From positions 1 to 64,000 of the forward strand of contig JACOSO010000024.1 of the NCBI GenBank assembly GCA_016178785.1: DNA of 64,000 bases. Reading direction: 5' to 3'. The notes below the pieces were generated by a model. It was not told the origin of the DNA. It saw only the letters and a list, made by a program, of their open reading frames with translations, and did no database searches. The first letter of the stretch is position 1; the number at the start of each line of letters is the position of its first letter. Shown here in pieces: positions 1-64,000 of this stretch. Made by a program: the position numbers and the translations under genes. This DNA comes from Bacteroidota bacterium (GTDB lineage: Bacteria > Bacteroidota > Bacteroidia > Cytophagales > Cyclobacteriaceae).

Positions 1-45
1 CCGATCGGCTTTTTAAGGGACGACCAATCAGGCATTGAGTGAATT

Positions 46-708
46 TCACTTTCCAATTTTACGTATTCTGTATCCAATAGAAAATTGAATCACCTGGTTT
101 TGAGTTTTGGCTACGCTAAACGAAGGAGTGTCGTTCGAGCCTCCGGAGAATTTATTGATATTGCTCACTCCATAATTGTATCGCACCCCAATATTTATTC
201 CAAGTGGAAGATCAAGTCCCGCGCCAACGGCAATAGAAAAATCGGTGCTGTTCAAATAATTTTTCAAATCCTGATTAAGTATTGCCTGCCCAACATTTCC
301 ATTGGATAGTGTAACCAAATCACCTTTGGCGCTCAGAAGGAAACCAAGTTGCGGCCCTATTTGAATATTAATTCCCCCGACAGGATAAAATTTGATCATC
401 ACCGGTACATTAACATAGTTTAGGTCTGTGCGGAGATTAGAATAATTAGGTGTAGTGTAAACTTGTCCTTGACGGGAATAAATGATCTCCGGCTGAATAG
501 CAAATTTTTTCAATCTAAAGAGACCATATGCACCTCCGTGAAAACCATTAAGGTTATTGTATTTGGCTCCTACCAATTTTCCATCTGAGCTCAATGCAAG
601 CCCCGAAATATTCAAGCCGCATTTCAGACCTAGCTCTATTTTTATTTGAGCAGAAGACATCTTAGACATAAGCATCAACGCGCATCCAACAATCAATAAA
701 CTTCTCAT
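46..708 (-). CDS. Outer membrane beta-barrel protein, PorT-like
   Basis: Predicted exported barrel of about 220 residues in the outer membrane. I placed the start at the ATG at 708 rather than at the upstream in-frame start at 753, because 708 leads directly into a signal peptide with an SSAQ-type cleavage site and lies 18 bases after a TAnnTTTG box. The mature part alternates short amphipathic strands (GLKCGLN, QPEIIYSRQG, IQIGPQLGFLLS, GVRYNYGVSNI) and ends in a strand-like IQFSIGYRIRK, as in the OMP_b-brl_2/PorT-like group. It is a tandem paralog of the next gene on the same strand. Substrate and function are unknown. Confidence 0.8.
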   Translation of the reverse strand: MRSLLIVGCALMLMSKMSSAQIKIELGLKCGLNISGLALSSDGKLVGAKYNNLNGFHGGAYGLFRLKKFAIQPEIIYSRQGQVYTTPNYSNLRTDLNYVNVPVMIKFYPVGGINIQIGPQLGFLLSAKGDLVTLSNGNVGQAILNQDLKNYLNSTDFSIAVGAGLDLPLGINIGVRYNYGVSNINKFSGGSNDTPSFSVAKTQNQVIQFSIGYRIRKIGK

Positions 709-726
709 AATTTTTTTATTTCGCGA

Positions 727-734
727 CAAAAATA
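727..734 (-). promoter_or_regulatory. Putative -7 promoter box of the barrel gene ending at 46
   Basis: On the minus strand this reads TATTTTTG, a match to the Bacteroidota -7 consensus TAnnTTTG. It lies 18 bases before the ATG at 708, which supports that start. A clear -33 element was not identified. Confidence 0.5.
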
Positions 735-759
735 CAAAACGGCTAAAGTTCACAAAAAG

Positions 760-784
760 AAAATCCCGCTTGGGCGGGATTTTT
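760..784 (-). terminator. Rho-independent terminator after the second barrel gene
   Basis: A 10-bp perfect stem (AAAATCCCGC / GCGGGATTTT) closes a TTGG loop. It lies 20 bases past the stop codon of the minus-strand gene that ends at 805 and is followed on that strand by a T-rich tract. Being A/T-flanked on both sides, it could work in both directions. Confidence 0.8.
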
Positions 785-804
785 CTATTATCGATTCAAT
801 CAGA

Positions 805-1419
805 TTATTTTCCAAACTTAAACAAGCGATAACCTACAGAGACCATAATCACCTGGTTCTTTACATTGCCTGAACTTCCTGTCACGTTATTGTTATCCGA
901 TACACCAAGATTATACCTGGCATCGATTGACAAACCCATAGGCAGATCCCAACCCGCGCCTAAAGCAATACTTAAATCAGAACTCTTAACAAAGTTTGCT
1001 GCACCTTGAGTAGTGGTAGCTCCGCTAGTGGTCGACTTTATGTCACCTCCTGACAAGAATCCAATTTGTGGGCCCACTTGTAAATTAATGCCCGCTACCG
1101 TGTACAATTTGAGGATAACAGGGATATTAACGTAGTCAAAATTAGCATCAACATTAGTAGTGGAATACGAGTACTTTGTCCCTTGTTTAGAGAAAAGAAC
1201 TTCAGGCTGAATACCGATTTTACCAAGTTTAATTAATGTAAACGCACCAAAGTGATAACCTGTCCGGTTATTATATGTGGTACCGGCCGATTGGGTCGCA
1301 TTAACGTTTGCGAAGTTCAATCCTCCTTTAATACCAATACCTACTGATGCTTGCGCATTGGCTGCAAATGACAAAAGAGAAAAGCTTACGATGACAAAAC
1401 ATACTTTCATTATTTTCAT
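805..1419 (-). CDS. Outer membrane beta-barrel protein, PorT-like (paralog)
   Basis: Exported barrel of about 204 residues. The start at 1419 gives a signal peptide ending ANAQ; the in-frame extension to 1464 is rejected because a promoter box lies inside it. Segments such as GIGIKGGLNFANV, GIQPEVLFSKQG, INLQVGPQIGFLSGG and a final VSVGYRLFKFGK align with the neighbour downstream, so the two are a tandem duplication. A strong hairpin at 760-784 ends this transcript, so the neighbour probably has its own promoter. Function is unknown; small PorT-like barrels of this kind are numerous in Bacteroidota. Confidence 0.8.
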   Translation of the reverse strand: MKIMKVCFVIVSFSLLSFAANAQASVGIGIKGGLNFANVNATQSAGTTYNNRTGYHFGAFTLIKLGKIGIQPEVLFSKQGTKYSYSTTNVDANFDYVNIPVILKLYTVAGINLQVGPQIGFLSGGDIKSTTSGATTTQGAANFVKSSDLSIALGAGWDLPMGLSIDARYNLGVSDNNNVTGSSGNVKNQVIMVSVGYRLFKFGK

Positions 1420-1440
1420 ATTAAATAATTTGGTTTGAAA

Positions 1441-1448
1441 CAAAGGTA
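1441..1448 (-). promoter_or_regulatory. Putative -7 promoter box of the barrel gene ending at 805
   Basis: Minus-strand TACCTTTG matches TAnnTTTG exactly and lies 21 bases before the ATG at 1419, in the gap after the acyltransferase gene. Confidence 0.55.
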
Positions 1449-1464
1449 ATAAAAATCGTGCCAC

Positions 1465-2013
1465 CTAATTAATTCCTAATTCAGGATTCTTGCCTTTGAT
1501 GCTGGCGTAAAACCTCGTCAATAATTTCATGTCATCTTCCAAATTTTCTGCCGGATAAAATGGCGAGCCAACGATCACTTTCTTTTTTGCATAATCAAAC
1601 CCGCAAGGAATGATCGGCACCTTTGCTTGCTTTGCGATATAATAGAATCCGGTTTTCAATCGATCTACTTTCTTTCTGGTGCCTTCTGGCGCAAGTGCAA
1701 GAATAAATTCTTCGTGCGAATTGAAAATAGAAACCACCTGATGAACCATTTCGTGCGATGAAGAGCGATCTACGGGATAGCCACCAATCGCGCGAAAAAA
1801 CCAACCAAATGGTGCCGCGAACAGTTGACTTTTACCTAAAAATTTCGCGCGCTGCATTTTTAAAATACTTCGTGCCATTACACCGATCACAAAATCCCAG
1901 TTGCTGGTATGTGGGGCTACAGCAGCAATGTATTTTCTCAACTCTTTTGGAAATGATCCTTCGATCTTCCATCCGATCAACTTAAAAATCAAAATGTAAA
2001 TCGGGCGCAGCAT
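1465..2013 (-). CDS. Lysophospholipid acyltransferase (PlsC-like)
   Basis: Probable 1-acyl-glycerol-3-phosphate-type acyltransferase at the cytoplasmic membrane. The family's catalytic HX4D motif is present as HTSNWD (residues 35-40) and the acceptor-binding EGTR motif as PEGTRKK (about 109-115). A hydrophobic N-terminus (IYILIFKLIGW) suggests membrane association. At 182 residues it is shorter than the classical PlsC and resembles the compact Bacteroidota members. It lies upstream of the barrel gene on the same strand with a 45-base gap that has its own promoter box. The exact acyl acceptor cannot be read from sequence. Confidence 0.85.
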   Translation of the reverse strand: MLRPIYILIFKLIGWKIEGSFPKELRKYIAAVAPHTSNWDFVIGVMARSILKMQRAKFLGKSQLFAAPFGWFFRAIGGYPVDRSSSHEMVHQVVSIFNSHEEFILALAPEGTRKKVDRLKTGFYYIAKQAKVPIIPCGFDYAKKKVIVGSPFYPAENLEDDMKLLTRFYASIKGKNPELGIN

Positions 2014-2121
2014 AACTCGGATGAATATCCGATTTTTACTTCAGACGAACATCTGATTTTCTACAATAATTTGGATTATCGTTCTCATTGAACTTTTTTG
2101 GCAATTCAAAGACCCCAAGCC

Positions 2122-2859
2122 ATGAAAACCAAAATAAGAATCTTTATTCTAACTTTTTTGATCACTCTAATCTTTGATAAAATTCGCACGCAGGGGTGTT
2201 ATCTCACTAAAGTCATTTCTGGTCTTGACTCAACCATGATTACCTATGATGAAAACAATCATATTACCTCATTGGGAGTAGGCACAAGTGTTACCACTGA
2301 TTCAAAAGGTTACATTACCGAGATAACGCGAACAAGAGCTGGCGCCCCTAGTGAGTTGCTCATTGATACGAGGACAATTTACATTTATGATAGCAAAAAC
2401 CATTTGGCAGAAGAGCGAGTGATCGGTTTTAATGAGACAACACCTCGCAAAATAACTAAGTATATGTAAAATTCGTTCGATCAACTAATCGAATTGCGAA
2501 CAGCACTGCGGTTGAAGGAAAGTTTTTCTGAAAATCGCGAGACCTTTTCCTATCCAAATACTTCGTCCAAGAATCCTTCCGTGATCAATTATTATATAAA
2601 TCTTCTCAATACAGTTCCGAATTCGGTAGTCGAATTAACCTACGACAATAAGAAGCATATTGACCACTCCCCATTTCTGTATAACGAGTTTTGTCCTTTC
2701 TCGACCAATAATGTCGTTTCTGTAAAGACCTCTCTGATGGGAGCAACCCATAACCGAACCATCACTTATAAATACAATTCCGAGGGTTACCCCATTTTAA
2801 GAACGACTACAGTGGTCAATGGAACGTTTAGCACCAAATACGTTTACAACTGCAGATGA
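2122..2859 (+). pseudogene. Secreted YD-like repeat protein gene interrupted by one in-frame stop
   Basis: Two open stretches, 2122-2469 and 2470-2859, lie in the same frame and are separated only by a TAA at 2467-2469. Read through, the product (about 245 residues) matches the intact neighbour at 2999-3745 along its length: CYLT...V near the N-terminus, NNHI(T/S)SLG, NSF(D/N)QLIE straddling the stop, FSYPNT, NVVS, EGYPI and a terminal YNC(R/K). The paralog has a tyrosine codon TAC where this gene has TAA. The start at 2122 gives a signal-peptide-like N-terminus. It is most simply a recent nonsense mutation; readthrough or a sequencing error cannot be excluded. Confidence 0.8.
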
Positions 2860-2879
2860 CAGTAGTTTAGGTTTATGAG

Positions 2880-2905
2880 AAAGCCTGATCGGTTGATTAG
2901 GCTTT
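2880..2905 (+). terminator. Rho-independent terminator after the broken secreted gene
   Basis: An 11-bp stem, AAAGCCTGATC with GATTAGGCTTT (one G-T pair), encloses GGTT and is followed by CCATTTTTCT. It sits about 20 bases past the stop codon. Confidence 0.75.
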
Positions 2906-2942
2906 CCATTTTTCTGCTTAACTTTGGATAGCTGTAAATATA

Positions 2943-2970
2943 CAGATCAGTCTAAGTGATCTGATTTTTT
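2943..2970 (+). terminator. Second hairpin with T-run, upstream of the intact paralog
   Basis: CAGATCA and TGATCTG form a perfect 7-bp stem around GTCTAAG, followed directly by ATTTTTT. It lies 29 bases before the ATG at 2999, so it is either a second terminator for the upstream gene or a leader hairpin of the downstream gene. Confidence 0.45.
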
Positions 2971-2998
2971 AAACTAACTGTCTTTACAGACTGATGCC

Positions 2999-3745
2999 AT
3001 GAAAAAATTAAGGGAATCATTTTTTTATATGGTGGCATTGCTATTCGGGGCCAATGTTATTTCTGATTTGCAGGCGCAAACTTGCTATCTCACCAGAGTT
3101 ATCGAAGCAGATGGCGACACCATTTCGCTTTCGTATGATGGCAACAATCACATTTCTTCTTTGGGTAAAAACACGACTGTGAAAACCAATTCAGGCGGAC
3201 ATATTGTTGAGATAATTCACGATGAGGCTGCAACCAATAGTCTAGCCAGGGCAACATTCAGTTATGACAACAACAATAACCTTATTAAGTACGAGCAATT
3301 CATGGGCGCGGCAACAACTCCCGCATTCATTACAAGGTTTACTTACAACTCGTTTAATCAATTGATCGAGACGCAATCGGCTGTAGCTGTGGGACCAAAT
3401 TATTTTTATGGATACAGGGTTTTTTCATATCCGAACACAACCATTAAAAATCCCAGCACGATCAAAGCATACTCAGGTAATGCCCAAGGCAAAACAGGAA
3501 ACCCGGATGAAACCATAACGCTGGTGTATGACGATAAGAAGACCACGGGTTACGTGAATCCACTTGATGATTTTAACCCCTTTACAACTCACAACGTAGT
3601 TTCTGCTACCGTTGTGGAGGTAGGCGGAAAACCGAAGACAGAAACTTTTATTTATCAGTATAATGTTGAAGGTTACCCTATTTCGAAAATTGAGAAGGAA
3701 GGAGGGCGAACTTTCAATACCACATTCTCATACAATTGTAAATAA
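2999..3745 (+). CDS. Secreted protein with YD/RHS-like strand repeats
   Basis: Exported protein of 248 residues with a signal peptide ending in LQAQ. After the signal come short repeating strands of the kind SYDGNNHISSLG, SYDNNNNLIKYEQF, TYNSFNQLIE and YQYNVEGYPI. These resemble YD (RHS-type) or DUF4595-like sugar-binding strand repeats in Bacteroidota; that family link is by pattern only. The conserved Cys pair is near the N-terminus (QTCYL) and at the extreme C-terminus (YNCK), possibly a disulfide. It is the intact member of a tandem pair whose first copy carries a stop codon. No enzymatic motif is visible. Confidence 0.65.
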   Translation: MKKLRESFFYMVALLFGANVISDLQAQTCYLTRVIEADGDTISLSYDGNNHISSLGKNTTVKTNSGGHIVEIIHDEAATNSLARATFSYDNNNNLIKYEQFMGAATTPAFITRFTYNSFNQLIETQSAVAVGPNYFYGYRVFSYPNTTIKNPSTIKAYSGNAQGKTGNPDETITLVYDDKKTTGYVNPLDDFNPFTTHNVVSATVVEVGGKPKTETFIYQYNVEGYPISKIEKEGGRTFNTTFSYNCK

Positions 3746-3750
3746 GTTTG

Positions 3751-5757
3751 TCAAATTAACTTATCGATCAACCGATCGTCTGTCAAATTCGGCAGCGTGA
3801 TTTGCAGGCCTCTGTTCAATTCCTTTTTGATCGCATTAAGGGCACCTTCATTTCTTGCCCACGCCCTGCGAGCAATACCGTTGTTCACATCGAAGTATAG
3901 CATGCTTTTGAGTTTTCTGTCCGCATCGACAGAGCCATCAAGTACCATACCGAAACCACCGTTGATTACTTCTCCCCAACCCACACCCCCACCATTGTGA
4001 ATGGAAACCCAGGTTGCCCCGCGAAATGAATCGCCAATGACGTTATGAATCGCCATGTCGGCTGTAAACTTTGAGCCGTCATAGATGTTAGACGTCTCTC
4101 GATAAGGCGAATCAGTTCCTGATACATCGTGGTGATCTCGACCTAAAACCACGGGTCCGATTTTTTTGTTTTTAATCGCATCATTGAATGCCTCTGCAAT
4201 TTTCATTCGGCCTTCGGCATCGGCATAAAGAATGCGCGCCTTAGAACCAACCACTAACTTATTTGCCTTGGCTGCCTTGATCCAATTGATGTTGTCGAAG
4301 AGCTGTGACTGAATTTCTTTTGGTGCCGTCTCGGAAATTCTCGATAAAACTTCTGTTGCCAGTAGATCAGTGTAATCCAAATCCTCTTGCTTGCCCGAAG
4401 TACACACCCAACGGAACGGACCGAAACCATAATCGAAACACATCGGCCCCATGATGTCTTGTACGTATGATGGATAACGGAAATTAATTCCATCGGCAGC
4501 CATTACTTCCGCTCCTGCGCGTGAAGCTTCAAGCAGAAAGGCATTTCCATAATCAAAAAAATAAGTGCCACGTTTTGCATGTCCGTTGATTGCCGTAGCT
4601 TGCCTTCTCAATGAAGCCTGAACCTGTTTTCTAAATTCTTCCGGCTTCGCTGACATCAACTGATTTGATTCTTCAAAAGTCAAACCTGCAGGATAATATC
4701 CGCCAGCCCAAGGATTATGTAATGAAGTCTGATCAGATCCAAGCTCAATGAAAATATTCTCTTTCAAAAATTTTTCCCATATGTCAACGATGTTTCCTTG
4801 ATAAGCTATGGAAACCACTTCTTTATTTTTCTTAGCGACTGAAACTCTTGTGCAAAGCTTATCGAGATCGGTTACCACTTCATCCACCCAACCCTGCGTA
4901 TGTCTTTTTTGCGTTGCCTTTTCGTTAACCTCAGCGATAACGGTAATGCAGCCCGCAATATTCCCTGCCTTCGGTTGTGCACCACTCATTCCCCCGAGAC
5001 CAGAGGTTACAAATAATTTTCCCGCGAGGCCTTCCCCCTTTTTCGAAATTTTCCTTCCCGCATTTAGTATCGTAATGTTTGTGCCATGCACAATTCCTTG
5101 TGGACCAATGTACATGTAACTCCCGGCAGTCATCTGGCCATATTGCGTTACTCCAAGTGCATTGAATTTTTCCCAGTCATCTTGCTTGGAGTAATTCGGG
5201 ATCATCATTCCATTGGTGACAACAACGCGAGGCGCTTCTTTCGAAGAAGGGAACAAGCCCATCGGATGGCCTGAGTACATATGAAGCGTTTGTTCTTCAG
5301 TCATCGTGGCCAGGTACTTCATGGTCAATAAATACTGAGCCCAGTTTTGAAATACAGCTCCATTTCCACCATACGTGATCAACTCGTGTGGATGCTGGGC
5401 CACCTCAGTATCCAAATTGTTTTGAATCATCAGTTGAATAGCCGCTGCCTGCAAGCATTGATGCGGGTAATCGCTAACGGGACGGGCGAACATTTTATAA
5501 TCGGGCCGAAAACGGTACATATAAATTCGACCGAACTTTTGAAGTTCCTCATAAAACTCGCTTGCTAAAACTTCATGATGCCGCGAATGAAAATATCGAA
5601 GTGCATTTTTGAGTGCAAGTTTCTTTTCTTCAACCGATAAAATATCTTTTCGCTTGGGTGCATGGCTTACCGACTGATCATAAGGTTTTATTTCAGGAAG
5701 TTCATCGGAGATTCCTTGTAAAATCTGTTCCTGAAAAGAAAGTTCGGTAGTTGTCAT
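3751..5757 (-). CDS. hutU: Urocanate hydratase
   Basis: Second enzyme of histidine degradation, adding water to urocanate to give imidazolone propionate, with tightly bound NAD+. The 668-residue product carries the urocanase signatures YGGNGAVFQNW (129-139), the NAD-binding GLGGMSGAQ (253-261), the FDYGFGPFRWV block (about 441-451) next to Cys440, and a C-terminal HNGGGVGWGEVINGG block. It is about 100 residues longer than the well-studied Pseudomonas enzyme. Its ATG overlaps the stop codon of the patatin gene (ATGA), so the two are translationally coupled. No hutH, hutI or hutG lies in the window. Confidence 0.95.
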   Translation of the reverse strand: MTTTELSFQEQILQGISDELPEIKPYDQSVSHAPKRKDILSVEEKKLALKNALRYFHSRHHEVLASEFYEELQKFGRIYMYRFRPDYKMFARPVSDYPHQCLQAAAIQLMIQNNLDTEVAQHPHELITYGGNGAVFQNWAQYLLTMKYLATMTEEQTLHMYSGHPMGLFPSSKEAPRVVVTNGMMIPNYSKQDDWEKFNALGVTQYGQMTAGSYMYIGPQGIVHGTNITILNAGRKISKKGEGLAGKLFVTSGLGGMSGAQPKAGNIAGCITVIAEVNEKATQKRHTQGWVDEVVTDLDKLCTRVSVAKKNKEVVSIAYQGNIVDIWEKFLKENIFIELGSDQTSLHNPWAGGYYPAGLTFEESNQLMSAKPEEFRKQVQASLRRQATAINGHAKRGTYFFDYGNAFLLEASRAGAEVMAADGINFRYPSYVQDIMGPMCFDYGFGPFRWVCTSGKQEDLDYTDLLATEVLSRISETAPKEIQSQLFDNINWIKAAKANKLVVGSKARILYADAEGRMKIAEAFNDAIKNKKIGPVVLGRDHHDVSGTDSPYRETSNIYDGSKFTADMAIHNVIGDSFRGATWVSIHNGGGVGWGEVINGGFGMVLDGSVDADRKLKSMLYFDVNNGIARRAWARNEGALNAIKKELNRGLQITLPNLTDDRLIDKLI

Positions 5758-6521
5758 TCGGGTGATGCTTTTTGAAATTGTTTGGCTTTAAAATTATTTT
5801 TTGTGAATTGATACCCCGTTTCGAAGATCTCCTGGGCTTTCCCGATATCAAACACGGTAAATCGATCCATGTTGGGTGGTGAAATGGAAACATCACACAA
5901 TCTTTTGCTTTGCTGCGTGTTGGCAGAAATTGCGATGAGCATGCTGCGTTCAATCACATTCTTCAGATTCTTTGGATCAAACTCACGACTGATTTCATTG
6001 CAGTGCGAGCCAATCAGAAAATCACACTGATGGCGAATGCTACGTGCCGGGAGGTTATCAAGCAATCCACCATCCACATACAAACTGCCATTCAGGCTTG
6101 CGGGACTAAAAATCGCAGGGATGCTGCATGAAGCTTCCACGGCTGTAGCCAACTCGCCTGAAGAAAAATAATTCACCTCACCTTTTCTAATTTCAGTGGC
6201 AGCAATGGTCAGCGGAATTTTCAATGCAGCAAAATTATTTTCAGGAATGTTTTTAAGAATCAACTCCTTCACCCCATCCATCGTGAGCAAGCCGGCCCAC
6301 GTCCATGCAGGGCGAACTGATTTGAAGAGACTCAGTTGTTTCACTTGCTCAAGTATTTGATCAGGCGTAATACCATAAGCATATAACGAAGCAACAATTG
6401 ATCCTGCACTTGTGCCCGAGATCGCAGAAATATTCACGCCCATTTCCTCGAGTGCTTTGAGTACTCCGATATGAGCTATGCCCCGCGCTCCTCCTCCTGA
6501 TAATGTGATTCCGATTTTCAT
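5754..6521 (-). CDS. Patatin-like phospholipase
   Basis: Predicted serine acyl hydrolase of 255 residues. All patatin signatures are present: the glycine-rich oxyanion motif GGGARG (9-14), the nucleophile elbow GTSAG with Ser38, and the catalytic aspartate in the DGG motif (Asp150). No signal peptide is visible, so it should act in the cytoplasm or at the inner face of the membrane, like RssA-type proteins. It is the first gene of a coupled pair with hutU. Lipid substrate unknown. Confidence 0.9.
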   Translation of the reverse strand: MKIGITLSGGGARGIAHIGVLKALEEMGVNISAISGTSAGSIVASLYAYGITPDQILEQVKQLSLFKSVRPAWTWAGLLTMDGVKELILKNIPENNFAALKIPLTIAATEIRKGEVNYFSSGELATAVEASCSIPAIFSPASLNGSLYVDGGLLDNLPARSIRHQCDFLIGSHCNEISREFDPKNLKNVIERSMLIAISANTQQSKRLCDVSISPPNMDRFTVFDIGKAQEIFETGYQFTKNNFKAKQFQKASPE

Positions 6522-6530
6522 TCTTGAAAA

Positions 6531-6635
6531 GTTAATCGTTAACCGTTATTGGTTAATTGGTGGTGTTCGCTTTTATTAAAAATAATCTGTACCTCATAGT
6601 CGAATCCAGACTCCTAATAACGTTTAACTATTAAC
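6531..6635. repeat. Imperfect inverted repeat filling the spacer
   Basis: The left arm (6531-6552, GTTAATCGTTAACCGTTATTGG) pairs imperfectly with the right arm (6613-6635, CCTAATAACGTTTAACTATTAAC) across about 60 bases. Each arm is itself a degenerate run of GTTAAC/CGTTA units. No promoter box or small ORF was recognised in this 124-base spacer. Confidence 0.6.
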
Positions 6636-6645
6636 GAATAACGAT

Positions 6646-7485
6646 TTACAAAATCTCCTTCAACGAAAAAGTTCTATCCAACCGTACTCCTCTTTCGGTT
6701 TCTTTCACAGTACAACACTCATTCACAGAATCGTGCTCCAAAAACAAAACGTAATTATTAACGGCTGCTTCCTTCAAAAATTTTTCCTTCTCGTCAATGG
6801 TGATTAAAGGCCTCGTGTCGTAACCCATCACATAAGGCAATGGAATGTGGCCCACCGATGGCAGCAAGTCGGCAACAAAGCAAATGATCTTGTCTTTATA
6901 TTTTATTTTAGGGATCATCATCTTATCGGTATGCCCCGAAGCATAAAACAAATCGAATTGCGAAAACGGTGATGGCTTGCTGATATCAATAAAATTGAGA
7001 TGACCGCTTTCCTGCATCGGCAAAATATTTTCTTTTAAAAAGCTTGCTTTCTCACGGGCATTGGGTTGAGTGGCCCATTTCCAATGATCGGCATTGCTCC
7101 AATATTTTGCATTCTTAAAAACGAGTTCGAGTTTATCTCCCTCATTTTTCACTCCTCCCCCACAATGATCGAAGTGAAGATGTGAAAGAAACATGTCGGT
7201 GACATCGCCCTCGCTGAAACCAAGGGCATTTAAACTTTTGGTTAACGAATCATCGCCATGCAAATAGTAATGCTGAAAAAATCTCTGGTCTTGTTTATTA
7301 CCAATACCATTGTCGATCAGGATCAATTGCTTTCCATCCTCGATCAAAAGACATCGCATCGCCCAGGTGCACATATTGCCGGCATCAGCAGGATTTGTTT
7401 TTTGCCAAATGGATTTAGGCACAACGCCAAACATGGCACCACCATCTAATTTAAAATAGCCAGTATTAATTGGATATAGTTTCAC
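6646..7485 (-). CDS. Metallo-beta-lactamase fold hydrolase
   Basis: Zinc-dependent hydrolase of 279 residues. The MBL signature HLHFDH is at 102-107; later metal ligands fit YASGHTDK and LEHDS. The overall plan (LIDNGIG, MFLSHLHFDHCGG, GHTDKMM) resembles the N-acyl homoserine lactonase (AttM/AiiA-like) subgroup, but lactonase activity is inference. There is no signal peptide. It stands alone between spacers built of repeated phrases. Confidence 0.85.
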   Translation of the reverse strand: MKLYPINTGYFKLDGGAMFGVVPKSIWQKTNPADAGNMCTWAMRCLLIEDGKQLILIDNGIGNKQDQRFFQHYYLHGDDSLTKSLNALGFSEGDVTDMFLSHLHFDHCGGGVKNEGDKLELVFKNAKYWSNADHWKWATQPNAREKASFLKENILPMQESGHLNFIDISKPSPFSQFDLFYASGHTDKMMIPKIKYKDKIICFVADLLPSVGHIPLPYVMGYDTRPLITIDEKEKFLKEAAVNNYVLFLEHDSVNECCTVKETERGVRLDRTFSLKEIL

Positions 7486-7546
7486 GAGAAGTCAGGAGTT
7501 AGAATTCAGGATTTGAGAAGTTAGCAATTATATCTGATCGTAAGAA

Positions 7547-7581
7547 CCTACTGCCGACTGTATTCTGTCTACTGCCTACTC
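7547..7581. repeat. CTACTGCC/TCTACTG phrase repeat overlapping the accA stop codon
   Basis: The stretch reads as near-repeats of CTACTGCC, CTGTATT and CTGTCTACTGCC. The minus-strand stop codon of accA (7576-7578) lies in it. A related phrase (TCTACTGTCTAC, CTACTGCTTGCC) occurs on the opposite strand at 41164-41250. Confidence 0.5.
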
Positions 7582-8526
7582 CTTAACAACTCCCATCGCG
7601 CAGAATTTGTCAATACGCTGACTGATGCGTTCCTCTGCAGAAAGTTTATTGAGTTCGTTAAAATTATCGAGAATAGTCTTCTTCACCTCGGCAGCCATTG
7701 TCTTCACATCGGTGTGAGCTCCGCCAAGGGGTTCTTTCACAATGCCATCAATCAATTTATTTTGGAGCATGTCTTTGGCAGTAAGCTTGAGTACTTCAGC
7801 AGCTTGTTCTTTATAATCCCAGCTTCTCCATAAAATTGAGGAACAAGATTCCGGAGAAATAACAGAGTACCAGGTATTCTCCAGCATCAACACCCTGTCG
7901 CCAATAGCAATACCCAATGCTCCGCCAGAGGCCCCTTCACCAATAATGATACAAATGACCGGCACTTTAAGCATGAACATCTCTTTAAGATTGCGAGCTA
8001 TTGCCTCGCCTTGTCCGCGTTCTTCCGCCTCGAGTCCGGGAAAAGCGCCAGGTGTATCAATGAAAGTGACAATTGGCTTATTAAATTTTTCTGCGAGCTT
8101 CATCAGGCGTAAAGCCTTTCGATAGCCTTCGGGGTTAGCCATCCCGAAATTGCGCATCTGTCGTTGTTTAGTGTTTCTTCCCTTCTGCTGGCCAATGAAC
8201 ATAAACGTTTGTCCATCGACAGTACCAAGTCCGCCAATCATCGCTTTGTCATCCGATACATTGCGGTCGCCAAACAGTTCAATAAAGTCGGTAGTGATTT
8301 CGTAAATGTAGTCAAGTGTATAAGGCCTATCGGGATGGCGTGAGAGTTGCACGCGCTGCCAGCCCGTGAGATTTTCAAAAGTTTCTTTCTTCAAATCGAT
8401 GATTTTTTTTTCTAACGCAAGGATCGCGTTATGAACCGCTTTGTCGCTGCCATCGGCCAATTGCTTCATATCTCCCAGTTTCGACTCAAGTTCGGCTATC
8501 GGCTTTTCAAAATCCAGCAAATTCAT
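7576..8526 (-). CDS. accA: Acetyl-CoA carboxylase carboxyltransferase subunit alpha
   Basis: The alpha half of the carboxyltransferase that moves CO2 from biotin to acetyl-CoA in the first step of fatty acid synthesis; it pairs with AccD, which is not in the window. I chose the ATG at 8526, giving 316 residues beginning [10 protein letters not shown], the normal AccA length; the in-frame extension to 8694 overlaps the next gene and a promoter box. Diagnostic stretches are [47 protein letters not shown] and [11 protein letters not shown] (oxyanion region). Confidence 0.96.
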
Positions 8527-8552
8527 TTCCTTTCTTTGGTTGATTAAGAGAG

Positions 8553-8560
8553 CAAAATTA
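8553..8560 (-). promoter_or_regulatory. Putative -7 promoter box of accA
   Basis: Minus-strand TAATTTTG fits TAnnTTTG and lies 26 bases before the chosen accA ATG. It falls inside the rejected N-terminal extension, which supports the shorter start. Confidence 0.5.
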
Positions 8561-8584
8561 AAAGATTTTTCAGAAACGAGGTTT

Positions 8585-9601
8585 TCACTCCTTTCTGTTG
8601 AACGATGGGCAAGGTAAAAACTTCTCTCTTTTCTTAGATTTTTGCCGTTCGGAAATTGAGTGATGATATTTAATAGCAACCTCATGTGCACCACCTGAGG
8701 CTGGGCCTAAAGCGGAAATCGTGAAATCATAACTGTAAACAATCTCAAAGGGACCGACTTGATATCCAAGTATAACAACAACTGCATCCTGACTCGGGCT
8801 GTTCTCTGCATTTTTAGAAACCGGAATGCCTCTATACCAAAGACCGAAAATAATCGGGTCATACAGCAAATAGGCGCCAACATCAAGTTGCTCAAAGTTT
8901 GCCTGACGCTTATAAACAAATGACGGTGACAAAACCGGGATGCGGGTCTTCTTTACGCCATTATATAGCGGAATGCGTACACCTCCATGAACAGTTATTT
9001 TCATCGGTACATAAGCGTATTGATTGATCAATGATCGATTGGGTTGATTAATGTGGTGAGCTGCAAAACCAAACCAAAAATTTCTATTGTATGCAAGCAG
9101 GCCTCCTTTAAAATCGAAATACTGAGCAGAACCTGCTGAGCTAATCGAAGGATCGCTAGTGGGCACTGTTGAGGGAACACCTGTTTGAAATTGATCTGCG
9201 AAAAGCAGTTTATTGAAATCAATATTCCGTGAGGCATATCCAAAATTCAGCCCTGAAGAAATCACCCACTTGCTTGAAACTCTCCATTTGTAGGAGTACA
9301 GGAAATTGAATTGCGTTGATTTCATACCTGCAGTTCCGGCTTGATCCTGGGTAGCCAAAAAACCAAACCCGCTATTCAATTCGAATAAATTAAAATCGTA
9401 GGAAAATGCAGTGGTAGTATAACCCTGCGCCACACTGGGCCATTGATTGCGGTAGTTGGCAATGAATCTATGGTCGTTGGTAGTACCGGTGAAGGCAGGG
9501 TTTAGATACAACGGAGCTGCATAGTATTGACTGAACTCAGGATCCTGTGCGAAAGTCGAGATTGTAAAGCAAACCAAAAGCAGAGTTAAATATTTCTTCA
9601 T
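8585..9601 (-). CDS. PorP/SprF family type IX secretion membrane protein
   Basis: Outer-membrane barrel of 338 residues. It starts at the ATG at 9601, where a signal peptide ending STFAQ leads into the family hallmark [20 protein letters not shown]. Such proteins are cognate partners of surface proteins carrying a gliding-type (type B) C-terminal domain and help deliver or anchor them via the type IX system. Its ATG overlaps the stop codon of the giant PKD protein (ATGA), so the pair is coupled, the usual arrangement for SprB-SprF-like partners. The rest is strand-rich ([29 protein letters not shown]). Confidence 0.93.
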
Positions 9602-12600
9602 CTGATCAAATTGATATCTCCCGTGCGCACAACCGTTTCTCCGGTACCGAGAAGTACGGTGAGTTTGTACATATAAACATCTTGCTCGCACAGCTTGCCT
9701 TTGTAATATCCGTTCCACCCCTGACTTGAATCGCGACTTTCAAAAAGCAATTGCCCCCATCGATTGAACACCAGCATTTCAAATTGAACAATGCCAGTCA
9801 TCACCGGAAGAAACACATCATTTTTTCCATCACCACCTCCCTCGCCAGTAGTGCTTGGCGAAAATGCATTGGGTATCAGGATCTCGCCTCCCATCTTAAC
9901 TGTTACAGCACTTGAAATCTTTGTCGTATCGCGACAGTTAAATTCGTTGCTCGCTATTAGTGTGATGGTGAATGCTCCCTCTTTTTTGTAACTATGTTCA
10001 GGTCTCACTTCTGTTGAAGTTTCACCATCACCAAAATCCCACCAATAGCCGGTGGCATCCTGACTTAAGTTTATGGTGTATAAAATGCCTCCGGGTATAT
10101 AAACCGGATTGGGAGTGATTTTAAAATTGGCGATTGGCCTCACGTCTACTGTAATGATCTGTGGCTTGGTGTTAGTTATAACCTGGCCTGAAGCATTGGA
10201 GGCGCTTAATGAAACAGAATATTTTCCAGATTGTATATAAGTATGGGTCGGATCAGAAAGACGTGATGAAGTTCCATCGCCAAAATCCCAAACGTAAGAG
10301 GAAGGATCGGCATACAAAGAAAGGTTTGTGAATTGCACGGTCAACGCCTCGCAACCGGTTGCTGGATTGTAACTAAAGTCAACAGCAGGCGGCACCGGCA
10401 AGATTGTAATGGTTTGTGTCTGACTTTGAGTGCAGCCATAATGAGTCACACTCAGTTTGATAGGGTATGATCCGAAAGTGGAATAGGAATGATTGGGTTC
10501 TGAGGGATTGGTCGAACTTGAGCCATCGCCAAAATCCCACAAGTAAGTCCATGGTCCTTGATTTGTTGCGTTGGTAAGTGTTACCGTGGCTGAGGGAAAG
10601 GTCTGAGTTGAAGGAGAAACAGTGAAAGAAACATTCATGTTGTCTTTCTGTGGAACAATCCATCTGCTGTTTGAAACGATGCTTGAGCAATTGGCAAAGT
10701 TTTTTGTATCCAGTGAAAACTGAACATTAATATCTGAGGCAGCCCTGTTGAATGTATATTGAAACTGATCGAACGCATTCGTCAGATCACTTACCACCAC
10801 CCCGTTTTCTGCAATTACCCAATGGTATGAAGGGAGTCCCTTTTGCGTGGCCGCCAGATTTATCTTGATCAAGTCACAATCGAACTGCAGCGTGTCAACT
10901 GTGAACACAGATGATGGAACAGGAGAAATACGAATAGTGCGAACGGAGTCACCAAAGCAACCTGAAGATAATGTTGTAGTGAGCTTTACGGAAAAATCTT
11001 CGAGTGCCTGGGTTGCGTTAGAAAAATTGTAACTGAATGCAGGCGTAGTGCCTGTGCTTGTGGATGAAATAATTCCGCTTGCGTTACTTATTGTCCAGGT
11101 GTAGTCAGAGGGGTTCAGTGACTGTGTTGCTGCATCAACAGAAAAACTCACCGTTTGAGGCGAGCAATTATTATTGAACGGAGAATAATTAGTTGAATTA
11201 AATCCTGATTTTGTTCCGGGATTAATTGTGATGGTAGTCGCGGGTGAAATGGTCTCACATCCGTGAATGGTATAAACATGGAGCCTGACGTCCACAAGTT
11301 TGTTAACCGTACCTGTATTTTGAAATGAATAGGTGAATACATTACTGAATCCGGGATCAGTGGGTCGTTGCGTTGCTAATACCTGAAAACCTGAGCCTAT
11401 TCTGTCATCCTCTTCCCAAACAAAGCGATCGACTACATCTGGCTGACCTGCGGCCGAATTATTTGTGAAATGAACGGTCAAAATGCTGCAGCCTGAAGCA
11501 ACATCGGGCGTGAAGTTTGCCGTGGGTAACGGGTCAACAACTGCGGGTTGAACTAAAATCGAGGAACAAGAATTCTGATTGGTAGTCACGCGAAGGGCCA
11601 CCTGATAAGTTCCTACTGCTCCCATCGATCTTGAAAAGGAAGTCTGATTGTCATAAGCCGGGTCTTTGTTGAAGGTTGTGCCATCGTAATTGAAATCCCA
11701 TTCACGGAGCACAATTGATTCACCATTAATGGAATTCAGTGTTGAGCTTTCCTGAATGGAAGTACTTTGACCCTTGCAGACACGCGATACCGAAAATGCC
11801 GTGGTTGGTTTTTCGTATACGCGCACTTGCGTTTGATCCTGTGTCTGACAGCCTGTGACATTATCGCGAATGGTTAAAACCGCTTTATAAATTCCTCGAT
11901 TAACAAAAGTCTGATCAAATGGCCCCAAAGCCGTAGGAGAAAATCCGGAGGAAGGTGCTTGAAGAACCAAAATATTGTTCTCGTCATAAAATTGCCATTG
12001 CCACTCGGTTGACGATGTAACTGTTCCAACAGATGCGTCAGAAAACCGAACTTGAAATGTGGTAAGTGAAGCTGCCGTATTCTGGCAGAAGTATGGCGTA
12101 ATTGGATTATTGGAAAAATCAGAAGTCTGGATTTTAGCAACAAGGGCTGGTGAGATTGTAATCAATCCGTCATAGGTGTTTACGCATCCACCGGCTGCAT
12201 TGTTATCGGTAACCAAGAGCCTGATCAACTTTTGACCTCCTGTCGAATAAGAAAACACGGGGTTGGTCTGATTTGACGTAGAAATCGGAGCGCCTGCCCC
12301 GGTATTGTTGTCAAAAAATTGCCAGATATATCCAAACGATGCTCCACTGATGGCTGGAGTTTGGTTTTGAAAATAAATATTGTCGCTAATGCAAAAGGTA
12401 GTTTGCAATGGTCCGGAAGCGTTACCCAACCTGGTGACAAAGTTTGGTTGAGGCGCTGGCACAATCACAATTTGGGCAGTTGTAATCTGTGGAGGATTAT
12501 CGCCATTGACTAAGTCGCCATTGACTGGATTGTAAGGGTTGCTATCGGTGAGGTCGTTGTCGTAAGCATTGCATTGATTCCAATTTTTCAATGTCACCAT

Positions 12601-13305
12601 AAATGTTTTTCCAACGTCAGCTGGAGCTGTCACCGGCACATCGACCAGCAGACTCTGCTGCCCCGGAGATGTCACCGGGTAAATGGGATTAGTATTTGCC
12701 GCTGGATTGAAGTATGGAAAGCTTCCCGGGGTAACTCCATTCACTTTCATTCCCGGAATCTGTGTTGCAGCCGAGCCTGTGCCATATATCCATTGAATCC
12801 AACGAGGCGCATTATTTTCTCGGGTAGCGCGAGGAAAACAATTCCATGTGCTATTATCAATGAATTGAAGTGACTCGGCAAAACCTTGACAAACTCGAAA
12901 TACTCCCGGGCTGATTGAAATAACATCATTTGTCCACACGATCACTTGTGTTTGGATCGGAACTACGGAGCCGCGCGGATTGCAAGCGTTTGATGCATCA
13001 ATAGTCACATCATAACCGCAATTATTTGAAATGGAGGGATAGGTATGAGTCATGATTACTCCCGTGGCATTCGTTTGGGTATAATTTTCTTCCGGGGATC
13101 CGTCACCCCAATCGACATAATAAACTGTGCCGGCCACAGCCGACAGGTAATGGGTCTCAATATTTACGGTGTAAGGAGCACAACCGCGACTACTGGTGAG
13201 AAACTGAAAGCCGGGCTCCATGATACCTCCACATTGAGCCCTAACATTTTCAGTGGTAAGAAGCGCAAGAATAAAAAAAAGATAATAGTGCCATTTTGCA
13301 GTCAT
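9598..13305 (-). CDS. Giant PKD-repeat surface protein with gliding-type C-terminal domain
   Basis: A 1235-residue secreted protein with a signal peptide ending VRAQ. The body is a string of PKD/Ig-like domains: WGDGS occurs near residue 66, and three clear WDFGDG(S/T/E) copies lie in the last 300 residues, each with a following HSY/HTY turn. Several more degenerate copies and many spaced cysteines lie between. The last 95 or so residues (IPNAFSP, DVFLP, FEMLVFNRWGQLLF, GWNGYYKGK, YMYKLTV) are a CHU_C/type B sorting domain recognised by the type IX system. A role as adhesin or gliding-surface filament is inferred from this plan and from the coupled SprF-like gene downstream. Confidence 0.92.
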   Translation of the reverse strand: MTAKWHYYLFFILALLTTENVRAQCGGIMEPGFQFLTSSRGCAPYTVNIETHYLSAVAGTVYYVDWGDGSPEENYTQTNATGVIMTHTYPSISNNCGYDVTIDASNACNPRGSVVPIQTQVIVWTNDVISISPGVFRVCQGFAESLQFIDNSTWNCFPRATRENNAPRWIQWIYGTGSAATQIPGMKVNGVTPGSFPYFNPAANTNPIYPVTSPGQQSLLVDVPVTAPADVGKTFMVTLKNWNQCNAYDNDLTDSNPYNPVNGDLVNGDNPPQITTAQIVIVPAPQPNFVTRLGNASGPLQTTFCISDNIYFQNQTPAISGASFGYIWQFFDNNTGAGAPISTSNQTNPVFSYSTGGQKLIRLLVTDNNAAGGCVNTYDGLITISPALVAKIQTSDFSNNPITPYFCQNTAASLTTFQVRFSDASVGTVTSSTEWQWQFYDENNILVLQAPSSGFSPTALGPFDQTFVNRGIYKAVLTIRDNVTGCQTQDQTQVRVYEKPTTAFSVSRVCKGQSTSIQESSTLNSINGESIVLREWDFNYDGTTFNKDPAYDNQTSFSRSMGAVGTYQVALRVTTNQNSCSSILVQPAVVDPLPTANFTPDVASGCSILTVHFTNNSAAGQPDVVDRFVWEEDDRIGSGFQVLATQRPTDPGFSNVFTYSFQNTGTVNKLVDVRLHVYTIHGCETISPATTITINPGTKSGFNSTNYSPFNNNCSPQTVSFSVDAATQSLNPSDYTWTISNASGIISSTSTGTTPAFSYNFSNATQALEDFSVKLTTTLSSGCFGDSVRTIRISPVPSSVFTVDTLQFDCDLIKINLAATQKGLPSYHWVIAENGVVVSDLTNAFDQFQYTFNRAASDINVQFSLDTKNFANCSSIVSNSRWIVPQKDNMNVSFTVSPSTQTFPSATVTLTNATNQGPWTYLWDFGDGSSSTNPSEPNHSYSTFGSYPIKLSVTHYGCTQSQTQTITILPVPPAVDFSYNPATGCEALTVQFTNLSLYADPSSYVWDFGDGTSSRLSDPTHTYIQSGKYSVSLSASNASGQVITNTKPQIITVDVRPIANFKITPNPVYIPGGILYTINLSQDATGYWWDFGDGETSTEVRPEHSYKKEGAFTITLIASNEFNCRDTTKISSAVTVKMGGEILIPNAFSPSTTGEGGGDGKNDVFLPVMTGIVQFEMLVFNRWGQLLFESRDSSQGWNGYYKGKLCEQDVYMYKLTVLLGTGETVVRTGDINLIR

Positions 13306-13510
13306 CTCGTTGTTTTATCATGAATAATAAAACCAGCACGGTTTAGCGATAGCATACAAAGAAACTAAAGGAAGTGCAGGTGAAAGATGGATTAGCGGCA
13401 AGACACACAATAATGACTATGAGTCGTAATTTTTCAGGACAAACGGAACTGAGATCTTGCCTTTTTCCGAAATAATTTAAGAATAGGGCATGTCGAATAA
13501 CCAAATGCGC

Positions 13511-13518
13511 TACCTTTG
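13511..13518 (+). promoter_or_regulatory. Putative -7 promoter box of pyrG
   Basis: TACCTTTG matches TAnnTTTG exactly, 18 bases before the ATG at 13537. The same TACCTTTGCG(C/G)G string precedes the ABC-F gene at 46548. Confidence 0.55.
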
Positions 13519-13536
13519 CGCGGATTTTTTCAAGCC

Positions 13537-15165
13537 ATGTCATCAGCCAAATACATATTCGTTACCGGTGGTGTTACTTCTTCACTCGGCAAAGGCATTA
13601 TTTCAGCATCGCTGGGTAAGCTGTTGCAGGCCAGAGGGTTTACAGTCACTATTCAAAAGTTCGACCCGTACATCAACATTGACCCGGGTACGCTCAATCC
13701 CTATGAGCATGGCGAATGTTATGTAACCGATGATGGAGCCGAAACCGACCTCGACCTTGGTCATTACGAGCGATTCTTGAATGTGCGCACCAGCCAGGCA
13801 AACAATGTTACTACCGGGCGCATCTACAATAATGTGATCACCAAAGAACGTCACGGTGAATATCTCGGCAAAACCGTGCAAGTCGTGCCCCACATCACTG
13901 ACGAGATCAAGAGAAACATTTTCCTACTTGGCGAAACCGGCCAATACGATTTTATCATAACTGAAATTGGTGGCTCAGTGGGTGACATTGAATCGCTTCC
14001 ATTCGTGGAAGCTGTTCGCCAGGTTCGCTGGGAATTGGGCGCAAACAATTCAATGGTCATCCATCTTACGCTTATTCCTTACTTAAAAGCTGCGAAAGAA
14101 TTAAAGACGAAACCAACGCAGCATTCCGTTAAAGAATTGCTTTCATACGGAATCCAACCCGATATTTTGGTTTGCCGAACTGAGCTTCCTCTTTCAATGG
14201 AGATCAGAAAGAAATTGGCCCTCTTCTGCAATGTGAATATCAATTCAGTAATCGAAGCGATCGATGCCGACACGATCTATGATGTTCCACTTCTAATGAA
14301 GAAAGAAAAGCTCGATGAGCGAGTGCTCTCTAAGCTAAAAATGACTTCGAAGCATGAACCGGAATTGGAACAGTGGAAAGCTTTTTTGGGTAAACTGAAA
14401 AATCCGGTAAACGAAGTCAATATTGGGCTAGTCGGAAAATACGTTTCACTTCCAGATGCCTATAAATCAATTGCAGAAGCTTTCATACATGCGGGTTCGC
14501 AAAATGACTGCAAAGTGAATGTGAAATGGATCTCCTCAGAGGAAATCAGCAAAGAAACCGTTGAGGAAATACTGGGCAATTTAGATGGTGTGCTGGTTGC
14601 TCCTGGTTTTGGAGAGCGGGGCCTCGAAGGAAAGATTGAAGCCGTGCGTTATGTACGAGAAAATAAAATTCCGTTTCTTGGCGTTTGTCTGGGGATGCAG
14701 TGTGCTGTAGTTGAATTTGCCCGCCACATTCTGAAATTAGATGCAAGCACTACAGAGCTCACCCCAAAAACAAAACACCCCGTGATCGACTTGATGGAAG
14801 AACAGAAGAAGATCACTACAAAAGGAGGCACAATGCGCTTGGGTGCATACACCTGTAAGTTGAAAAAAGGCTCAAAAGCGCAGCATATTTACGGTGATAC
14901 ACTAATTCACGAGCGCCATCGTCATAGATATGAGTTCAACAACAAATACCTCGACCAAATGGAAGAAGCAGGAATGAAAGCGGTGGGTATTAACCCTGAC
15001 TCGGGTTTGGTGGAGGTAGTCGAACTGAAAGATCACCCTTGGTTTGTAGGCGTGCAATTTCATCCGGAGTTGAGAAGCACGGTACTCAATCCACATCCTT
15101 TGTTTGTCAAATTCGTTGGGGCAGCAATGGATCATAAAAAAACAGTCAATAGTCTAAGTCTTTAG
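13537..15165 (+). CDS. pyrG: CTP synthase
   Basis: Makes CTP from UTP with glutamine and ATP. The start at 13537 gives [20 protein letters not shown], the standard N-terminus with its P-loop; an in-frame codon at 13516 lies too close to the promoter. The synthetase half shows YLNIDPGT-type and GETGQYDF blocks. The C-terminal glutamine amidotransferase half has the nucleophile motif [10 protein letters not shown] and the HPE motif in [10 protein letters not shown]. At 542 residues it is full length. The final residues (TVNSLSL) and stop codon fall in a run of TCAATAGT/AAGTCTTTAG phrases that continues into the spacer. Confidence 0.97.
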
Positions 15166-15195
15166 TATTAGGCATTAGTATAGTCAATAGTTGAA

Positions 15196-15240
15196 GAGTT
15201 GTTTTCAAAGTATCAAATCACCTCGTTTTCAAATTAATTA
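15196..15240. repeat. Family A spacer repeat (TTTTCAAA-TATCAAATC-TTTTCAAATT)
   Basis: TTTTCAAAGTATCAAATCACC followed by TTTTCAAATTAATT lies just before yidC. A close copy, TTTTCAAATTATCAAATCAC...TTTTCAAATTAA, lies before the ABC-F gene at 46507-46543, and related text fills 17030-17107. Confidence 0.6.
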
Positions 15241-15242
15241 TC

Positions 15243-17027
15243 ATGGATAGAAATTCAGCCATCGGTCTTACATTAATGGCCTTGTTGTTGTTCGGTTATT
15301 TTTATTTTTTCTCGCCCTCCCCAGAGCCACAAAAAAATAAACCTGCTGCTACTACGGTAACTTCATCTGCAAAAGACAGCACTACTGAGAAAAACTCTGA
15401 AACAAAAATCGATAGCACAGCAACTAAGCAATATGGCAATCTTGGTTCTTTCCTTACGGGAAAAGAAGAATTCACATCCGTTGAAAACGATGTGTTGAAA
15501 TTGACACTCAGCAATCGCGGAACAGTGAGTGAGGTGAATTTGAAAAAATACAAGACCTACAGTCAACAGCCGTTGTTCCTATCGAAAAACGGAAACAATA
15601 AATTCTCTTTGATCGCATCGCATGACGGTAAATTGATCGATCTCTATCAATTGCATTACCAACCTGAAACCTCAAAACAATCTGACACCACCAAAATCAG
15701 TTTCGTTGCAAAGCTTTCAGAAAGCTCTTTTATCAAACACGTCTACTCTATTCCTGATAAAGGATATAAAATCGGGTACAGCATCGAAACGAAGGGAGTT
15801 TCCATTGCGGGAAAGGATTTAGCATTTTCCTGGATTGATAACATGCCACTAGTTGAAAAAGACATCACCGATAGCCGCAACAGAACAACGATCAACTATT
15901 ATTCAACCCAAGGTTCATTTGACGGTTTGAGTGAAAATTCGGCCGACAATAAATCATTAACAGACCCGCTGCAATGGATCGCCATCCGGCAGAAATTTTT
16001 CATTAGTGCAATTTTTGCAAAGAATTCGTTCAACACTGCGTCACTGGCAACTTCATTCGATGCAAACGATTCATCGATTGTTAAAAAGGCAGAAGTTAAT
16101 CTTTCAATCCCAGCTTCAACGCTTGCAAAAGGCAAGGCTGACTTCTCCTATTACTTCGGACCAAACGATTATCGGATCACCAAAGATGTGACTGAAGGAT
16201 TTTCACGCAACGTATATCTCGGCTGGCCACCCGTCATCTGGGTAAACAAATTTTTGGTGATGCCCGTGTTTCAATTTTTGCAGAAATTCATAAGTAACTA
16301 CGGGCTCGTCATTCTATTGTTGGTATTGTTCATGAAGTTGTTGCTCACTCCTCTTGTCTATCATTCTCTGCTTGGCATGGCAAAAATGAGGTTACTGAAA
16401 CCAGAACTCGACCTGATCAAGGAAAAGAATGGAGACAATATGGCCCAGGCGCAGCAAGACCAGATGAAGTTGTACCAACAGGCGGGCGTAAATCCGTTTA
16501 GTGGTTGCATTCCATTGCTTCTCCAAATGCCGATTTTGTTTTCCATGTTTTATTTGTTTCCTAACTCCATCGATCTGCGCCAGCAAAGTTTCTTGTGGGC
16601 TGAAGATTTATCCACCTACGATTCGATTTTAAATCTTCCGTTCTCTATTCCGTTCTATGGCGACCACGTGAGTTTATTTGTACTGCTGATGACAGCTTCA
16701 CAGCTCGTTTACACCTCGCAACAAAATCAACTTACCTCAGTGCAAGGCCCGATGAAGTCGATGGGTTATGTAATGCCAGTGGTCTTTATGTTTGTGTTGA
16801 ATTCATTCTCTGCAGGTTTGAGTTTCTATTATTTCATCTCCAACCTGATCACGTTCTCGCAACAAGCCATCGTCAAACGATTTGTGGATGAAGACAAGAT
16901 CAAAGCGATCATGGACGAGAACCGCAAGAAAGCCGCTTCCGGCACAAGCAAAAAATCGAAGTTCATGACCAAGCTCGAAGACGCGATGAAAGCGAGTGAA
17001 GAAGCCAGGAAGAAGACAAAAAAATAA
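15243..17027 (+). CDS. yidC: Membrane protein insertase YidC
   Basis: Inserts and folds inner-membrane proteins, alone or with SecYEG. The 594 residues begin with an N-terminal membrane anchor (GLTLMALLLFGYFYFF), then a Ser/Thr/Lys-rich linker and a large periplasmic beta domain as in Gram-negative YidC. The conserved five-helix core starts near residue 340 (ISNYGLVILLLVLFMKLLLTP), with the helix-2 region MAKMRLLKPELD and PFSGCIPLLLQMPILFSMF. The tail is Lys-rich (KKSKFMTKLEDAMKASEEARKKTKK region), suited to ribosome contact. It follows pyrG on the same strand. Confidence 0.96.
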   Translation: MDRNSAIGLTLMALLLFGYFYFFSPSPEPQKNKPAATTVTSSAKDSTTEKNSETKIDSTATKQYGNLGSFLTGKEEFTSVENDVLKLTLSNRGTVSEVNLKKYKTYSQQPLFLSKNGNNKFSLIASHDGKLIDLYQLHYQPETSKQSDTTKISFVAKLSESSFIKHVYSIPDKGYKIGYSIETKGVSIAGKDLAFSWIDNMPLVEKDITDSRNRTTINYYSTQGSFDGLSENSADNKSLTDPLQWIAIRQKFFISAIFAKNSFNTASLATSFDANDSSIVKKAEVNLSIPASTLAKGKADFSYYFGPNDYRITKDVTEGFSRNVYLGWPPVIWVNKFLVMPVFQFLQKFISNYGLVILLLVLFMKLLLTPLVYHSLLGMAKMRLLKPELDLIKEKNGDNMAQAQQDQMKLYQQAGVNPFSGCIPLLLQMPILFSMFYLFPNSIDLRQQSFLWAEDLSTYDSILNLPFSIPFYGDHVSLFVLLMTASQLVYTSQQNQLTSVQGPMKSMGYVMPVVFMFVLNSFSAGLSFYYFISNLITFSQQAIVKRFVDEDKIKAIMDENRKKAASGTSKKSKFMTKLEDAMKASEEARKKTKK

Positions 17028-17029
17028 TT

Positions 17030-17107
17030 TGAAAATTAACCTTTGAGAATTTGAAAATGGGACGTAACAAATCTTCAAATTTTCAAATTGAATCATCTTC
17101 AAATTAA
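17030..17107. repeat. Family A spacer repeat forming an inverted repeat
   Basis: AATTTGAAAAT on the left pairs perfectly with ATTTTCAAATT on the right over 11 bases. The flanks are further degenerate copies of TTTGAAAATT / TTCAAATT. It could act as a weak terminator after yidC, but there is no clean T-run. Confidence 0.55.
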
Positions 17108-17158
17108 TTCTATTAACATTCCAATGTTTATCGTCTGTTGAAAGTACGTGGATAACAT

Positions 17159-17178
17159 TGTTTCACGGACGTTCCACG
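17159..17178 (+). promoter_or_regulatory. Tandem parS-like half-sites upstream of parA
   Basis: TGTTTCACG (17159-17167) and CGTTCCACG (17170-17178) each match a half of the known ParB site TGTTNCACGTGAAACA. They repeat directly at an 11-base spacing, about one helical turn, and lie just upstream of the parA -7 box. Neither is a complete palindrome, so ParB binding here is inference; autoregulation would be a natural role. Confidence 0.4.
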
Positions 17179-17193
17179 ATGGCCTAATAACAC

Positions 17194-17201
17194 TATCTTT
17201 G
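17194..17201 (+). promoter_or_regulatory. Putative -7 promoter box of parA
   Basis: TATCTTTG matches TAnnTTTG, 29 bases before the parA ATG. The expected -33 region coincides with the parS-like half-sites. Confidence 0.5.
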
Positions 17202-17230
17202 TTGCCTTTTAAGCTTAACAACCATTATTC

Positions 17231-18004
17231 ATGGGCAAAATTATTGCGATTGCAAACCAAAAAGGAGGCGTAGGAAAAACCACTTCGGCAATTAACCTTG
17301 CTGCTAGTTTAGCCGTATTGGAATATAAAACGTTGTTGGTAGATGCCGATCCTCAGGCCAATTCTACATCTGGGTTAGGAATGAACCCCAAAGACATTAA
17401 GAAAAGCATTTATGAATGCATGGTAGATGGCGTGAATGCATCGGATGCCATCATCAAAAATGAGTTAAAGTTTTTAGACGTCCTGCCATCGCACATCGAT
17501 CTGGTGGGTGCAGAAGTGGAGATGGTGAACATCGAGCATCGAGAAGAAAAAATGCGCAATGCATTGGCAAAAGTGAAAGATCAATACGATTTTGTTTTGA
17601 TTGATTGCTCTCCTTCCTTAGGATTGATTACGATCAACTCCTTGACCGCGGCCGATTCCGTAATTATTCCGGTTCAGTGCGAATATTTTGCATTGGAAGG
17701 TTTGGGGAAATTATTGAATACGATTAAGATCATTCAAACGAGGTTGAATCCAAAATTAGAAATCGAAGGAATTTTGTTGACGTTATATGATGCAAGGACA
17801 TCACTTGGCAATCAAGTGGTGGAAGAAGTGCGCACTCATTTTAAAAACATTGCTTTCAAGACGATCATCCCGCGCAATGTGAAGTTGAGTGAGTCACCAA
17901 GTTTCGGTTTGCCCGTGATCGTACACGATGCCGAAAGCAAAGGAGCGATCAGTTATTTGAATTTAGCACATGAAGTGTTGAACAAAAACGGAATGCACAA
18001 ATGA
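17231..18004 (+). CDS. parA: Chromosome-partitioning ATPase ParA (Soj)
   Basis: Deviant Walker-type ATPase that drives chromosome-origin segregation with ParB. The 257 residues start with the deviant Walker A motif KGGVGKTT (11-18), followed by [11 protein letters not shown] and the Walker B-type [10 protein letters not shown]. Length fits chromosomal Soj, which lacks the N-terminal HTH of plasmid ParA. The stop overlaps the parB start (ATGA at 18001-18004), so the two are coupled. Upstream half-sites may let ParB repress the operon. Confidence 0.96.
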
Positions 18005-18900
18005 GCACAAAGAAAAAAGCCTTGGGTCGGGGATTGAGCGCACTGCTCAGCGACTCTGAAGGCGAAAAGTCGGAAGTAGAGGTTGTCGTCCCGTCTTTGT
18101 CTGGCCAACCAAGCAGTAATCTGAATGAAATTCCGATTGAAGAAATCGAGACGAATCCATTTCAGCCACGTCAGTATTTCGATCAGGAAGCTTTGAATGA
18201 GCTGGCTGAATCAATAAAGGTGCACGGCATCATCCAGCCGATAACCGTAAGGAAACTCTCACAGCACCAATATCAGTTGATTTCGGGCGAAAGGCGTTTT
18301 CAAGCATCAAAGCTCGCTGGATTAAAATCGTTGCCCGCCTATGTGCGCACTGCCAACGACCAGCAGATGCTGGAAATGGCGCTGATCGAAAACATACAAC
18401 GCGAAAATTTAAATCCGATAGAAATTTCACTGAGTTATCAGCGTTTAATCTCAGAATGCAATCTGAAACAAGATGAGTTAGGCGAACGTGTTGGTAAAAA
18501 CAGAACCACTGTTACCAACTATCTGCGTTTACTCAAATTGCCTCCCGATATTCAAATCGCTGTGCGCGACAATAGAATTTCAATGGGTCATGCACGTGCG
18601 ATCATCAATATAGAGAACCCTGACTCGCAGCTATTCATCTTTAAAAAAATAATTGCGGAAGATCTTTCGGTTAGGGCTGTTGAATCACTGGCCCGCGAAG
18701 TTTCAGAAGGCGCCAAGTTGAAAGAGGAAACAAAACAGACGGCAACCCCTCCTAAAGAAATTCACCAACTGCAATCAAAACTTTCGTCACACTTTGGCAC
18801 GAAAGTTACTGTGAAGAGCGATGGCAAGAAGGGCGATATTCGTATTCCTTTTTTGTCGGTAGAAGATCTTAATCGTATCCTTGATATCCTAAAAGTGTAA
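18001..18900 (+). CDS. parB: Chromosome-partitioning protein ParB (Spo0J)
   Basis: CTPase and parS-binding clamp that loads on the origin region. The N-terminal ParA-activating motif LGRGLSALL is at about residues 8-16. The ParB/Srx CTP-binding domain follows with NPFQPR and the GERRFQASK box. The central HTH region ([23 protein letters not shown]) reads parS, and a C-terminal dimerisation segment ends the 299-residue chain. It is coupled to parA and is followed one base later by a DUF5683 gene. Confidence 0.96.
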
Positions 18901-18901
18901 A

Positions 18902-19483
18902 ATGCGCTCTGTTAGCGTCTTCGCGATCTTGTTATTGACTTGCTTCGCTGGCAGGGCACAGGAAACAAAAAAAGACACCACCGGGCTTTCGTCTGATTCT
19001 GTCAGGCTGAAAAACGGAAAGGTGGTTAACATTCGGTCGTATGCATCACGTTTCGATCCAAGAAAAGCGATGTTCTATTCCGCTATTCTGCCCGGTGCCG
19101 GTCAGGCTTACAATAAAAAATACTGGAAAGTGCCGCTCGTTTATGGAGGTTTGTTGGGGTTGATTGCAGTAGTAAAGTTTTACAATGATGGGGAGGCGAT
19201 ATACAAGGAAGAATTATTTTACCTGATTAATCACCCCACCCTGAAATTCTACCCTGGAACTTTACGAACGCCTGAATCACTTCGCAGAACGGTTGATCAG
19301 GCCCGAAGACAACGCGATTATTTCATCATTCTCACAGGCTTCTTTTACATCCTGCAAATGGTGGATGCTCACGTAGATGCTCACCTGAAAGAATTTGACT
19401 TGAACCCCCAGCTTCATGTGCGCATTGAGCCGAGTTATACGCCAGCAAGCGGTGTAGGGATGGGATTGACACTGCGATTCTAA
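18902..19483 (+). CDS. DUF5683 domain protein
   Basis: Exported or membrane-attached protein of 193 residues with a signal-like N-terminus ending GRAQ. The block FDPRKAMFYSAILPGAGQAYNKKYWKVP is typical of DUF5683 (shown in parts: the AMFYSAILPGAGQAYN core is near residues 56-71). Two hydrophobic stretches (YGGLLGLIAVVKF and YFIILTGFFYILQMVDA) look like membrane segments. It starts right behind parB, and the parA-parB-DUF5683-dapB order is, from general knowledge, common in Bacteroidota. Biochemical role is unknown. Confidence 0.8.
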   Translation: MRSVSVFAILLLTCFAGRAQETKKDTTGLSSDSVRLKNGKVVNIRSYASRFDPRKAMFYSAILPGAGQAYNKKYWKVPLVYGGLLGLIAVVKFYNDGEAIYKEELFYLINHPTLKFYPGTLRTPESLRRTVDQARRQRDYFIILTGFFYILQMVDAHVDAHLKEFDLNPQLHVRIEPSYTPASGVGMGLTLRF

Positions 19484-19515
19484 ATTTAACGTCAAAATTT
19501 GCTATTGACTTTTGA

Positions 19516-19531
19516 TGTTTCACGTAATTTT
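19516..19531 (+). promoter_or_regulatory. Possible degenerate parS half-site before dapB
   Basis: TGTTTCACGT is a perfect match to the first ten bases of the ParB site TGTTNCACGTGAAACA, but the second half (AATTTT) is not. It lies within 1 kb downstream of parB, where parS sites are often found. Weak on its own. Confidence 0.25.
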
Positions 19532-19560
19532 AAATCTTGAATTTTAAATCTTGAATTTAA
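19527..19560. repeat. Family B spacer repeat (TTTTAAATCTTGAA)
   Basis: TTTTAAATCTTGAA occurs twice in tandem and runs directly into the dapB ATG. Related strings occur at 20296-20396, 32796-32900 and 62547-62625. Confidence 0.6.
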
Positions 19561-20268
19561 ATGAAGCTACTTCTGATCGGTTACGGTAAAATGGGCAAGA
19601 CTATCGAAGGTATTGCGTTGAAGCGAGGACACTCCATTGTTGGAAGAATTGACAATCGCGAAGAACTTTTGAAATTTAATTCGTCTGCCGATACCGCCAT
19701 TGAATTTTCCCAGCCCGATGCGGTAGTGGATAATTTGAATTTCTGTTTTGATAAAAAAATTCCAGTGGCCTGTGGCACCACCGGTTGGCTTGAAAAGAGA
19801 AAAGAAATCGAGAGTTTGTGTTTACAAAAAGGTGGTGCGTTTTTTTATGCATCAAATTATAGTTTGGGAGTGAATATTTTTTTTAGACTCAATGAATTTC
19901 TCGCAAAATTGATGAATGGCCAAGCAGGTTACGAGGTCTCAATCGATGAAACACACCATACGCAAAAGAAGGACGCGCCAAGCGGAACAGCCATAACTTT
20001 GGCGGAAGGCGTCATCAAAAATTACCGATCAAAAAAGGAATGGGCTCTGAATGAAACCTCAAAGCCAGAAGCATTCGTTATAAAGGCGTTTCGCATTGAC
20101 CCTGCACCTGGCACACATGTGGTAAAATATCAATCAGCAGTAGATGACATTGAGATCAAACACACCGCCCATTCACGCGAGGGTTTTGCCCTTGGTGCTG
20201 TGCTCGTGGCCGAATGGCTGGCCGGCAAAACAGGTGTTTACTCCATGGATGATTTTTTAAAATTCTGA
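19561..20268 (+). CDS. dapB: 4-hydroxy-tetrahydrodipicolinate reductase
   Basis: NAD(P)H-dependent reductase of the lysine and diaminopimelate pathway. The 235-residue product starts with a Rossmann motif (LLIGYGKMGKTI), has ACGTTGW, and carries the catalytic and substrate-binding block HHTQKKDAPSGTA plus HTAHSREGFALGA near the end. It is slightly shorter than the E. coli enzyme, as usual for Bacteroidota. A repeat spacer separates it from DUF5683, so co-transcription with parAB is uncertain. Confidence 0.96.
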   Translation: MKLLLIGYGKMGKTIEGIALKRGHSIVGRIDNREELLKFNSSADTAIEFSQPDAVVDNLNFCFDKKIPVACGTTGWLEKRKEIESLCLQKGGAFFYASNYSLGVNIFFRLNEFLAKLMNGQAGYEVSIDETHHTQKKDAPSGTAITLAEGVIKNYRSKKEWALNETSKPEAFVIKAFRIDPAPGTHVVKYQSAVDDIEIKHTAHSREGFALGAVLVAEWLAGKTGVYSMDDFLKF

Positions 20269-20295
20269 CTTACCAATATTTTGATTTTCTTTGCA

Positions 20296-20396
20296 CCGTC
20301 AAAAAATTCAAGATTCCATATTCCAAGTTTAAAATTGGATCTTGAGTTCATCTACAAAAAAATTTGAATATTGAATTTTAAATCTTGAATTGTTTT
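20296..20396. repeat. Family B spacer repeat with inverted arms
   Basis: AATTCAAGATTCCATATTCC on the left is the near-complement of GAATATTGAATTTTAAATCTTGAATT on the right. It occupies most of the dapB-lepB spacer, which has no recognised promoter box. Confidence 0.6.
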
Positions 20397-20397
20397 T

Positions 20398-21546
20398 ATG
20401 AACTGGAAATTCTGGCAGAAAAAAAAGGAAGAAAATAAAAAACCAAAGTCGATTGTTCGCGAATGGTGGGATGCGATCCTGTTCGCAGTGGTGGCAGCTA
20501 CACTGATCCGCTGGCTGATCATGGAGGCTTATACCATCCCAACCCCATCGATGGAAAACTCATTGCTCGTGGGCGATTTTCTTTTTGTAAGCAAATTTCA
20601 CTACGGCACACGTACTCCGCGCACGCCCTTGCAAATTCCGCTCACACACCAAAAAATTTGGTTCACCGAAATTCCTTCGTACCTCAACTGGATTCAACTT
20701 CCAAGCTACAGACTCCCCGGTATCAGTCATGTGAAGCGCGAAGATGTGGTTGTATTTAATGTACCAGGCATTTCCGAGAATAATTACATGATGCCACGCG
20801 AGAGATGGATCGATTACCCTGTCGACTTAAAAACAAATTACATTAAACGCTGCGTTGGCATTCCTGGCGATGTACTTGAAATAAAAGATCGGCAGTTGAA
20901 TATCAATGGTCAACCATTGAAAAACCCGGAGAACATGCAGTACCGCTACCACGTGATTTCAAAGGATGAGATCAACCAGCGCAATCTCGACAAACTTGGT
21001 CTCGATCCGGAAGATTATGGAATGTACGGCCGCACAGCACCCGATCAGGTTGAGTATTCGATGTTTCTTTCGCCAAAAAAAGCAGAAGAACTACGGGCCC
21101 TTCCTTTTATTAAATCGGTTGAATTGCCGCAAATGAATTCTGAATCAGACCCCCGTATTTTTGCTGCTTCTAAATATTCAGCGTGGAATGGCGATAATTT
21201 TGGTCCGCTTACTCTTCCCAAAGAAGGCATGACTATCAACATCAATGATTCTACACTTTCAATTTATGGATCGACCATTCGCGATTACGATCACAACAAA
21301 AATGTGAAAATTGAAAACGGAAAACTGACCATCGATGGAAAAGAAGTGACGAAATATACTTTCCAGCAAAATTATTATTTCATGATGGGCGACAACCGCG
21401 ATAACTCACTTGACTCACGCTACTGGGGCTTCGTTCCGGAAGACCACATTGTGGGCAAAGGATTTTTCATTTGGCTCTCGCTGGACAAATACGGAAGCTT
21501 CTTCAATAGAATAAGGTGGAAGAGGTTCTTTAAGTTGATTGACTGA
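20398..21546 (+). CDS. lepB: Signal peptidase I
   Basis: Membrane serine protease that removes signal peptides from exported proteins. One N-terminal membrane segment (WWDAILFAVVAATLIRWLIM) leads into the catalytic serine motif TIPTPSMENSLLVGD. The lysine box reads NYIKRCVGIPGD, and the terminal box MGDNRDNSLDSRYWGFVP is intact. At 382 residues it is longer than most family members because of an insertion of about 140 residues between the lysine box and the GDNRDNS box, a form I associate with Bacteroidota. Confidence 0.96.
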   Translation: MNWKFWQKKKEENKKPKSIVREWWDAILFAVVAATLIRWLIMEAYTIPTPSMENSLLVGDFLFVSKFHYGTRTPRTPLQIPLTHQKIWFTEIPSYLNWIQLPSYRLPGISHVKREDVVVFNVPGISENNYMMPRERWIDYPVDLKTNYIKRCVGIPGDVLEIKDRQLNINGQPLKNPENMQYRYHVISKDEINQRNLDKLGLDPEDYGMYGRTAPDQVEYSMFLSPKKAEELRALPFIKSVELPQMNSESDPRIFAASKYSAWNGDNFGPLTLPKEGMTININDSTLSIYGSTIRDYDHNKNVKIENGKLTIDGKEVTKYTFQQNYYFMMGDNRDNSLDSRYWGFVPEDHIVGKGFFIWLSLDKYGSFFNRIRWKRFFKLID

Positions 21547-21552
21547 AGTTAG

Positions 21553-21602
21553 GACTTGGGATTTGGGTCTGGGTTTTTGGAAAATTGCCTAAATCCCAAG
21601 TC
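21553..21602. terminator. Long hairpin between convergent lepB and a VOC gene
   Basis: GACTTGGGATTTGGG (21553-21567) pairs with CCTAAATCCCAAGTC (21588-21602), a 15-bp stem with one mismatch. A run of eight T lies a few bases beyond, at the end of the convergent gene. It can serve lepB and, by symmetry, the opposing gene. Confidence 0.65.
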
Positions 21603-21609
21603 GTAAGGC

Positions 21610-22023
21610 CTAATTTTTTTTCTGCCCAAGTGAAAACCAATTCCCTGAGTCATCGGCAAAGAGCGCTTCAAATCCGTAAAATTCTTTAGTCGGTGGCTTT
21701 TTGAAAACAATCCCCTTTGTTTTCATTTCTTCATAAGTAGCGAGCAAGTCGTTGCATTCAAAAACGCCAAAGCCAAAAGTTCCTTTGCTTACCAGTTCAC
21801 GCATCTGTTTCGCTGCTGCGCCTTTGAACATCATCCCTTCTTCAATTGACATCAAAGAAATTTCGAGATCCGGCTGTTCGGGAGGGCAAACAGTAAGCCA
21901 GCGCATACCGGGCCCTATAGGTGCATCGGTGTGAACTTTAAAGCCGAGTTTGTTTACGTAAAACTCATAAGCGCTGTCCTGATTGAGAACAAACACGCTA
22001 ACGTGGTTCATTTTTGTGATCAT
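21610..22023 (-). CDS. VOC (glyoxalase/bleomycin resistance) family protein
   Basis: Small cytoplasmic protein of 137 residues with the paired beta-alpha-beta-beta-beta modules of the vicinal oxygen chelate fold: MNHVSVFVLNQDSAYEFYVNKLGF at the start, and FEALFADDSGNWFSLGQ at the end. His4 and a late Glu/Asp may be metal ligands. It is the last gene of a three-gene minus-strand run: VOC, AraC, VOC. Substrate unknown. Confidence 0.85.
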   Translation of the reverse strand: MITKMNHVSVFVLNQDSAYEFYVNKLGFKVHTDAPIGPGMRWLTVCPPEQPDLEISLMSIEEGMMFKGAAAKQMRELVSKGTFGFGVFECNDLLATYEEMKTKGIVFKKPPTKEFYGFEALFADDSGNWFSLGQKKN

Positions 22024-22062
22024 CGATATGTTTATTATGGCACAAACATGATCAAAGGTTGA

Positions 22063-22524
22063 TCACTGCTCTTCTTGAAAATTGCTATTTTGGGTCCATC
22101 CTTTATTTTCCGCAAAACAATTGGGAATGAAGCCCAAAGGGACATCTTTGATCTGCTCGAGTCTTTGGAAAAACTGGCGTTGGTAAACCGATGGTGAATG
22201 CTTAACGATCCGCTTGAAAAGCCCGGTGAAGGAACTCAAACTATCAAACCCAACCATAAAACAAACATCGGTTATCGAATGGTTTTTCTGTAGAAACTCC
22301 TGAGCTTTCTCAATCCGGACTTTCGTCAGGTATTGATGGGGGGTTTTTCCGTAAATATTTTTGAACAGCCGGATAAAATGAAATTTTGAAAAGTAAGCCT
22401 CGTCAGCAATAGTGTTGAGGTCAATCTTTTCAGCATAGTGCGAGTCAATGAAGAGTTTGGTCTGGACTATTCGCTTGTAGAGATAAAACTTCGGATACTC
22501 TTCGAATGGCTTTTTCATCACCAT
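22063..22524 (-). CDS. AraC-type regulator lacking a sensor domain
   Basis: A 153-residue protein made almost only of the AraC/XylS DNA-binding domain: first HTH (LNTIADEAYFSKFHFIRLF), the family helix GKTPHQYLTKVRIEKAQEFL, and second HTH (SITDVCFMVGFDSLSSFTGLFKR). There is no N-terminal ligand-binding domain. A start at 22518 (third residue) would place the ATG on the stop codon of the upstream VOC gene; the longer start at 22524 overlaps it by 7 bases. Either way the genes are coupled, which suggests the regulator controls or is informed by the adjacent VOC proteins (inference). Confidence 0.88.
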   Translation of the reverse strand: MVMKKPFEEYPKFYLYKRIVQTKLFIDSHYAEKIDLNTIADEAYFSKFHFIRLFKNIYGKTPHQYLTKVRIEKAQEFLQKNHSITDVCFMVGFDSLSSFTGLFKRIVKHSPSVYQRQFFQRLEQIKDVPLGFIPNCFAENKGWTQNSNFQEEQ

Positions 22525-22865
22525 TTCGATTGAGCCAGATACAATGCATTGCCGTCAGGGTCTGCAAAAATAGCCAGACGCACCTGAGTGTCATCTTGAG
22601 TAGTGAATTTCACATTTTTACGCTCCAGATCTGCTACCGCTTTATCAAGGTCATCGACTTTAAAACCGATCTGCAAATTGTTACCGATCTTTACATCCTT
22701 ACCTGCGGGATGAAGGCCCAGCGAAATTCCTGGCCCATCGACATCCGCCCAATGATCGCCATACCTGTTCCTCAGTTTCAATCCGAGGGTTTCCGTATAA
22801 AACTTAACCGCTGTGTCCATATCAGACACCATTACGGTCACATTGCCTCCCAAAATGTGTGTCAT
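22518..22865 (-). CDS. VOC family protein
   Basis: A 115-residue glyoxalase-fold protein: GGNVTVMVSDMDTAVKFYTETLGL at the start and ATTQDDTQVRLAIFADPDGNALYLAQS-like end (core FADPDGNALYL). It is the first gene of the VOC-AraC-VOC run and overlaps the regulator. It could bind a small ligand or catalyse a metal-dependent reaction; nothing in the sequence decides this. Confidence 0.85.
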   Translation of the reverse strand: MTHILGGNVTVMVSDMDTAVKFYTETLGLKLRNRYGDHWADVDGPGISLGLHPAGKDVKIGNNLQIGFKVDDLDKAVADLERKNVKFTTQDDTQVRLAIFADPDGNALYLAQSKW

Positions 22866-22888
22866 ATCTCAATGTTTCTTAACCCAAT

Positions 22889-23557
22889 TTACCAATCAAT
22901 CTCTTTTAAACCTTTGCTCTTCAAATATTCATTTGCCTTGCTGAAATGCTTACAACCGAAAAACCCGCGGTCGGCAGAGAATGGTGAAGGATGTGCACTC
23001 ATTAACACTAAATGCCTCGATCGGTCGATCACTTCTCCTTTCTTTTGGGCGTAGGCCCCCCACAACAAAAACACAACATTTGACTTGGTATCTGAAATTA
23101 ACTTGATCGCTGCATCTGTAAAAATTTCCCATCCTTTGTTTTGATGAGAACCAGGAGATGATCCTCGTACAGTTAAGGTTGCGTTGAGTAAGAGTACGCC
23201 CTGATGAGCCCACCTTTCTAAATCACCTGAGGTGGGAATCGGCTTTCCCAAATCTTTGTTGATCTCCTTAAAAATATTGACCAATGACGGGGGCTGACGA
23301 ATGCCCTCGCGAACAGAAAAACACAAACCGTTCGCCTGACCTGCGCCATGATATGGATCTTGCCCGATAATCACCACTTTCACATCATCAAAGGCGCAGC
23401 AATCAAAGGCACGAAAAATTTCCTTTCCAGGCGGGTAAATCGTTTGCGCTTGATATTCCTGCTTGACAAATTGAATCAACTTGTCGAAATACTCTTTTTC
23501 AAACTCCTTTTCTAATTGTCCTTTCCAGGAAGGAGCGATTTTCACGTCAATTGTCAT
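22889..23557 (-). CDS. ung: Uracil-DNA glycosylase
   Basis: Removes uracil from DNA as the first step of base excision repair. The family 1 signatures are intact: the water-activating motif GQDPYHG with its catalytic Asp (about residues 62-68), FSV next to it, LLLNATLTV, and the minor-groove loop HPSPFS near residue 187. The 222-residue length is normal. The gene lies upstream of the VOC run with a 23-base gap, so it may be co-transcribed. Confidence 0.97.
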   Translation of the reverse strand: MTIDVKIAPSWKGQLEKEFEKEYFDKLIQFVKQEYQAQTIYPPGKEIFRAFDCCAFDDVKVVIIGQDPYHGAGQANGLCFSVREGIRQPPSLVNIFKEINKDLGKPIPTSGDLERWAHQGVLLLNATLTVRGSSPGSHQNKGWEIFTDAAIKLISDTKSNVVFLLWGAYAQKKGEVIDRSRHLVLMSAHPSPFSADRGFFGCKHFSKANEYLKSKGLKEIDW

Positions 23558-23654
23558 GAATCATATTTAATTATTTCAGCGTAGGTGCAAACTGCTGTAT
23601 TCCCTTTCACTTCGCATCTTAACGGATAAAATTATGCAATCCGCCTTTTCACAA

Positions 23655-23684
23655 TTTGTAAATTAGAAAAAATTAATACTTTTG
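23655..23684 (+). promoter_or_regulatory. Full promoter of apaG, apparently leaderless
   Basis: TTTG (23655-23658) and TACTTTTG (23677-23684) are 18 bases apart, the spacing of the Bacteroidota -33/-7 promoter. The ATG starts only 5 bases after the -7 box, so transcription should begin at or beside the start codon. Confidence 0.6.
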
Positions 23685-23689
23685 ACCAG

Positions 23690-24076
23690 ATGATTGCAGA
23701 AGTAACGCAAGGCGTAAAAGTAACGGTGGAAACAGAATACCAGCCCTCGTATTCAAATCCCGGCCAGTACCACTTTGTGTTCACCTATCGGATCACCATT
23801 GAAAATCAAAGTGAATTTACTGTACATCTGTTAAGAAGGCATTGGTACATCAATGATGCTGCCTTCGAAACCCGTGAGGTGGAAGGAGAAGGGGTGGTGG
23901 GGCAACAGCCGGTGCTTGAGCCGGGACAATCGCACCAATATGTATCGGGTTGCAATCTGAAATCAGGTATCGGCAAAATGGCCGGCACTTATTTAATGGA
24001 ACGAGTGATGGATGGCTCTCATTTCAATGTTACAATTCCGGAGTTTATCATGATCGCTCCAATGCGCCTCAACTGA
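23690..24076 (+). CDS. apaG: ApaG domain protein
   Basis: Small single-domain protein (128 residues) of the ApaG family, an immunoglobulin-like beta sandwich. Family features are VKVTVETEYQPSYSNPGQYHFVFTYRITIEN near the start (core YHFVFTYRI), LLRRHWYI, GEGVVGQQPVLEPGQSH (core VVGQQPVL) and GTYLMERVMDGSHF near the end. It has been linked to cobalt/magnesium homeostasis in enterobacteria; the molecular role is not settled. Start chosen because it follows a strong promoter with almost no leader. Confidence 0.92.
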   Translation: MIAEVTQGVKVTVETEYQPSYSNPGQYHFVFTYRITIENQSEFTVHLLRRHWYINDAAFETREVEGEGVVGQQPVLEPGQSHQYVSGCNLKSGIGKMAGTYLMERVMDGSHFNVTIPEFIMIAPMRLN

Positions 24077-24124
24077 CCCAAAAACGGCCTGACGATTTTT
24101 TCAAGAACACTATTGCCAAACTTC

Positions 24125-24132
24125 TATCTTTG
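24125..24132 (+). promoter_or_regulatory. Putative -7 promoter box of the methyltransferase gene
   Basis: TATCTTTG matches TAnnTTTG, 13 bases before the GTG start at 24146. Confidence 0.45.
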
Positions 24133-24145
24133 GTAAATTATTTTT

Positions 24146-24922
24146 GTGCGTTTTTTCCAAGTAAAATCATTCCTGAACCACTGGCTTGATGTGGTTGACG
24201 AGCATTCGATTCATTCACCTTTCTTTTTTGATTTTTATTATCAGGTCATTCGTAAAAAGAACGATCCCGTTTTTATTGAAATAGAAAAAGTGAGGGGCCG
24301 ATTACTGAGCAACCAATCTTTTGTAAATGCGAAAGATCTTGGTGCGGCTTCGCCCCATTTTAAAGGCGCCAAGCGAACCATTGCTCGAATAGCTGCTACC
24401 AGTCTCAATGAGGAAAAACAGTGCGCCTTGTTTTACCGGATTGCGAGATATGTTGAGGCCAAACACATTTTAGAGCTGGGCACATCTTTTGGAATTACTT
24501 CGCTTTACTTTTCAAAGATTGAAGATGCTAAAGTGACCACATTTGAGGGGAATCCTGCAATGATCAATATTGCTCAAACCAATTTTGATTATTTCAATCA
24601 AAAAAATATTGAACTCATCGAAGGCAATATTGATCATACACTCTCCGATCGTTTGCAAAACCCCGAGAAGATCGATTTTGCACTGATCGATGCGAATCAT
24701 CAATATGAGCCAACCATCCGCTATTTCAACCTGATTGCCAAGAGAATGAGTGACCACGGTATAATGGTGATTGATGATATTTATTACTCGGAAGGGATGG
24801 CGCACGCGTGGAACGAATTGAAAAAACACGATCTCGTTTATGGCAGTATCGATTTGTTCCGGTGTGGGATTTTACTTTTCGACCTTAACCTTAACAAGCA
24901 ACATTTTATCTGGTCGCATTAA
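24146..24922 (+). CDS. SAM-dependent O-methyltransferase-like protein
   Basis: Class I methyltransferase of 258 residues. The SAM-binding motif is LELGTSFGITSLYFS (about 111-125), followed by the acidic end of strand 2 (VTTFEGNP) and by FALIDANHQYEPTIRYFN, resembling O-methyltransferase family 3. GTG is used as start. No membrane segment. It lies between apaG and a coiled-coil gene, each with its own promoter box. Substrate unknown. Confidence 0.82.
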   Translation: MRFFQVKSFLNHWLDVVDEHSIHSPFFFDFYYQVIRKKNDPVFIEIEKVRGRLLSNQSFVNAKDLGAASPHFKGAKRTIARIAATSLNEEKQCALFYRIARYVEAKHILELGTSFGITSLYFSKIEDAKVTTFEGNPAMINIAQTNFDYFNQKNIELIEGNIDHTLSDRLQNPEKIDFALIDANHQYEPTIRYFNLIAKRMSDHGIMVIDDIYYSEGMAHAWNELKKHDLVYGSIDLFRCGILLFDLNLNKQHFIWSH

Positions 24923-24928
24923 AAAAGT

Positions 24929-24936
24929 TAATTTTG
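24929..24936 (+). promoter_or_regulatory. Putative -7 promoter box of the coiled-coil gene
   Basis: TAATTTTG matches TAnnTTTG, 18 bases before the ATG at 24955. Confidence 0.45.
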
Positions 24937-24954
24937 CAAAACTGACTAAAAATT

Positions 24955-25887
24955 ATGGCTGAACCACAAGAACCGAAGCAAGAACTGAATCAAGAACTAA
25001 AAAAAGGAAATAAAGTATCCATCTTCATCGGATTGATGTTGGTCATTATTCTGATTCAAAGCGTAAAAATCTACCTCGATTACAAAGAGAAAGTGGAAGT
25101 AAAAGAACAGTTGGCCACCACCGAGGAAGACCTGGGCGCCACAATGCAAAAGTTGAAAAGTATAGAAACCGAACTCGACCAGAAAATTGTAGAAATTGAA
25201 AAATTGGGTGGAGATGTAAAAGAACTTCAAAAGGCTAAAGCCGAGGTGGAACTCGAATTAAAGCGAAACAATAAACGGAGCGCTAAAGCTTTACAAGAAT
25301 TAAAGGACAGAGTGGAGGGCTATGAAGAATTATTAAAATTGAAAGATGATGAAATTGAAAAACTAAAGCATGTGAACACTCAGCTATTCAGCGAAAACAG
25401 AAATCTGAAAACGAAACAAAATAAACTCAGTGATTCGATCACACAACTCTCAAAAGGGAAAGACGAACTCGCTACAAAAGTCGCGATTGCGTCTCAGCTA
25501 AAAGCTGAAAATATTTCGATCAAAGCAGTCAATAGCAAGGGTAAAGAGCGCGAGTCTCCTTTTAAAAACCGACAGCTTCAAAAGCTGAAAGTGGAATTCA
25601 ACCTTGCTGAAAACAAAGTTGCCCCAATTGAAGGTAAGAAAATCATCATTCGCGTCATTGATGAAAACAATCAGGTAATCTTCGATGTGGCCAAGGGCTC
25701 AGGCACATTTATTTACAATGGCAAAGAAGAATTTTACACTGCAGCTCAGGAGATTCTATTTGATAACACAAAGCAGCGTCTCACTTATTTTTATGAAAAG
25801 GGCTCGGAATACACTTCAGGAAAATATACGGTCGAAATTTACTCCAGCGATTACAAAATTGGCGCTGGAATGTTTGAAGTGAAGTAA
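24955..25887 (+). CDS. Membrane-anchored coiled-coil protein of unknown function
   Basis: I do not recognise this 310-residue protein. It has a short charged N-terminus, one membrane segment (VSIFIGLMLVIILIQSVKIYL, about 21-40), then a heptad-rich, Lys/Glu-rich coiled coil of some 150 residues (KSIETELDQKIVEIEKL and similar). A compact C-terminal domain of about 110 residues follows (KVEFNLAENKVAPIEGKKIIIRVI, ending YTVEIYSSDYKIGAGMFEVK) and looks beta-rich. The topology suggests a periplasmic stalk carrying a sandwich domain. It converges on the next gene with no gap. Confidence 0.7.
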   Translation: MAEPQEPKQELNQELKKGNKVSIFIGLMLVIILIQSVKIYLDYKEKVEVKEQLATTEEDLGATMQKLKSIETELDQKIVEIEKLGGDVKELQKAKAEVELELKRNNKRSAKALQELKDRVEGYEELLKLKDDEIEKLKHVNTQLFSENRNLKTKQNKLSDSITQLSKGKDELATKVAIASQLKAENISIKAVNSKGKERESPFKNRQLQKLKVEFNLAENKVAPIEGKKIIIRVIDENNQVIFDVAKGSGTFIYNGKEEFYTAAQEILFDNTKQRLTYFYEKGSEYTSGKYTVEIYSSDYKIGAGMFEVK

Positions 25888-27309
25888 TCAGGCGCTAGCC
25901 GCTACTTTGCTGGATACGGGGTAATCAAACAAACCAAATTCTTTGATTGCTTCTTCCACTTTGTGGGGAACAAATTTTTCCCAGCCTGCGTCTCCTTTTC
26001 TGATCATGGCCAGCACGTGGTCTGAAATAATATGAAGGTTGCCGATGTTGGCATCATCAATGTCTTCCAGTTTGTTGTTGTCCATTAAATAGCGAAACAG
26101 GTTCTTGAGATTGTCAGGTAGTTCAGCTTCAAAATCTTTGAGAGTAAAAAGTGTATTGTCTTTTCGCAAGGCAGGATAAATGTACAATTTAATGTTACTG
26201 CCAAAGAGTGAGGCAAAGCATTCCAGAATTCCACCGCGGAGATTGGCATAAGTCTTTTCATCAAAAACTTTTTGCAGGGCGTAGATGCCCATGACCAAAC
26301 CTGTCTTGCGGCCCTTGGTGATGCTCGATAGATAGTCCACCAAACGATAATATTCGAAATAATTCGAGATCAATACATTTTGACCGAGCGAACAAATAAT
26401 ATTAACCCTGTGCAAAAAATCCTTTTCATCAATGGCGCCTTCTGCGCTGAGATCATTGAGTGTAAGCTCCGTTATTGTCACTAACTTATTTCTATCAACA
26501 TCGGGTTCATGCAAAAAATGCCTGCGTGATGTAAGCAGCATGTCCACGTTTACATGGGTTACAGGGCGAAACCGGCCGCGCAGTGCAAGTACATTTTTTT
26601 TGTATAAATATTCAGACGGTTGCATCACATGGCCATCGGGGCCGAACATAGCTGCTTTTGTCAAACCATTTTTCACCAGTTTCAGCGCCATCAGTCGATT
26701 GTCAACGTGTTTCAAGTTGGGCCCATCAAGGCGGAACATATCAATCTCAACTCTGCGATTAGTTAATCCATCGAGCAGCGATAACATAAATTCCTCGGGA
26801 TCATCGATAAACATACAACCATACAACAAATTCACTCCGAGGATTCCCAGTGCTACTTGCTGCTGGAGCGGGTCATTGTCATGCAACTTCACGTGAATAA
26901 CACAATCGTTATGGTCACCTTTAGGCCTTGTCTGGAAGCGAATGCCAATCCATCCATTGCCTTGATTGGTGCGTTCAAAGTTCAGTGCCTCAACGGTGTC
27001 TGCAAAAGCAAAAAAACGCGATGTCTCAATTCTGTGTGGCAATCGCTCGGGTAGCAACTGATATTCGTGGTCGAGCATTCGCATGAGGCGATCTTCACTT
27101 ACATAGCGCTCACATCGCCCATAAATTGCATCGCTGAATTTCATGTCGTAGGCAGACATGGTCTTCGCAATTGTGCCACTGGCGCCTCCTACTTTAAAAA
27201 AATTGGCTGCAGTCTCCTGTCCTGCCCCCACCTCGGCAAACGAACCGTAAATGTCTTTACTTAAATTAATCTGAAGCGCTTTTTCCTGCGTGGTGAGTTT
27301 CATAGCCAA
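25888..27309 (-). CDS. Conserved cytoplasmic protein, function unknown
   Basis: A 473-residue soluble protein with no signal peptide or membrane segment. The highly patterned N-terminus (YGSFAEVGAGQETAANFF, then GGASGTIAKTMSAYDM and SDAIYG) belongs to a family I have seen labelled variously as TonB-dependent receptor or nicotinate-nucleotide adenylyltransferase. Nothing here supports either: there is no barrel, no signal sequence and no HxGH nucleotidyltransferase motif. The gly-rich GAGQE and GGASGT stretches could bind a nucleotide or phosphate. It is upstream of no obvious operon partner; a TerB-like gene lies 160 bases upstream on the same strand. Confidence 0.75.
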   Translation of the reverse strand: MAMKLTTQEKALQINLSKDIYGSFAEVGAGQETAANFFKVGGASGTIAKTMSAYDMKFSDAIYGRCERYVSEDRLMRMLDHEYQLLPERLPHRIETSRFFAFADTVEALNFERTNQGNGWIGIRFQTRPKGDHNDCVIHVKLHDNDPLQQQVALGILGVNLLYGCMFIDDPEEFMLSLLDGLTNRRVEIDMFRLDGPNLKHVDNRLMALKLVKNGLTKAAMFGPDGHVMQPSEYLYKKNVLALRGRFRPVTHVNVDMLLTSRRHFLHEPDVDRNKLVTITELTLNDLSAEGAIDEKDFLHRVNIICSLGQNVLISNYFEYYRLVDYLSSITKGRKTGLVMGIYALQKVFDEKTYANLRGGILECFASLFGSNIKLYIYPALRKDNTLFTLKDFEAELPDNLKNLFRYLMDNNKLEDIDDANIGNLHIISDHVLAMIRKGDAGWEKFVPHKVEEAIKEFGLFDYPVSSKVAASA

Positions 27310-27469
27310 GGATAACGAGTATAAATTTCACTTATTTTCTGAAAGTAACTGCCAAACCAGCCACTATTTTCTTAACGTGCTTTTAGGGATTTTAGTTTAA
27401 AGGCTGAAGCCCCCAAGTTTATAAAATGACTCAGCTAAAGAGATTTAGAAAAACGATCGATGTAGTCTT

Positions 27470-27907
27470 CTACTTCTTCACGAACATCCTTTGTGCATCT
27501 TTCATAAGGTCGAGCCATTCATCGGCTGGTGGGGTGGCTCCTTTTTCGAAGACTTCTTGCAGCAACCACTTTACAATATCTTTTTTCAGGCCAAACTTCT
27601 TTACGAGTGCTTCACAAAAGGCAATCTCTCTTTTCTCCACCACACCGTCTGCCCACACCATTTGCATAAGATCGTAAAGCACGTTCATCTGGTCTCGGAA
27701 ATTGTCGGGCACATTGATTGTGAGTTTCTCTTTGCTATCCATGAGTTCTTGCACTTGTCGATCTTTCAGTCCAATTCGTTTGCCGATTTTGAACAACATC
27801 TTTTGTTCTTTAGCATGAACGAATCCATCGGCTTTGGCTAATGCCAAAAGATTTTTGATGTGGTTCTTTTTGTAAGAGAGATATTGGTTTTCGAAAAAGC
27901 CTTTCAT
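27470..27907 (-). CDS. TerB-like protein
   Basis: Small alpha-helical protein of 145 residues, starting at the ATG at 27907 (MKGFFENQYLS). It shows two repeats of the TerB pattern: HIKNLLALAKADGFVHAKE and LYDLMQMVWADGVVEKRE, each with the conserved ALA-x-ADG or W-x-DG turn that may bind metal. TerB-fold proteins occur in tellurite-resistance and other stress settings, but no other ter genes are here. It may form a run with the gene that ends at 25888. Confidence 0.75.
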   Translation of the reverse strand: MKGFFENQYLSYKKNHIKNLLALAKADGFVHAKEQKMLFKIGKRIGLKDRQVQELMDSKEKLTINVPDNFRDQMNVLYDLMQMVWADGVVEKREIAFCEALVKKFGLKKDIVKWLLQEVFEKGATPPADEWLDLMKDAQRMFVKK

Positions 27908-28001
27908 AACAATTTGCAAGTTTTAAATTGCCTGTTACAAGTTACAAAGTTTCCGGATTCCGACTGTCAAATTCTCAATACATGATACTCAATACTAACA
28001 C

Positions 28002-29156
28002 TTACTTAATCCGAACCCATTTCTTGTTTGACGTAGCAGATTTCACCACAGTCGAAACAAAAGTCATCCCATGAACTCCGTGATCCACCCCAGGAAAATC
28101 ATATTTTTCAGGATTGATTTTTTTGCCGGGTTTGTAATCTCGCATGGCTTTGGTAAACGCGCGATAAATGTTAGCAAATGCTTCCAGATACCCCTCAGGG
28201 TGACCCGCTGGCACACGAATGAAGGCCTTCGCATCATCTGACAAGTAGCTCCAGCCGGCACGCAGAATTTCTTTAGGCTTGTCGAGCCATTTCACTACGA
28301 GCGAGTTAGGCTCCTCTTGTCTCCATTCAATTCCTCCCTTCTCACCAAACACCCGAATGCTTAAATTATTCTCCTCGCCTGCTGCCACCTGGGTGGCCAG
28401 TAAAATGCCAGTGGCGCCAGTATCAAACTTTACAAGCATCGAGCTGTCATCATCAAGCATTCGTCCTGGCACTACTGCATTGAGCATAGTGCACACTTCT
28501 GAAATAGTTGAATCAGTGATATATTCGGCAAGGTTAGCTGCGTGAGTGCCGATGTCACCAATGGCCCCGCCCATACCCGATTGTTTGGGATCAGTACGCC
28601 AGGAAGCTTGCATGTTGCCAGTCTTTTCCAATGCTTTAGAGAGCCAGCCTTGCGGGTACTCCACAAATACCTTACGCACTTTCCCAAGCTTTCCCGACTT
28701 CACGAAATTTCTCGCTTCCTTCACCATCGGGTAGCCCGTGTAAGTGTGCGTGAGCGCGAGGATCAAACCCGTTTTATCAACCAATTTTTTCAATGACTTC
28801 GCTTCGTCTACAGAAAATGCAATCGGCTTTTCGATGACAACATGAAATCCTGATTCAAGTGCCATTTTTGCCGGGGCATAATGCACATGGTTAGGCGTGA
28901 CAATGCTTACAAAATCTATTCGCTGGTCAGGAGGAAGATTTTTTTCCTTCTCGAACATTTCGGGATAAGTTTTGTAAACGCGCTTTGGGTCAAGGAAAAG
29001 CGACTTACCTGTCTCTATTGATTCAACGGGATCAATACTGAATGCCCCGCAAACTAATTCTATTTGACCATCAATACCTGCCGCCATGCGATGCACGGGG
29101 CCAATAAAGGAGGTAAGTCCACCGCCTACCATCCCCATTCTTAATTTTCTCTTCAC
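28002..29156 (-). CDS. Gfo/Idh/MocA family oxidoreductase
   Basis: Predicted NAD(P)-dependent sugar or inositol-type dehydrogenase, 384 residues. N-terminal Rossmann motif RMGMVGGGLTSFIGPVHR, the family EKP motif in HVVIEKPIAF with Lys in place, and a C-terminal alpha/beta domain with GGAIGDIGTHAANLAEY, where GDIGTH holds the usual catalytic His. The start overlaps the stop codon of the PPK2 gene (ATGA), so the two are coupled. Substrate not readable from sequence. Confidence 0.9.
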   Translation of the reverse strand: MKRKLRMGMVGGGLTSFIGPVHRMAAGIDGQIELVCGAFSIDPVESIETGKSLFLDPKRVYKTYPEMFEKEKNLPPDQRIDFVSIVTPNHVHYAPAKMALESGFHVVIEKPIAFSVDEAKSLKKLVDKTGLILALTHTYTGYPMVKEARNFVKSGKLGKVRKVFVEYPQGWLSKALEKTGNMQASWRTDPKQSGMGGAIGDIGTHAANLAEYITDSTISEVCTMLNAVVPGRMLDDDSSMLVKFDTGATGILLATQVAAGEENNLSIRVFGEKGGIEWRQEEPNSLVVKWLDKPKEILRAGWSYLSDDAKAFIRVPAGHPEGYLEAFANIYRAFTKAMRDYKPGKKINPEKYDFPGVDHGVHGMTFVSTVVKSATSNKKWVRIK

Positions 29157-30175
29157 TCTTTTTTGTTTTTGCCCTTTTCTTTCTTTGTCTTTTGTTCGAC
29201 CTCGCTCGTCAGCTGAACCTTTGCTTTTTGAAGTTCCTGCTTCTGTGCTTGGCTAACTTCGGGGTAAGATAGTTTCAATTTATCAAATTGCCTCGCAATA
29301 ATTGTGGCAATGGCGAGGCGGGCAAACCATTTGTCATCAGCCGGGACCACAAACCAGGGGGCATGTTCGGCAGATGTTTCGCTCATCGCTTCTTCATACA
29401 CTTTCTGATAGTCGTTCCAGTAGGCGCGCTCCTTCAAATCAGAGAGAGAAAACTTCCAGTTCTTGCCTGGGTCTTCGATACGCTCGAGAAAGCGTTTTTT
29501 CTGTTCCTTTTTTGAAACATGTAAAAAAAATTTCAAGATCACCATCCCGTTATCAGCAAGGTTTTTTTCAAACCTGCGAATTTGTTTGTAGCGCTTATCC
29601 CAGAATTTTTTATCGATTTCTTCTACCGTTTCTACGTCCGGGATATTTTCGTTCAAGATCCACTGCGGATGCACTTTCGTGACCAATACATTTTCATAAT
29701 GCGACCGATTGTGGATGGCTATTTCACCACGCGCTGGCAAAGCCAATTCATGTCGCCAAAAATAATCGTGATCCAATTCATACGCATTAGGGGCCTTGAA
29801 ACTATATACTTTAACACCCAGTGGGTTGAACCCTGACATGATGTGCTTAACAGCACCATCTTTTCCTGCCGCGTCCATCGCTTGCAAAATGATCAGTACG
29901 CTATATCGATTATGGGCATATAGTTTGTCTTGGACATCGGCCAGGTATTTACGGCTTTCATCCAGCATTTTTTCCGATTGCTGCTTGTTCAGGGTTTTGC
30001 CTTTATAGCTTGTATCAAAATCTTTGAGTTTGATTTTCTTATTTGGCGTAACCATCAGTTTTTTGACAGGTATTACCTTATCATCGTTGTGCATAATGAG
30101 GGGGTTATTATGAACCCAATCTAAGCCAACCTGCCGCAGCGAGCAAATGATTTTTTCCTTTGGGCCGGGTGACAA
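29153..30175 (-). CDS. Polyphosphate kinase 2 family phosphotransferase
   Basis: Transfers phosphate between polyphosphate and nucleotides (AMP/ADP/GDP or the reverse). The Walker A-like motif is LQAMDAAGKDGAVKHI, followed by the lid GEIAIHNRSHYENVLV and the HVSKKEQKKRFLERI block of PPK2. At 340 residues it is longer than single-domain members, mainly because of the N-terminus; internal starts at 30094 or 30055 (M28 or M41) would give more usual lengths. The C-terminus is Lys/Glu-rich. Nucleotide preference (class I, II or III) cannot be decided here. Confidence 0.9.
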   Translation of the reverse strand: MSPGPKEKIICSLRQVGLDWVHNNPLIMHNDDKVIPVKKLMVTPNKKIKLKDFDTSYKGKTLNKQQSEKMLDESRKYLADVQDKLYAHNRYSVLIILQAMDAAGKDGAVKHIMSGFNPLGVKVYSFKAPNAYELDHDYFWRHELALPARGEIAIHNRSHYENVLVTKVHPQWILNENIPDVETVEEIDKKFWDKRYKQIRRFEKNLADNGMVILKFFLHVSKKEQKKRFLERIEDPGKNWKFSLSDLKERAYWNDYQKVYEEAMSETSAEHAPWFVVPADDKWFARLAIATIIARQFDKLKLSYPEVSQAQKQELQKAKVQLTSEVEQKTKKEKGKNKKE

Positions 30176-30246
30176 AAATCAGGTTTTTTTGTTCTTTTTA
30201 AGCATCAGATTGATTAAATTTAGTTAACACAAATTCAATTGCACTT

Positions 30247-30732
30247 ATGAAAAACAAAGTCATCATTTCTTCTTTCATCGCTTGGTTTGCATTCACAGCA
30301 GTGCATGCACAGCCAAATGATGTTGCCGCCATTAAGGAAGTGATTGCGAAAGAAACGGAATCATTTTTTGCCGTTAACAAGCAAGGGTGGGCCGATTGTT
30401 GGCTCAAGGCGCCTTACGCCTACTGGTCGTACTCGGATTCTACTGCCACGAGTTTTGTGCAGGGTTGGGATGGTGACAAGGGTTTGGAAAAGACTTTCGA
30501 GAACTACTTCAAGACCTCCAAGCCATCAAAAGCCTCAATCATTAATGACTGGCTCGATGTCAAAGTGTATGGGAATGGGGCTTATGCGAGATTCTTTCAA
30601 ATAGTAAAAGATGAAATAGACCACGATGTTACTTCACAAGTTCGAGTACTCGAAAAGCAGGACGGCAAGTGGAAAATAATTTGTGTCGGTGCCATTGCAA
30701 AATATCCGAACGTGCCGACAGTCAATCATTGA
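30247..30732 (+). CDS. Secreted NTF2/SnoaL-like protein
   Basis: Exported protein of 161 residues: signal peptide ending AVHAQ, then an NTF2-like alpha+beta cone fold with AAIKEVIAKETESFFAVNK, WADCWLKAPYAYWSYSD and a final KWKIICVGAI strand. DUF4440-like proteins of this kind often bind small ligands; an enzyme role is not visible. It stands alone between a divergent PPK2 gene and a convergent CoA-binding protein gene. Confidence 0.8.
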   Translation: MKNKVIISSFIAWFAFTAVHAQPNDVAAIKEVIAKETESFFAVNKQGWADCWLKAPYAYWSYSDSTATSFVQGWDGDKGLEKTFENYFKTSKPSKASIINDWLDVKVYGNGAYARFFQIVKDEIDHDVTSQVRVLEKQDGKWKIICVGAIAKYPNVPTVNH

Positions 30733-30786
30733 AATTAGGGATTAGGGAGAAACATCAACACTTCAACACCTTAATACATCAACACT
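30733..30786. repeat. Phrase-type repeat in a convergent spacer
   Basis: The spacer reads as near-repeats: ATTAGGGATTAGGG, then ACATCAACACTTCAACACC and ACATCAACACTTTAG. No gene or promoter recognised. Confidence 0.4.
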
Positions 30787-31152
30787 TTAGTATTGCCCAG
30801 TGCGAAGCATTACGAGCGTACAGGCTTCGAGTGCCTCGATGTTTTTTGCTTCCAGCAGTTTTTCGAGTTCTGGGTTTTCGGTTCCGGGATTGAAAACTAC
30901 TCTTTTAGGATTCAGTTTAAAAAAATATTCATACCATTCTCGCTGATGTGTTGGGTTAATGTAAAGCGTAATTGTATCCACATCTGAAATCTTCGGGTGC
31001 TTTTTCAAATCGAGAATTTCTTTTCCAAATACAATGCCCTTCTTAATCCCCACGGGCACAAATTCAATATCATGCTCGCGCAAGGTTTCAGCAGCGGTAT
31101 ACGCGAAACGTGATTGATTAGGTGTAGCTCCGATGATTACAGTCTTTTTCAA
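30787..31152 (-). CDS. CoA-binding domain protein
   Basis: Small Rossmann-like protein of 121 residues resembling YccU-type CoA-binding proteins: VIIGATPNQSRFAYTAAETL at the start, a central VDTITLYINPTHQ strand, and RVVFNPGTENPELEKLL. The domain is the nucleotide-binding module of succinyl-CoA synthetase alpha subunits used alone. It lies 23 bases downstream of the FAD dehydrogenase gene on the same strand. Confidence 0.85.
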   Translation of the reverse strand: MKKTVIIGATPNQSRFAYTAAETLREHDIEFVPVGIKKGIVFGKEILDLKKHPKISDVDTITLYINPTHQREWYEYFFKLNPKRVVFNPGTENPELEKLLEAKNIEALEACTLVMLRTGQY

Positions 31153-31175
31153 TTGTCCTTAAAATTTAAAATCAT

Positions 31176-32753
31176 TTAGGAAGTAATTTTCTTCAAGTAC
31201 AAATTTACAACAGCTTCAGCACACCGCTCACCATCCATGGCTGCAGACATGATTCCTCCCGCATAACCCGCACCTTCTGCACACGGAAACAAACGCTTCA
31301 CTTGCGGGTGCTCCAATGTTTCTTTGTTGCGAGGGATGCGCACTGGCGAAGATGTGCGACTTTCCACTCCTACCACCTGGGCTTCGTTGGTCAGATAACC
31401 TTTCATCTTACCTCCAAAGTTCCTGAAGCCCTGTTTTAAACTTTGAAAAATAAAATCGGGTAAGACAGATCGCATGTCAACGCTTTGGAGTCCGGGTTGA
31501 TAAGAAGTATCAAGCAATGAGCTTGATATTTTTCCATCAACAAAATCCATAAGCCTTTGTGCAGGAGCGGTTTGATTATTTCCCGCAATCGAGCAAGCTC
31601 TTTTCTCAACTTCGCTTTGAAACTGAATACCGGCCAACGGTCCGTATTTTTCATGATGCATGAAGTCACTCTTGTCGACTGCAACTACAATTCCTGAGTT
31701 TGCATACTTTGAATCCCTTCGCGAAGGACTCATACCGTTGACAACAACTTCTCCTTGTGCAGTAGCCGCTGGAACAATAAAACCGCCTGGACACATGCAA
31801 AATGAAAACACACCCCGCTCGATTCCGTTCACTTTCGCCTGATGTACAAGAGCGTAAGATGAAGCGGGCAAATACTCCCCGCGATCAGTTGCGCAGTGAT
31901 ATTGAATTTTGTCAATAAGGCTTTGTTGATGTTCCACCCGGACACCAAGTGCAAAAGGTTTGGCTTCAATCAAAATATTTCGCTGATAAAGCAATTCAAA
32001 AATGTCCCGGGCCGAGTGCCCTGTGGAGAGAATCACTGCGTTAGCCTCATGTTTTGTTCCATCAGCCGTGATTACACCGCCCATTTCGCCTGAAGCCAAA
32101 ATGAAATCGATCACCTTTGAATCGAAATGGATTTCTCCGCCTGCCTGAACAACACTCTCACGCAAGGCCATCACGATATTGGGAAGTTTGTTGGTACCGA
32201 TGTGTGGATGAGCATCAAACAAAATATCTTCATGCGCGCCATGGGCAATGAGAATTTCCAAGATGCGCTGCACATCTCCGCGTTTGTTTGAACGTGTGTA
32301 GAGTTTACCATCAGAATACGTGCCCGCTCCACCCTCGCCAAAACAATAATTCGATTCCGGGTTAACGATGTGGTCTTTGTTGATGGCAGCAAGGTCCCTC
32401 CTGCGCGTCTGAACATCTTTTCCCCGCTCCAAAACAATTGGCTTAACCCCTAACTCAATCAATCGGATGGCCGCAAACATACCTGCAGGGCCTGCACCTA
32501 CAATAACCACTCTCGGTTTTTTGCTTACGTCAGAGTAATTTTTGGAATAGGAAATTTTTAATTGCCCAACAGGTAGTAACTCAGCCTGAATCTTGACAGA
32601 TACATTTTTTCCTCGAGCATCAATCGACCTGCGAATGGGGCGAATAAAAACTTCTTGGGGATTGAGTTTTAGCTTTTCGTAAAGGGAAGGCAGAAACCTC
32701 TCTTCATCAAAAGCTTCATCTGGCCGGAGGGTGATTTCAATTTTCTTATTCAT
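31176..32753 (-). CDS. FAD-dependent dehydrogenase (uncharacterised COG2509-like)
   Basis: Flavoprotein of 525 residues with a ~80-residue N-terminal extension, then a Rossmann dinucleotide-binding motif VVIVGAGPAGMFAAIRL (about 83-99) and an ERGKDV block. The conserved YCFGEGGAGTYSDGKLYTR region and C-terminal PCAEGAGYAGGIMSAAMDG are typical of this group. No signal peptide. The reaction is unknown; a role as a general oxidoreductase is inference. It is divergent from tyrS with a repeat-rich spacer. Confidence 0.88.
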   Translation of the reverse strand: MNKKIEITLRPDEAFDEERFLPSLYEKLKLNPQEVFIRPIRRSIDARGKNVSVKIQAELLPVGQLKISYSKNYSDVSKKPRVVIVGAGPAGMFAAIRLIELGVKPIVLERGKDVQTRRRDLAAINKDHIVNPESNYCFGEGGAGTYSDGKLYTRSNKRGDVQRILEILIAHGAHEDILFDAHPHIGTNKLPNIVMALRESVVQAGGEIHFDSKVIDFILASGEMGGVITADGTKHEANAVILSTGHSARDIFELLYQRNILIEAKPFALGVRVEHQQSLIDKIQYHCATDRGEYLPASSYALVHQAKVNGIERGVFSFCMCPGGFIVPAATAQGEVVVNGMSPSRRDSKYANSGIVVAVDKSDFMHHEKYGPLAGIQFQSEVEKRACSIAGNNQTAPAQRLMDFVDGKISSSLLDTSYQPGLQSVDMRSVLPDFIFQSLKQGFRNFGGKMKGYLTNEAQVVGVESRTSSPVRIPRNKETLEHPQVKRLFPCAEGAGYAGGIMSAAMDGERCAEAVVNLYLKKITS

Positions 32754-32780
32754 GGAAAGGGAGTTATCCTTTCAGTGCAG

Positions 32781-32788
32781 CAAAGATA
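32781..32788 (-). promoter_or_regulatory. Putative -7 promoter box of the FAD dehydrogenase gene
   Basis: Minus-strand TATCTTTG matches TAnnTTTG, 27 bases before the ATG at 32753. Confidence 0.45.
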
Positions 32789-32795
32789 CGGAGGT

Positions 32796-32900
32796 TTAAA
32801 ATTCAAGGTTCAAGATTCAATGTTCAGGGTTTAATATTAAAAGTCAAAATTCTCAGTTTCAGAGACAATCTTGAATCCCGAATATGGAATTTTGAATCTG
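32796..32900. repeat. Family B spacer repeat with inverted arms
   Basis: AAATTCAAGGTTCAAGATTCAATGTTC on the left is the near-complement of AATCTTGAATCCCGAATATGGAATTTTGAATC on the right (only parts quoted per arm). It lies between divergent genes and does not overlap either promoter box. Confidence 0.6.
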
Positions 32901-32903
32901 TGC

Positions 32904-32911
32904 TATATTTG
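32904..32911 (+). promoter_or_regulatory. Putative -7 promoter box of tyrS
   Basis: TATATTTG matches TAnnTTTG, 16 bases before the ATG at 32928. Confidence 0.45.
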
Positions 32912-32927
32912 CGCCTTATTTTGATCC

Positions 32928-34217
32928 ATGAAGGAGAATTTTGTTCAAGAACTCAAATGGCGCGGCATGTTGCACGATGTGATGCCGGGTACGGAGGAGC
33001 AATTATTGAAAGAACCAACGGCCGGCTACATTGGCTTTGACCCAACAGCCGATTCATTGCACATAGGTAACCTGGTGCAGATCATGACCCTCGTCCATTT
33101 TCAACATGCAGGGCACAAACCCGTAGTACTCGTTGGCGGTGCTACAGGAATGGTGGGCGATCCTTCGGGCAAATCTGCTGAACGCAATTTACTATCCGAA
33201 GATGTACTGCGTCACAATGAATCATGTGTAAAAAAGCAGCTCGCAAAATTCATCGACTTTTCTGCCGGTGCAAACAGTGCAGAACTGGTAAACAACTACG
33301 ATTGGTTCAAAGGTCTTAGCTTTCTCGATTTCATTCGAGATGTGGGTAAACATCTTTCGGTGAGTTACATGATGGCAAAAGATTCAGTTCAGAAAAGATT
33401 GGAGACAGGGTTGTCATTTACTGAATTTAGTTATCAGCTTGTTCAGGGCTATGATTTTTACTGGCTCTACAAAAATAAAAACTGCAAGTTGCAAATGGGT
33501 GGCTCTGATCAATGGGGCAATATTGTAACGGGCACCGAATTGATCCGCAGAAAAGATGGTGGAGAAGCTTTTGCCTTAACTACTCCGCTGATCAAAAAAG
33601 CAGATGGAACAAAATTCGGAAAAACAGAACAAGGCAACGTATGGCTCGATGCTCAGAAAACATCGCCCTACAAATTTTATCAATATTGGCTCAATGCATC
33701 TGATGAAGACACAGCCACTTTTATCAAAATTTTTACGCAGAAAGGTAAATCAGAAATCGATGCCTTAATTGCTGAACATTCACAAGCGCCACATTTGCGC
33801 AAACTTCAAACAGAATTAGCAAAGGATATCACTGCGCGGGTTCATTCGATGGAAGAAGTCAACAAGGCAATCAAAGCATCTTCGATTTTGTTTGGAAATT
33901 CGGTGACTGAAGATTTGATTTCACTTGATGAACAGACGTTTCTTGCCGTGTTTGATGGCGTTCCTCAAATCGCGGTCAGCAAATCTGCTTATGAAAACTG
34001 TGCGAACGTTACTGACTTGCTTTCAGAAGTTACACAGGGAAAAATTTTCCCCTCTAAAAGTGAGGCACGGAAAATGATTTCGGGTGGAGGAGTGAGCATC
34101 AACAAACAGAAAATAGAGGATTCTACTCATAAGCCTGATTACCCATTTCTATTGAAACGTTTTCTCCTGGCACAAAAGGGAAAGAAAAATTATTATTTAA
34201 TCGAAATCATCAACTGA
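32928..34217 (+). CDS. tyrS: Tyrosyl-tRNA synthetase
   Basis: Class I synthetase charging tRNA-Tyr. HIGH-type motif HIGN (45-48), the tyrosine-binding [10 protein letters not shown] and [10 protein letters not shown] stretches, the KMSKS-type motif KFGKTE, and a C-terminal S4 RNA-binding domain from about 360 ([21 protein letters not shown]). At 429 residues it is full length. It heads a same-strand run whose next three genes look lipid-related. Confidence 0.97.
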
Positions 34218-34218
34218 C

Positions 34219-34878
34219 ATGTGGGCTTTGTGGAAGGACGCACTTAAAAACAAGCGTTTCGTTATTCATTTTGCAATTTCAATTTTGGGGCTCATCGCGT
34301 TCGCGGCTGTGCTTCCCTATTTTTTTATCGAAGTTCTCTTGCCAAAGCCGGGGGTAGCTCTTACTGATCCAATTTTAAATTTTTTCACTCCGAAAGATTG
34401 GTCGATAACCATTTTTGTATTCATCTATTTATGCACGTTGCTTTCCATCATTTTCAATTTTGCCAAACCTCAACTGATTCTAGTCGGACTACAAACTTAT
34501 GTAGTTGTCAACTTCATGCGCCTCATCAGCTTGTATTTGTTCACCCTCGAAGCGCCAGAAGGAACGATTCCGCTTAGCGATCCATTCCTCACAGTCTTTG
34601 CTTATGGGCAAGCAGTTTACGTGAAGGATTTGTTCTTTTCCGGTCACATCTCTACGCTTTCTGTTCTATTCTTTATTGAGCAACGAAAATCGTTGCGGTA
34701 TTTAATCCTGGCTTCAACGTTTCTGGTTGCACTATTGCTCGCCTGGCAACGCGTACATTACACCCTCGATATGGTAGCAGCACCTATAATCACCTGGTTT
34801 GTCTTTCGATTTTTTAAGCAGATCGAGTCTCGATCGATTTTAAAAAATGATTCTAATTACAGCGCATCGAAAGAATAA
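34219..34878 (+). CDS. PAP2-related (PAP2_C) membrane protein
   Basis: Integral membrane protein of 219 residues with about five to six membrane segments. The conserved pieces FFSGHISTLSVLFFI and RVHYTLDMVAAPI match the C2 and C3 motifs (SGH and HxxxD) of the PAP2_C group, which contains sphingomyelin-synthase-like transferases as well as lipid phosphatases. Starts one base after tyrS, so it is likely co-transcribed. A role in head-group transfer or dephosphorylation of lipids is inference. Confidence 0.8.
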   Translation: MWALWKDALKNKRFVIHFAISILGLIAFAAVLPYFFIEVLLPKPGVALTDPILNFFTPKDWSITIFVFIYLCTLLSIIFNFAKPQLILVGLQTYVVVNFMRLISLYLFTLEAPEGTIPLSDPFLTVFAYGQAVYVKDLFFSGHISTLSVLFFIEQRKSLRYLILASTFLVALLLAWQRVHYTLDMVAAPIITWFVFRFFKQIESRSILKNDSNYSASKE

Positions 34879-34960
34879 CCTATTAATTTAGTATGCGTTA
34901 ACGGCTTTTATTAAAATTCTATTAATTTAGCGGTAACTTTCTATTAACCTTAGGCAAGAC

Positions 34961-35881
34961 ATGGATTTGAACGGATTGAAGCATAAACATAATGGAGAAG
35001 TTAATGGCAGGCACCATTCTTCAAATGGACATCATAATGGTAATGGCCACCTCAACGGAAAAAACCCTTTTCAAAATAGTTACCCAGTATTTCACCTTGG
35101 TGAAAGGCTAACCGAAGATCAAAAGAATTTTTTTGACCGGAATGGCTTTATTCATTTCAAAAATTTTATTGGCAGGGAAAAAGTGACTGAGCTTTTAAAA
35201 GAGGCCGAAGCCATTCAACACGATTGGGTAACTAATGATTACAAGGCGATCAACGGAGTACCTATAAAGTATGGTACCGATGTTGATGGCAAAAAAATCG
35301 TTCAGCGATTTGCTTTCATTAATCAGCATAGCGAAAAATTTTCTGAGATACTGAAAGATTCACGTATTAAAAGTTTGTTTGAATTAATCGGCACAGCCGA
35401 CTGCCGAATTGGAGAAACTGAAAAAGACGGCTTGGTTTTCAATCATTACATCAATACAGACGAGAGCAATTTCAGCCAACTTGGCTGGCACACGGATGCT
35501 TTACGTGATATTTTTCAAGGGCAAAAAATAATGCCTATGCTAAATGTGGGCATCCATTTAGACAATTCAACTACGGACAATGGCGGGCTTCGTCTAATCC
35601 CGGGCACGCACAATAAAGGCATAGGCACTATGCTTTTCAAAAAAATTTACTTTATCAGCCATAAGCCTGATAAAAAAGAACTTGGCCTCAATGTGGAAGC
35701 CGGTGATTTGACTGTGCATGATGGCCGTCTTTGGCATCGTGTGGCGCGCTCACCATTCACCGGTGAGAAAAGTCGCAGGCGAGTAATGTATGTTCCTATC
35801 GTAACAGGAAAGTTCACTCCTCGAGATAAAGACAGCAAACCGTTGCTATACCAGCGGCTCATCTCTATCACCAATAGATAA
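34961..35881 (+). CDS. Phytanoyl-CoA dioxygenase (PhyH) family protein
   Basis: Predicted non-heme iron, 2-oxoglutarate-dependent hydroxylase of 306 residues. Iron ligands fit His177 and Asp179 in GWHTDAL and His259 in DGRLWHRVARSP; an Arg about 15 residues later (SRRRVMY) would bind 2-oxoglutarate. The first 35 residues are an unusual Asn/Gly/His-rich tail. Its stop codon overlaps the next ATG (TAATG), so it is coupled to the SDR gene. Substrate could be an acyl chain or small hydroxylated lipid; not proven. Confidence 0.88.
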   Translation: MDLNGLKHKHNGEVNGRHHSSNGHHNGNGHLNGKNPFQNSYPVFHLGERLTEDQKNFFDRNGFIHFKNFIGREKVTELLKEAEAIQHDWVTNDYKAINGVPIKYGTDVDGKKIVQRFAFINQHSEKFSEILKDSRIKSLFELIGTADCRIGETEKDGLVFNHYINTDESNFSQLGWHTDALRDIFQGQKIMPMLNVGIHLDNSTTDNGGLRLIPGTHNKGIGTMLFKKIYFISHKPDKKELGLNVEAGDLTVHDGRLWHRVARSPFTGEKSRRRVMYVPIVTGKFTPRDKDSKPLLYQRLISITNR

Positions 35882-36663
35882 TGGCGTTTGCATTGATTAC
35901 AGGAGCCAGTGGCGGCATTGGCTTGGACATAGCGCGTGAACTTGCGCAGCGAAAAATTGATTTGCTCCTAGTAGCGCGCTCAGAAAAAAATCTTTCCGAA
36001 GCTAAAAAAAACCTCTCTGAAAAACATGGTGTACGTGTAGAGTACCTAAGTGCAGACCTTTCTTCATCTGAGGGAGTTAATTCTTTAATGAATTGGATTT
36101 CGAAAAATAATTTCGAAATCAATATCTTGATAAACAACGCTGGCTATGGAGTTTGGGGAACTGTGGAACAGACCCCATGGGATCAGCTTAATAATATGAT
36201 GCGACTGAACATGATTTCGGTTGTAGAACTAAGTCAAGCCCTTCTTCCGGAATTGAAAAAGCATAAGCAATCCTATATTCTAAACGTAGCGAGCACCGCA
36301 TCCTATCAGGCGGTTCCGACACTAGCGACTTATGCTGCTACGAAATCTTTTGTGCTTCTTTTCACTCGTGGTTTGAGAAAAGAATTGGGCAAGACCAACG
36401 TATCTGTTACCTGCGTTAGCCCCGGGGCAACATCTACCAGCTTTGTTGATCGTGCAGGTATGAATGATTTTTTAAAAAAACGCGCAGAGAAATTCAGCAT
36501 GAAATCGGAAGATGTGGCGCGAATTGCTGTTCGTGGCATGTTCAACAAAAAAGCAGAAGTTATCCCGGGATTGGTGAACTGGCTATCGGTGCAGATGACC
36601 TACCTCGTTCCAAAAAGTATTCCTGAAAATATTGCGGAAGGGCTTTATAAAACCAAAGTCTAA
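35881..36663 (+). CDS. Short-chain dehydrogenase/reductase
   Basis: Classical NAD(P)-binding SDR of 260 residues: cofactor motif TGASGGIG (7-14), NNAGYG, catalytic Ser138, Tyr151 and Lys155 (YAATK). Hydrophobic C-terminal region (VNWLSVQMTYLVP) could touch the membrane. Coupled to the PhyH gene by TAATG. The context suggests it may reduce a ketone formed from or next to a lipid substrate. It converges on the Omp85-like gene with a 4-base overlap at the stops. Confidence 0.88.
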   Translation: MAFALITGASGGIGLDIARELAQRKIDLLLVARSEKNLSEAKKNLSEKHGVRVEYLSADLSSSEGVNSLMNWISKNNFEINILINNAGYGVWGTVEQTPWDQLNNMMRLNMISVVELSQALLPELKKHKQSYILNVASTASYQAVPTLATYAATKSFVLLFTRGLRKELGKTNVSVTCVSPGATSTSFVDRAGMNDFLKKRAEKFSMKSEDVARIAVRGMFNKKAEVIPGLVNWLSVQMTYLVPKSIPENIAEGLYKTKV

Positions 36664-37775
36664 AAAGCTTCGGTGATATAGAAATAAAACCCGTTGGAGC
36701 GCTGACCAAACCCCACGTCAAATCGGAAATTCAATTTTTCTTTTTTGTCGATGGCATAGCGGATGCCTGTTCCCACTGCTGGTTTCAATCCATTGAATGT
36801 AAAGACATCTTCTGCCTTGCTGCCTACCCTACCGGCTGCACCAAACAAAACCATTCCGAGGCGGTTGATCAAATGTATTCGATGTTCCACCTGAAACGCA
36901 ATAAGATTCTTGTCCGTGAATCTTCCTTCATAGTAGCCCCGCATAATAGTGTTGCTGCCGATGTTGGCCATACTTCGCACAGGGACAGTGCCATTGTTAG
37001 CATGGAGCACAAACTGAAACGCGAGCACATGATTTTTTGAAAGTGGGAAATATTTTCTGATATCTACCGCTTGAGAAGTGAAATTATATCTGCTTCCAAG
37101 AAGGTCAGAGAAATCATTTACGGAATACGAAAAATAAAGACCTTTGGTGGGGCTAAATGCATTATCGCGGCCATCCCAGAGTGCCACCAGACCCAAGCCT
37201 GAAATAAAGCTCCCACTGCGGCCATTCACATTTTGCTGGTCAAAAAGACTCTGGCCCGAAGGCAATCCTTTTCCGTATTCAAATGAGAAAACATTTTGCA
37301 TTTCGAAGGCAGCTCCAAGAAAAAGTTTTTTATAGGTCCTTCTAAGAAGCTGAGGGTACAAATAAAATTGGCCGATTGTATATCTCTCAAAATCGTTTCC
37401 AGAATTATTTCCCAGTCCCCAAAAACGATCGGGAAAATAACTGGTTGATGCTTTGGTCTTCAAGAGATATTTTTCATTGTGAAAGAAAATGACGCTTTCC
37501 ATCGCCAGTACGGCCTGATGTCGAAGCGTGTAAAGTCCTAACGCCTGCACATAAGAAGTGCGGGTGGTTGAATCGTGGCCAAGCTTGAAATAATAGTTCC
37601 CGGCACCGCCAAAGGCCAACGTTGTCTCCGGAGAATAGATCATCGCGGGAAATGCAAACACTTTCCTCTTCTTTCCCTTATGAATAATTGAATCTTTCTC
37701 GAGATTGATTTGTGCGCAGACGTCAATGCTGGAGCAAAAAAAAATGAGAGGGATTAAAAGAATAAATCTATTCAA
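36660..37775 (-). CDS. Omp85/BamA-TamA-type outer membrane protein
   Basis: Exported 371-residue protein with a signal peptide ending DVCAQ. It has the strand pattern of an Omp85/surface-antigen barrel (YYFKLGHDSTTRTSYVQAL, GLGLVALWDGRDNAFSPTKGLYFSYS, MRGYYEGRFTDKNL holding the conserved RGY/F motif, and an aromatic C-terminus EAF). The N-terminal POTRA repeats are too short or absent, so it is a barrel-only member rather than BamA itself. First seen at the end of a long minus-strand envelope run. Confidence 0.82.
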   Translation of the reverse strand: MNRFILLIPLIFFCSSIDVCAQINLEKDSIIHKGKKRKVFAFPAMIYSPETTLAFGGAGNYYFKLGHDSTTRTSYVQALGLYTLRHQAVLAMESVIFFHNEKYLLKTKASTSYFPDRFWGLGNNSGNDFERYTIGQFYLYPQLLRRTYKKLFLGAAFEMQNVFSFEYGKGLPSGQSLFDQQNVNGRSGSFISGLGLVALWDGRDNAFSPTKGLYFSYSVNDFSDLLGSRYNFTSQAVDIRKYFPLSKNHVLAFQFVLHANNGTVPVRSMANIGSNTIMRGYYEGRFTDKNLIAFQVEHRIHLINRLGMVLFGAAGRVGSKAEDVFTFNGLKPAVGTGIRYAIDKKEKLNFRFDVGFGQRSNGFYFYITEAF

Positions 37776-37803
37776 AACGCCAACAAAATTCAGCGCAAGA
37801 TGA

Positions 37804-38673
37804 TTATTTAGTTTTTAAAACGAAAACTACCCGGCCTTTTGATTCTGAGGGCACTTTGCCACTCGAAGTACGTACCAAAGAGTTCTTTTGAATTTCTGCT
37901 TTCAAAAGCTGCTCTGCTCTCAGGCTGAGGCCTCGGCTGATTGTGCTTATCTTTTTAATGTCACCATTTTCATCACAAATAATTTCAAATTCAATGGTTC
38001 CATTTTCGTTGTCGGGAATTTCAGGAGGCTTGGGTGTACTTGCCCACTCCCATCCTGACATGGCTAAGCCAAAGCCATCACCTCCTCCTCCACCACCTGG
38101 CTTTCCGTAAAGTGCTTTTGCCTCAAGCGAACCCTGCGGATTTCCTTTGTCGCCAACTTTACCTGCGTCATCACCTTGGCTTTGGTTCGTCTCCCCCTTT
38201 TTTTCTCCTTTAGTTCCGGTGTAAACAGCTTCTTTTTTAACTACCTGCTTTGCATCTTCCGATTTCTCCTTCTTGATTTCTACTTTTTCTTTCGGTTTAT
38301 CTTCAGGCTTGTTCTTTTTTGCTTTTACCTCCACATCACTCGTTTCATCCGAAATTATCTTGTCGTCCTTTTTTTCTGCTACATCAGTTTTTTGTACCTC
38401 CTTCACGGGTTCAACATCTGTTTTTTTCTCATCAGCTTTCTGATCCTGGTTTTTGTCCTCTGCATTAGGATTTCCTACAGGAGTTTCAGGCTGGATTTCG
38501 CCACCGCCCTGAGCGTCCAAACCAAAATTCAATTCAACACCGTACTCAGGTGCAGGTGGGTAAGGTGCACGCCATGAAATCAAAAAGAAAAAGGTGAGGA
38601 ACAAGCTTGCGTGAATCCCAGCCGAAACTAGAAATGCTATCCGTTTATTCCTTGTATCTCTCGGCCCTTCCAT
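37804..38673 (-). CDS. TonB/TolA-like energy transducer
   Basis: Inner-membrane-anchored protein of 289 residues. One membrane segment near the N-terminus (IAFLVSAGIHASLFLTFFFLI, about 12-32), then a long Lys/Glu/Asp/Pro-rich rod that should span the periplasm, a glycine run, and a C-terminal domain (IEFEIICDENGDIKKISTI) of TonB-like make-up. No exbB or exbD is in the window. It sits between the SPOR gene and the Omp85-like gene on the same strand. Confidence 0.78.
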   Translation of the reverse strand: MEGPRDTRNKRIAFLVSAGIHASLFLTFFFLISWRAPYPPAPEYGVELNFGLDAQGGGEIQPETPVGNPNAEDKNQDQKADEKKTDVEPVKEVQKTDVAEKKDDKIISDETSDVEVKAKKNKPEDKPKEKVEIKKEKSEDAKQVVKKEAVYTGTKGEKKGETNQSQGDDAGKVGDKGNPQGSLEAKALYGKPGGGGGGDGFGLAMSGWEWASTPKPPEIPDNENGTIEFEIICDENGDIKKISTISRGLSLRAEQLLKAEIQKNSLVRTSSGKVPSESKGRVVFVLKTK

Positions 38674-38701
38674 CCTCTACTCTATAAAAATATTAAGGGA
38701 A

Positions 38702-39385
38702 TTAATACTTCAGCACCCAGAGCGCATCTCCATATTCAGGTTTAGAGGCATCCGCGTTTGACTGTGCACTGGCGAATGAATCGAAGTCACCAATGCAAAG
38801 GCGGTAAAATTTCCATTTGCCGAATGGTGGAATGATCTTGGTGGACTTGCCTTCGGCACTTAGTTTCTTCGCTCTGTCCATGGCTAGGTCACCATCTACC
38901 GAACTTGAAACGACTACATAATATCGTCCGGTGCGATCGGCCAGTGTCTCGATAGTGCCATCTGCAGGTTTAGCATTTGCAGCTGCTTCTCGCTTGAGCC
39001 TTTCATCTTCGGCTACCCTGGCCAAACTGTCTGCTACAACCTTATCCCTGGCTTTCCGCTTTTCTTCGAGCAGTGCCAATTTTGCTTTCTCTTGCTTTGG
39101 AACCCAGACATACTTGTAGGCGAGAAAGCCGCCCACTAGAAGTACCAAACCGACCAGCAAAGCGATAACGAAACCTGACTTAGAGCTCTCCTCTTCCTCC
39201 TCATAATAAGGAGCGGGCTCTGAGGTTGAGCTGCTTTGTGTGGTGGATTTAGAACTTGACGTTTGCTCCTGTGCCGTTGTCGATTCTTCTGTAGTTTTCG
39301 AGGAATCTAGTTGCTCCAGCGGCTTATATTCTATATCGGGCAAACCGAAATTCTCTGCATCTTCCTGGTTTTTGTCTTCTGCCAT
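38702..39385 (-). CDS. SPOR domain membrane protein
   Basis: A 227-residue protein with a cytoplasmic Ser/Thr/Gln-rich region, one membrane segment (SGFVIALLVGLVLLVGGFLAY, about 71-91), a charged linker, and a C-terminal SPOR fold (RYYVVVSSSVDGDLAMDRAKKL ... FYRLCIGDFDSF). SPOR domains bind denuded glycan strands, often at the division site. It lies 28 bases upstream of the TonB-like gene. Role in division or envelope linkage is inferred. Confidence 0.88.
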   Translation of the reverse strand: MAEDKNQEDAENFGLPDIEYKPLEQLDSSKTTEESTTAQEQTSSSKSTTQSSSTSEPAPYYEEEEESSKSGFVIALLVGLVLLVGGFLAYKYVWVPKQEKAKLALLEEKRKARDKVVADSLARVAEDERLKREAAANAKPADGTIETLADRTGRYYVVVSSSVDGDLAMDRAKKLSAEGKSTKIIPPFGKWKFYRLCIGDFDSFASAQSNADASKPEYGDALWVLKY

Positions 39386-39412
39386 AACGTTAGGTTTAAC
39401 TGTATGTTAATA

Positions 39413-39420
39413 CAAAAATA
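39413..39420 (-). promoter_or_regulatory. Putative -7 promoter box of the SPOR gene
   Basis: Minus-strand TATTTTTG matches TAnnTTTG, 27 bases before the ATG at 39385, so the SPOR gene and those after it probably start a new transcript. Confidence 0.45.
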
Positions 39421-39470
39421 AACGAATTTCCATGAAATAGCCATGCTTTCGCCCAATGGATCGTCAAAAA

Positions 39471-41279
39471 TCAAAAACTCCAGCTCGCTCCACCAAGTAC
39501 TTGAAAGCCTCTTACGGGGTAATTCAAATACATCTGATACCTGCTCGACAAAACATTATTGAAGGTGAAGAACACCGAAAATTGCTTCGACACAAAGTAG
39601 TTTGCTCTTATATTCAAGTCAGCAGCGGCATTAAGTGAAACCAAATTCTTTTTTTCTAAATCTAATGCTTTTGCTCCCCCTTGCGCAATAAAGTCCACTT
39701 CGAGCAGAAGTTTATCGTAAATATTGTATGCTGAGTTAATGGTCATTCGATAGGAAGGCCTTTGCAATGCTCCGCTCTCAAAATTTTTCCCCGTGATACT
39801 CCTGGCGGTGGCAATCTGGTTGGCGATGGATGAAGAATAAATCCAATAATCTGCTCTGGCATTTAATTTAAATCTGCCGGTAGCGTAGCCCAGTTCGCCA
39901 AAGAAGTTGGTCCGTTGCGTGTTTCCGTTATCATAAACCACATTGAACTTCGATCTAAGAGCCTTGGTTGTATCTGCTTGTGAGTAATTATAAAAGTTTT
40001 TCAGCGTGGTGAAAGACAAGCCAGCGCCAAATGAAACTTTACTGCTAAGCTTCCCGCGAAGTCCTCCTAAAAACTCAAGCTCACGATTAGTGTTGAAAAT
40101 ATTTATGTTGGAATTGATCCAAACATTTTCGCGCGAAAGCGAATGCAATGAAACTTTGTCAATATCGCCTGTAAGTCCTGCGTAAGCATCAACGGATGAT
40201 GACAGGCTGTAATTTGCTGCGAGGTTAGGATAAACATGAAGCCCATTTTGCTTACCAATGGTGTCGTTTTCATAGATTGCATTTGCTCCAACCGTTAATG
40301 AAAGGTTCTCAATAGGTGCAAAAACAAAGGCGGGCTTCGCCTTAAAAATATGTCTTGCGTTCGCTTTGACTAGTACATCTTTTCTATTAATCAAAAAATA
40401 ATCGGAGTTGATGATGATCTTTTTGTCTTTATCAATTTTGTATTCGCTTAACAAATCGAGACTCGTTTCACTCTCAGTCGCAGAGTAGTGATCATTTAAT
40501 TGACTGTAGCCCGCCTTGAGGTTATATTTAAAATTGGCGGGCTTCGAATTTTCGAGTTCTCCACCAAAGCTCACCACATCATAGGTCTGCCTGATTGAAC
40601 TTGATGAAACGTTTTCATTCGGTCTGTATCCATAAAAATGGGTAGTCGTATTTTCGTAATTCAGAAATCCACCTAAAGCAATTTGATTGCCGATAGCCTT
40701 ACCAAACAAACGAAGCTCGGTATTGCCGCTGGCCGAGTTGCCATCATCGACAGGACCACTCAAAAAGCTGCGATGGTAAAACTTAGCGCCATAGTATTTG
40801 TTTTTACTGCGCTTGCTTGCAAAATAAGCTTCGGCATAAGGAGAAGAATAATTCCCGAAACCGGCACTCACATAGTTGCCGTAGATTTTGGAGATCGGCT
40901 CTGTTTTTAGTTTTAGCGGACGGATGGCCGGATTGTAATCCTGAACATTGAATGACAAATTTTTAAATTGATAAGTGATCTCCGGCTTGATGGGCTCTGC
41001 AGGTCGTGGTGGTACTTTTTCGAAATTGCGATTGGCCTGAGGTACCGTGATCCGTCTGTCCTTTTCAATGACCACTTCCACTTTCTGAATTTCGCCCTCA
41101 CCCCATTTTTCCTTCTCAACTTGGGCACGAACATCAAGACTTAAAGCAAAGAAGAAAAAAGCAAAAGTAGACAGTAGACGGCAAGCAGTAGGGAGTGAAT
41201 GCATGCCAGCTCGCAACTCAAGGCTTGCAGCTTGTGGCCTCAGGTCTATGGCTTCTTTCAGTTTGTTTATAAATGTCAT
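39471..41279 (-). CDS. TonB-dependent-receptor-like outer membrane barrel
   Basis: Large exported barrel of about 600 residues with no visible plug domain. The annotated ATG at 41279 lies 2 bases past the TPR stop; a second ATG at 41204 would begin directly at a signal peptide ending VRAQ. The segment between them is encoded by a dispersed repeat (41164-41250), so the N-terminus may be an artefact of insertion. After a Pro-rich link (KVPPRPAEPIKPEITY) come many amphipathic strands and a final QVLGGASWSF. Substrate unknown. Coupling and order suggest it works with the TPR protein. Confidence 0.8.
   Translation of the reverse strand: MTFINKLKEAIDLRPQAASLELRAGMHSLPTACRLLSTFAFFFFALSLDVRAQVEKEKWGEGEIQKVEVVIEKDRRITVPQANRNFEKVPPRPAEPIKPEITYQFKNLSFNVQDYNPAIRPLKLKTEPISKIYGNYVSAGFGNYSSPYAEAYFASKRSKNKYYGAKFYHRSFLSGPVDDGNSASGNTELRLFGKAIGNQIALGGFLNYENTTTHFYGYRPNENVSSSSIRQTYDVVSFGGELENSKPANFKYNLKAGYSQLNDHYSATESETSLDLLSEYKIDKDKKIIINSDYFLINRKDVLVKANARHIFKAKPAFVFAPIENLSLTVGANAIYENDTIGKQNGLHVYPNLAANYSLSSSVDAYAGLTGDIDKVSLHSLSRENVWINSNINIFNTNRELEFLGGLRGKLSSKVSFGAGLSFTTLKNFYNYSQADTTKALRSKFNVVYDNGNTQRTNFFGELGYATGRFKLNARADYWIYSSSIANQIATARSITGKNFESGALQRPSYRMTINSAYNIYDKLLLEVDFIAQGGAKALDLEKKNLVSLNAAADLNIRANYFVSKQFSVFFTFNNVLSSRYQMYLNYPVRGFQVLGGASWSF
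41164..41250. repeat. Phrase repeat inside the barrel gene N-terminus
   Basis: On the minus strand it reads AAGCTGCAAGCCTTGAGTTGCGAGCT followed by CTACTGCTTGCC and TCTACTGTCTAC (parts). The CTACTGCC/TCTACTG part matches the phrase at 7547-7581. It encodes residues immediately before the signal-peptide core. Confidence 0.55.
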
Positions 41280-41281
41280 TC

Positions 41282-44200
41282 TCAATTCTTGTCGTTGCTT
41301 AGCGAATCAGTCTTTGGCCTTTTCTTCGATTCATTCTCATCGATCACTTTCAATTTTGTTGTGGCTTCATTCTTCACTTCATCCATCGGAAAATTATCAA
41401 CAAGTGACTTCAGTGTGGCCTTGGCTTGATACACATCGCCTAACCCTAGGTAGCTATCTGCCAAGAGCAAATAAGATCTACCAACCCATTCCGTGTACGA
41501 AGCAAAATCAGAATTCAAACCAAAGAGTGTCTCATTACATTGTTTGTAATCTTTGGCGTTGTAAAAAATTTCTGCCAACCTGTATTTTGCCTCTGCGCCA
41601 TATTCGTCTTGTGCGGCATTGATCGTGCTTAAGAATTCGTCTTTGGCAGTTTCAAGATCACCTTTGCCTATTGCAGCTTTACCAAGATAGAGCAAAGCTT
41701 TGTTTTGCGCACCGGCATTTACACTTCCTCTTTCTAAAATCACTTTCGCATATTTTTCTGTGGAGTCATATTTTCCCAATTGATAATAAGAATCCATCAA
41801 GCCATTCCATGCATTGTATTGCTCTTTCTTGTTCGAAGCTTCTTTCGCAAGAGTTTGAAAAAACGGAACAGCCTTGTCAAAGTGCGCTTGTTTAAATTCC
41901 AGTTCGGCAATGCGCCCTGTAACTTTCCCGGCCATTGAAAAAGTTTTGTTAGTGTTTAATTCGTAATACAAGGCCAACGCTTTTGCATCTTTTAATCGAT
42001 AGAATGATTCCGCCTGGTAATATTTCGCTTCAGGTAAATTCGCGCTTTGCGGATAGGACGTAATGTAGGTGTCAAAGTTTTTGATGGCGCTGGAATACTG
42101 TTGATCGAAATACAAATTTTTTGCAGCCTCAAATTCTACGGTCTCAATTCCTTTGGCATCTGGAATATTTTTCTTGGCCAGCGCCAAATATTTATCGAAC
42201 TCACCCGAACGATTCGCCAGGTTAAGCGCTTCCTGCAAAGGCAATAAGACTTCTTTGGTCGCTGGATGAGTTGGATAATTCTCAATTACCGTGATGTAAT
42301 CCTGTGCCGTTTTATTAAAGTCTTTCAAATTATAAAACGATGCTGCCCTTCTCACATAAGATACTGGTATGAACGGTGAGGAAGGATTAGAAGCGATCAA
42401 GGCGGTGTAACCATTCTTAGCCTCTTCATAATTCCCTTGCTCAAATTCCAATTGCGCCAACTGAAATCTCGCCTGATCAATAAATCTTGAATTTGAATAG
42501 TTTTTAATAACTTGATTCAACTCATTTTTTGCCTCCCCATACTTGCGTTGAATACCGAGAATGTTTCCCGCCTGAAAATGTGCGTAATCATTGTCTCCTG
42601 AGTTGAGGGCAATTCCTTTCTTGTAGTAAGTCAAGGCATCGCTGTACTGTTTAGAAACAAAATAACAATCTGCCAGGCGCAACGCTCCATCGGCAAGATT
42701 GGGTTGGCGGCCGGGAGACTTTAGAACAAATTCTTTAAAACTGAACAAAGCCCGATCGTATTGCTGAAGATTGAAGTACGCATAACCCAATCCATATCGC
42801 GCTTTCAAAATCAGTGAAAGGTTTTCTTCTCCTTCACCAATTACTCTCAAATAATTAGAAGCCGCTTGTTCAAACTTTCTTCCGATAGAATAGGCCTCGC
42901 CATTCCAGAAACTTGCCTCAATTACAAAGCTTTTATCCACAGAATGTTGCAGTGATTTTTCAAAATACTGAACGGCCTGTGAATAGTTTTCCTGATTGAA
43001 CAACTCCATGCCTTTGAGCATCGCTGCTTTTTCGTATGCACGCTCCACGGCTTCACTTCTATTGGCGGGAAGGGATTCAATGTATTCAATTGCTTTGTTA
43101 AAATTATTAGCGTTTACATATGCTTGTGAAAGCAACTCCTTTATCTCGAGGGTATGCAAACTGTTTGGAAAAGTCTTTAATGTCTTTTCAAATTCGGCAA
43201 TCGCCTGATCAGGTTTACCGAGATCATATGAGATTTTCGCAAACTGAAATGAAGACTCTTCAACTAACTTCTGATCAGGTTTGAATTTGCGAGCAATATC
43301 AAAAGCTGCAAGTGCCATTTGCTTTTGATTGTTCCTTAAATAAATATACCCCAGGTAATACGATGAATAAAATCCAACTGAATCAGCGTCTGCAAAAGAG
43401 TTCTTGAGATATGGCAATGCTTTTGAATCCTGATTTAAAACAAACGCAGAGTAACCTGCCCGTAGTAAAACACTTTTACTTGCTGTCGATTCTTTTCCTT
43501 CAAGATATTTATCGTAACCTGCCAAAGCATTTTTGTAATCTGCTTTTTTATAATAGGCCTCAGCCGAAAGCAAGGCAATATCATCGGCATTGGTCAAATC
43601 CGTTTTTGTGCTGACCGATTGAGCGTACGAGATCAACGCCTCGTAATCTTTTTGCTTGTAATAAACATTTGCAATTAAGTAGGGAACAATTGCAGCATAA
43701 GCTTCTGCTTGCTCAGCACGCTTCAAGTCAGTGAGCGCATTCGCGTAATCACCTAAACTATATTCAGCAAAACCCGCATAATAACTCGCAGCAGGTCCGT
43801 ACTGGCCGCCCTGGGCTTTGATGTAGTTGAATTGATCTAATGCATCTTTCAGGATTTTTTGACTGAACAAACTGTAGCCCCAGCGAAAGCGAGCTGTGTT
43901 TTGTTCGGTGGAAGAAAGCGCATCGAAGTTTGCTTTGTTAAAATAGGTTGCTGCCTTTTTGTAATTTTTTTCATTGTAGAAAAAAGTGGCCAAGTCCGCG
44001 TATGCTACAGATGCTTTAGCACCGGATGGATTATTATCTATAAAATCTTGAAGCTGTTTTTCGGCATCAACGTGATAAAGGTTCAGTGAACAAATTGCGC
44101 GATAGTATTCCGCGTCTTGCTTTTTGATGCTGGGCAGAGGATCCAAGCTAAGGTATTGGCTAAAATTTTCACGAGCCGCGGCATATTGATTCTGCCCCAT

Positions 44201-44449
44201 TAACTCAAACCCTGTACTATAAAGACGAGCCGCTTTCTGTTGCAAGAGCGCATCTTGTGCAAACGATGAGAATGAAACAAGCAATAGAGCAAACCAAAGC
44301 ACCCTCACCCCGTCCTTCGGACACCCCTCGCCCCTGGGAGTGGGGGAAGGGAGTGAGGGAATAATAATAGCAGACAATGTTTTCAGTTTTGAACTAAAAC
44401 TTGTGGTGATTGATTTTATTGCTCCTTTCAGTTTAAAAAATAAATCCAT
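41282..44449 (-). CDS. Large tetratricopeptide-repeat protein
   Basis: Exported protein of up to 1055 residues made of about 25 TPR-like helical hairpins (for example AARENFSQYLSLDP, FLDAYAKALKDGAYEKALEYFN-type pairs; clear copies QALEYFEKSLQH and YFLAQLEFEQGNYEEAKNGY). A hydrophobic segment ending SSFAQ (about residues 50-64) is the likely signal peptide. The first 47 residues precede it and include a GEGCPKDGVR stretch encoded by a palindromic repeat; a GTG at 44308 would give a normal signal peptide. Probably a periplasmic or outer-membrane scaffold for the barrel encoded 2 bases downstream. Confidence 0.85.
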   Translation of the reverse strand: MDLFFKLKGAIKSITTSFSSKLKTLSAIIIPSLPSPTPRGEGCPKDGVRVLWFALLLVSFSSFAQDALLQQKAARLYSTGFELMGQNQYAAARENFSQYLSLDPLPSIKKQDAEYYRAICSLNLYHVDAEKQLQDFIDNNPSGAKASVAYADLATFFYNEKNYKKAATYFNKANFDALSSTEQNTARFRWGYSLFSQKILKDALDQFNYIKAQGGQYGPAASYYAGFAEYSLGDYANALTDLKRAEQAEAYAAIVPYLIANVYYKQKDYEALISYAQSVSTKTDLTNADDIALLSAEAYYKKADYKNALAGYDKYLEGKESTASKSVLLRAGYSAFVLNQDSKALPYLKNSFADADSVGFYSSYYLGYIYLRNNQKQMALAAFDIARKFKPDQKLVEESSFQFAKISYDLGKPDQAIAEFEKTLKTFPNSLHTLEIKELLSQAYVNANNFNKAIEYIESLPANRSEAVERAYEKAAMLKGMELFNQENYSQAVQYFEKSLQHSVDKSFVIEASFWNGEAYSIGRKFEQAASNYLRVIGEGEENLSLILKARYGLGYAYFNLQQYDRALFSFKEFVLKSPGRQPNLADGALRLADCYFVSKQYSDALTYYKKGIALNSGDNDYAHFQAGNILGIQRKYGEAKNELNQVIKNYSNSRFIDQARFQLAQLEFEQGNYEEAKNGYTALIASNPSSPFIPVSYVRRAASFYNLKDFNKTAQDYITVIENYPTHPATKEVLLPLQEALNLANRSGEFDKYLALAKKNIPDAKGIETVEFEAAKNLYFDQQYSSAIKNFDTYITSYPQSANLPEAKYYQAESFYRLKDAKALALYYELNTNKTFSMAGKVTGRIAELEFKQAHFDKAVPFFQTLAKEASNKKEQYNAWNGLMDSYYQLGKYDSTEKYAKVILERGSVNAGAQNKALLYLGKAAIGKGDLETAKDEFLSTINAAQDEYGAEAKYRLAEIFYNAKDYKQCNETLFGLNSDFASYTEWVGRSYLLLADSYLGLGDVYQAKATLKSLVDNFPMDEVKNEATTKLKVIDENESKKRPKTDSLSNDKN
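44302..44359. repeat. CCCTCAC...GTGAGGG palindromic element in the TPR gene
   Basis: On the minus strand: CCCTCACTCCC ... GGGTGTCCGAAGGACGGGGTGAGGG (parts). The 25-base right end is identical to the one at 52702-52726, and the outer CCCTCAC/GTGAGGG arms are inverted. It is read as coding sequence in the N-terminus of the TPR protein. Confidence 0.8.
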
Positions 44450-44530
44450 GCAAAAAATTTTCAGCGAAGCATGAACAGCATGAACTCAAAACTACAAAAA
44501 AAATAAAGGCGAACCGAATGCCAAAGCAAA

Positions 44531-45697
44531 TTATCCCTTGTAAACAATCCGATAAATCACATTGGCTTGATCATCGCTTACAAGCACGGATCCATCAGGC
44601 AGAAGCAAAACATCCACCGGGCGACCCCAAATTTTTTGTGACGCATCGTCAAGCCAGCCTGTTACAAATGGAGTATAACTTGTGGCTCTGCTGTTAGCAT
44701 CTACCTTGACAAGACTAAGTTTATATCCACTTTTTTTCGAGCGATTCCAGGAGCCGTGTTCCGCAAGAATGATCTGGTTCTGATACTCAGAAGGAAACAT
44801 TTTTCCTGTATAAAACTTCAGTCCAAGCGGAGCCACATGCGCACCCAAGTTCTGCACCGGCTTTACAAAATCACTGCATGGTCTTTTGTTACCAAACTCA
44901 TCATCTTTAATAGTACCACCGTGGCAATACGGATATCCAAAATGCAAACCCGCTTTAGGGGCCGTATTCAGTTCACATGGAGGAATGTCATCGCCCATCA
45001 TGTCGCGGCCATTGTCGGTGAACCAAATTTGTTTGGTTGCAGGGTGCCAGGTAAAACCCACGGTGTTGCGCACTCCATTTGCAAAAACTTCGAGTCCGGT
45101 ACCATCAGGATTCATTCGAGTGATGCTGGCGTATACCGGATCTTTCGATTCGCAAATGTTGCAGGGCGCACCTACGGGCACATACAATTTCCCATCCGGG
45201 CCAAAAGCAATGTACTTCCATCCATGATGAGCCTCGGTAGGATATTTGTCATAAATGATTTGCGACTTACCAGGGTTATCTAATTTACTTTCAATGTTTG
45301 AGAATTTGTGAATGCGATTGACTTCAGCAACATACAAGTCTCCATTTTTAAAGGCAACTCCATTGGGCATATTCAATCCACTTGCGATAGTCCATTTCTT
45401 ATCTGCTTTGCCATCACCATCCACATCTTTCACGGCATAGACTTTGTCTTCATTTCTATTGCCAACAAAAATTGTCCCGTTCGTGCCGATCGCCAGCGAT
45501 CGCGCATTATCCACTTCAGCAAAAATGCTGATTGAAAATCCTTTTGGAAGTTTGATCTTATCCAGAGGCAAACTTGCACTCGCTCCTGCAATAGCGGGAG
45601 AGGAATTATCAATCGGCTCAAATGTTTTTTTAACTGATTGAGTGCAAACAGACGCGAGTAAAACGATAGCCAACAAACGAGGTAGTCTTTTGATCAT
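44531..45697 (-). CDS. PQQ-dependent sugar dehydrogenase-like propeller
   Basis: Exported protein of about 388 residues of the soluble glucose/sorbosone dehydrogenase (GSDH) type, a six-bladed propeller. Start placed at the ATG at 45697; the in-frame TTG at 45742 adds only a poor leader. A hydrophobic N-terminus with a Cys (LLASVCTQS) is signal-like but not a clean lipobox. Key blades: GTIFVGNRNEDKVYAV, HHGWKYIAFGPDGKLYVPVG, GNRKRPC-like loop, and GRPVDVLLLPDGSVLVSDD near the end. PQQ and calcium use is known for the family; here it is inference. Confidence 0.85.
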   Translation of the reverse strand: MIKRLPRLLAIVLLASVCTQSVKKTFEPIDNSSPAIAGASASLPLDKIKLPKGFSISIFAEVDNARSLAIGTNGTIFVGNRNEDKVYAVKDVDGDGKADKKWTIASGLNMPNGVAFKNGDLYVAEVNRIHKFSNIESKLDNPGKSQIIYDKYPTEAHHGWKYIAFGPDGKLYVPVGAPCNICESKDPVYASITRMNPDGTGLEVFANGVRNTVGFTWHPATKQIWFTDNGRDMMGDDIPPCELNTAPKAGLHFGYPYCHGGTIKDDEFGNKRPCSDFVKPVQNLGAHVAPLGLKFYTGKMFPSEYQNQIILAEHGSWNRSKKSGYKLSLVKVDANSRATSYTPFVTGWLDDASQKIWGRPVDVLLLPDGSVLVSDDQANVIYRIVYKG

Positions 45698-45848
45698 GGT
45701 TTTGATTTTTATAAACCTACATAAATGTAAAATCCGCAGCAAGGTTTCAGTATAAACCAGATTTTAAAATTGATGAATGGCAAAATCCGAGGACTGAATT
45801 AAGATTTTTTCAAAATCTAAAATCATAACTCACCAATCACCAATCAAA

Positions 45849-46385
45849 TTATATCTCAACTTTCTCAATGGCTCTTACCGGAATATCGTAACCACCCTTC
45901 AGCTCAACAAATTGTCCTGCCAATTCAATGAAATTGGAAGTAACTTCAACACGCTTCCCGTCAGCCAGTCTCACAATCAAAGTAATGTCATCATGATCTT
46001 GATAGGTCTCATTGGTGGCCGATCGCAGTCCATGTTCTCGCACTTCACGATCTGTTTCATTGGTTAACACATCTTCACGCGAAAAATGTTGTTTTGAAAT
46101 TTCAGCAGGCGTCATTTGAATCGGCTTTTCAAATTTGGTTTTCCAAATTTTCAACTGATCGTTAAACCAATCCCACGCGGCATCAGTCCAATGATAATTC
46201 TTGTGAATGTGTTCCAAGGTTTCGTGTTCAACTGCGGAATAAATGTTTCCATCCACCACGAGGGTGAGTATTTTTTCTGCATCTTGTTTTGATATTCGGC
46301 CATCTCCAGCACCCCTCACGGAATCCTCAGCAATTTTTAGAAGTCGTGCATCTAATTGTTTGCCTTCAACCAGCTTATATTCCAT
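45849..46385 (-). CDS. Protein of unknown function with one EF-hand-like loop
   Basis: A 178-residue soluble protein I do not recognise. One stretch (GAGDGRISKQDAEKI, about 25-39) resembles an EF-hand calcium loop with its following helix, but there is only one and the first position is not Asp. The middle is Trp- and His-rich (HIHKNYHWTDAAWDWFND), and the end is beta-rich. No signal peptide. It is divergent from the ABC-F gene. Confidence 0.55.
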   Translation of the reverse strand: MEYKLVEGKQLDARLLKIAEDSVRGAGDGRISKQDAEKILTLVVDGNIYSAVEHETLEHIHKNYHWTDAAWDWFNDQLKIWKTKFEKPIQMTPAEISKQHFSREDVLTNETDREVREHGLRSATNETYQDHDDITLIVRLADGKRVEVTSNFIELAGQFVELKGGYDIPVRAIEKVEI

Positions 46386-46506
46386 ACACTTTACGGAAAT
46401 TAATTAACCGTCCTCCTTATGCTAACTTACAAAAAACGGTGCAGGGTTAATAACAAAAAAGCTGAAATGAATCAGAGATTTGGGTGAGAATTATCGTCTC
46501 GTCTTA

Positions 46507-46543
46507 TTTTCAAATTATCAAATCACTCCCATTTTCAAATTAA
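46507..46543. repeat. Family A spacer repeat
   Basis: TTTTCAAATTATCAAATCAC then CATTTTCAAATTAA closely matches the copy before yidC at 15196-15240. It lies just upstream of the ABC-F promoter box. Confidence 0.6.
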
Positions 46544-46547
46544 CAGC

Positions 46548-46555
46548 TACCTTTG
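46548..46555 (+). promoter_or_regulatory. Putative -7 promoter box of the ABC-F gene
   Basis: TACCTTTG matches TAnnTTTG exactly, 15 bases before the ATG at 46571, and is followed by GCGGGATTTTT as at pyrG. Confidence 0.55.
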
Positions 46556-46570
46556 CGGGATTTTTAAAAT

Positions 46571-48484
46571 ATGATTTCCGTTTCAAACATCTCTTATTTC
46601 ATTGGCGGGCGTGCTTTGTACGAAAATGCGTCTATGTTTATCCGCCCAAACGACAAAATTGGCTTGATTGGCCTTAACGGTCGCGGTAAATCAACTTTGC
46701 TTAAAATTATCAATGGTGAATTGACCGTAAATGCCGGCTCGATCAGCAAATCGAAGGACTGCACGGTAGGCTTTCTTAATCAGGATCTACTCTCCTACCA
46801 AACTGATGATGCGATTCTCACGGTTGCGATGGGAGCCTTCAAAGAAGCCGTGGAAACCCAACGGCAGATTGAAAAAATCCTGCACAAACTTGAGACCGAA
46901 TACAGCGATGACTTAGTCGATAAGCTCACGCACCTGCAAGAAAAGTTTGAGCATCTTGATGGCTACACGATGCAAGCGAAAGCAGAGGAAATTTTGGAAG
47001 GGATTGGGTTCTCAACGCAAGATCTGCACCGGCCCCTGCGAGAGTTCTCTGGCGGTTGGCGCATGCGCGTGATGCTTGCCAAACTGCTTTTGGAAAAACC
47101 ATCTTGCCTGATGCTGGATGAACCCACCAACCACTTGGATCTTCCATCAATTGAATGGGTTGAGGGTTATTTGAGAAATTACCAGGGTGCGGTGGTCATC
47201 GTTTCACACGACCGTACTTTTTTGGATAATGTCATTACTAAAACAGTAGATGTTACCAATCAACAGTTGGTGACATACGAAGGGAATTATTCGTACTACT
47301 TACAGGAAAAAGAAATGCGCGAGGAGATTCAGCAGGGTGCTTATGAAAACCAACAGGCAAAGATTCGTCAGACCGAGCGGTTCATAGAGCGTTTTCGCGC
47401 AAAGGCCACCAAATCTAAGCAAGTACAATCGCGCGTGAAGGCACTTGACCGGATGGACAAGATTGAAGAAGTAGTGAGTGATGTGGCTGAAATCAATTTC
47501 AGATTTACCTTCAAGCAACCTTCTGGCCGTCATGTGGTCACATTGAAAGACATTTCAAAATCATACGGTCAACTCGATATCTTGAAACATTCGAGTGCAA
47601 TAATCGAACGTGGAGATAAAATCGCTTTGATTGGTGCAAACGGAAAAGGAAAGTCAACGTTGCTCCGCATTCTCGCAAATACCGAACCTGTTGAAGGCGA
47701 GCGCACCATTGGCTATAACGTGATTTACGGATTTTATGCACAGCATCAGTTGGAATCGTTGATCGTAGACAATGAGATATTGGATGAGTTGAAGCAAGCA
47801 GGCAGCGGCAAGACAGAACAAGAGCTTCGCAATGTACTCGGGTGTTTCTTGTTTTCGGATGAGGACGTATTCAAAAAAATCAAAGTGCTTTCTGGCGGAG
47901 AGAAATCGCGGGTGGCATTAGCGAAGACCTTGATCTCGGAAGCCAACTTCTTACTGCTTGATGAACCGACCAACCACCTGGATTTTATTTCTGAAAATAT
48001 TTTGATTCAGGCGTTACAACAATACCAGGGCAGCTTCATCACCGTAAGCCACAACCGACATTTTGTAAGTCAGATTGCGAATAAGATTTGGTACATCGAA
48101 AATCACCAGATCAAAGAATATCCGGGCACATATGAAGAGTACGAATACTGGCACAAGAAAAACGAAGCCGGCAAAGCGCCTGTAGTTCATGTAGCGAAAA
48201 AAGAAACACCCAAGAAAGAACAAAAGGCTGCTGCCGTTCCTTCAGACCAAAACAAACTCAACGCGCTTCATAAAGAAATAAAGCAAGTTGAAGCAACGAT
48301 TCAAAAATTAGTAACCGAAAAAGAAAAGATCGAAGCTGAACTTGCCAAACCTGAAGTGTATGGCAACACTGATAAATTAAACGAGCAGCAGCAAAAGTTT
48401 GAAAAAGTAGATTCTCAATTAGAGGAGGAAAATAAAAAGTGGGAATCGATCGCACTGGAGATTGAGGAAGTGGAGGGGAAGTGA
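46571..48484 (+). CDS. ABC-F type ribosome-associated ATPase
   Basis: Soluble 637-residue protein with two ATP-binding cassettes and no membrane segment. First cassette: Walker A GLNGRGKST (34-42), signature FSGGWRMR, Walker B LMLDEPTNHLD. Second: GANGKGKST, LSGGEKSRVAL and LLLDEPTNHLD. The linker between them (about 240-310) is helical, and a C-terminal coiled coil of about 70 residues resembles Uup. Such proteins act at the ribosomal E site in translation control or antibiotic protection. The exact subgroup (Uup or EttA-like) is not decided. Confidence 0.93.
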   Translation: MISVSNISYFIGGRALYENASMFIRPNDKIGLIGLNGRGKSTLLKIINGELTVNAGSISKSKDCTVGFLNQDLLSYQTDDAILTVAMGAFKEAVETQRQIEKILHKLETEYSDDLVDKLTHLQEKFEHLDGYTMQAKAEEILEGIGFSTQDLHRPLREFSGGWRMRVMLAKLLLEKPSCLMLDEPTNHLDLPSIEWVEGYLRNYQGAVVIVSHDRTFLDNVITKTVDVTNQQLVTYEGNYSYYLQEKEMREEIQQGAYENQQAKIRQTERFIERFRAKATKSKQVQSRVKALDRMDKIEEVVSDVAEINFRFTFKQPSGRHVVTLKDISKSYGQLDILKHSSAIIERGDKIALIGANGKGKSTLLRILANTEPVEGERTIGYNVIYGFYAQHQLESLIVDNEILDELKQAGSGKTEQELRNVLGCFLFSDEDVFKKIKVLSGGEKSRVALAKTLISEANFLLLDEPTNHLDFISENILIQALQQYQGSFITVSHNRHFVSQIANKIWYIENHQIKEYPGTYEEYEYWHKKNEAGKAPVVHVAKKETPKKEQKAAAVPSDQNKLNALHKEIKQVEATIQKLVTEKEKIEAELAKPEVYGNTDKLNEQQQKFEKVDSQLEEENKKWESIALEIEEVEGK

Positions 48485-49165
48485 TTATTTCCAACCCACA
48501 GTCATCGCCACCTGTATCCGGTTAAAGTCGTGAATGATCTCCGAAGTTTGCATCGGTGCAAAATTACATTCAGGGCAGTAGGTATAAACATTCGTTCTAT
48601 AAGATATCCTCTGAAACTTATAGCCCAGGGTAAGTGCCATTTTTAAATTGTAATATTTAATACGATAACCAATACTCGGGTTGATCATCTTGCCGCCCGA
48701 GACATCCGTGAATGGATCGGTCGTGTAATAAGAATACGAACCATTTCTTATGAACCACGGATGCGCCCACCCATAAGCCATTTGCAAATAAAGGGCATTT
48801 CTATTTTTGTTGCCGATCAGGTCCCAACTCGAGACAGCATAGATTGGGATCGTTTGCCAATTGATGTAAGAATCAAAACCAACCGCTAGCCCGGCACGAA
48901 ATTTTTTACCAATAGCAACTCCATGCGTTGTGGCGAAACTAAACGTAACATCCTTTCCCTTGCTGCAATCATTGCAGCCGATGAGTGAGCCCGCCTGAAT
49001 ATTGAAAAAATACGCTGTGGTTTTAGAGCCCTTTTCATCGGCCAATCTTATTTTCTTTTCCTTTGGTTTTTCAATAGGCGTGTAAAAGACTGAGTCGGCA
49101 TCGTAATTTTGAGCAAAGCAAAATGTTCCTACCAACAAACAAAAAAATAGAAAAGAGTTTTTCAT
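48485..49165 (-). CDS. Exported outer-membrane barrel-like protein
   Basis: A 226-residue protein with a signal peptide ending FCFAQ. The rest is strand-rich with many aromatic turns (FFNIQAGSLIG, HGVAIGKKFRAGLAVGFDSY, YRIKYYNLKMALTLGYKF) and a C-terminal IQVAMTVGWK, fitting a small outer-membrane barrel. Two CxxC-like pairs (CNDC, CPEC) are unusual for such proteins and could bind metal or form disulfides. Its ATG overlaps the stop of the lipoprotein gene (ATGA). Confidence 0.7.
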   Translation of the reverse strand: MKNSFLFFCLLVGTFCFAQNYDADSVFYTPIEKPKEKKIRLADEKGSKTTAYFFNIQAGSLIGCNDCSKGKDVTFSFATTHGVAIGKKFRAGLAVGFDSYINWQTIPIYAVSSWDLIGNKNRNALYLQMAYGWAHPWFIRNGSYSYYTTDPFTDVSGGKMINPSIGYRIKYYNLKMALTLGYKFQRISYRTNVYTYCPECNFAPMQTSEIIHDFNRIQVAMTVGWK

Positions 49166-50475
49166 GGCGTCTTCACAATTTCAATTTTGCTTAGCAACCT
49201 CATTTCTTTCAGGTTTGAATAATCGTATTGGTATAATCCATCGGCTCCAATCACCATCGCCACATTTTGATAAGGAATCACATCGATTGCATTAATGCCT
49301 GGGTAGTGCCCCAGCAAATGGGATGAAATGGAATTAGGATCGGCTGCATCATAAATTTTCAATCCATCGCTTCCATCACAGATAAAAAGTAAGTTCGCGT
49401 CAAGAGCCAAACCGTGCGGATTTGTCATTGCGTATTTGGTGAGCATCGTTGGGTTTTTCAAGTCTTTAATATCAATCACTTGAAGTTCATTCGTATTTAC
49501 GTGGCAGATATCTCCATTGTAAAGCGTGACGTATGCGTAGTCACCTTGTACCACTACCGGATCACAACTATAGATATGTTCATAAGTACTCAACAAGTCC
49601 GGCTGATCGGGAATTGAAATATTGTAAATCGACATGCCTGCACGCGAGCCTACAAAAAGATTTTGACCTGAAGGAAAAAGCGTTTCAGGCCAATTCAGCA
49701 GCGGGCGGTCCACTTTGCGCTGCGGATCGGTCGGATTCTTAATATCGACAACAGCTAACACTGATCCATCAATGGCATATAAATAATTATTCGTGATGGT
49801 GAACCTGGCCATCGAACCACCAATGCCTGTAGTAGAAGTTGATTTAAGCTGAGCGCCAACTGGTGCAGAATTATTGAGCATGGCTACTCCCACATCATAA
49901 TAAATTCCACCCCAAGACTGAAGAGCACTTTGACTACAATCATTCTCAGCAATCGTAACTGTCGATGTTTTTTTCCATTCGGTGGCAATTCCTTTCACCG
50001 GGTCAGAATAAAAACCCATGGCACCGTAGTTTTTAAAAAATCCCTCGAGGCGATTTACAGTTTTGATATTTGCGATGTCAGAAATATCAAACAATACCAA
50101 ATCCATGAAACTGTCTGTGTATAAGGTGTTCCCTAAAATTGCCAAATCATAGTTGCCTGGAATATTCAGGAAGCTCAATGCTTTGGGAGAAGCAGGATTT
50201 GAATTATCAAAAATATGAATGCCTTTACCAGTCTCGTTGACAAAAAGATTTTGATCCTTTAGATAAATTTTGCCCGGTGAAGACAAGGGTTGCGCAATTT
50301 TCAAACCTGTGGCAGCTTTAATTTCGGCTGTGGTAGAATAGACCGGTTCATAATAGGTGTAATTTCTTTTCACCTGGCATTTGTCTGAACATTGTTGCAA
50401 AAAGAGGCACACAAGTATTGCCAATGAGCCTAAGCTGGAAAGGAAAAGTTTTTCAGAAAAAGGAAACGATTTCAT
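49162..50475 (-). CDS. LVIVD-repeat lipoprotein
   Basis: Predicted surface or periplasmic lipoprotein of 437 residues: signal ends with a lipobox-like LQQC (Cys about 29). The remainder is made of beta-propeller-type LVIVD repeats (GKGIHIFDNSNPASPKALSF, SVLAVVDIKNPTDPQRK, GLKIYDAADPNSISSHLL). It is coupled by ATGA to a small barrel gene, suggesting they work together. Ligand unknown. Confidence 0.85.
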   Translation of the reverse strand: MKSFPFSEKLFLSSLGSLAILVCLFLQQCSDKCQVKRNYTYYEPVYSTTAEIKAATGLKIAQPLSSPGKIYLKDQNLFVNETGKGIHIFDNSNPASPKALSFLNIPGNYDLAILGNTLYTDSFMDLVLFDISDIANIKTVNRLEGFFKNYGAMGFYSDPVKGIATEWKKTSTVTIAENDCSQSALQSWGGIYYDVGVAMLNNSAPVGAQLKSTSTTGIGGSMARFTITNNYLYAIDGSVLAVVDIKNPTDPQRKVDRPLLNWPETLFPSGQNLFVGSRAGMSIYNISIPDQPDLLSTYEHIYSCDPVVVQGDYAYVTLYNGDICHVNTNELQVIDIKDLKNPTMLTKYAMTNPHGLALDANLLFICDGSDGLKIYDAADPNSISSHLLGHYPGINAIDVIPYQNVAMVIGADGLYQYDYSNLKEMRLLSKIEIVKTP

Positions 50476-50555
50476 ATGCGGTTAGTTTGTTTACCAAATA
50501 GACCCGTGATTATTTTAAAAGGTTGGAAAGATTTTCTTCTTGCAAACACAGCTAC

Positions 50556-51893
50556 CTACTTAAAAATATATCGAAAGCGGAAGCCTACGTCCCAAACGAA
50601 AGGGTTCCCTGTGGTTTGTGACCTTAAAGCAGGGTTGAACGAATATCTAAAGCCAGGCACTAAAGAAACCCGATAACTCTTTGCGAGCTTATAGCTCACT
50701 TCGCTGCTCATCATTCCCGCAAAGTTTACAGATCTATAAGGCGAATCTGATCCTGCTCCTTGCGAATAACTTTGCCGCTGACCACTTGGATCTGCAAGTG
50801 TATTTCTCACAAAAAAATCGGCCGCCATACCAGGATTAATTTGCCATCCAATTTTTTTATCGATCAGCAAATAACCCGCTTGCACAGGCAGTGAAAAAAA
50901 CTCGTTCGTGCTCGTAATGTTATAGGGAGAGCTGGAACTTGTATTCAAAGAGGCAGACGGAGTCTTTGCAATATTGGCCAGGTCATAAAGAGAGGTGGCG
51001 GAAACATTGGATGTGTAGCCTGCCGACTGGTTCATATACTGTACACCCGATTGCAAAACCCAACGCCTGGCTATGCGCACTCCACCAAGCATTCCAACCG
51101 TATATGAATTTCCCGTTGGAGCTGACGAGGACGAACTCGATTGGGCATTGGTCATTGAATAAGGTGAGCCACCATTATGATCGGAATAAGCCCCGGCCGC
51201 TGCAACAACAGAGGCCCACAATTTCTCATGATTGAAATTCTCTTTTTTGCTTTTATCCATAAAGGCGGAAGGAATAAATGGCAACCTGCGCCTGATTTCT
51301 ACGAAAGTTGGTTCACCATGAATAGCGCCTATCGGCAAAAGCATTAGGTCAGGTACTCTTAAGTTTGCGGCATACCATTGGCCACTGCTCTTATTTTGCT
51401 TTTCTCCCATCGAAGAATTAGTTAGAGTTCGTTCTTCATTCGAAATGATTAACTCTTTATTCCCTAAAGAATTGCCATCTGATTCCCTTGACCTTTGCAA
51501 ATTACCATCAGTTCTGTGAATGCGCTCTTCATTTTTTGCGTTCCCTTTATTTTCGATTGAGCTTTTACTGTTATTTGTTGCGCCAACTTTTTCTTTGAGG
51601 TTTGTGCTGATTCGACTTTGATCATTTGAATCGTTGGCAGCTTTTAGTTGCGCGACTTGCTTGTCGCTCTGCTTCCAATGGTAAACTCCAAAAGATCCTG
51701 CCAGCAAGGCAAACATAAGGCAGGCAGCTGCAAGCCGCTGATAAAATATCATTCTCTTCTTTATCTCGCTTCCTTCAGCCAGCGTCAATTCACGGTCAAG
51801 ATTTGACCACACGGACGAAGCAGGGGGAACTTCCGCTCCCTCAAAAGCTCCCTTCCATTGTTCATCAAATTCTGACCTCTCCAAGTTTTTCAT
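50556..51893 (-). CDS. Membrane-spanning protein with anti-sigma-like N-terminus and barrel domain
   Basis: A 445-residue protein with an unusual plan. The first ~50 residues are cytoplasmic and resemble the anti-sigma segment seen next to Bacteroidota ECF factors (FDEQWKGAFEGAEVPPASSVW). One membrane helix follows (LAAACLMFALLAGSFGVYHW, about 51-70), then a disordered Ser/Asn/Lys-rich stretch, then a barrel-like region (GMLGGVRIARRWVLQSGVQYM ... VGFRFRYIFK). It overlaps the sigma factor gene by 29 bases, so the pair should be one regulatory unit. Confidence 0.78.
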   Translation of the reverse strand: MKNLERSEFDEQWKGAFEGAEVPPASSVWSNLDRELTLAEGSEIKKRMIFYQRLAAACLMFALLAGSFGVYHWKQSDKQVAQLKAANDSNDQSRISTNLKEKVGATNNSKSSIENKGNAKNEERIHRTDGNLQRSRESDGNSLGNKELIISNEERTLTNSSMGEKQNKSSGQWYAANLRVPDLMLLPIGAIHGEPTFVEIRRRLPFIPSAFMDKSKKENFNHEKLWASVVAAAGAYSDHNGGSPYSMTNAQSSSSSSAPTGNSYTVGMLGGVRIARRWVLQSGVQYMNQSAGYTSNVSATSLYDLANIAKTPSASLNTSSSSPYNITSTNEFFSLPVQAGYLLIDKKIGWQINPGMAADFFVRNTLADPSGQRQSYSQGAGSDSPYRSVNFAGMMSSEVSYKLAKSYRVSLVPGFRYSFNPALRSQTTGNPFVWDVGFRFRYIFK

Positions 51894-52449
51894 AATTCTT
51901 TCTTACGTTTTCCAGTTTTGCTCTAAGCAAACTCTTCGCTCGATTGTACTGCGATTTCGATGTGCCCTCACTCACACCAAGCATCTCTCCTATTTCTTTG
52001 TGGCCGTATCCTTCTATAGCAAATAAGTTAAACACCACGCGGCAACCATCGGGCAGTGACTGCACCAACGCGATCAATTCCGATAGATGAAAATCGGCTA
52101 AACTCACTTTTTCATCTTCCTGAAGTCCCGCTTCCTCAACGTCCACCATTGGCAGCATGTAAAGTTTTTGCCGCTGATGGTTTAGAGCTGTATTGATCAT
52201 GATGCGCGTCATCCACGTGCTAAGACTTGATTCAGATCGAAACGACTTGATGCTGTGAAAGATTTTTACAAAGCCTTCTTGTAAAATATCTTCTGCTTCG
52301 GGCGTACTTTTAGCATATCGCAGACACACGGCCATCAGCTTGCGGCAATAGCAGTCGTACAGCAACTGTTGTGCAGTTCGTTCGCCTTTGGCGCATCGAT
52401 TTATCAGCTCGGTTTCGCTCAGCATGCCCGCGATCTTATCTATTGACAC
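51865..52449 (-). CDS. ECF-type RNA polymerase sigma factor
   Basis: A 194-residue sigma factor with region 2 (QLLYDCYCRKLMAVCLRYAKSTPEAEDILQEGFVKIF, core EAEDILQEGFVKIF) and region 4 (LPDGCRVVFNLFAIEGYGHKEIGEMLGVSEGTSKSQYNRAK, core EIGEMLGVSEGTSKSQ). M9 at 52425 is an alternative start. It overlaps by 29 bases with the gene for a membrane protein that probably restrains it. Target genes are not visible. Confidence 0.93.
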   Translation of the reverse strand: MSIDKIAGMLSETELINRCAKGERTAQQLLYDCYCRKLMAVCLRYAKSTPEAEDILQEGFVKIFHSIKSFRSESSLSTWMTRIMINTALNHQRQKLYMLPMVDVEEAGLQEDEKVSLADFHLSELIALVQSLPDGCRVVFNLFAIEGYGHKEIGEMLGVSEGTSKSQYNRAKSLLRAKLENVRKNYEKLGEVRI

Positions 52450-52496
52450 AGTTCAAAAACAAAAGGTTGGAACATCTATTGCTTAAGAATATATTT

Positions 52497-52504
52497 TAGC
52501 TTTG
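52497..52504 (+). promoter_or_regulatory. Putative -7 promoter box of the plug-protein gene
   Basis: TAGCTTTG matches TAnnTTTG and ends 5 bases before the ATG at 52510, so that ATG would be leaderless, as at apaG. Confidence 0.45.
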
Positions 52505-52509
52505 AACGC

Positions 52510-53976
52510 ATGAATCATCTTTTTATTTGGGGGGCGTGCCCCCGTGAAAACGCGGGGTCGGGCTGTACGCTGCAAGTCCGTCCATACACTCCCCTCCGCA
52601 CTTCGGGCCTGTCTGCCGAAGCATCAGCGCAGGCAGGCTTTTCACTACCATCCATTACGCATACATTTCCCTCACACCCTTGCCCTTCTCCCCAGGGAGA
52701 TGGGTGTCCGAAGGACGGGGTGAGGGCATCCATCCTTTTTATTTTCCTCCTTCTCCACATTAATCTCTTCGCCCAAAAAGAACTTTCATTTACCGACAAA
52801 GTGTACGAGCCTCAGATCAAAACCGTTCAACTTTACCCCGACACCGACAACCCCCAAGATTTTCTTCAGCCGTCAACAACTCCCATTCATCAGCAAACAC
52901 TCACACTTGAATTTGACGACCTGCAAGACAACCGAAATAATTATTACGCGAAGTTAATCCATTGCAATTACGATTGGACAAAATCGCAGTTGATGGATCT
53001 TGACTTTCTGGAGAATTACAATGAATATAATCTGACAGACTATTCCTTCTCAAACAGCACCTATTCGCGCTACGTCCACTACCGATTCAAAGTTCCCCCT
53101 GTAAAAATCACAGGAAACTATTTGCTCATCGTTTACCGTGATGATCAGAAGGATTTGATCCTCTCCAAGCGCATGATGGTATTCGATACGCAAATCGGTC
53201 TTACCAAAGATGATCAAATGCTTGGTACCGGCACACTCAACCGCGCCAACCAGCAATTCAATTTTATTCTCAACTATGGAGACATTCAGGTGATTAACCC
53301 TGTCGAAAGCATTCATGTAAACATGCGGCAAAATCAACGGTGGGACAATGCTAAAATTAATTTACAACCGAGTTCTGTGCGCGATGCCGACAGCGAGTTG
53401 GATTATCGGTTCATGGATGACAGTTGGCAATTTAATGGAGGAAATGAATTTCGTTTTGCGGATTTCAGATCGCTCAATTACCCCGGGCAAAACACCGGAA
53501 GACTAAATAAATCGATTAAACCTTATGAACTTTACCTGGGTATCGATGCTCCGCGTGGCGAAAGTGCATACGCTCAATACAAAGACCTCGATGGAAATTT
53601 CGTGATCGATAATCTGGATTATGGCGAGCCGCAAATCACAGGAAATTATTTGTATGTAAACTTTACCTTAAAATGCTCAACACCATACAATGAAAATGTG
53701 TACGTGGTTGGTAAGTTTAACGATTATCAGCGTAGTGAAGAAAGCAAAATGAGGTACAATACTTCGATCGGTGCTTATGAATCACGTCAGTTTGTAAAGC
53801 AAGGTTGGTATGATTATCAATATGTTTTAGAATCCAAGACTCATCCGCTCACCACAATTGAAGGTTCGCATTATGAAACTGAAAATGTCTATGAAATAGC
53901 GATCTACTACCGGCCCTTCAGACCCAATGCAGATTTACTGATTGGTTACACTTTGATTTCAGTAAACCCGAGGTGA
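52510..53976 (+). CDS. Type IX secretion plug protein (DUF5103)
   Basis: Exported periplasmic-side protein of the type IX system; family members seal the SprA translocon when no substrate is passing. The body matches DUF5103: DKVYEPQIKTVQLYP, FDDLQDNRNNYYAKLIHCNYDW, and a Trp/Tyr-rich C-terminus. The first ~70 residues are encoded by two dispersed repeats (52529-52660 and 52669-52726). The true signal peptide (ASILFIFLLLHINLFAQ) starts only at residue 73; a GTG at 52720 would give a normal start. An ancestral short signal MNHL + FIFLLL may have been split by insertion. Confidence 0.9.
   Translation: MNHLFIWGACPRENAGSGCTLQVRPYTPLRTSGLSAEASAQAGFSLPSITHTFPSHPCPSPQGDGCPKDGVRASILFIFLLLHINLFAQKELSFTDKVYEPQIKTVQLYPDTDNPQDFLQPSTTPIHQQTLTLEFDDLQDNRNNYYAKLIHCNYDWTKSQLMDLDFLENYNEYNLTDYSFSNSTYSRYVHYRFKVPPVKITGNYLLIVYRDDQKDLILSKRMMVFDTQIGLTKDDQMLGTGTLNRANQQFNFILNYGDIQVINPVESIHVNMRQNQRWDNAKINLQPSSVRDADSELDYRFMDDSWQFNGGNEFRFADFRSLNYPGQNTGRLNKSIKPYELYLGIDAPRGESAYAQYKDLDGNFVIDNLDYGEPQITGNYLYVNFTLKCSTPYNENVYVVGKFNDYQRSEESKMRYNTSIGAYESRQFVKQGWYDYQYVLESKTHPLTTIEGSHYETENVYEIAIYYRPFRPNADLLIGYTLISVNPR
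52529..52660. repeat. GGGGGCGTGCCCCC...CCATTACGC element inside the plug gene
   Basis: Starts with a GC-rich palindrome (GGGGGCGTGCCCCC), then CGGGGTCGGGCTGTACGCTGC, a variable middle with an inverted GCCTGTCTGCCG/GCAGGCAGGC-like pair, and ends TTCACTACCATCCATTACGC. I have seen this flank pattern (GTGCCCC, CGGGCT-CCGCT, CCATCC-TAACGC) repeated in Bacteroidota genomes; only one copy is in this window. Confidence 0.6.
52669..52726. repeat. CCCTCAC...GTGAGGG palindromic element in the plug gene
   Basis: CCCTCACACCC ... GGGTGTCCGAAGGACGGGGTGAGGG (parts). The last 25 bases are identical to those of the element in the TPR gene at 44302-44359, and here too they are read as GCPKDGVR immediately before the signal peptide core. 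Confidence 0.8.
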
Positions 53977-54013
53977 ATTTAATTTGACAATTGGTTGATA
54001 TGAAAATTTGCTG

Positions 54014-55189
54014 ATGACTATTAAGATAAACACTTTTACTTTAAGGGTCATTTCAGAGAAATTACTTTTTATTTTTCTAACCTTTCTTATCAATCACTTT
54101 GGCTTCACTCAGTCTATATCAGATGAATTACCGATAACCAAATTAAAATTCATTAATCAATATGTCATTCCATTCAATCAGAGTTTTAAAGAGACAACTA
54201 TTGGCGGGTTGTCAGGAATTGACTACGACAAAGAGCACGATATTTATTATTTGTTGAGCGATGATCGATCAGATATTAATCCTGTAAGGTTTTATACAAC
54301 CAAAATTCATTTTTCACAAAAGGGAATTGACACCGTTTCATTTGTAAACGTTCATTTCCTCCTGCAACCTGGCGGGGAGAAATACCAAAGCTTCAAACTT
54401 TATCCAGCCCAGGCGGTCGACCCGGAAGATATCCGGTTCAACGCAAAAACGGGTCAGCTGTATTGGGCGAACGAGGGTGAAAGAATACTGGGTGGAAAAG
54501 AAAATATTTTGACCAATCCAACCATTCAAATTGCGCGACCGGATGGAAGTTATGTAAATCCCTTTCCTTTATCACAAATTCTATCCATGCAATCCACTGA
54601 AAAAGGTCCACGGAGAAATGGGACCTTGGAGGGCATTTCCTTTAGCTTAGATTTCAGCACATTTTATGCTGCGCTTGAAGAACCCTTGTATGAAGACGGT
54701 CCACGCGCAGATGTTGTAATAACAGATTCATGGATCAGAATATTTCAATTCGATGGCTCCGGTAAAAAAAATAGTGCTCAATATGCCTATGCGTTAGAGC
54801 CAGTTGCCTACCCTGCCAATCCGCTTGCAGAATTCAAGGTAAACGGAGTTTCAGAAATACTTTCGATTGGCAAAAGTCAATTATTGACGATAGAGCGGTC
54901 TTATTCTACCGGCCGTTTGCCATGTACCATAAAGGTCTTTCTTGCAGACTTTACTCATGCTGATGATATTAAGAACGTGCTTTCTCTAAAAGATCATCCA
55001 CCGCAACACCCGGTTAAAAAACAATTACTGCTGAATATGGATGATCTCGGCATTTACATAGACAATGTAGAGGGTGTAACTTTTGGGCCGACACTCTCTA
55101 ATGGTCATGCCTCTTTAATCTTTGTAACAGATGATAATTTCCAGCAGAAACAGAAAACGCAGCTGCTGTTGTTCGAAATCATTCCTTAG
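54014..55189 (+). CDS. Esterase-like phytase-family protein
   Basis: Exported protein of 391 residues with a hydrophobic N-terminus ending GFTQ. The fold pattern, GGLSGIDYDKEHDIYYLLSDDRSD near the start and GTLEGISFSLDFSTFYAALEEP and VEGVTFGPTL later, matches the phytase-like (esterase-like activity of phytase) beta-propeller group. I begin at the ATG at 54014; a TTG 6 bases upstream is in frame. Substrate unknown; phosphate-ester cleavage is inference. Confidence 0.8.
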   Translation: MTIKINTFTLRVISEKLLFIFLTFLINHFGFTQSISDELPITKLKFINQYVIPFNQSFKETTIGGLSGIDYDKEHDIYYLLSDDRSDINPVRFYTTKIHFSQKGIDTVSFVNVHFLLQPGGEKYQSFKLYPAQAVDPEDIRFNAKTGQLYWANEGERILGGKENILTNPTIQIARPDGSYVNPFPLSQILSMQSTEKGPRRNGTLEGISFSLDFSTFYAALEEPLYEDGPRADVVITDSWIRIFQFDGSGKKNSAQYAYALEPVAYPANPLAEFKVNGVSEILSIGKSQLLTIERSYSTGRLPCTIKVFLADFTHADDIKNVLSLKDHPPQHPVKKQLLLNMDDLGIYIDNVEGVTFGPTLSNGHASLIFVTDDNFQQKQKTQLLLFEIIP

Positions 55190-55214
55190 ATCATCATTGG
55201 CAACTGCTTGGGTA

Positions 55215-56792
55215 CTACTTTGCAATCTTCTTTAAGTCCAGGTCTTGAAAATCAAAGCTGAAGTCGATGTTGGGCGAAATGCCTTTCAATTTTATTCCGT
55301 TAGCATTGCCTTCCTCATCAAGTGAAAATGTAGCGAAGGCATCACAATTCATATCCTGGTAATCCCAACGGATGGCGAAAGTATTGGCTTTATAGAAAGA
55401 CATTTTTCCGTGAAGTTTTGGCGACCTCATACTTGTAAACCACAATTGTCCGTCTTTCAACGTGATCGTTACATTACCAAACCAGTTGTCGCGATAGGTG
55501 CCAACAAAATTTTCAAGTTTAAGGTGATCAGCTTTTGCATTTTTCACTGTGTTCCAAACGGCAGTGGTTACCGAATCACCAGCATTGTCCATTTCTTTAA
55601 TAGTCTTCATGGCCTGGCTGATACGGTCTACCTTTATACCCAGGTAAGAATCAGCAATGGACCGCGATATGGTTTGAAAACTAAATCCGCCCGGATCAGT
55701 ATTGGTCAATACTATTATTCCGAGGTTCAATTCAGGTACCAACGTTGTTTTGGAAAGCATTCCCGGCAGGCCACCCGTGTGACTAAAAATTATATATCCA
55801 TTTAAATCGGCTATACCCCAGCCTAATCCATATGCATTAAAATGCACTTTAGCTGTCGGATCTGGTTTGCTGTTGAACCCCAGGAACGTATGTGGCCGCA
55901 ACATTTCTCTATGGTTGGCAGCAGATACAAGTTGCGATTTCAGGCCCTCTCCATACTTACCGCCATTCAAATGCATGAGCATCCATTTACTTAGGTCATT
56001 TACGCTGGCATAGATTCCTCCGGCAGCACCAATGGACGCATCGTTTTTGGTATACGTTTCCAATTGTTTAAGTTCTCCCTTTTCAACAGCGTGTGGCATC
56101 GCAGTATTTTTTTTGTCTTTCAAATTCTGATAGACGCTCGCAGATCGAGTCATGCCCAGGGGTTTCATAATTCGGTTCTCTACAAAATCAGCCCAACTCT
56201 GGCCGCTGACCCGGGCTACCACCTCGCCTGCAACAATGTATAACAGATTGTCGTAATCATATTTTGTTCGAAAAGCGGAAACAGGTTTTTGGTATTGGAA
56301 ACTTTTCAGAACATCCTTTATTGTAAAATCGCCTCCGTCCGGAAAAAACATAAGATCACCCGCGCCTAAACCTAATCCACTTCGGTGCGTGAGCAAATCC
56401 TGAATGTTAAAGTTTGCCGTTACGTAAGGATCGTACATTTTGAATTCAGGAATATAGTCTACCACTTTGTCTTGCCAGCGCAGTTTTCCATCATCAACTA
56501 ATAAGGCCAGAGCCATTGTTGTGAAAGCTTTGCTATTGGAGGCAATAGCAAAAAGAGTATTCTCATCAACTTTCTCTTTGGTCTTGACGGATGTTATTCC
56601 ATAACCTTTGGCATGAATGACTTTACCATCTTTAACAACTGCAACAGCGAGGCCGGCCAAAGGCATAGTTGCCATTGTTTTGTTTACTAATGAATCTATC
56701 TGACTAGATTTTAAAGGTTGTTGCGCTTGACCATTGTGAACCAAAAAGGTGATAGCTATGAGTAAGGCAAGGAAGGGGCGGTATTTTTTCAT
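55215..56792 (-). CDS. Serine hydrolase, class C beta-lactamase-like
   Basis: Exported hydrolase of 525 residues; the ATG at 56792 directly precedes the signal peptide (ends GQAQ), the in-frame extension to 56825 is unneeded. Motifs of the beta-lactamase/DD-peptidase fold: SNSK (SxxK), YDN (YxN) and HTGG. A ~100-residue C-terminal lipocalin-like domain (DUF3471 type) follows. Possible targets are D-Ala peptides or small esters; none is provable here. Confidence 0.9.
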   Translation of the reverse strand: MKKYRPFLALLIAITFLVHNGQAQQPLKSSQIDSLVNKTMATMPLAGLAVAVVKDGKVIHAKGYGITSVKTKEKVDENTLFAIASNSKAFTTMALALLVDDGKLRWQDKVVDYIPEFKMYDPYVTANFNIQDLLTHRSGLGLGAGDLMFFPDGGDFTIKDVLKSFQYQKPVSAFRTKYDYDNLLYIVAGEVVARVSGQSWADFVENRIMKPLGMTRSASVYQNLKDKKNTAMPHAVEKGELKQLETYTKNDASIGAAGGIYASVNDLSKWMLMHLNGGKYGEGLKSQLVSAANHREMLRPHTFLGFNSKPDPTAKVHFNAYGLGWGIADLNGYIIFSHTGGLPGMLSKTTLVPELNLGIIVLTNTDPGGFSFQTISRSIADSYLGIKVDRISQAMKTIKEMDNAGDSVTTAVWNTVKNAKADHLKLENFVGTYRDNWFGNVTITLKDGQLWFTSMRSPKLHGKMSFYKANTFAIRWDYQDMNCDAFATFSLDEEGNANGIKLKGISPNIDFSFDFQDLDLKKIAK

Positions 56793-56889
56793 GGGTAGAA
56801 TTATTATTGCCACTAAATTATTCATTTAATGATAACCTGCACTCTGGCGCAAGGTTTCGTTGTATCGACTGAAGAGTTTTATTTTCACG

Positions 56890-57534
56890 TTAAAGTAAAG
56901 TCAGCACTGCGAAAAAATGAAGTACACTTCCACCCAGCACAAATACATGCCACACGCTATGATTGTATTTCACCTGATCACGCAAGAAGAAGATTGTGCC
57001 AAGCGTATAGGAAACTCCGCCACCCATCAATAAAATAAAACCATTGTGCGGCATCGCCTGGTAAAGCGGCTTGATGGCAAATAGAATCACCCAACCCATC
57101 AGCACGTACAAAACGGTAGATAATCGAACTCTGCTCCCAATCGAAATCGCTTTGAGAACAGCACCCAACACGGCACACCCCCACACGATGCCAAACACTG
57201 TCCATCCAATCCATCCACGCAAAGCAGTTAAGCAAAATGGCGTGTAAGTCCCTGCTATCAATAAGTAAATGGAGATGTGATCGAATTTATGAAAGACATG
57301 TTTTGCACCCGCGTGGGTAAGGCTGTGGTACAGCGTAGAAGCAAAATACAACAACACAAGTGTTGCACCAAAAATAGAAAAACTAACCACATGCCACACT
57401 GTTCCCTTTACGGCCGCCAAAACTATCAAAACTACTAATGCAGCAATGGCCAGTAACGCACCGATGCCATGCGTAATGGCATTCGCTATTTCTTCCCCGG
57501 TAGATGGTTTTTTATCGTTTTTACTTTTACCCAT
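56890..57534 (-). CDS. Hemolysin III (PAQR-type) membrane protein
   Basis: Integral membrane protein of 214 residues with seven membrane segments. The YqfA/hemolysin III family markers are present: EIANAITHGIGALLAIAAL, ASTLYHSLTHA, FDHISIYLLIAGTYTPF and SVWHVFVLGGSVLHF. His and Asp residues in these motifs form the metal site of PAQR proteins. Haemolysis itself is not implied. It is divergent from the thiolase gene. Confidence 0.92.
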   Translation of the reverse strand: MGKSKNDKKPSTGEEIANAITHGIGALLAIAALVVLIVLAAVKGTVWHVVSFSIFGATLVLLYFASTLYHSLTHAGAKHVFHKFDHISIYLLIAGTYTPFCLTALRGWIGWTVFGIVWGCAVLGAVLKAISIGSRVRLSTVLYVLMGWVILFAIKPLYQAMPHNGFILLMGGGVSYTLGTIFFLRDQVKYNHSVWHVFVLGGSVLHFFAVLTLL

Positions 57535-57601
57535 AAGACTGGAATCAAAATTCTTAGGTGCCTGTTATTATATTTAGTAAACTATTCTGATCTCAAGTTA
57601 T

Positions 57602-58882
57602 ATGTTCACTACTCAATCACCAAGGAAAGTCGCTGTTGTTGGTTATAACCGCATCCCTTTCGCCCGTCACAATACGGCTTACGCTAACGCAAGTAATCAA
57701 GATATGATGCTTGCAGCTCTTAATGGATTAACAGATCGTTATCATTTAAATGGAATGCTCTTGGGCGAAGTAGCAGGCGGTGCAGTGATTAAACACAGTC
57801 GTGAATTTAATCTCATGCGCGAGTGTGTACTAGGATCATCACTCAATCCGTCAACGCCAAGTTGCGACCTTCAGCAAGCATGTGATACCGGAATTGAAGC
57901 AGCAATTTACATCGCAAACAAAATTGCCTTGGGTCAGATTGACGTAGGTATTGCGGGTGGTGTTGACTCAGTGAGTAATGTGCCCATTGTTATAAGTGAA
58001 CCTTTGCGCAAAATTTTGTTGGAAGCAAGAAGGGCAAAAACCTTTGGAGGTAAAGCAAAGCAGTTTCTGAAAATCAGATTTAAAGATTTGATGCCTGAGG
58101 CCCCAAGCGTAAACGAACCCCGCACAGGGTTATCGATGGGCGAACATACCGAGTTCACCGCAAAATTTTATGGCATCACCCGCGAAGAGCAAGATGCATT
58201 TGCTTTGTTAAGTCATCAGAAATTGGCAAAAGCGTATGATGAAGGATTCTTCAACGATATGCTTACGCCCTACTTTGGACTTGATCAGGATAACAATCTG
58301 CGAAAAGATAGTAACCTGGAAAAGCTGGCAAAGCTAAAACCTGCATTTGACAAAGATCATGGAACACTGACCGCGGGCAACTCTACCCCCTTTACAGATG
58401 GCGCATCTTGTGTGCTTCTTGCCAGCGAAGAGTGGGCTTACGAGCACAAACTTCCGATTCTTGCATGTATAAAATGTGCGGAAGTTGCTGCCATTGAATA
58501 CATTAATCACAAACAAAATCTTTTACTCGCCCCTGTTTATGCAGCCACCCGAATGTTAAAGAAAGCAGGACTCAGCTTACAAGATTTTGATTTCTATGAA
58601 ATCCATGAGGCCTTCGCTGCACAAGTATTGGCCACCTTGAAAATCTGGCAAAGCGAAACGCTGACGAACGCATTTGGGTTCGACAAACCACTTGGCGCCA
58701 TCGATCGAGCTAAATTAAATGTGAAAGGCAGCAGTCTTGCAGCGGCTCATCCGTTTGCCGCAACTGGCGGACGAATTATTGCCACGATGGCAAAACTGCT
58801 TCATCAAAAAGGATCGGGCCGAGGGTTTATTTCAATTTGTGCTGCCGGTGGCCAGGGCGTGACTATGATTTTGGAAAAATAG
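57602..58882 (+). CDS. Acetyl-CoA C-acyltransferase (thiolase)
   Basis: Thiolase of 426 residues, of the FadI-like length. Active-site Cys94 lies in QQACDTGIEA, the middle block is LTAGNSTPFTDGAS, the second active site YEIHEAFAAQV holds the His, and the C-terminal CAAGGQG carries the proton-donor Cys. In beta-oxidation it cleaves 3-ketoacyl-CoA; biosynthetic use is possible too. No FadJ-like partner is adjacent. Confidence 0.93.
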   Translation: MFTTQSPRKVAVVGYNRIPFARHNTAYANASNQDMMLAALNGLTDRYHLNGMLLGEVAGGAVIKHSREFNLMRECVLGSSLNPSTPSCDLQQACDTGIEAAIYIANKIALGQIDVGIAGGVDSVSNVPIVISEPLRKILLEARRAKTFGGKAKQFLKIRFKDLMPEAPSVNEPRTGLSMGEHTEFTAKFYGITREEQDAFALLSHQKLAKAYDEGFFNDMLTPYFGLDQDNNLRKDSNLEKLAKLKPAFDKDHGTLTAGNSTPFTDGASCVLLASEEWAYEHKLPILACIKCAEVAAIEYINHKQNLLLAPVYAATRMLKKAGLSLQDFDFYEIHEAFAAQVLATLKIWQSETLTNAFGFDKPLGAIDRAKLNVKGSSLAAAHPFAATGGRIIATMAKLLHQKGSGRGFISICAAGGQGVTMILEK

Positions 58883-58934
58883 CAGGGTCTCCTTTTTTGT
58901 TAATTTACGTATATATACAGCTCAATACGTATCA

Positions 58935-59735
58935 TCAAGCATATACCTCTTCAAGGTCTTCTTCTTTGGCGATAGAGTTTGCGTTGGCCACATCGAGCAT
59001 GCCGAAGCCCTTGTGTGAAAAGTGACCAAGACCATTTTCATACACAAACTGTTGCACAGGCTGAGGAGCGTAAAGCGTGAACGGAAAGGTATAACCGCGC
59101 ACTTCGTATTTCACGTCAGCGTCATACAACGGATAAATGCGGGCAAACTTTTTGTGTGAAGACTGAATCTTATTGAGGTATTCTTTATCCGCAACTAGCT
59201 GAAATTTGTAAAAGTTTGAAAGTTTGTCGGCAGGGAATTTTCCACTCGCCTCCATGCGTGCCATCGTATTATCGTAAAGCAAGTCAGAGAACTCATCCGT
59301 TTCAGGGGGCACAAAACGTTTGCTTTGTTCATCATTGAAAGAAGCGGGTAACAATACAATCGGAGAGATACATAAAAATTTTACGGTCTCGCCTACTGTT
59401 ACAGTCTCTTCATTTTCGTGTGACTCAGGCACGAGTTGTAAGTTTCCAATAAGCAACTCCTTTTGAGAAAACAAAACCGAAATAAAATAATCAATAAATT
59501 CTTTGCTCGAAGAGGAGAATACAAGGGTTACCCGCGAAGAATAAAAGTGCAGTCCCTTGCGACTGATCTTGATTTGCCCTTTCAGGCCTGAGAAATTGTA
59601 TTGGTTGAAGCCAAAAAAATCGTTCTTACCCCCAAGCATTACCAAGCCTTTTACCGTTTGGGCAAGCAGAAACTGGTGGTGGAACGGCACGTGTGCACCA
59701 CGGTTCTTCAGGGAAAAAACAATCCTGATTCTCAC
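58935..59735 (-). CDS. cas6: Stand-alone Cas6-like CRISPR endoribonuclease
   Basis: A 266-residue RAMP-fold protein. It starts RIRIVFSLKNRG, has HHQFLLAQ (His19, His20) in the position where Cas6 enzymes keep the catalytic His, a central VTLVFSSSSKEFIDYFISVL block, IGNLQLVPE, and a C-terminal Gly-rich loop GLGHFSHKGFGML (235-247) typical of the family. The start is GTG; an in-frame TAG lies just upstream. No other cas gene or repeat array exists in the window. It lies 133 bases downstream of ychF on the same strand. Role outside CRISPR, or with a remote array, is open. Confidence 0.82.
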   Translation of the reverse strand: MRIRIVFSLKNRGAHVPFHHQFLLAQTVKGLVMLGGKNDFFGFNQYNFSGLKGQIKISRKGLHFYSSRVTLVFSSSSKEFIDYFISVLFSQKELLIGNLQLVPESHENEETVTVGETVKFLCISPIVLLPASFNDEQSKRFVPPETDEFSDLLYDNTMARMEASGKFPADKLSNFYKFQLVADKEYLNKIQSSHKKFARIYPLYDADVKYEVRGYTFPFTLYAPQPVQQFVYENGLGHFSHKGFGMLDVANANSIAKEEDLEEVYA

Positions 59736-59868
59736 AGCCTATTCGTTAGGGGTAAAAAAATTGCCTACTTGACTAACCCCGCCTTAAAAATCATTTGAGC
59801 GGAAGGCTAAAGTACTAAAAATCAGATAAATGAGTACCTCAGGGTAAAGGTTTATTTTTAAGTATTGT

Positions 59869-60966
59869 TTATACATTAAAACGGAAGTGCATTACATCCC
59901 CATCCTCAACTACATATTCCTTGCCTTCTACTGCCAGACGGCCAGCCTCGCGGCAACCCGCTTCTGATTTATATTTCTGATAATCAGGTATTTTGATTAC
60001 TTCTGCCCGAATAAATCCCTTTTCAAAATCAGTATGGATCACGCCTGCTGCCTGCGGGGCTTTCCAGCCACGGTGGATAGTCCACGCCCTGACCTCTTTT
60101 ACACCGGCTGTGAAGTAGGTGATTAAATTAAGTAGATGATAAGCAGCATGAACTAATCGGTTAAGTCCGGATTCCTTTAGACCATATTCATCCAGAAATA
60201 CCTGACGATCTTCTTCATTATCAAGCTCAGCAATCTGAGCTTCGATGGCAGCACAGACCATAACCACCTCTGCGCCCTCATCTTTTACCAGATTTTTAAG
60301 TGCATCTACAAACTTGTTTCCGGTATGGATTGATTTCTCATCCACATTAGCTACATAAATTACTGGTTTGTCCGTAAGCAGTTGCAGATCCTCAATCGCT
60401 TTTCTGTCTTCCGCATCCGTTACCACTGTTCTTGCATTTTTTCCTGCAAGCAATGCTTCCTTAAACTGAATAAGCGCGGCAAATTCTTTCTTTGCTTTAG
60501 CATCGCCACTTTTTGCGGTGCGTTCTACCTTGTTAATTTTCTTTTCTACAGAATCGAGGTCGCGTAACTGCAATTCAGTATCGATGATTTCTTTATCTGA
60601 AATAGGGTCAACTTTTCCTGCAACGTGAATGATATTGTCGTTTTCGAAGCAACGAACTACGTGAGCAATCGCATCTACTTCGCGGATATTGGCCAAAAAC
60701 TGGTTGCCCAAACCTTCACCTTTACTTGCACCTTTTACCAAGCCGGCAATATCAACAAACTCAAAAGCGGTGGGTAAAACGCGTTCCGGATTGACCAACC
60801 CTTCCAAAATCCTAAGTCTTTCGTCTGGTACCATAATGACGCCCACATTAGGCTCGATTGTACAAAAAGGAAAATTGGCTGCCTCGGCTTTATTATTGGA
60901 GATAGCATTAAACAAAGTTGATTTGCCCACATTTGGCAGGCCTACAATACCGCACTTTAGTCCCAT
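59869..60966 (-). CDS. ychF: Ribosome-binding ATPase YchF
   Basis: OBG-like P-loop ATPase of 365 residues, associated with ribosomes and redox stress. Walker A is GLPNVGKST (about 8-16), the switch region [14 protein letters not shown], the NVDE motif (adenine-specific in place of NKxD) is present, and a C-terminal TGS-like domain ends [12 protein letters not shown]. Translation of the downstream cas6 from the same transcript is possible. Confidence 0.97.
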
Positions 60967-60984
60967 GAATTAAATTTTGAGGCG

Positions 60985-60992
60985 CAAAGATA
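60985..60992 (-). promoter_or_regulatory. Putative -7 promoter box of ychF
   Basis: Minus-strand TATCTTTG matches TAnnTTTG, 18 bases before the ATG at 60966. Confidence 0.55.
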
Positions 60993-61110
60993 TACCGCTG
61001 ATCTCGCTTGGAAAAATTATAGTTAATATCAACCTCAACCCTTCAAAATGGGTTGATTAACGTGATTCGCCTAATCAAAGCAAATGGAATTTCAATTACA
61101 CTAAAAAAAG

Positions 61111-61139
61111 TGCTCTCCTTTGGAGAGGATTAGGTGAGG
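61111..61139. repeat. Partial copy of the GTGAGG element in a spacer
   Basis: A CTCTCC-TTT-GGAGAG palindrome is followed by GATTAGGTGAGG. It resembles the CTCCCC...GGGGTGAGGG half of the elements at 44302 and 52669 and lies in a non-coding spacer of 234 bases, which otherwise holds the ychF promoter box and the PUR-gene terminator. Confidence 0.5.
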
Positions 61140-61145
61140 CCAAAA

Positions 61146-61171
61146 GAAAAATCCCGCCTCACGGCAGGATT
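61146..61171 (-). terminator. Rho-independent terminator of the PUR-family gene
   Basis: On the minus strand AATCCTGCC and GGCGGGATT pair around GTGA, followed by TTTTCTTTTG. It lies 30 bases past the stop of the gene that ends at 61201 and resembles the hairpin at 760-784. Confidence 0.75.
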
Positions 61172-61200
61172 AATCCGGTTTAGGTTTAGGTAAAAAATCT

Positions 61201-61566
61201 TTAATCCCAACGGAGCTCAGTATCAGAGCCTTGCTTGGCTGGTGTAGATTCAACCACTTCTTTGGGTTCATGATGATGCTCGAACGAAGAAAAATCAACC
61301 CCGGGCATCAATTCGTTTTTCACATGATTCAATGTATTATTCAGAGCTTCCATGAAACGATTGAAATCTTCCTTGTACAAAAAGATCTTGTGTTTTTCAT
61401 AGCTAAAGCCTTCGTTGTCGGGATTGAAGCGCTTTTTACTTTCAGTGATAGTCACATAAAAGTCGTTGGCACGGGTCGATTTCACATCAAAGAAATAGGT
61501 ACGCTTGCCGGCCTTCACCTTTTCAGAGAAAATTTCATCCCTACCGTTGGTCTTATTCTCTTCCAC
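61201..61566 (-). CDS. PUR-family nucleic-acid-binding protein (DUF3276)
   Basis: Small protein of 121 residues. The PUR-type block (EIFSEKVKAGKRTYFFDVKSTRANDFYVTITESKKRF) with one Pur-alpha-like repeat is characteristic of DUF3276 in Bacteroidota; a C-terminal acidic/His stretch follows. Family members bind single-stranded DNA or RNA; the role here is unknown. It ends at a strong terminator. Confidence 0.9.
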   Translation of the reverse strand: MEENKTNGRDEIFSEKVKAGKRTYFFDVKSTRANDFYVTITESKKRFNPDNEGFSYEKHKIFLYKEDFNRFMEALNNTLNHVKNELMPGVDFSSFEHHHEPKEVVESTPAKQGSDTELRWD

Positions 61567-61635
61567 AGTTCAGTTATTTAGTTTAGTTTTAGTCTTTAGG
61601 TCTTTCGAAGGTACTATTTTAATCTTTTTTTACAA

Positions 61636-62541
61636 ATGCTGCCGATAAACTTTGAGGACGTAAGGCGTGCAGGTGGACTTGAGTTATTGGCCCGGCAAAT
61701 GGTGGAAGGGTTCATTACAGGTCTGCATAAATCACCCTATCACGGCTTTTCTGTAGAATTTGCCGAACATCGGTTATATAACGAAGGCCAAAGTACCCGC
61801 CATATTGATTGGAAAGTGTTTGCCCGAACCGATCGGCTGTACACCAAGCAATACGAGGAAGAAACAAATTTGCGTTGTCTGATTGCAATTGATTGCTCCC
61901 CATCTATGTACTATCCACAACCGGATATGGACAAGATGAAATTCAGTGTTTACTCGGCTGCCGCGCTCGCCTACTTGCTTACCAACCAGCGCGATGCTGT
62001 CGGCCTCGCCTTATTTTCTGACCAGCTGGAAGAATTGACAACAATAAAGTCAACACCTGCACACCTCGATAAACTGTTCAAACTCCTTGATCAAAAATTA
62101 ACTACTCCCTCGCAGCTAAAACAGACACGAATTGCGGAAGTCCTTCATACGCTGGCAGAGAAAATTCATAAACGCTCTTTGGTAGTAATCTTTAGCGACA
62201 TGTTTGAGGGTGAAGACCTGGAAGAGATTTTCAAAGCATTGCAGCACCTCAAGCACAACAAGCACGAAGTCTTGCTATTTCACATCACCGATCATGAGAC
62301 GGAACTTGCCTTCAATTTTGAAGAGCGGCCTTATGAATTTATTGATCTTGAGAGCGGGGAAAAACTGAAACTCAATCCTGCCGAGGTAAAAGAGAGATTT
62401 GTAAAACAGCTCAACTTAGTTCACAGCGAATTGAAAATGAAGTGCAACCAACTCAAGATCGATTTCATTTCAGCAAATGCGCGCCAAAATTACTTTGAGG
62501 TCCTTCAGGCTTATTTGATCAAGCGGGCGAAGATGAGATAG
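61636..62541 (+). CDS. DUF58 (vWA-like) protein
   Basis: Cytoplasmic 301-residue protein. The DUF58 block GFSVEFAEHRLYNEGQSTRHIDWKVFARTDRL (core STRHIDWKVFART) and a metal-site-like DCSPSMYY (about 90-97) are clear. DUF58 proteins usually act with MoxR-type AAA ATPases, but none lies next door. Transcribed divergently from the PUR gene. Confidence 0.88.
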   Translation: MLPINFEDVRRAGGLELLARQMVEGFITGLHKSPYHGFSVEFAEHRLYNEGQSTRHIDWKVFARTDRLYTKQYEEETNLRCLIAIDCSPSMYYPQPDMDKMKFSVYSAAALAYLLTNQRDAVGLALFSDQLEELTTIKSTPAHLDKLFKLLDQKLTTPSQLKQTRIAEVLHTLAEKIHKRSLVVIFSDMFEGEDLEEIFKALQHLKHNKHEVLLFHITDHETELAFNFEERPYEFIDLESGEKLKLNPAEVKERFVKQLNLVHSELKMKCNQLKIDFISANARQNYFEVLQAYLIKRAKMR

Positions 62542-62546
62542 ATTTA

Positions 62547-62625
62547 AATTCAAAATTCTGGATTCAAAATTCAAAACTGAATTCATGTGCAAACGTTGAA
62601 TCTTGAATTTTGAACTTCGAATTTT
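62547..62625. repeat. Family B inverted repeat between convergent genes
   Basis: AAATTCAAAATTCTGGATTC ... on the left is the near-complement of GTTGAATCTTGAATTTTGAAC ... on the right (parts). The right arm ends on the stop codon of the ferredoxin gene. It may act as a two-way terminator. Confidence 0.6.
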
Positions 62626-62983
62626 AGGCCTGCAACTCTTCGTTGTGCAAATACGCCTTCCTTGCCATTAAGACTTCCTTTGATTCGACATGATCGGGAT
62701 CAGGCACGCAGCAGTCTACCGGGCAAACCGCGGCACACTGAGGCTCTTCATGAAAACCTGTACATTCGGTGCACTTGCCGGAAACGATGTAGTAAAATTC
62801 GTCAGACACAGGAGCTTGCAATTGCTTGGCGTCTGTCATCGAGCCATCATCCTGCTTCACTTCGGTGAGTTTCGTTCCCCCTGCCCACGTCCACTCGCGG
62901 CCACCTTCATAGATGGCCGTGTTGGGGCATTCCGGCTCGCAAGCCCCGCAATTGATACATTCTTCCGTGATTTTGATGGCCAT
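62624..62983 (-). CDS. 4Fe-4S dicluster ferredoxin
   Basis: Soluble electron carrier of 119 residues. The first cluster motif is C9-x2-C12-x2-C15-x3-C19 ([12 protein letters not shown]), and the second is in the [24 protein letters not shown] region. A ~30-residue insertion separates the two. It is divergent from the acyl-CoA reductase gene, a pairing I believe is common in Bacteroidota. It may supply electrons to an unidentified oxidoreductase. Confidence 0.95.
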
Positions 62984-63009
62984 AGCCTATGCTTTCAATA
63001 AATTTAGGG

Positions 63010-63017
63010 CAAAAATA
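63010..63017 (-). promoter_or_regulatory. Putative -7 promoter box of the ferredoxin gene
   Basis: Minus-strand TATTTTTG matches TAnnTTTG, 26 bases before the ATG at 62983. Confidence 0.45.
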
Positions 63018-63069
63018 GCGTACAGGATTTTATCGTACAAAAACTACGGATTTTCACCAAAGGTTCAGC

Positions 63070-64000
63070 ATGACACTCGAAAACAGAATTAAAGCATTTC
63101 ACCTGCTCGGAGAAAAGATCAGAACCCTCTCTTCCAATGAAAAAGAAAATCTATTTGAGAAAGTGGCAAATGAAAACCCGTGGTTTATCGCAGAAAACGT
63201 AGACCAGGCTTTGAAAGGGGTCTCAAAATTTCTGGATCAGAAGGTATTAGAGACCTGGCTGGGCAATTATTCTATTAAAAATTCGTCAAAGAAGATTGGT
63301 GTTGCCATGGCGGGGAATATTCCTTTGGTTGGTTTTCATGACTTGTTGTGTGTGCTTCTATCAGGCCACCAATTGGTGGCTAAATTAAGCTCGAGCGATT
63401 CAGTGCTCTTGAAGTTTATTAAGGATTCGCTCATTGAATTGAATCCGGAATTCAAAGAAAAAATAGTTTTTGAAGAACGATTGAAAGGTGTTGACGCTGT
63501 AATCGCCACAGGTAGCGATAATACCTCACGGTATTTTGAGTATTATTTTCGAAACATTCCACACATCATTCGCAAAAACAGGACCTCATGCGCAGTGATT
63601 TTAGGTGAAGAATCTTCGGAAGAATTTTCAGTTTTAGGCAAGGACATTTTCAGTTACTTCGGATTAGGCTGTAGAAATGTTTCGAAGATTTATGTTCCGG
63701 AAAATTTTGATTTCCCTTCGATGCTTAAAAATTGGGACTCTTTCCAACCGATCATCAATCACCACAAATATGCCAACAACTATGACTATCAAAAATCAAT
63801 TCTGTTGATCAATCAAATTCATTTTTATGACAATGGATTTTTGCTCCTTACCAAAAGTGAAAATCTGGTCTCTCCCATTTCAACAATTTATTATGAATCG
63901 TACAAAGATCAGGATGATCTTACCATGAAACTCAAATTGAACGCGGAGAAAATTCAATGCATTGTTTCAGCACGAGGCTGGTTCAGGCAAAGCATCCCGT
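63070..64000 (+). CDS. Acyl-CoA reductase, LuxC family (cut by window end)
   Basis: Open frame from the ATG at 63070 to the window edge, 310 residues so far with no stop. It matches the LuxC-type acyl-CoA reductases: KKIGVAMAGNIPLVGFHDLLC, a GSDNTSRYFEYYF block, IIRKNRTSCAVILGEE, the Cys-containing YFGLGCRNVSKIYVP (probable acyl-binding Cys) and the HHKYANNYDYQKS stretch. It reduces fatty acyl-CoA to aldehyde in the family. Its C-terminus lies outside the window. Confidence 0.88.
   Translation, partial: MTLENRIKAFHLLGEKIRTLSSNEKENLFEKVANENPWFIAENVDQALKGVSKFLDQKVLETWLGNYSIKNSSKKIGVAMAGNIPLVGFHDLLCVLLSGHQLVAKLSSSDSVLLKFIKDSLIELNPEFKEKIVFEERLKGVDAVIATGSDNTSRYFEYYFRNIPHIIRKNRTSCAVILGEESSEEFSVLGKDIFSYFGLGCRNVSKIYVPENFDFPSMLKNWDSFQPIINHHKYANNYDYQKSILLINQIHFYDNGFLLLTKSENLVSPISTIYYESYKDQDDLTMKLKLNAEKIQCIVSARGWFRQSIP

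Follow-up and report, generated by a model that had tools for sequence, protein, structure and literature searches.

The plug gene of a type IX secretion system (T9SS) described here raises the question of why the N-terminus of an exported protein is interrupted by repeat DNA, and of which codon starts its translation. The gene lies in a stretch of 64,000 nucleotides (the window, i.e. the whole stretch that was analysed) from a draft genome of 4.47 Mb in 100 contigs, 96% complete, the closest named relatives of which are uncultured Cytophagales/Bacteroidetes MAGs. We consider it probable, as a whole explanation, that repeats were inserted sequentially and in frame between the n-region and the h-region of the signal peptide, that they are read through from the ATG, and that they are cleaved off and tolerated. 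Two dispersed palindromic repeats would have entered in succession, landing after the first codons (n-region) and ahead of the hydrophobic core (h-region). Read-through from ATG 52510 would lengthen the plug signal peptide to about 88 residues, versus about 16, and the insert would be removed with the cleaved signal peptide, leaving the mature plug unaltered. We read this as probable neutral tolerance, because the n-region would be cleaved off. Survivors would be frame-keeping insertions only, and this would be why several unrelated exported proteins of the genus carry repeats at one position.

The plug gene and its split signal peptide

The features at the start of the gene are the following, in window coordinates.

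52497..52504, plus strand: predicted promoter -7 box TAGCTTTG, based on its sequence, on the box-to-ATG spacing in relatives and on the position given in PMC9723704
52510..53976, plus strand: T9SS plug gene, 488 aa including the inserts, reading frame open from ATG 52510
52510..52527, plus strand: codons 1-6 (MNHLFI) of the plug signal peptide, beginning with the original start codon, based on sequence and relatives
52519..52528, plus strand: direct repeat CTTTTTATTT of 10 nt, left copy; candidate target-site duplication
52529..52660, minus strand: element 1, a Flavo-1-like palindromic repeat, Flavo-1 strand antisense to the plug gene, in frame from residue 7
52669..52726, plus strand: element 2, a CCCTCAC...GTGAGGG palindrome with the in-frame reading PSHPCPSPQGDGCPKDGVR
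52720..52722, plus strand: GTG ending element 2, a possible alternative start
52732..52776, plus strand: ILFIFLLLHINLFAQ, comprising the hydrophobic core and the cleavage region of the plug signal peptide, based on sequence and on the signal peptides of relatives
52735..52744, plus strand: right copy of CTTTTTATTT

The open reading frame is a plug gene by its match to NF052315 (344.5 bits, E 8e-103, amino acids 102-481, above the curated cut-off of 100 bits) and to PF17116 (E 4.5e-32). Residues 7 to about 72 of the product are encoded by two repeats, unrelated palindromes, that lie between codon 6 and the signal-peptide core; here and below, h-regions were judged from hydropathy, by eye, and from relatives. 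The first-pass annotation, made from the sequence alone, had proposed two in-frame repeats inside the plug N-terminus, and we confirm them at 52529-52660 (element 1, the GTGCCCC...CCATTACGC stretch) and at 52669-52726 (element 2). It was also right that the insert keeps the frame open, as the 488-codon frame runs from ATG 52510 and the 210 nt from this ATG to the GTG are free of stops.

The two copies of CTTTTTATTT are 216 nt (72 codons) apart and flank elements 1 and 2 jointly. A direct repeat of 10 nt arose in 4 of 5000 letter shuffles of the flanks, and a single CTTTTTAT is found at the insertion spot in the element-free plug gene L071. In L069, a relative introduced below, the direct-repeat flanks match more poorly than in the window. 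If element 2 came later, the CTTTTTATTT pair could have been left by element 1, next to which element 2 then became nested, a reading that is suggestive only.

Element 1 as a dispersed repeat

Rfam model RF01705 (Flavo-1 RNA motif) aligned over its whole length to element 1 on the minus strand, with a score of 21.8 bits that lies below the gathering cut-off of 42, as does the best Flavo-1 score in the source genome (35.8 bits). A small-seed nhmmer search recovered only 4 copies in 1.55 Mb, and a covariance model, R1, was used instead. R1 scored 68.1 bits (E 1.5e-12, 52549-52662) on the window element, a score that is partly circular in that the model was built from 8 copies, 4 of them from plug genes including that of the window. 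Its seed stem has 17 pairs, 6 of which show at least one both-sided change; the covariation term is only -0.34, with 8 sequences. Together with the weak Flavo-1 match, the R1 score bears out the first reading of element 1 as a genuine repeat and not a chance resemblance.

R1 copies number 8 in the source genome, 34 in G011, 37 in G012 and fewer elsewhere, 138 in total, and are present in 17 of 39 genomes and 2 of 15 genera. The 137 copies analysed are these 138 minus two (both from G030) plus L069, rescored; all but one (L163, from G030) come from the source genus or from L069. Flavo-1 itself has matches in 72 of 198 Bacteroidia genomes, in several of them at or near the 22 candidates scored per genome, a distribution more in keeping with a dispersed repeat than with one small RNA gene. 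The description in PMC9723704 of Flavo-1 matches in either sense relative to transcripts agrees with the repeat reading. Element 1 thus resembles the Flavo-1 RNA motif over the full model, while its score is below the cut-off and its behaviour is that of a dispersed repeat, which points to the 'Flavo-1 RNA' family being, in part at least, of this kind.

Plug genes of relatives

A plug match was found in 36 of the 39 genomes, the source genome included (35 relatives). The alignment begins at query residue 69-94, after the insert, in 33 of the 35; the exceptions are G021, beginning at 303, and G013, beginning at 124 with a second piece from 71. These alignments show a predicted mature protein common to the relatives. 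A late alignment start alone is no proof that the insert is absent, because G011 and G012, which carry element 1, begin likewise (74-75). Plug N-termini were compared across 109 loci. The closest element-free plug genes have short signal peptides of about 20 aa, MSRLHLFIKFMFVVLPIGLKAQ (L071, 72%) and MKPFLFFLLAFPCCLFAQ (L070, 70%). The closest plug relative found, L069 (76%), has the N-terminus MKSTFIYSWACPSSRTIGTRSGCTLQVRPRTHQRTSGFPLPSLTLKLFLVLVLSHVQTFLFAQ, with element 1 at the same place and in the same frame and no element 2. Elements 1 and 2 appear to have arrived separately, in two steps, because L069 has the one, identically placed, without the other.

The first-pass annotation had named shorter, element-free N-termini in close relatives as the thing to look for, and had taken a long N-terminus conserved at the protein level as evidence against an insertion. 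The former holds for L071 and L070, while L069 has kept element 1; the long N-terminus is thus half shared with L069, yet what is shared is an insert and not ancestral coding sequence. Insertion into the signal-peptide coding region, as first proposed, is supported by the element-free relatives and by copies of both elements elsewhere.

Element 1 also occurs in the plug genes L029 (G012) and L030 (G011; sequence identical to L077). A search with R1 of 84 sources (1.57 Mb, with a few records represented twice) gave 6 matches, five of them at plug starts (window, L069, L077, L030 and L029) and one at another site in L077. The carriers L069 and L077 are draft metagenome assemblies. A plug tree was built from 29 rows with the N-terminus excluded, and states were counted over 28 rows, L101 being omitted: element 1 changes state twice. 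A single clade for the four plug carriers was rejected (p-AU 3.6e-6, the group having been chosen post hoc from the tree). One ancestral insertion shared by all plug carriers is accordingly rejected, the tree favouring two changes of state, which would most simply be two gains of element 1 in the plug gene. The n-regions of L029, of L077 and of the pair formed by the window and L069 are highly divergent.

Long plug n-regions are also present in L074, L075, L076 and L078. When L074, L078, L027 and L415 were scored with the model unfiltered, none exceeded 4.9 bits and no element was detectable. That the long n-regions of L074-L078, of L027 and of the G010 glycoside hydrolase family GH3 gene are decayed copies is unsupported (L074, L078, L027 and L415 being those scored). 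The plug gene of L043 / L101 is in two pieces within the assembly, in a frameshift-like manner.

Element 2 and the TPR gene

Element 2 has about 9 copies in the source genome, 8 by pattern and a partial one on contig C71, and a reversed-pattern control gave no match, so this element, too, is not a chance palindrome. It has terminal inverted repeats, CCCTCAC/GTGAGGG, as MITEs do. Two of the nine copies lie in signal peptides, both in the window; the other seven were judged intergenic by eye. The second signal-peptide copy is in a gene for a TPR protein.

41282..44449, minus strand: TPR protein, 1055 aa, signal peptide split by element 2
44302..44359, minus strand: another copy of element 2, read in the same frame (PSLPSPTPRGEGCPKDGVR) immediately ahead of the signal-peptide core

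In this gene the element-2 reading PRGEGCPKDGVR precedes VLWFALLL. Element 2 was not seen in the relatives' TPR-gene sequences that were compared. Of the 12 relatives' loci that have the N-terminus, 10 have an upstream peptide with FFKL in frame. The start of the gene (44390-44480, minus strand; TTTTTTGCATGG..TTATTTTTTAAACTGAA..GCAATAAA) looks conserved at the DNA level in most relatives' loci, and this segment may represent a long n-region that has been conserved, or else an RNA leader.

Which codon starts translation

The first-pass annotation had left two options, a start at GTG 52720 or translation passing through the insert. The evidence favours the second, with a start at ATG 52510, and disfavours the GTG. 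The box TAGCTTTG at 52497-52504 is followed after 5 nt by ATG 52510, and a TAnnTTTG box stands 3-5 nt upstream of the start in 14 of the 16 plug loci of relatives that were compared, carriers and non-carriers of the element alike; L072 and L073, among these 16, have none. In F. psychrophilum the -7 box spans -12 to -5 according to PMC9723704, which predicts a plug transcript start at about 52509 and a leaderless mRNA, a class that the same source reports as a minority in flavobacteria (5.5%). In L069, L207 and L219, all carriers of element 1, there is no ATG, GTG or TTG within or after the element before the h-region. More broadly, 8 of the 10 copies tabulated (L253 omitted) have no start codon after the element, the exceptions being the window and L029, each with a GTG.

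An unlikely alternative is that element 2 supplied a new start, so that translation would begin at GTG 52720 (MRASILFIFLLL...) with a short signal peptide and the upstream sequence would be a 5' leader. The GTG is indeed in frame, with Arg and a good h-region behind it. In the TPR gene, too, the copy of element 2 ends in this GTG just ahead of the h-region, and Bacteroidota are described as lacking Shine-Dalgarno sequences (PMC6847099). The segment from ATG to GTG is moreover strongly folded (MFE -91.8 kcal/mol, z -2.9), and such a 5' fold may lower plug translation. Against a GTG start stand the near-fixed spacing of promoter box and ATG, the TPR upstream peptide that is kept in frame, and L069, which has element 1 only and lacks such a start; the absence of stops from the intervening segment also speaks against it, as weak evidence. 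Translation of the plug gene most likely starts at the original ATG 52510 and would read through both elements, since the box is kept before the ATG and L069 has no start between the beginning of element 1 and the core.

Where the copies of element 1 are located

In 11 of the 137 copies of element 1 the frame is open from an upstream start, through the element and straight into a hydrophobic core, which by eye is followed by a signal-peptidase-like site. This count covers frames with at least 80 open codons after the copy; copies that open into a downstream ORF with a better start next to it (L008, L192, L269 etc.) were classed by eye as intergenic. The families concerned, assigned by Pfam, are plug (window, L069, L029, L030), NamZ (L166, L207), GH3 (L185, L199), a binding-protein lipoprotein (L219), LptD (L203) and a TPR-like protein (L253, below the Pfam cut-off). 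The seeding of R1 favours plug carriers, and without the 4 plug copies the count is 7 of 133. With G011/G012 orthologue pairs counted once, the number of events is about 7-8 and not 11. In LptD, the G012 gene has element 1 and the G011 gene, 83% identical, is without it. In GH3, the MxKKVL start of the element-free L416, L417 and L421 is kept upstream of the element in G011 and G012, where element 1 is read in differing frames.

No element-1 copy was found in frame inside a recognised mature domain or gene body among the 137 copies and their Pfam-tested frames. Of the frames with at least 60 open codons before the copy, 18 of the 19 tested had no Pfam match (8 frames ending on a stop inside the copy, L262 apart, are not among the 19), and 9 of these 18 had no match to NCBIfam either. 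Some may be 3'-end fusions to small proteins without a Pfam match, because an ORF may be a gene even where Pfam gives no match. Copies in L218, L188, L155 etc. close open frames of 100-200 codons that have no Pfam match, and these could be 3'-end fusions or chance ORFs. In L245:1291-2196 a copy is in frame ahead of a CAP domain (E 2e-6) with a weak hydrophobic stretch between; whether it is a twelfth signal-peptide case is ambiguous.

In the other 126 copies the antisense frames are open in 87% and the sense frames in 29%. An open frame as a proof of selection is rejected in view of the former value, and the orientation bias of the signal-peptide copies (11/11 antisense) is mostly explained by this difference in openness. 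If N-terminal inserts were tolerated equally in all genes, the probability that 7 of 7 lie in signal peptides would be about 3e-5, independence being assumed, given that 13 of 58 crude gene calls in the window are signal-peptide-like.

A class-wide sample of Flavo-1 gave 0 of 86 strong copies in a signal peptide, and generality of this insertion across the class is thus not found. The sample comprises 26 loci (one per genome) plus 60 more, 48 of these from five genomes, and is a part of the matches. These copies differ from those of the genus in G+C content (0.44 versus 0.62), and 47% of their antisense frames are open. Among them, L304 and L392 lie at the 3' end of an open frame and L359 ahead of a better start.

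Tolerance, adoption or targeting

A wider claim, which we hold to be quite improbable, would make the n-regions of signal peptides a standing landing ground for palindromic repeats in this lineage, with translated-through signal peptides of 50-90 residues that arise recurrently and independently in the same secretion genes, favour one frame and, in some cases, modulate the export or expression of envelope-assembly proteins such as plug or LptD. Somewhat more doubtful still is adoption, in which element-1 n-regions would tune export or expression, through an extended signal peptide or 5' RNA structure, and would be selected. The two changes of state in the plug tree are in line with it. So is the use of the GFxLxSL frame by 9 of the 11 copies (by eye), yet openness scarcely differs between the three antisense frames, with 82, 80 and 82 open among the 93 copies that could be scored (34 copies lack the landmark used in this scoring, and L219 is misplaced by it). 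The long n-regions of L074, L075, L076 and L078 would also fit, but no element is detectable in those scored or in L027 and L415, there is strong divergence between the n-regions of L029, of L077 and of the window pair, numbers are small, and most copies are located elsewhere.

Insertion targeted to signal-peptide DNA, with its T-rich h-region codons, and not merely tolerated there, has a slim chance in our judgement. A uniform-insertion expectation of about 1 of the 137 copies under frame and strand limits, to be set against 11 copies or 7-8 events, would speak for targeting, as would the T-rich 10-nt direct repeat that flanks the insert. This expectation is, however, rough, being derived from 5594 of 64000 uncovered bases, the above fraction of signal-peptide-like calls and an assumed n-region of about 20 nt. 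The class-wide sample, too, argues against targeting, though frames are less often open there. A RAYT-kind transposase as mobiliser was not found near the copies in a motif search: a RAYT regular expression run over 219 loci had a single match, to an ORF in L391 that looks IS200-like.

That assembly or binning joined repeat copies to gene ends is extremely improbable, despite the 100 contigs of the draft genome and some copies near contig ends, as L069, G011, G012 and G007, which are separate assemblies, show the same arrangement, with the frame kept and no contig end nearby. The copies L179, L183 and L228 lie no more than about 420 bases from a contig end, where repeats that disrupt assembly would be expected.

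Comparison with known repeats

Of sequential in-frame insertion with read-through and tolerance, several components have parallels. The Rickettsia palindromic elements (RPE) are palindromic repeats found in frame in many unrelated protein genes (review PMC10969869). Element 1 is like them by description, as a dispersed palindromic repeat in frame in unrelated genes (here 11 of 137 copies, in six kinds of gene). It differs in its host phylum and in that the genes named in the portion of the review considered here are unrelated metabolic genes, whereas our recognised in-frame copies are at signal peptides. Sequence kinship with the RPE is unlikely because of the different phylum. Enterobacterial RU/ERIC repeats are described as fused to ORFs, as in pestis YPO1552, where the repeat forms residues 1-30 of a 144-aa ORF (PMC2759123); in our case existing signal peptides of conserved genes (plug, LptD, GH3, NamZ) have been split by repeats more than once, and element-free relatives exist. 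The QMITE of Coxiella insert in frame in protein genes, e.g. at the enhC 3' end (PMC5896051), and the cases presented in the part of that article drawn on here are at 3' ends and in mid-ORF, not in signal peptides. Repeats confined to signal peptides were not found in the open-licence papers searched, the nearest prior case being that of PMC2759123. What sets the present case apart is that insertion recurs at one functional position in several conserved envelope genes.

The rule visible here is that the repeats are found in the part of the protein that is discarded after use. The common view treats repeats in coding DNA as rare accidents, or as a puzzle in the case of Rickettsia. The extended signal peptide regions of autotransporters have conserved peptide sequences and form a long N-terminal extension before a normal h-region. 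The extension is likewise long in the present case, but it consists of repeat DNA that differs between carriers. Repeats would be a source of extended signal peptides. There is also a hint that, in nature, the Sec system may care little about n-region length, and automated start-codon calls for such genes may often be wrong.

Other repetitive N-termini were observed. TTTCGAG heptamers are repeated in the N-terminal open frame of the plug ORF of L048, which belongs to another genus. In the window, heptamer-like repeats, CAAGCTGCAAGC and CTACTGCTTGCCGTCTACTGTCTAC, stand before the hydrophobic core (41150-41290, minus strand) of the gene that follows the TPR gene (39471..41285), and the relatives of this gene have differing N-termini.
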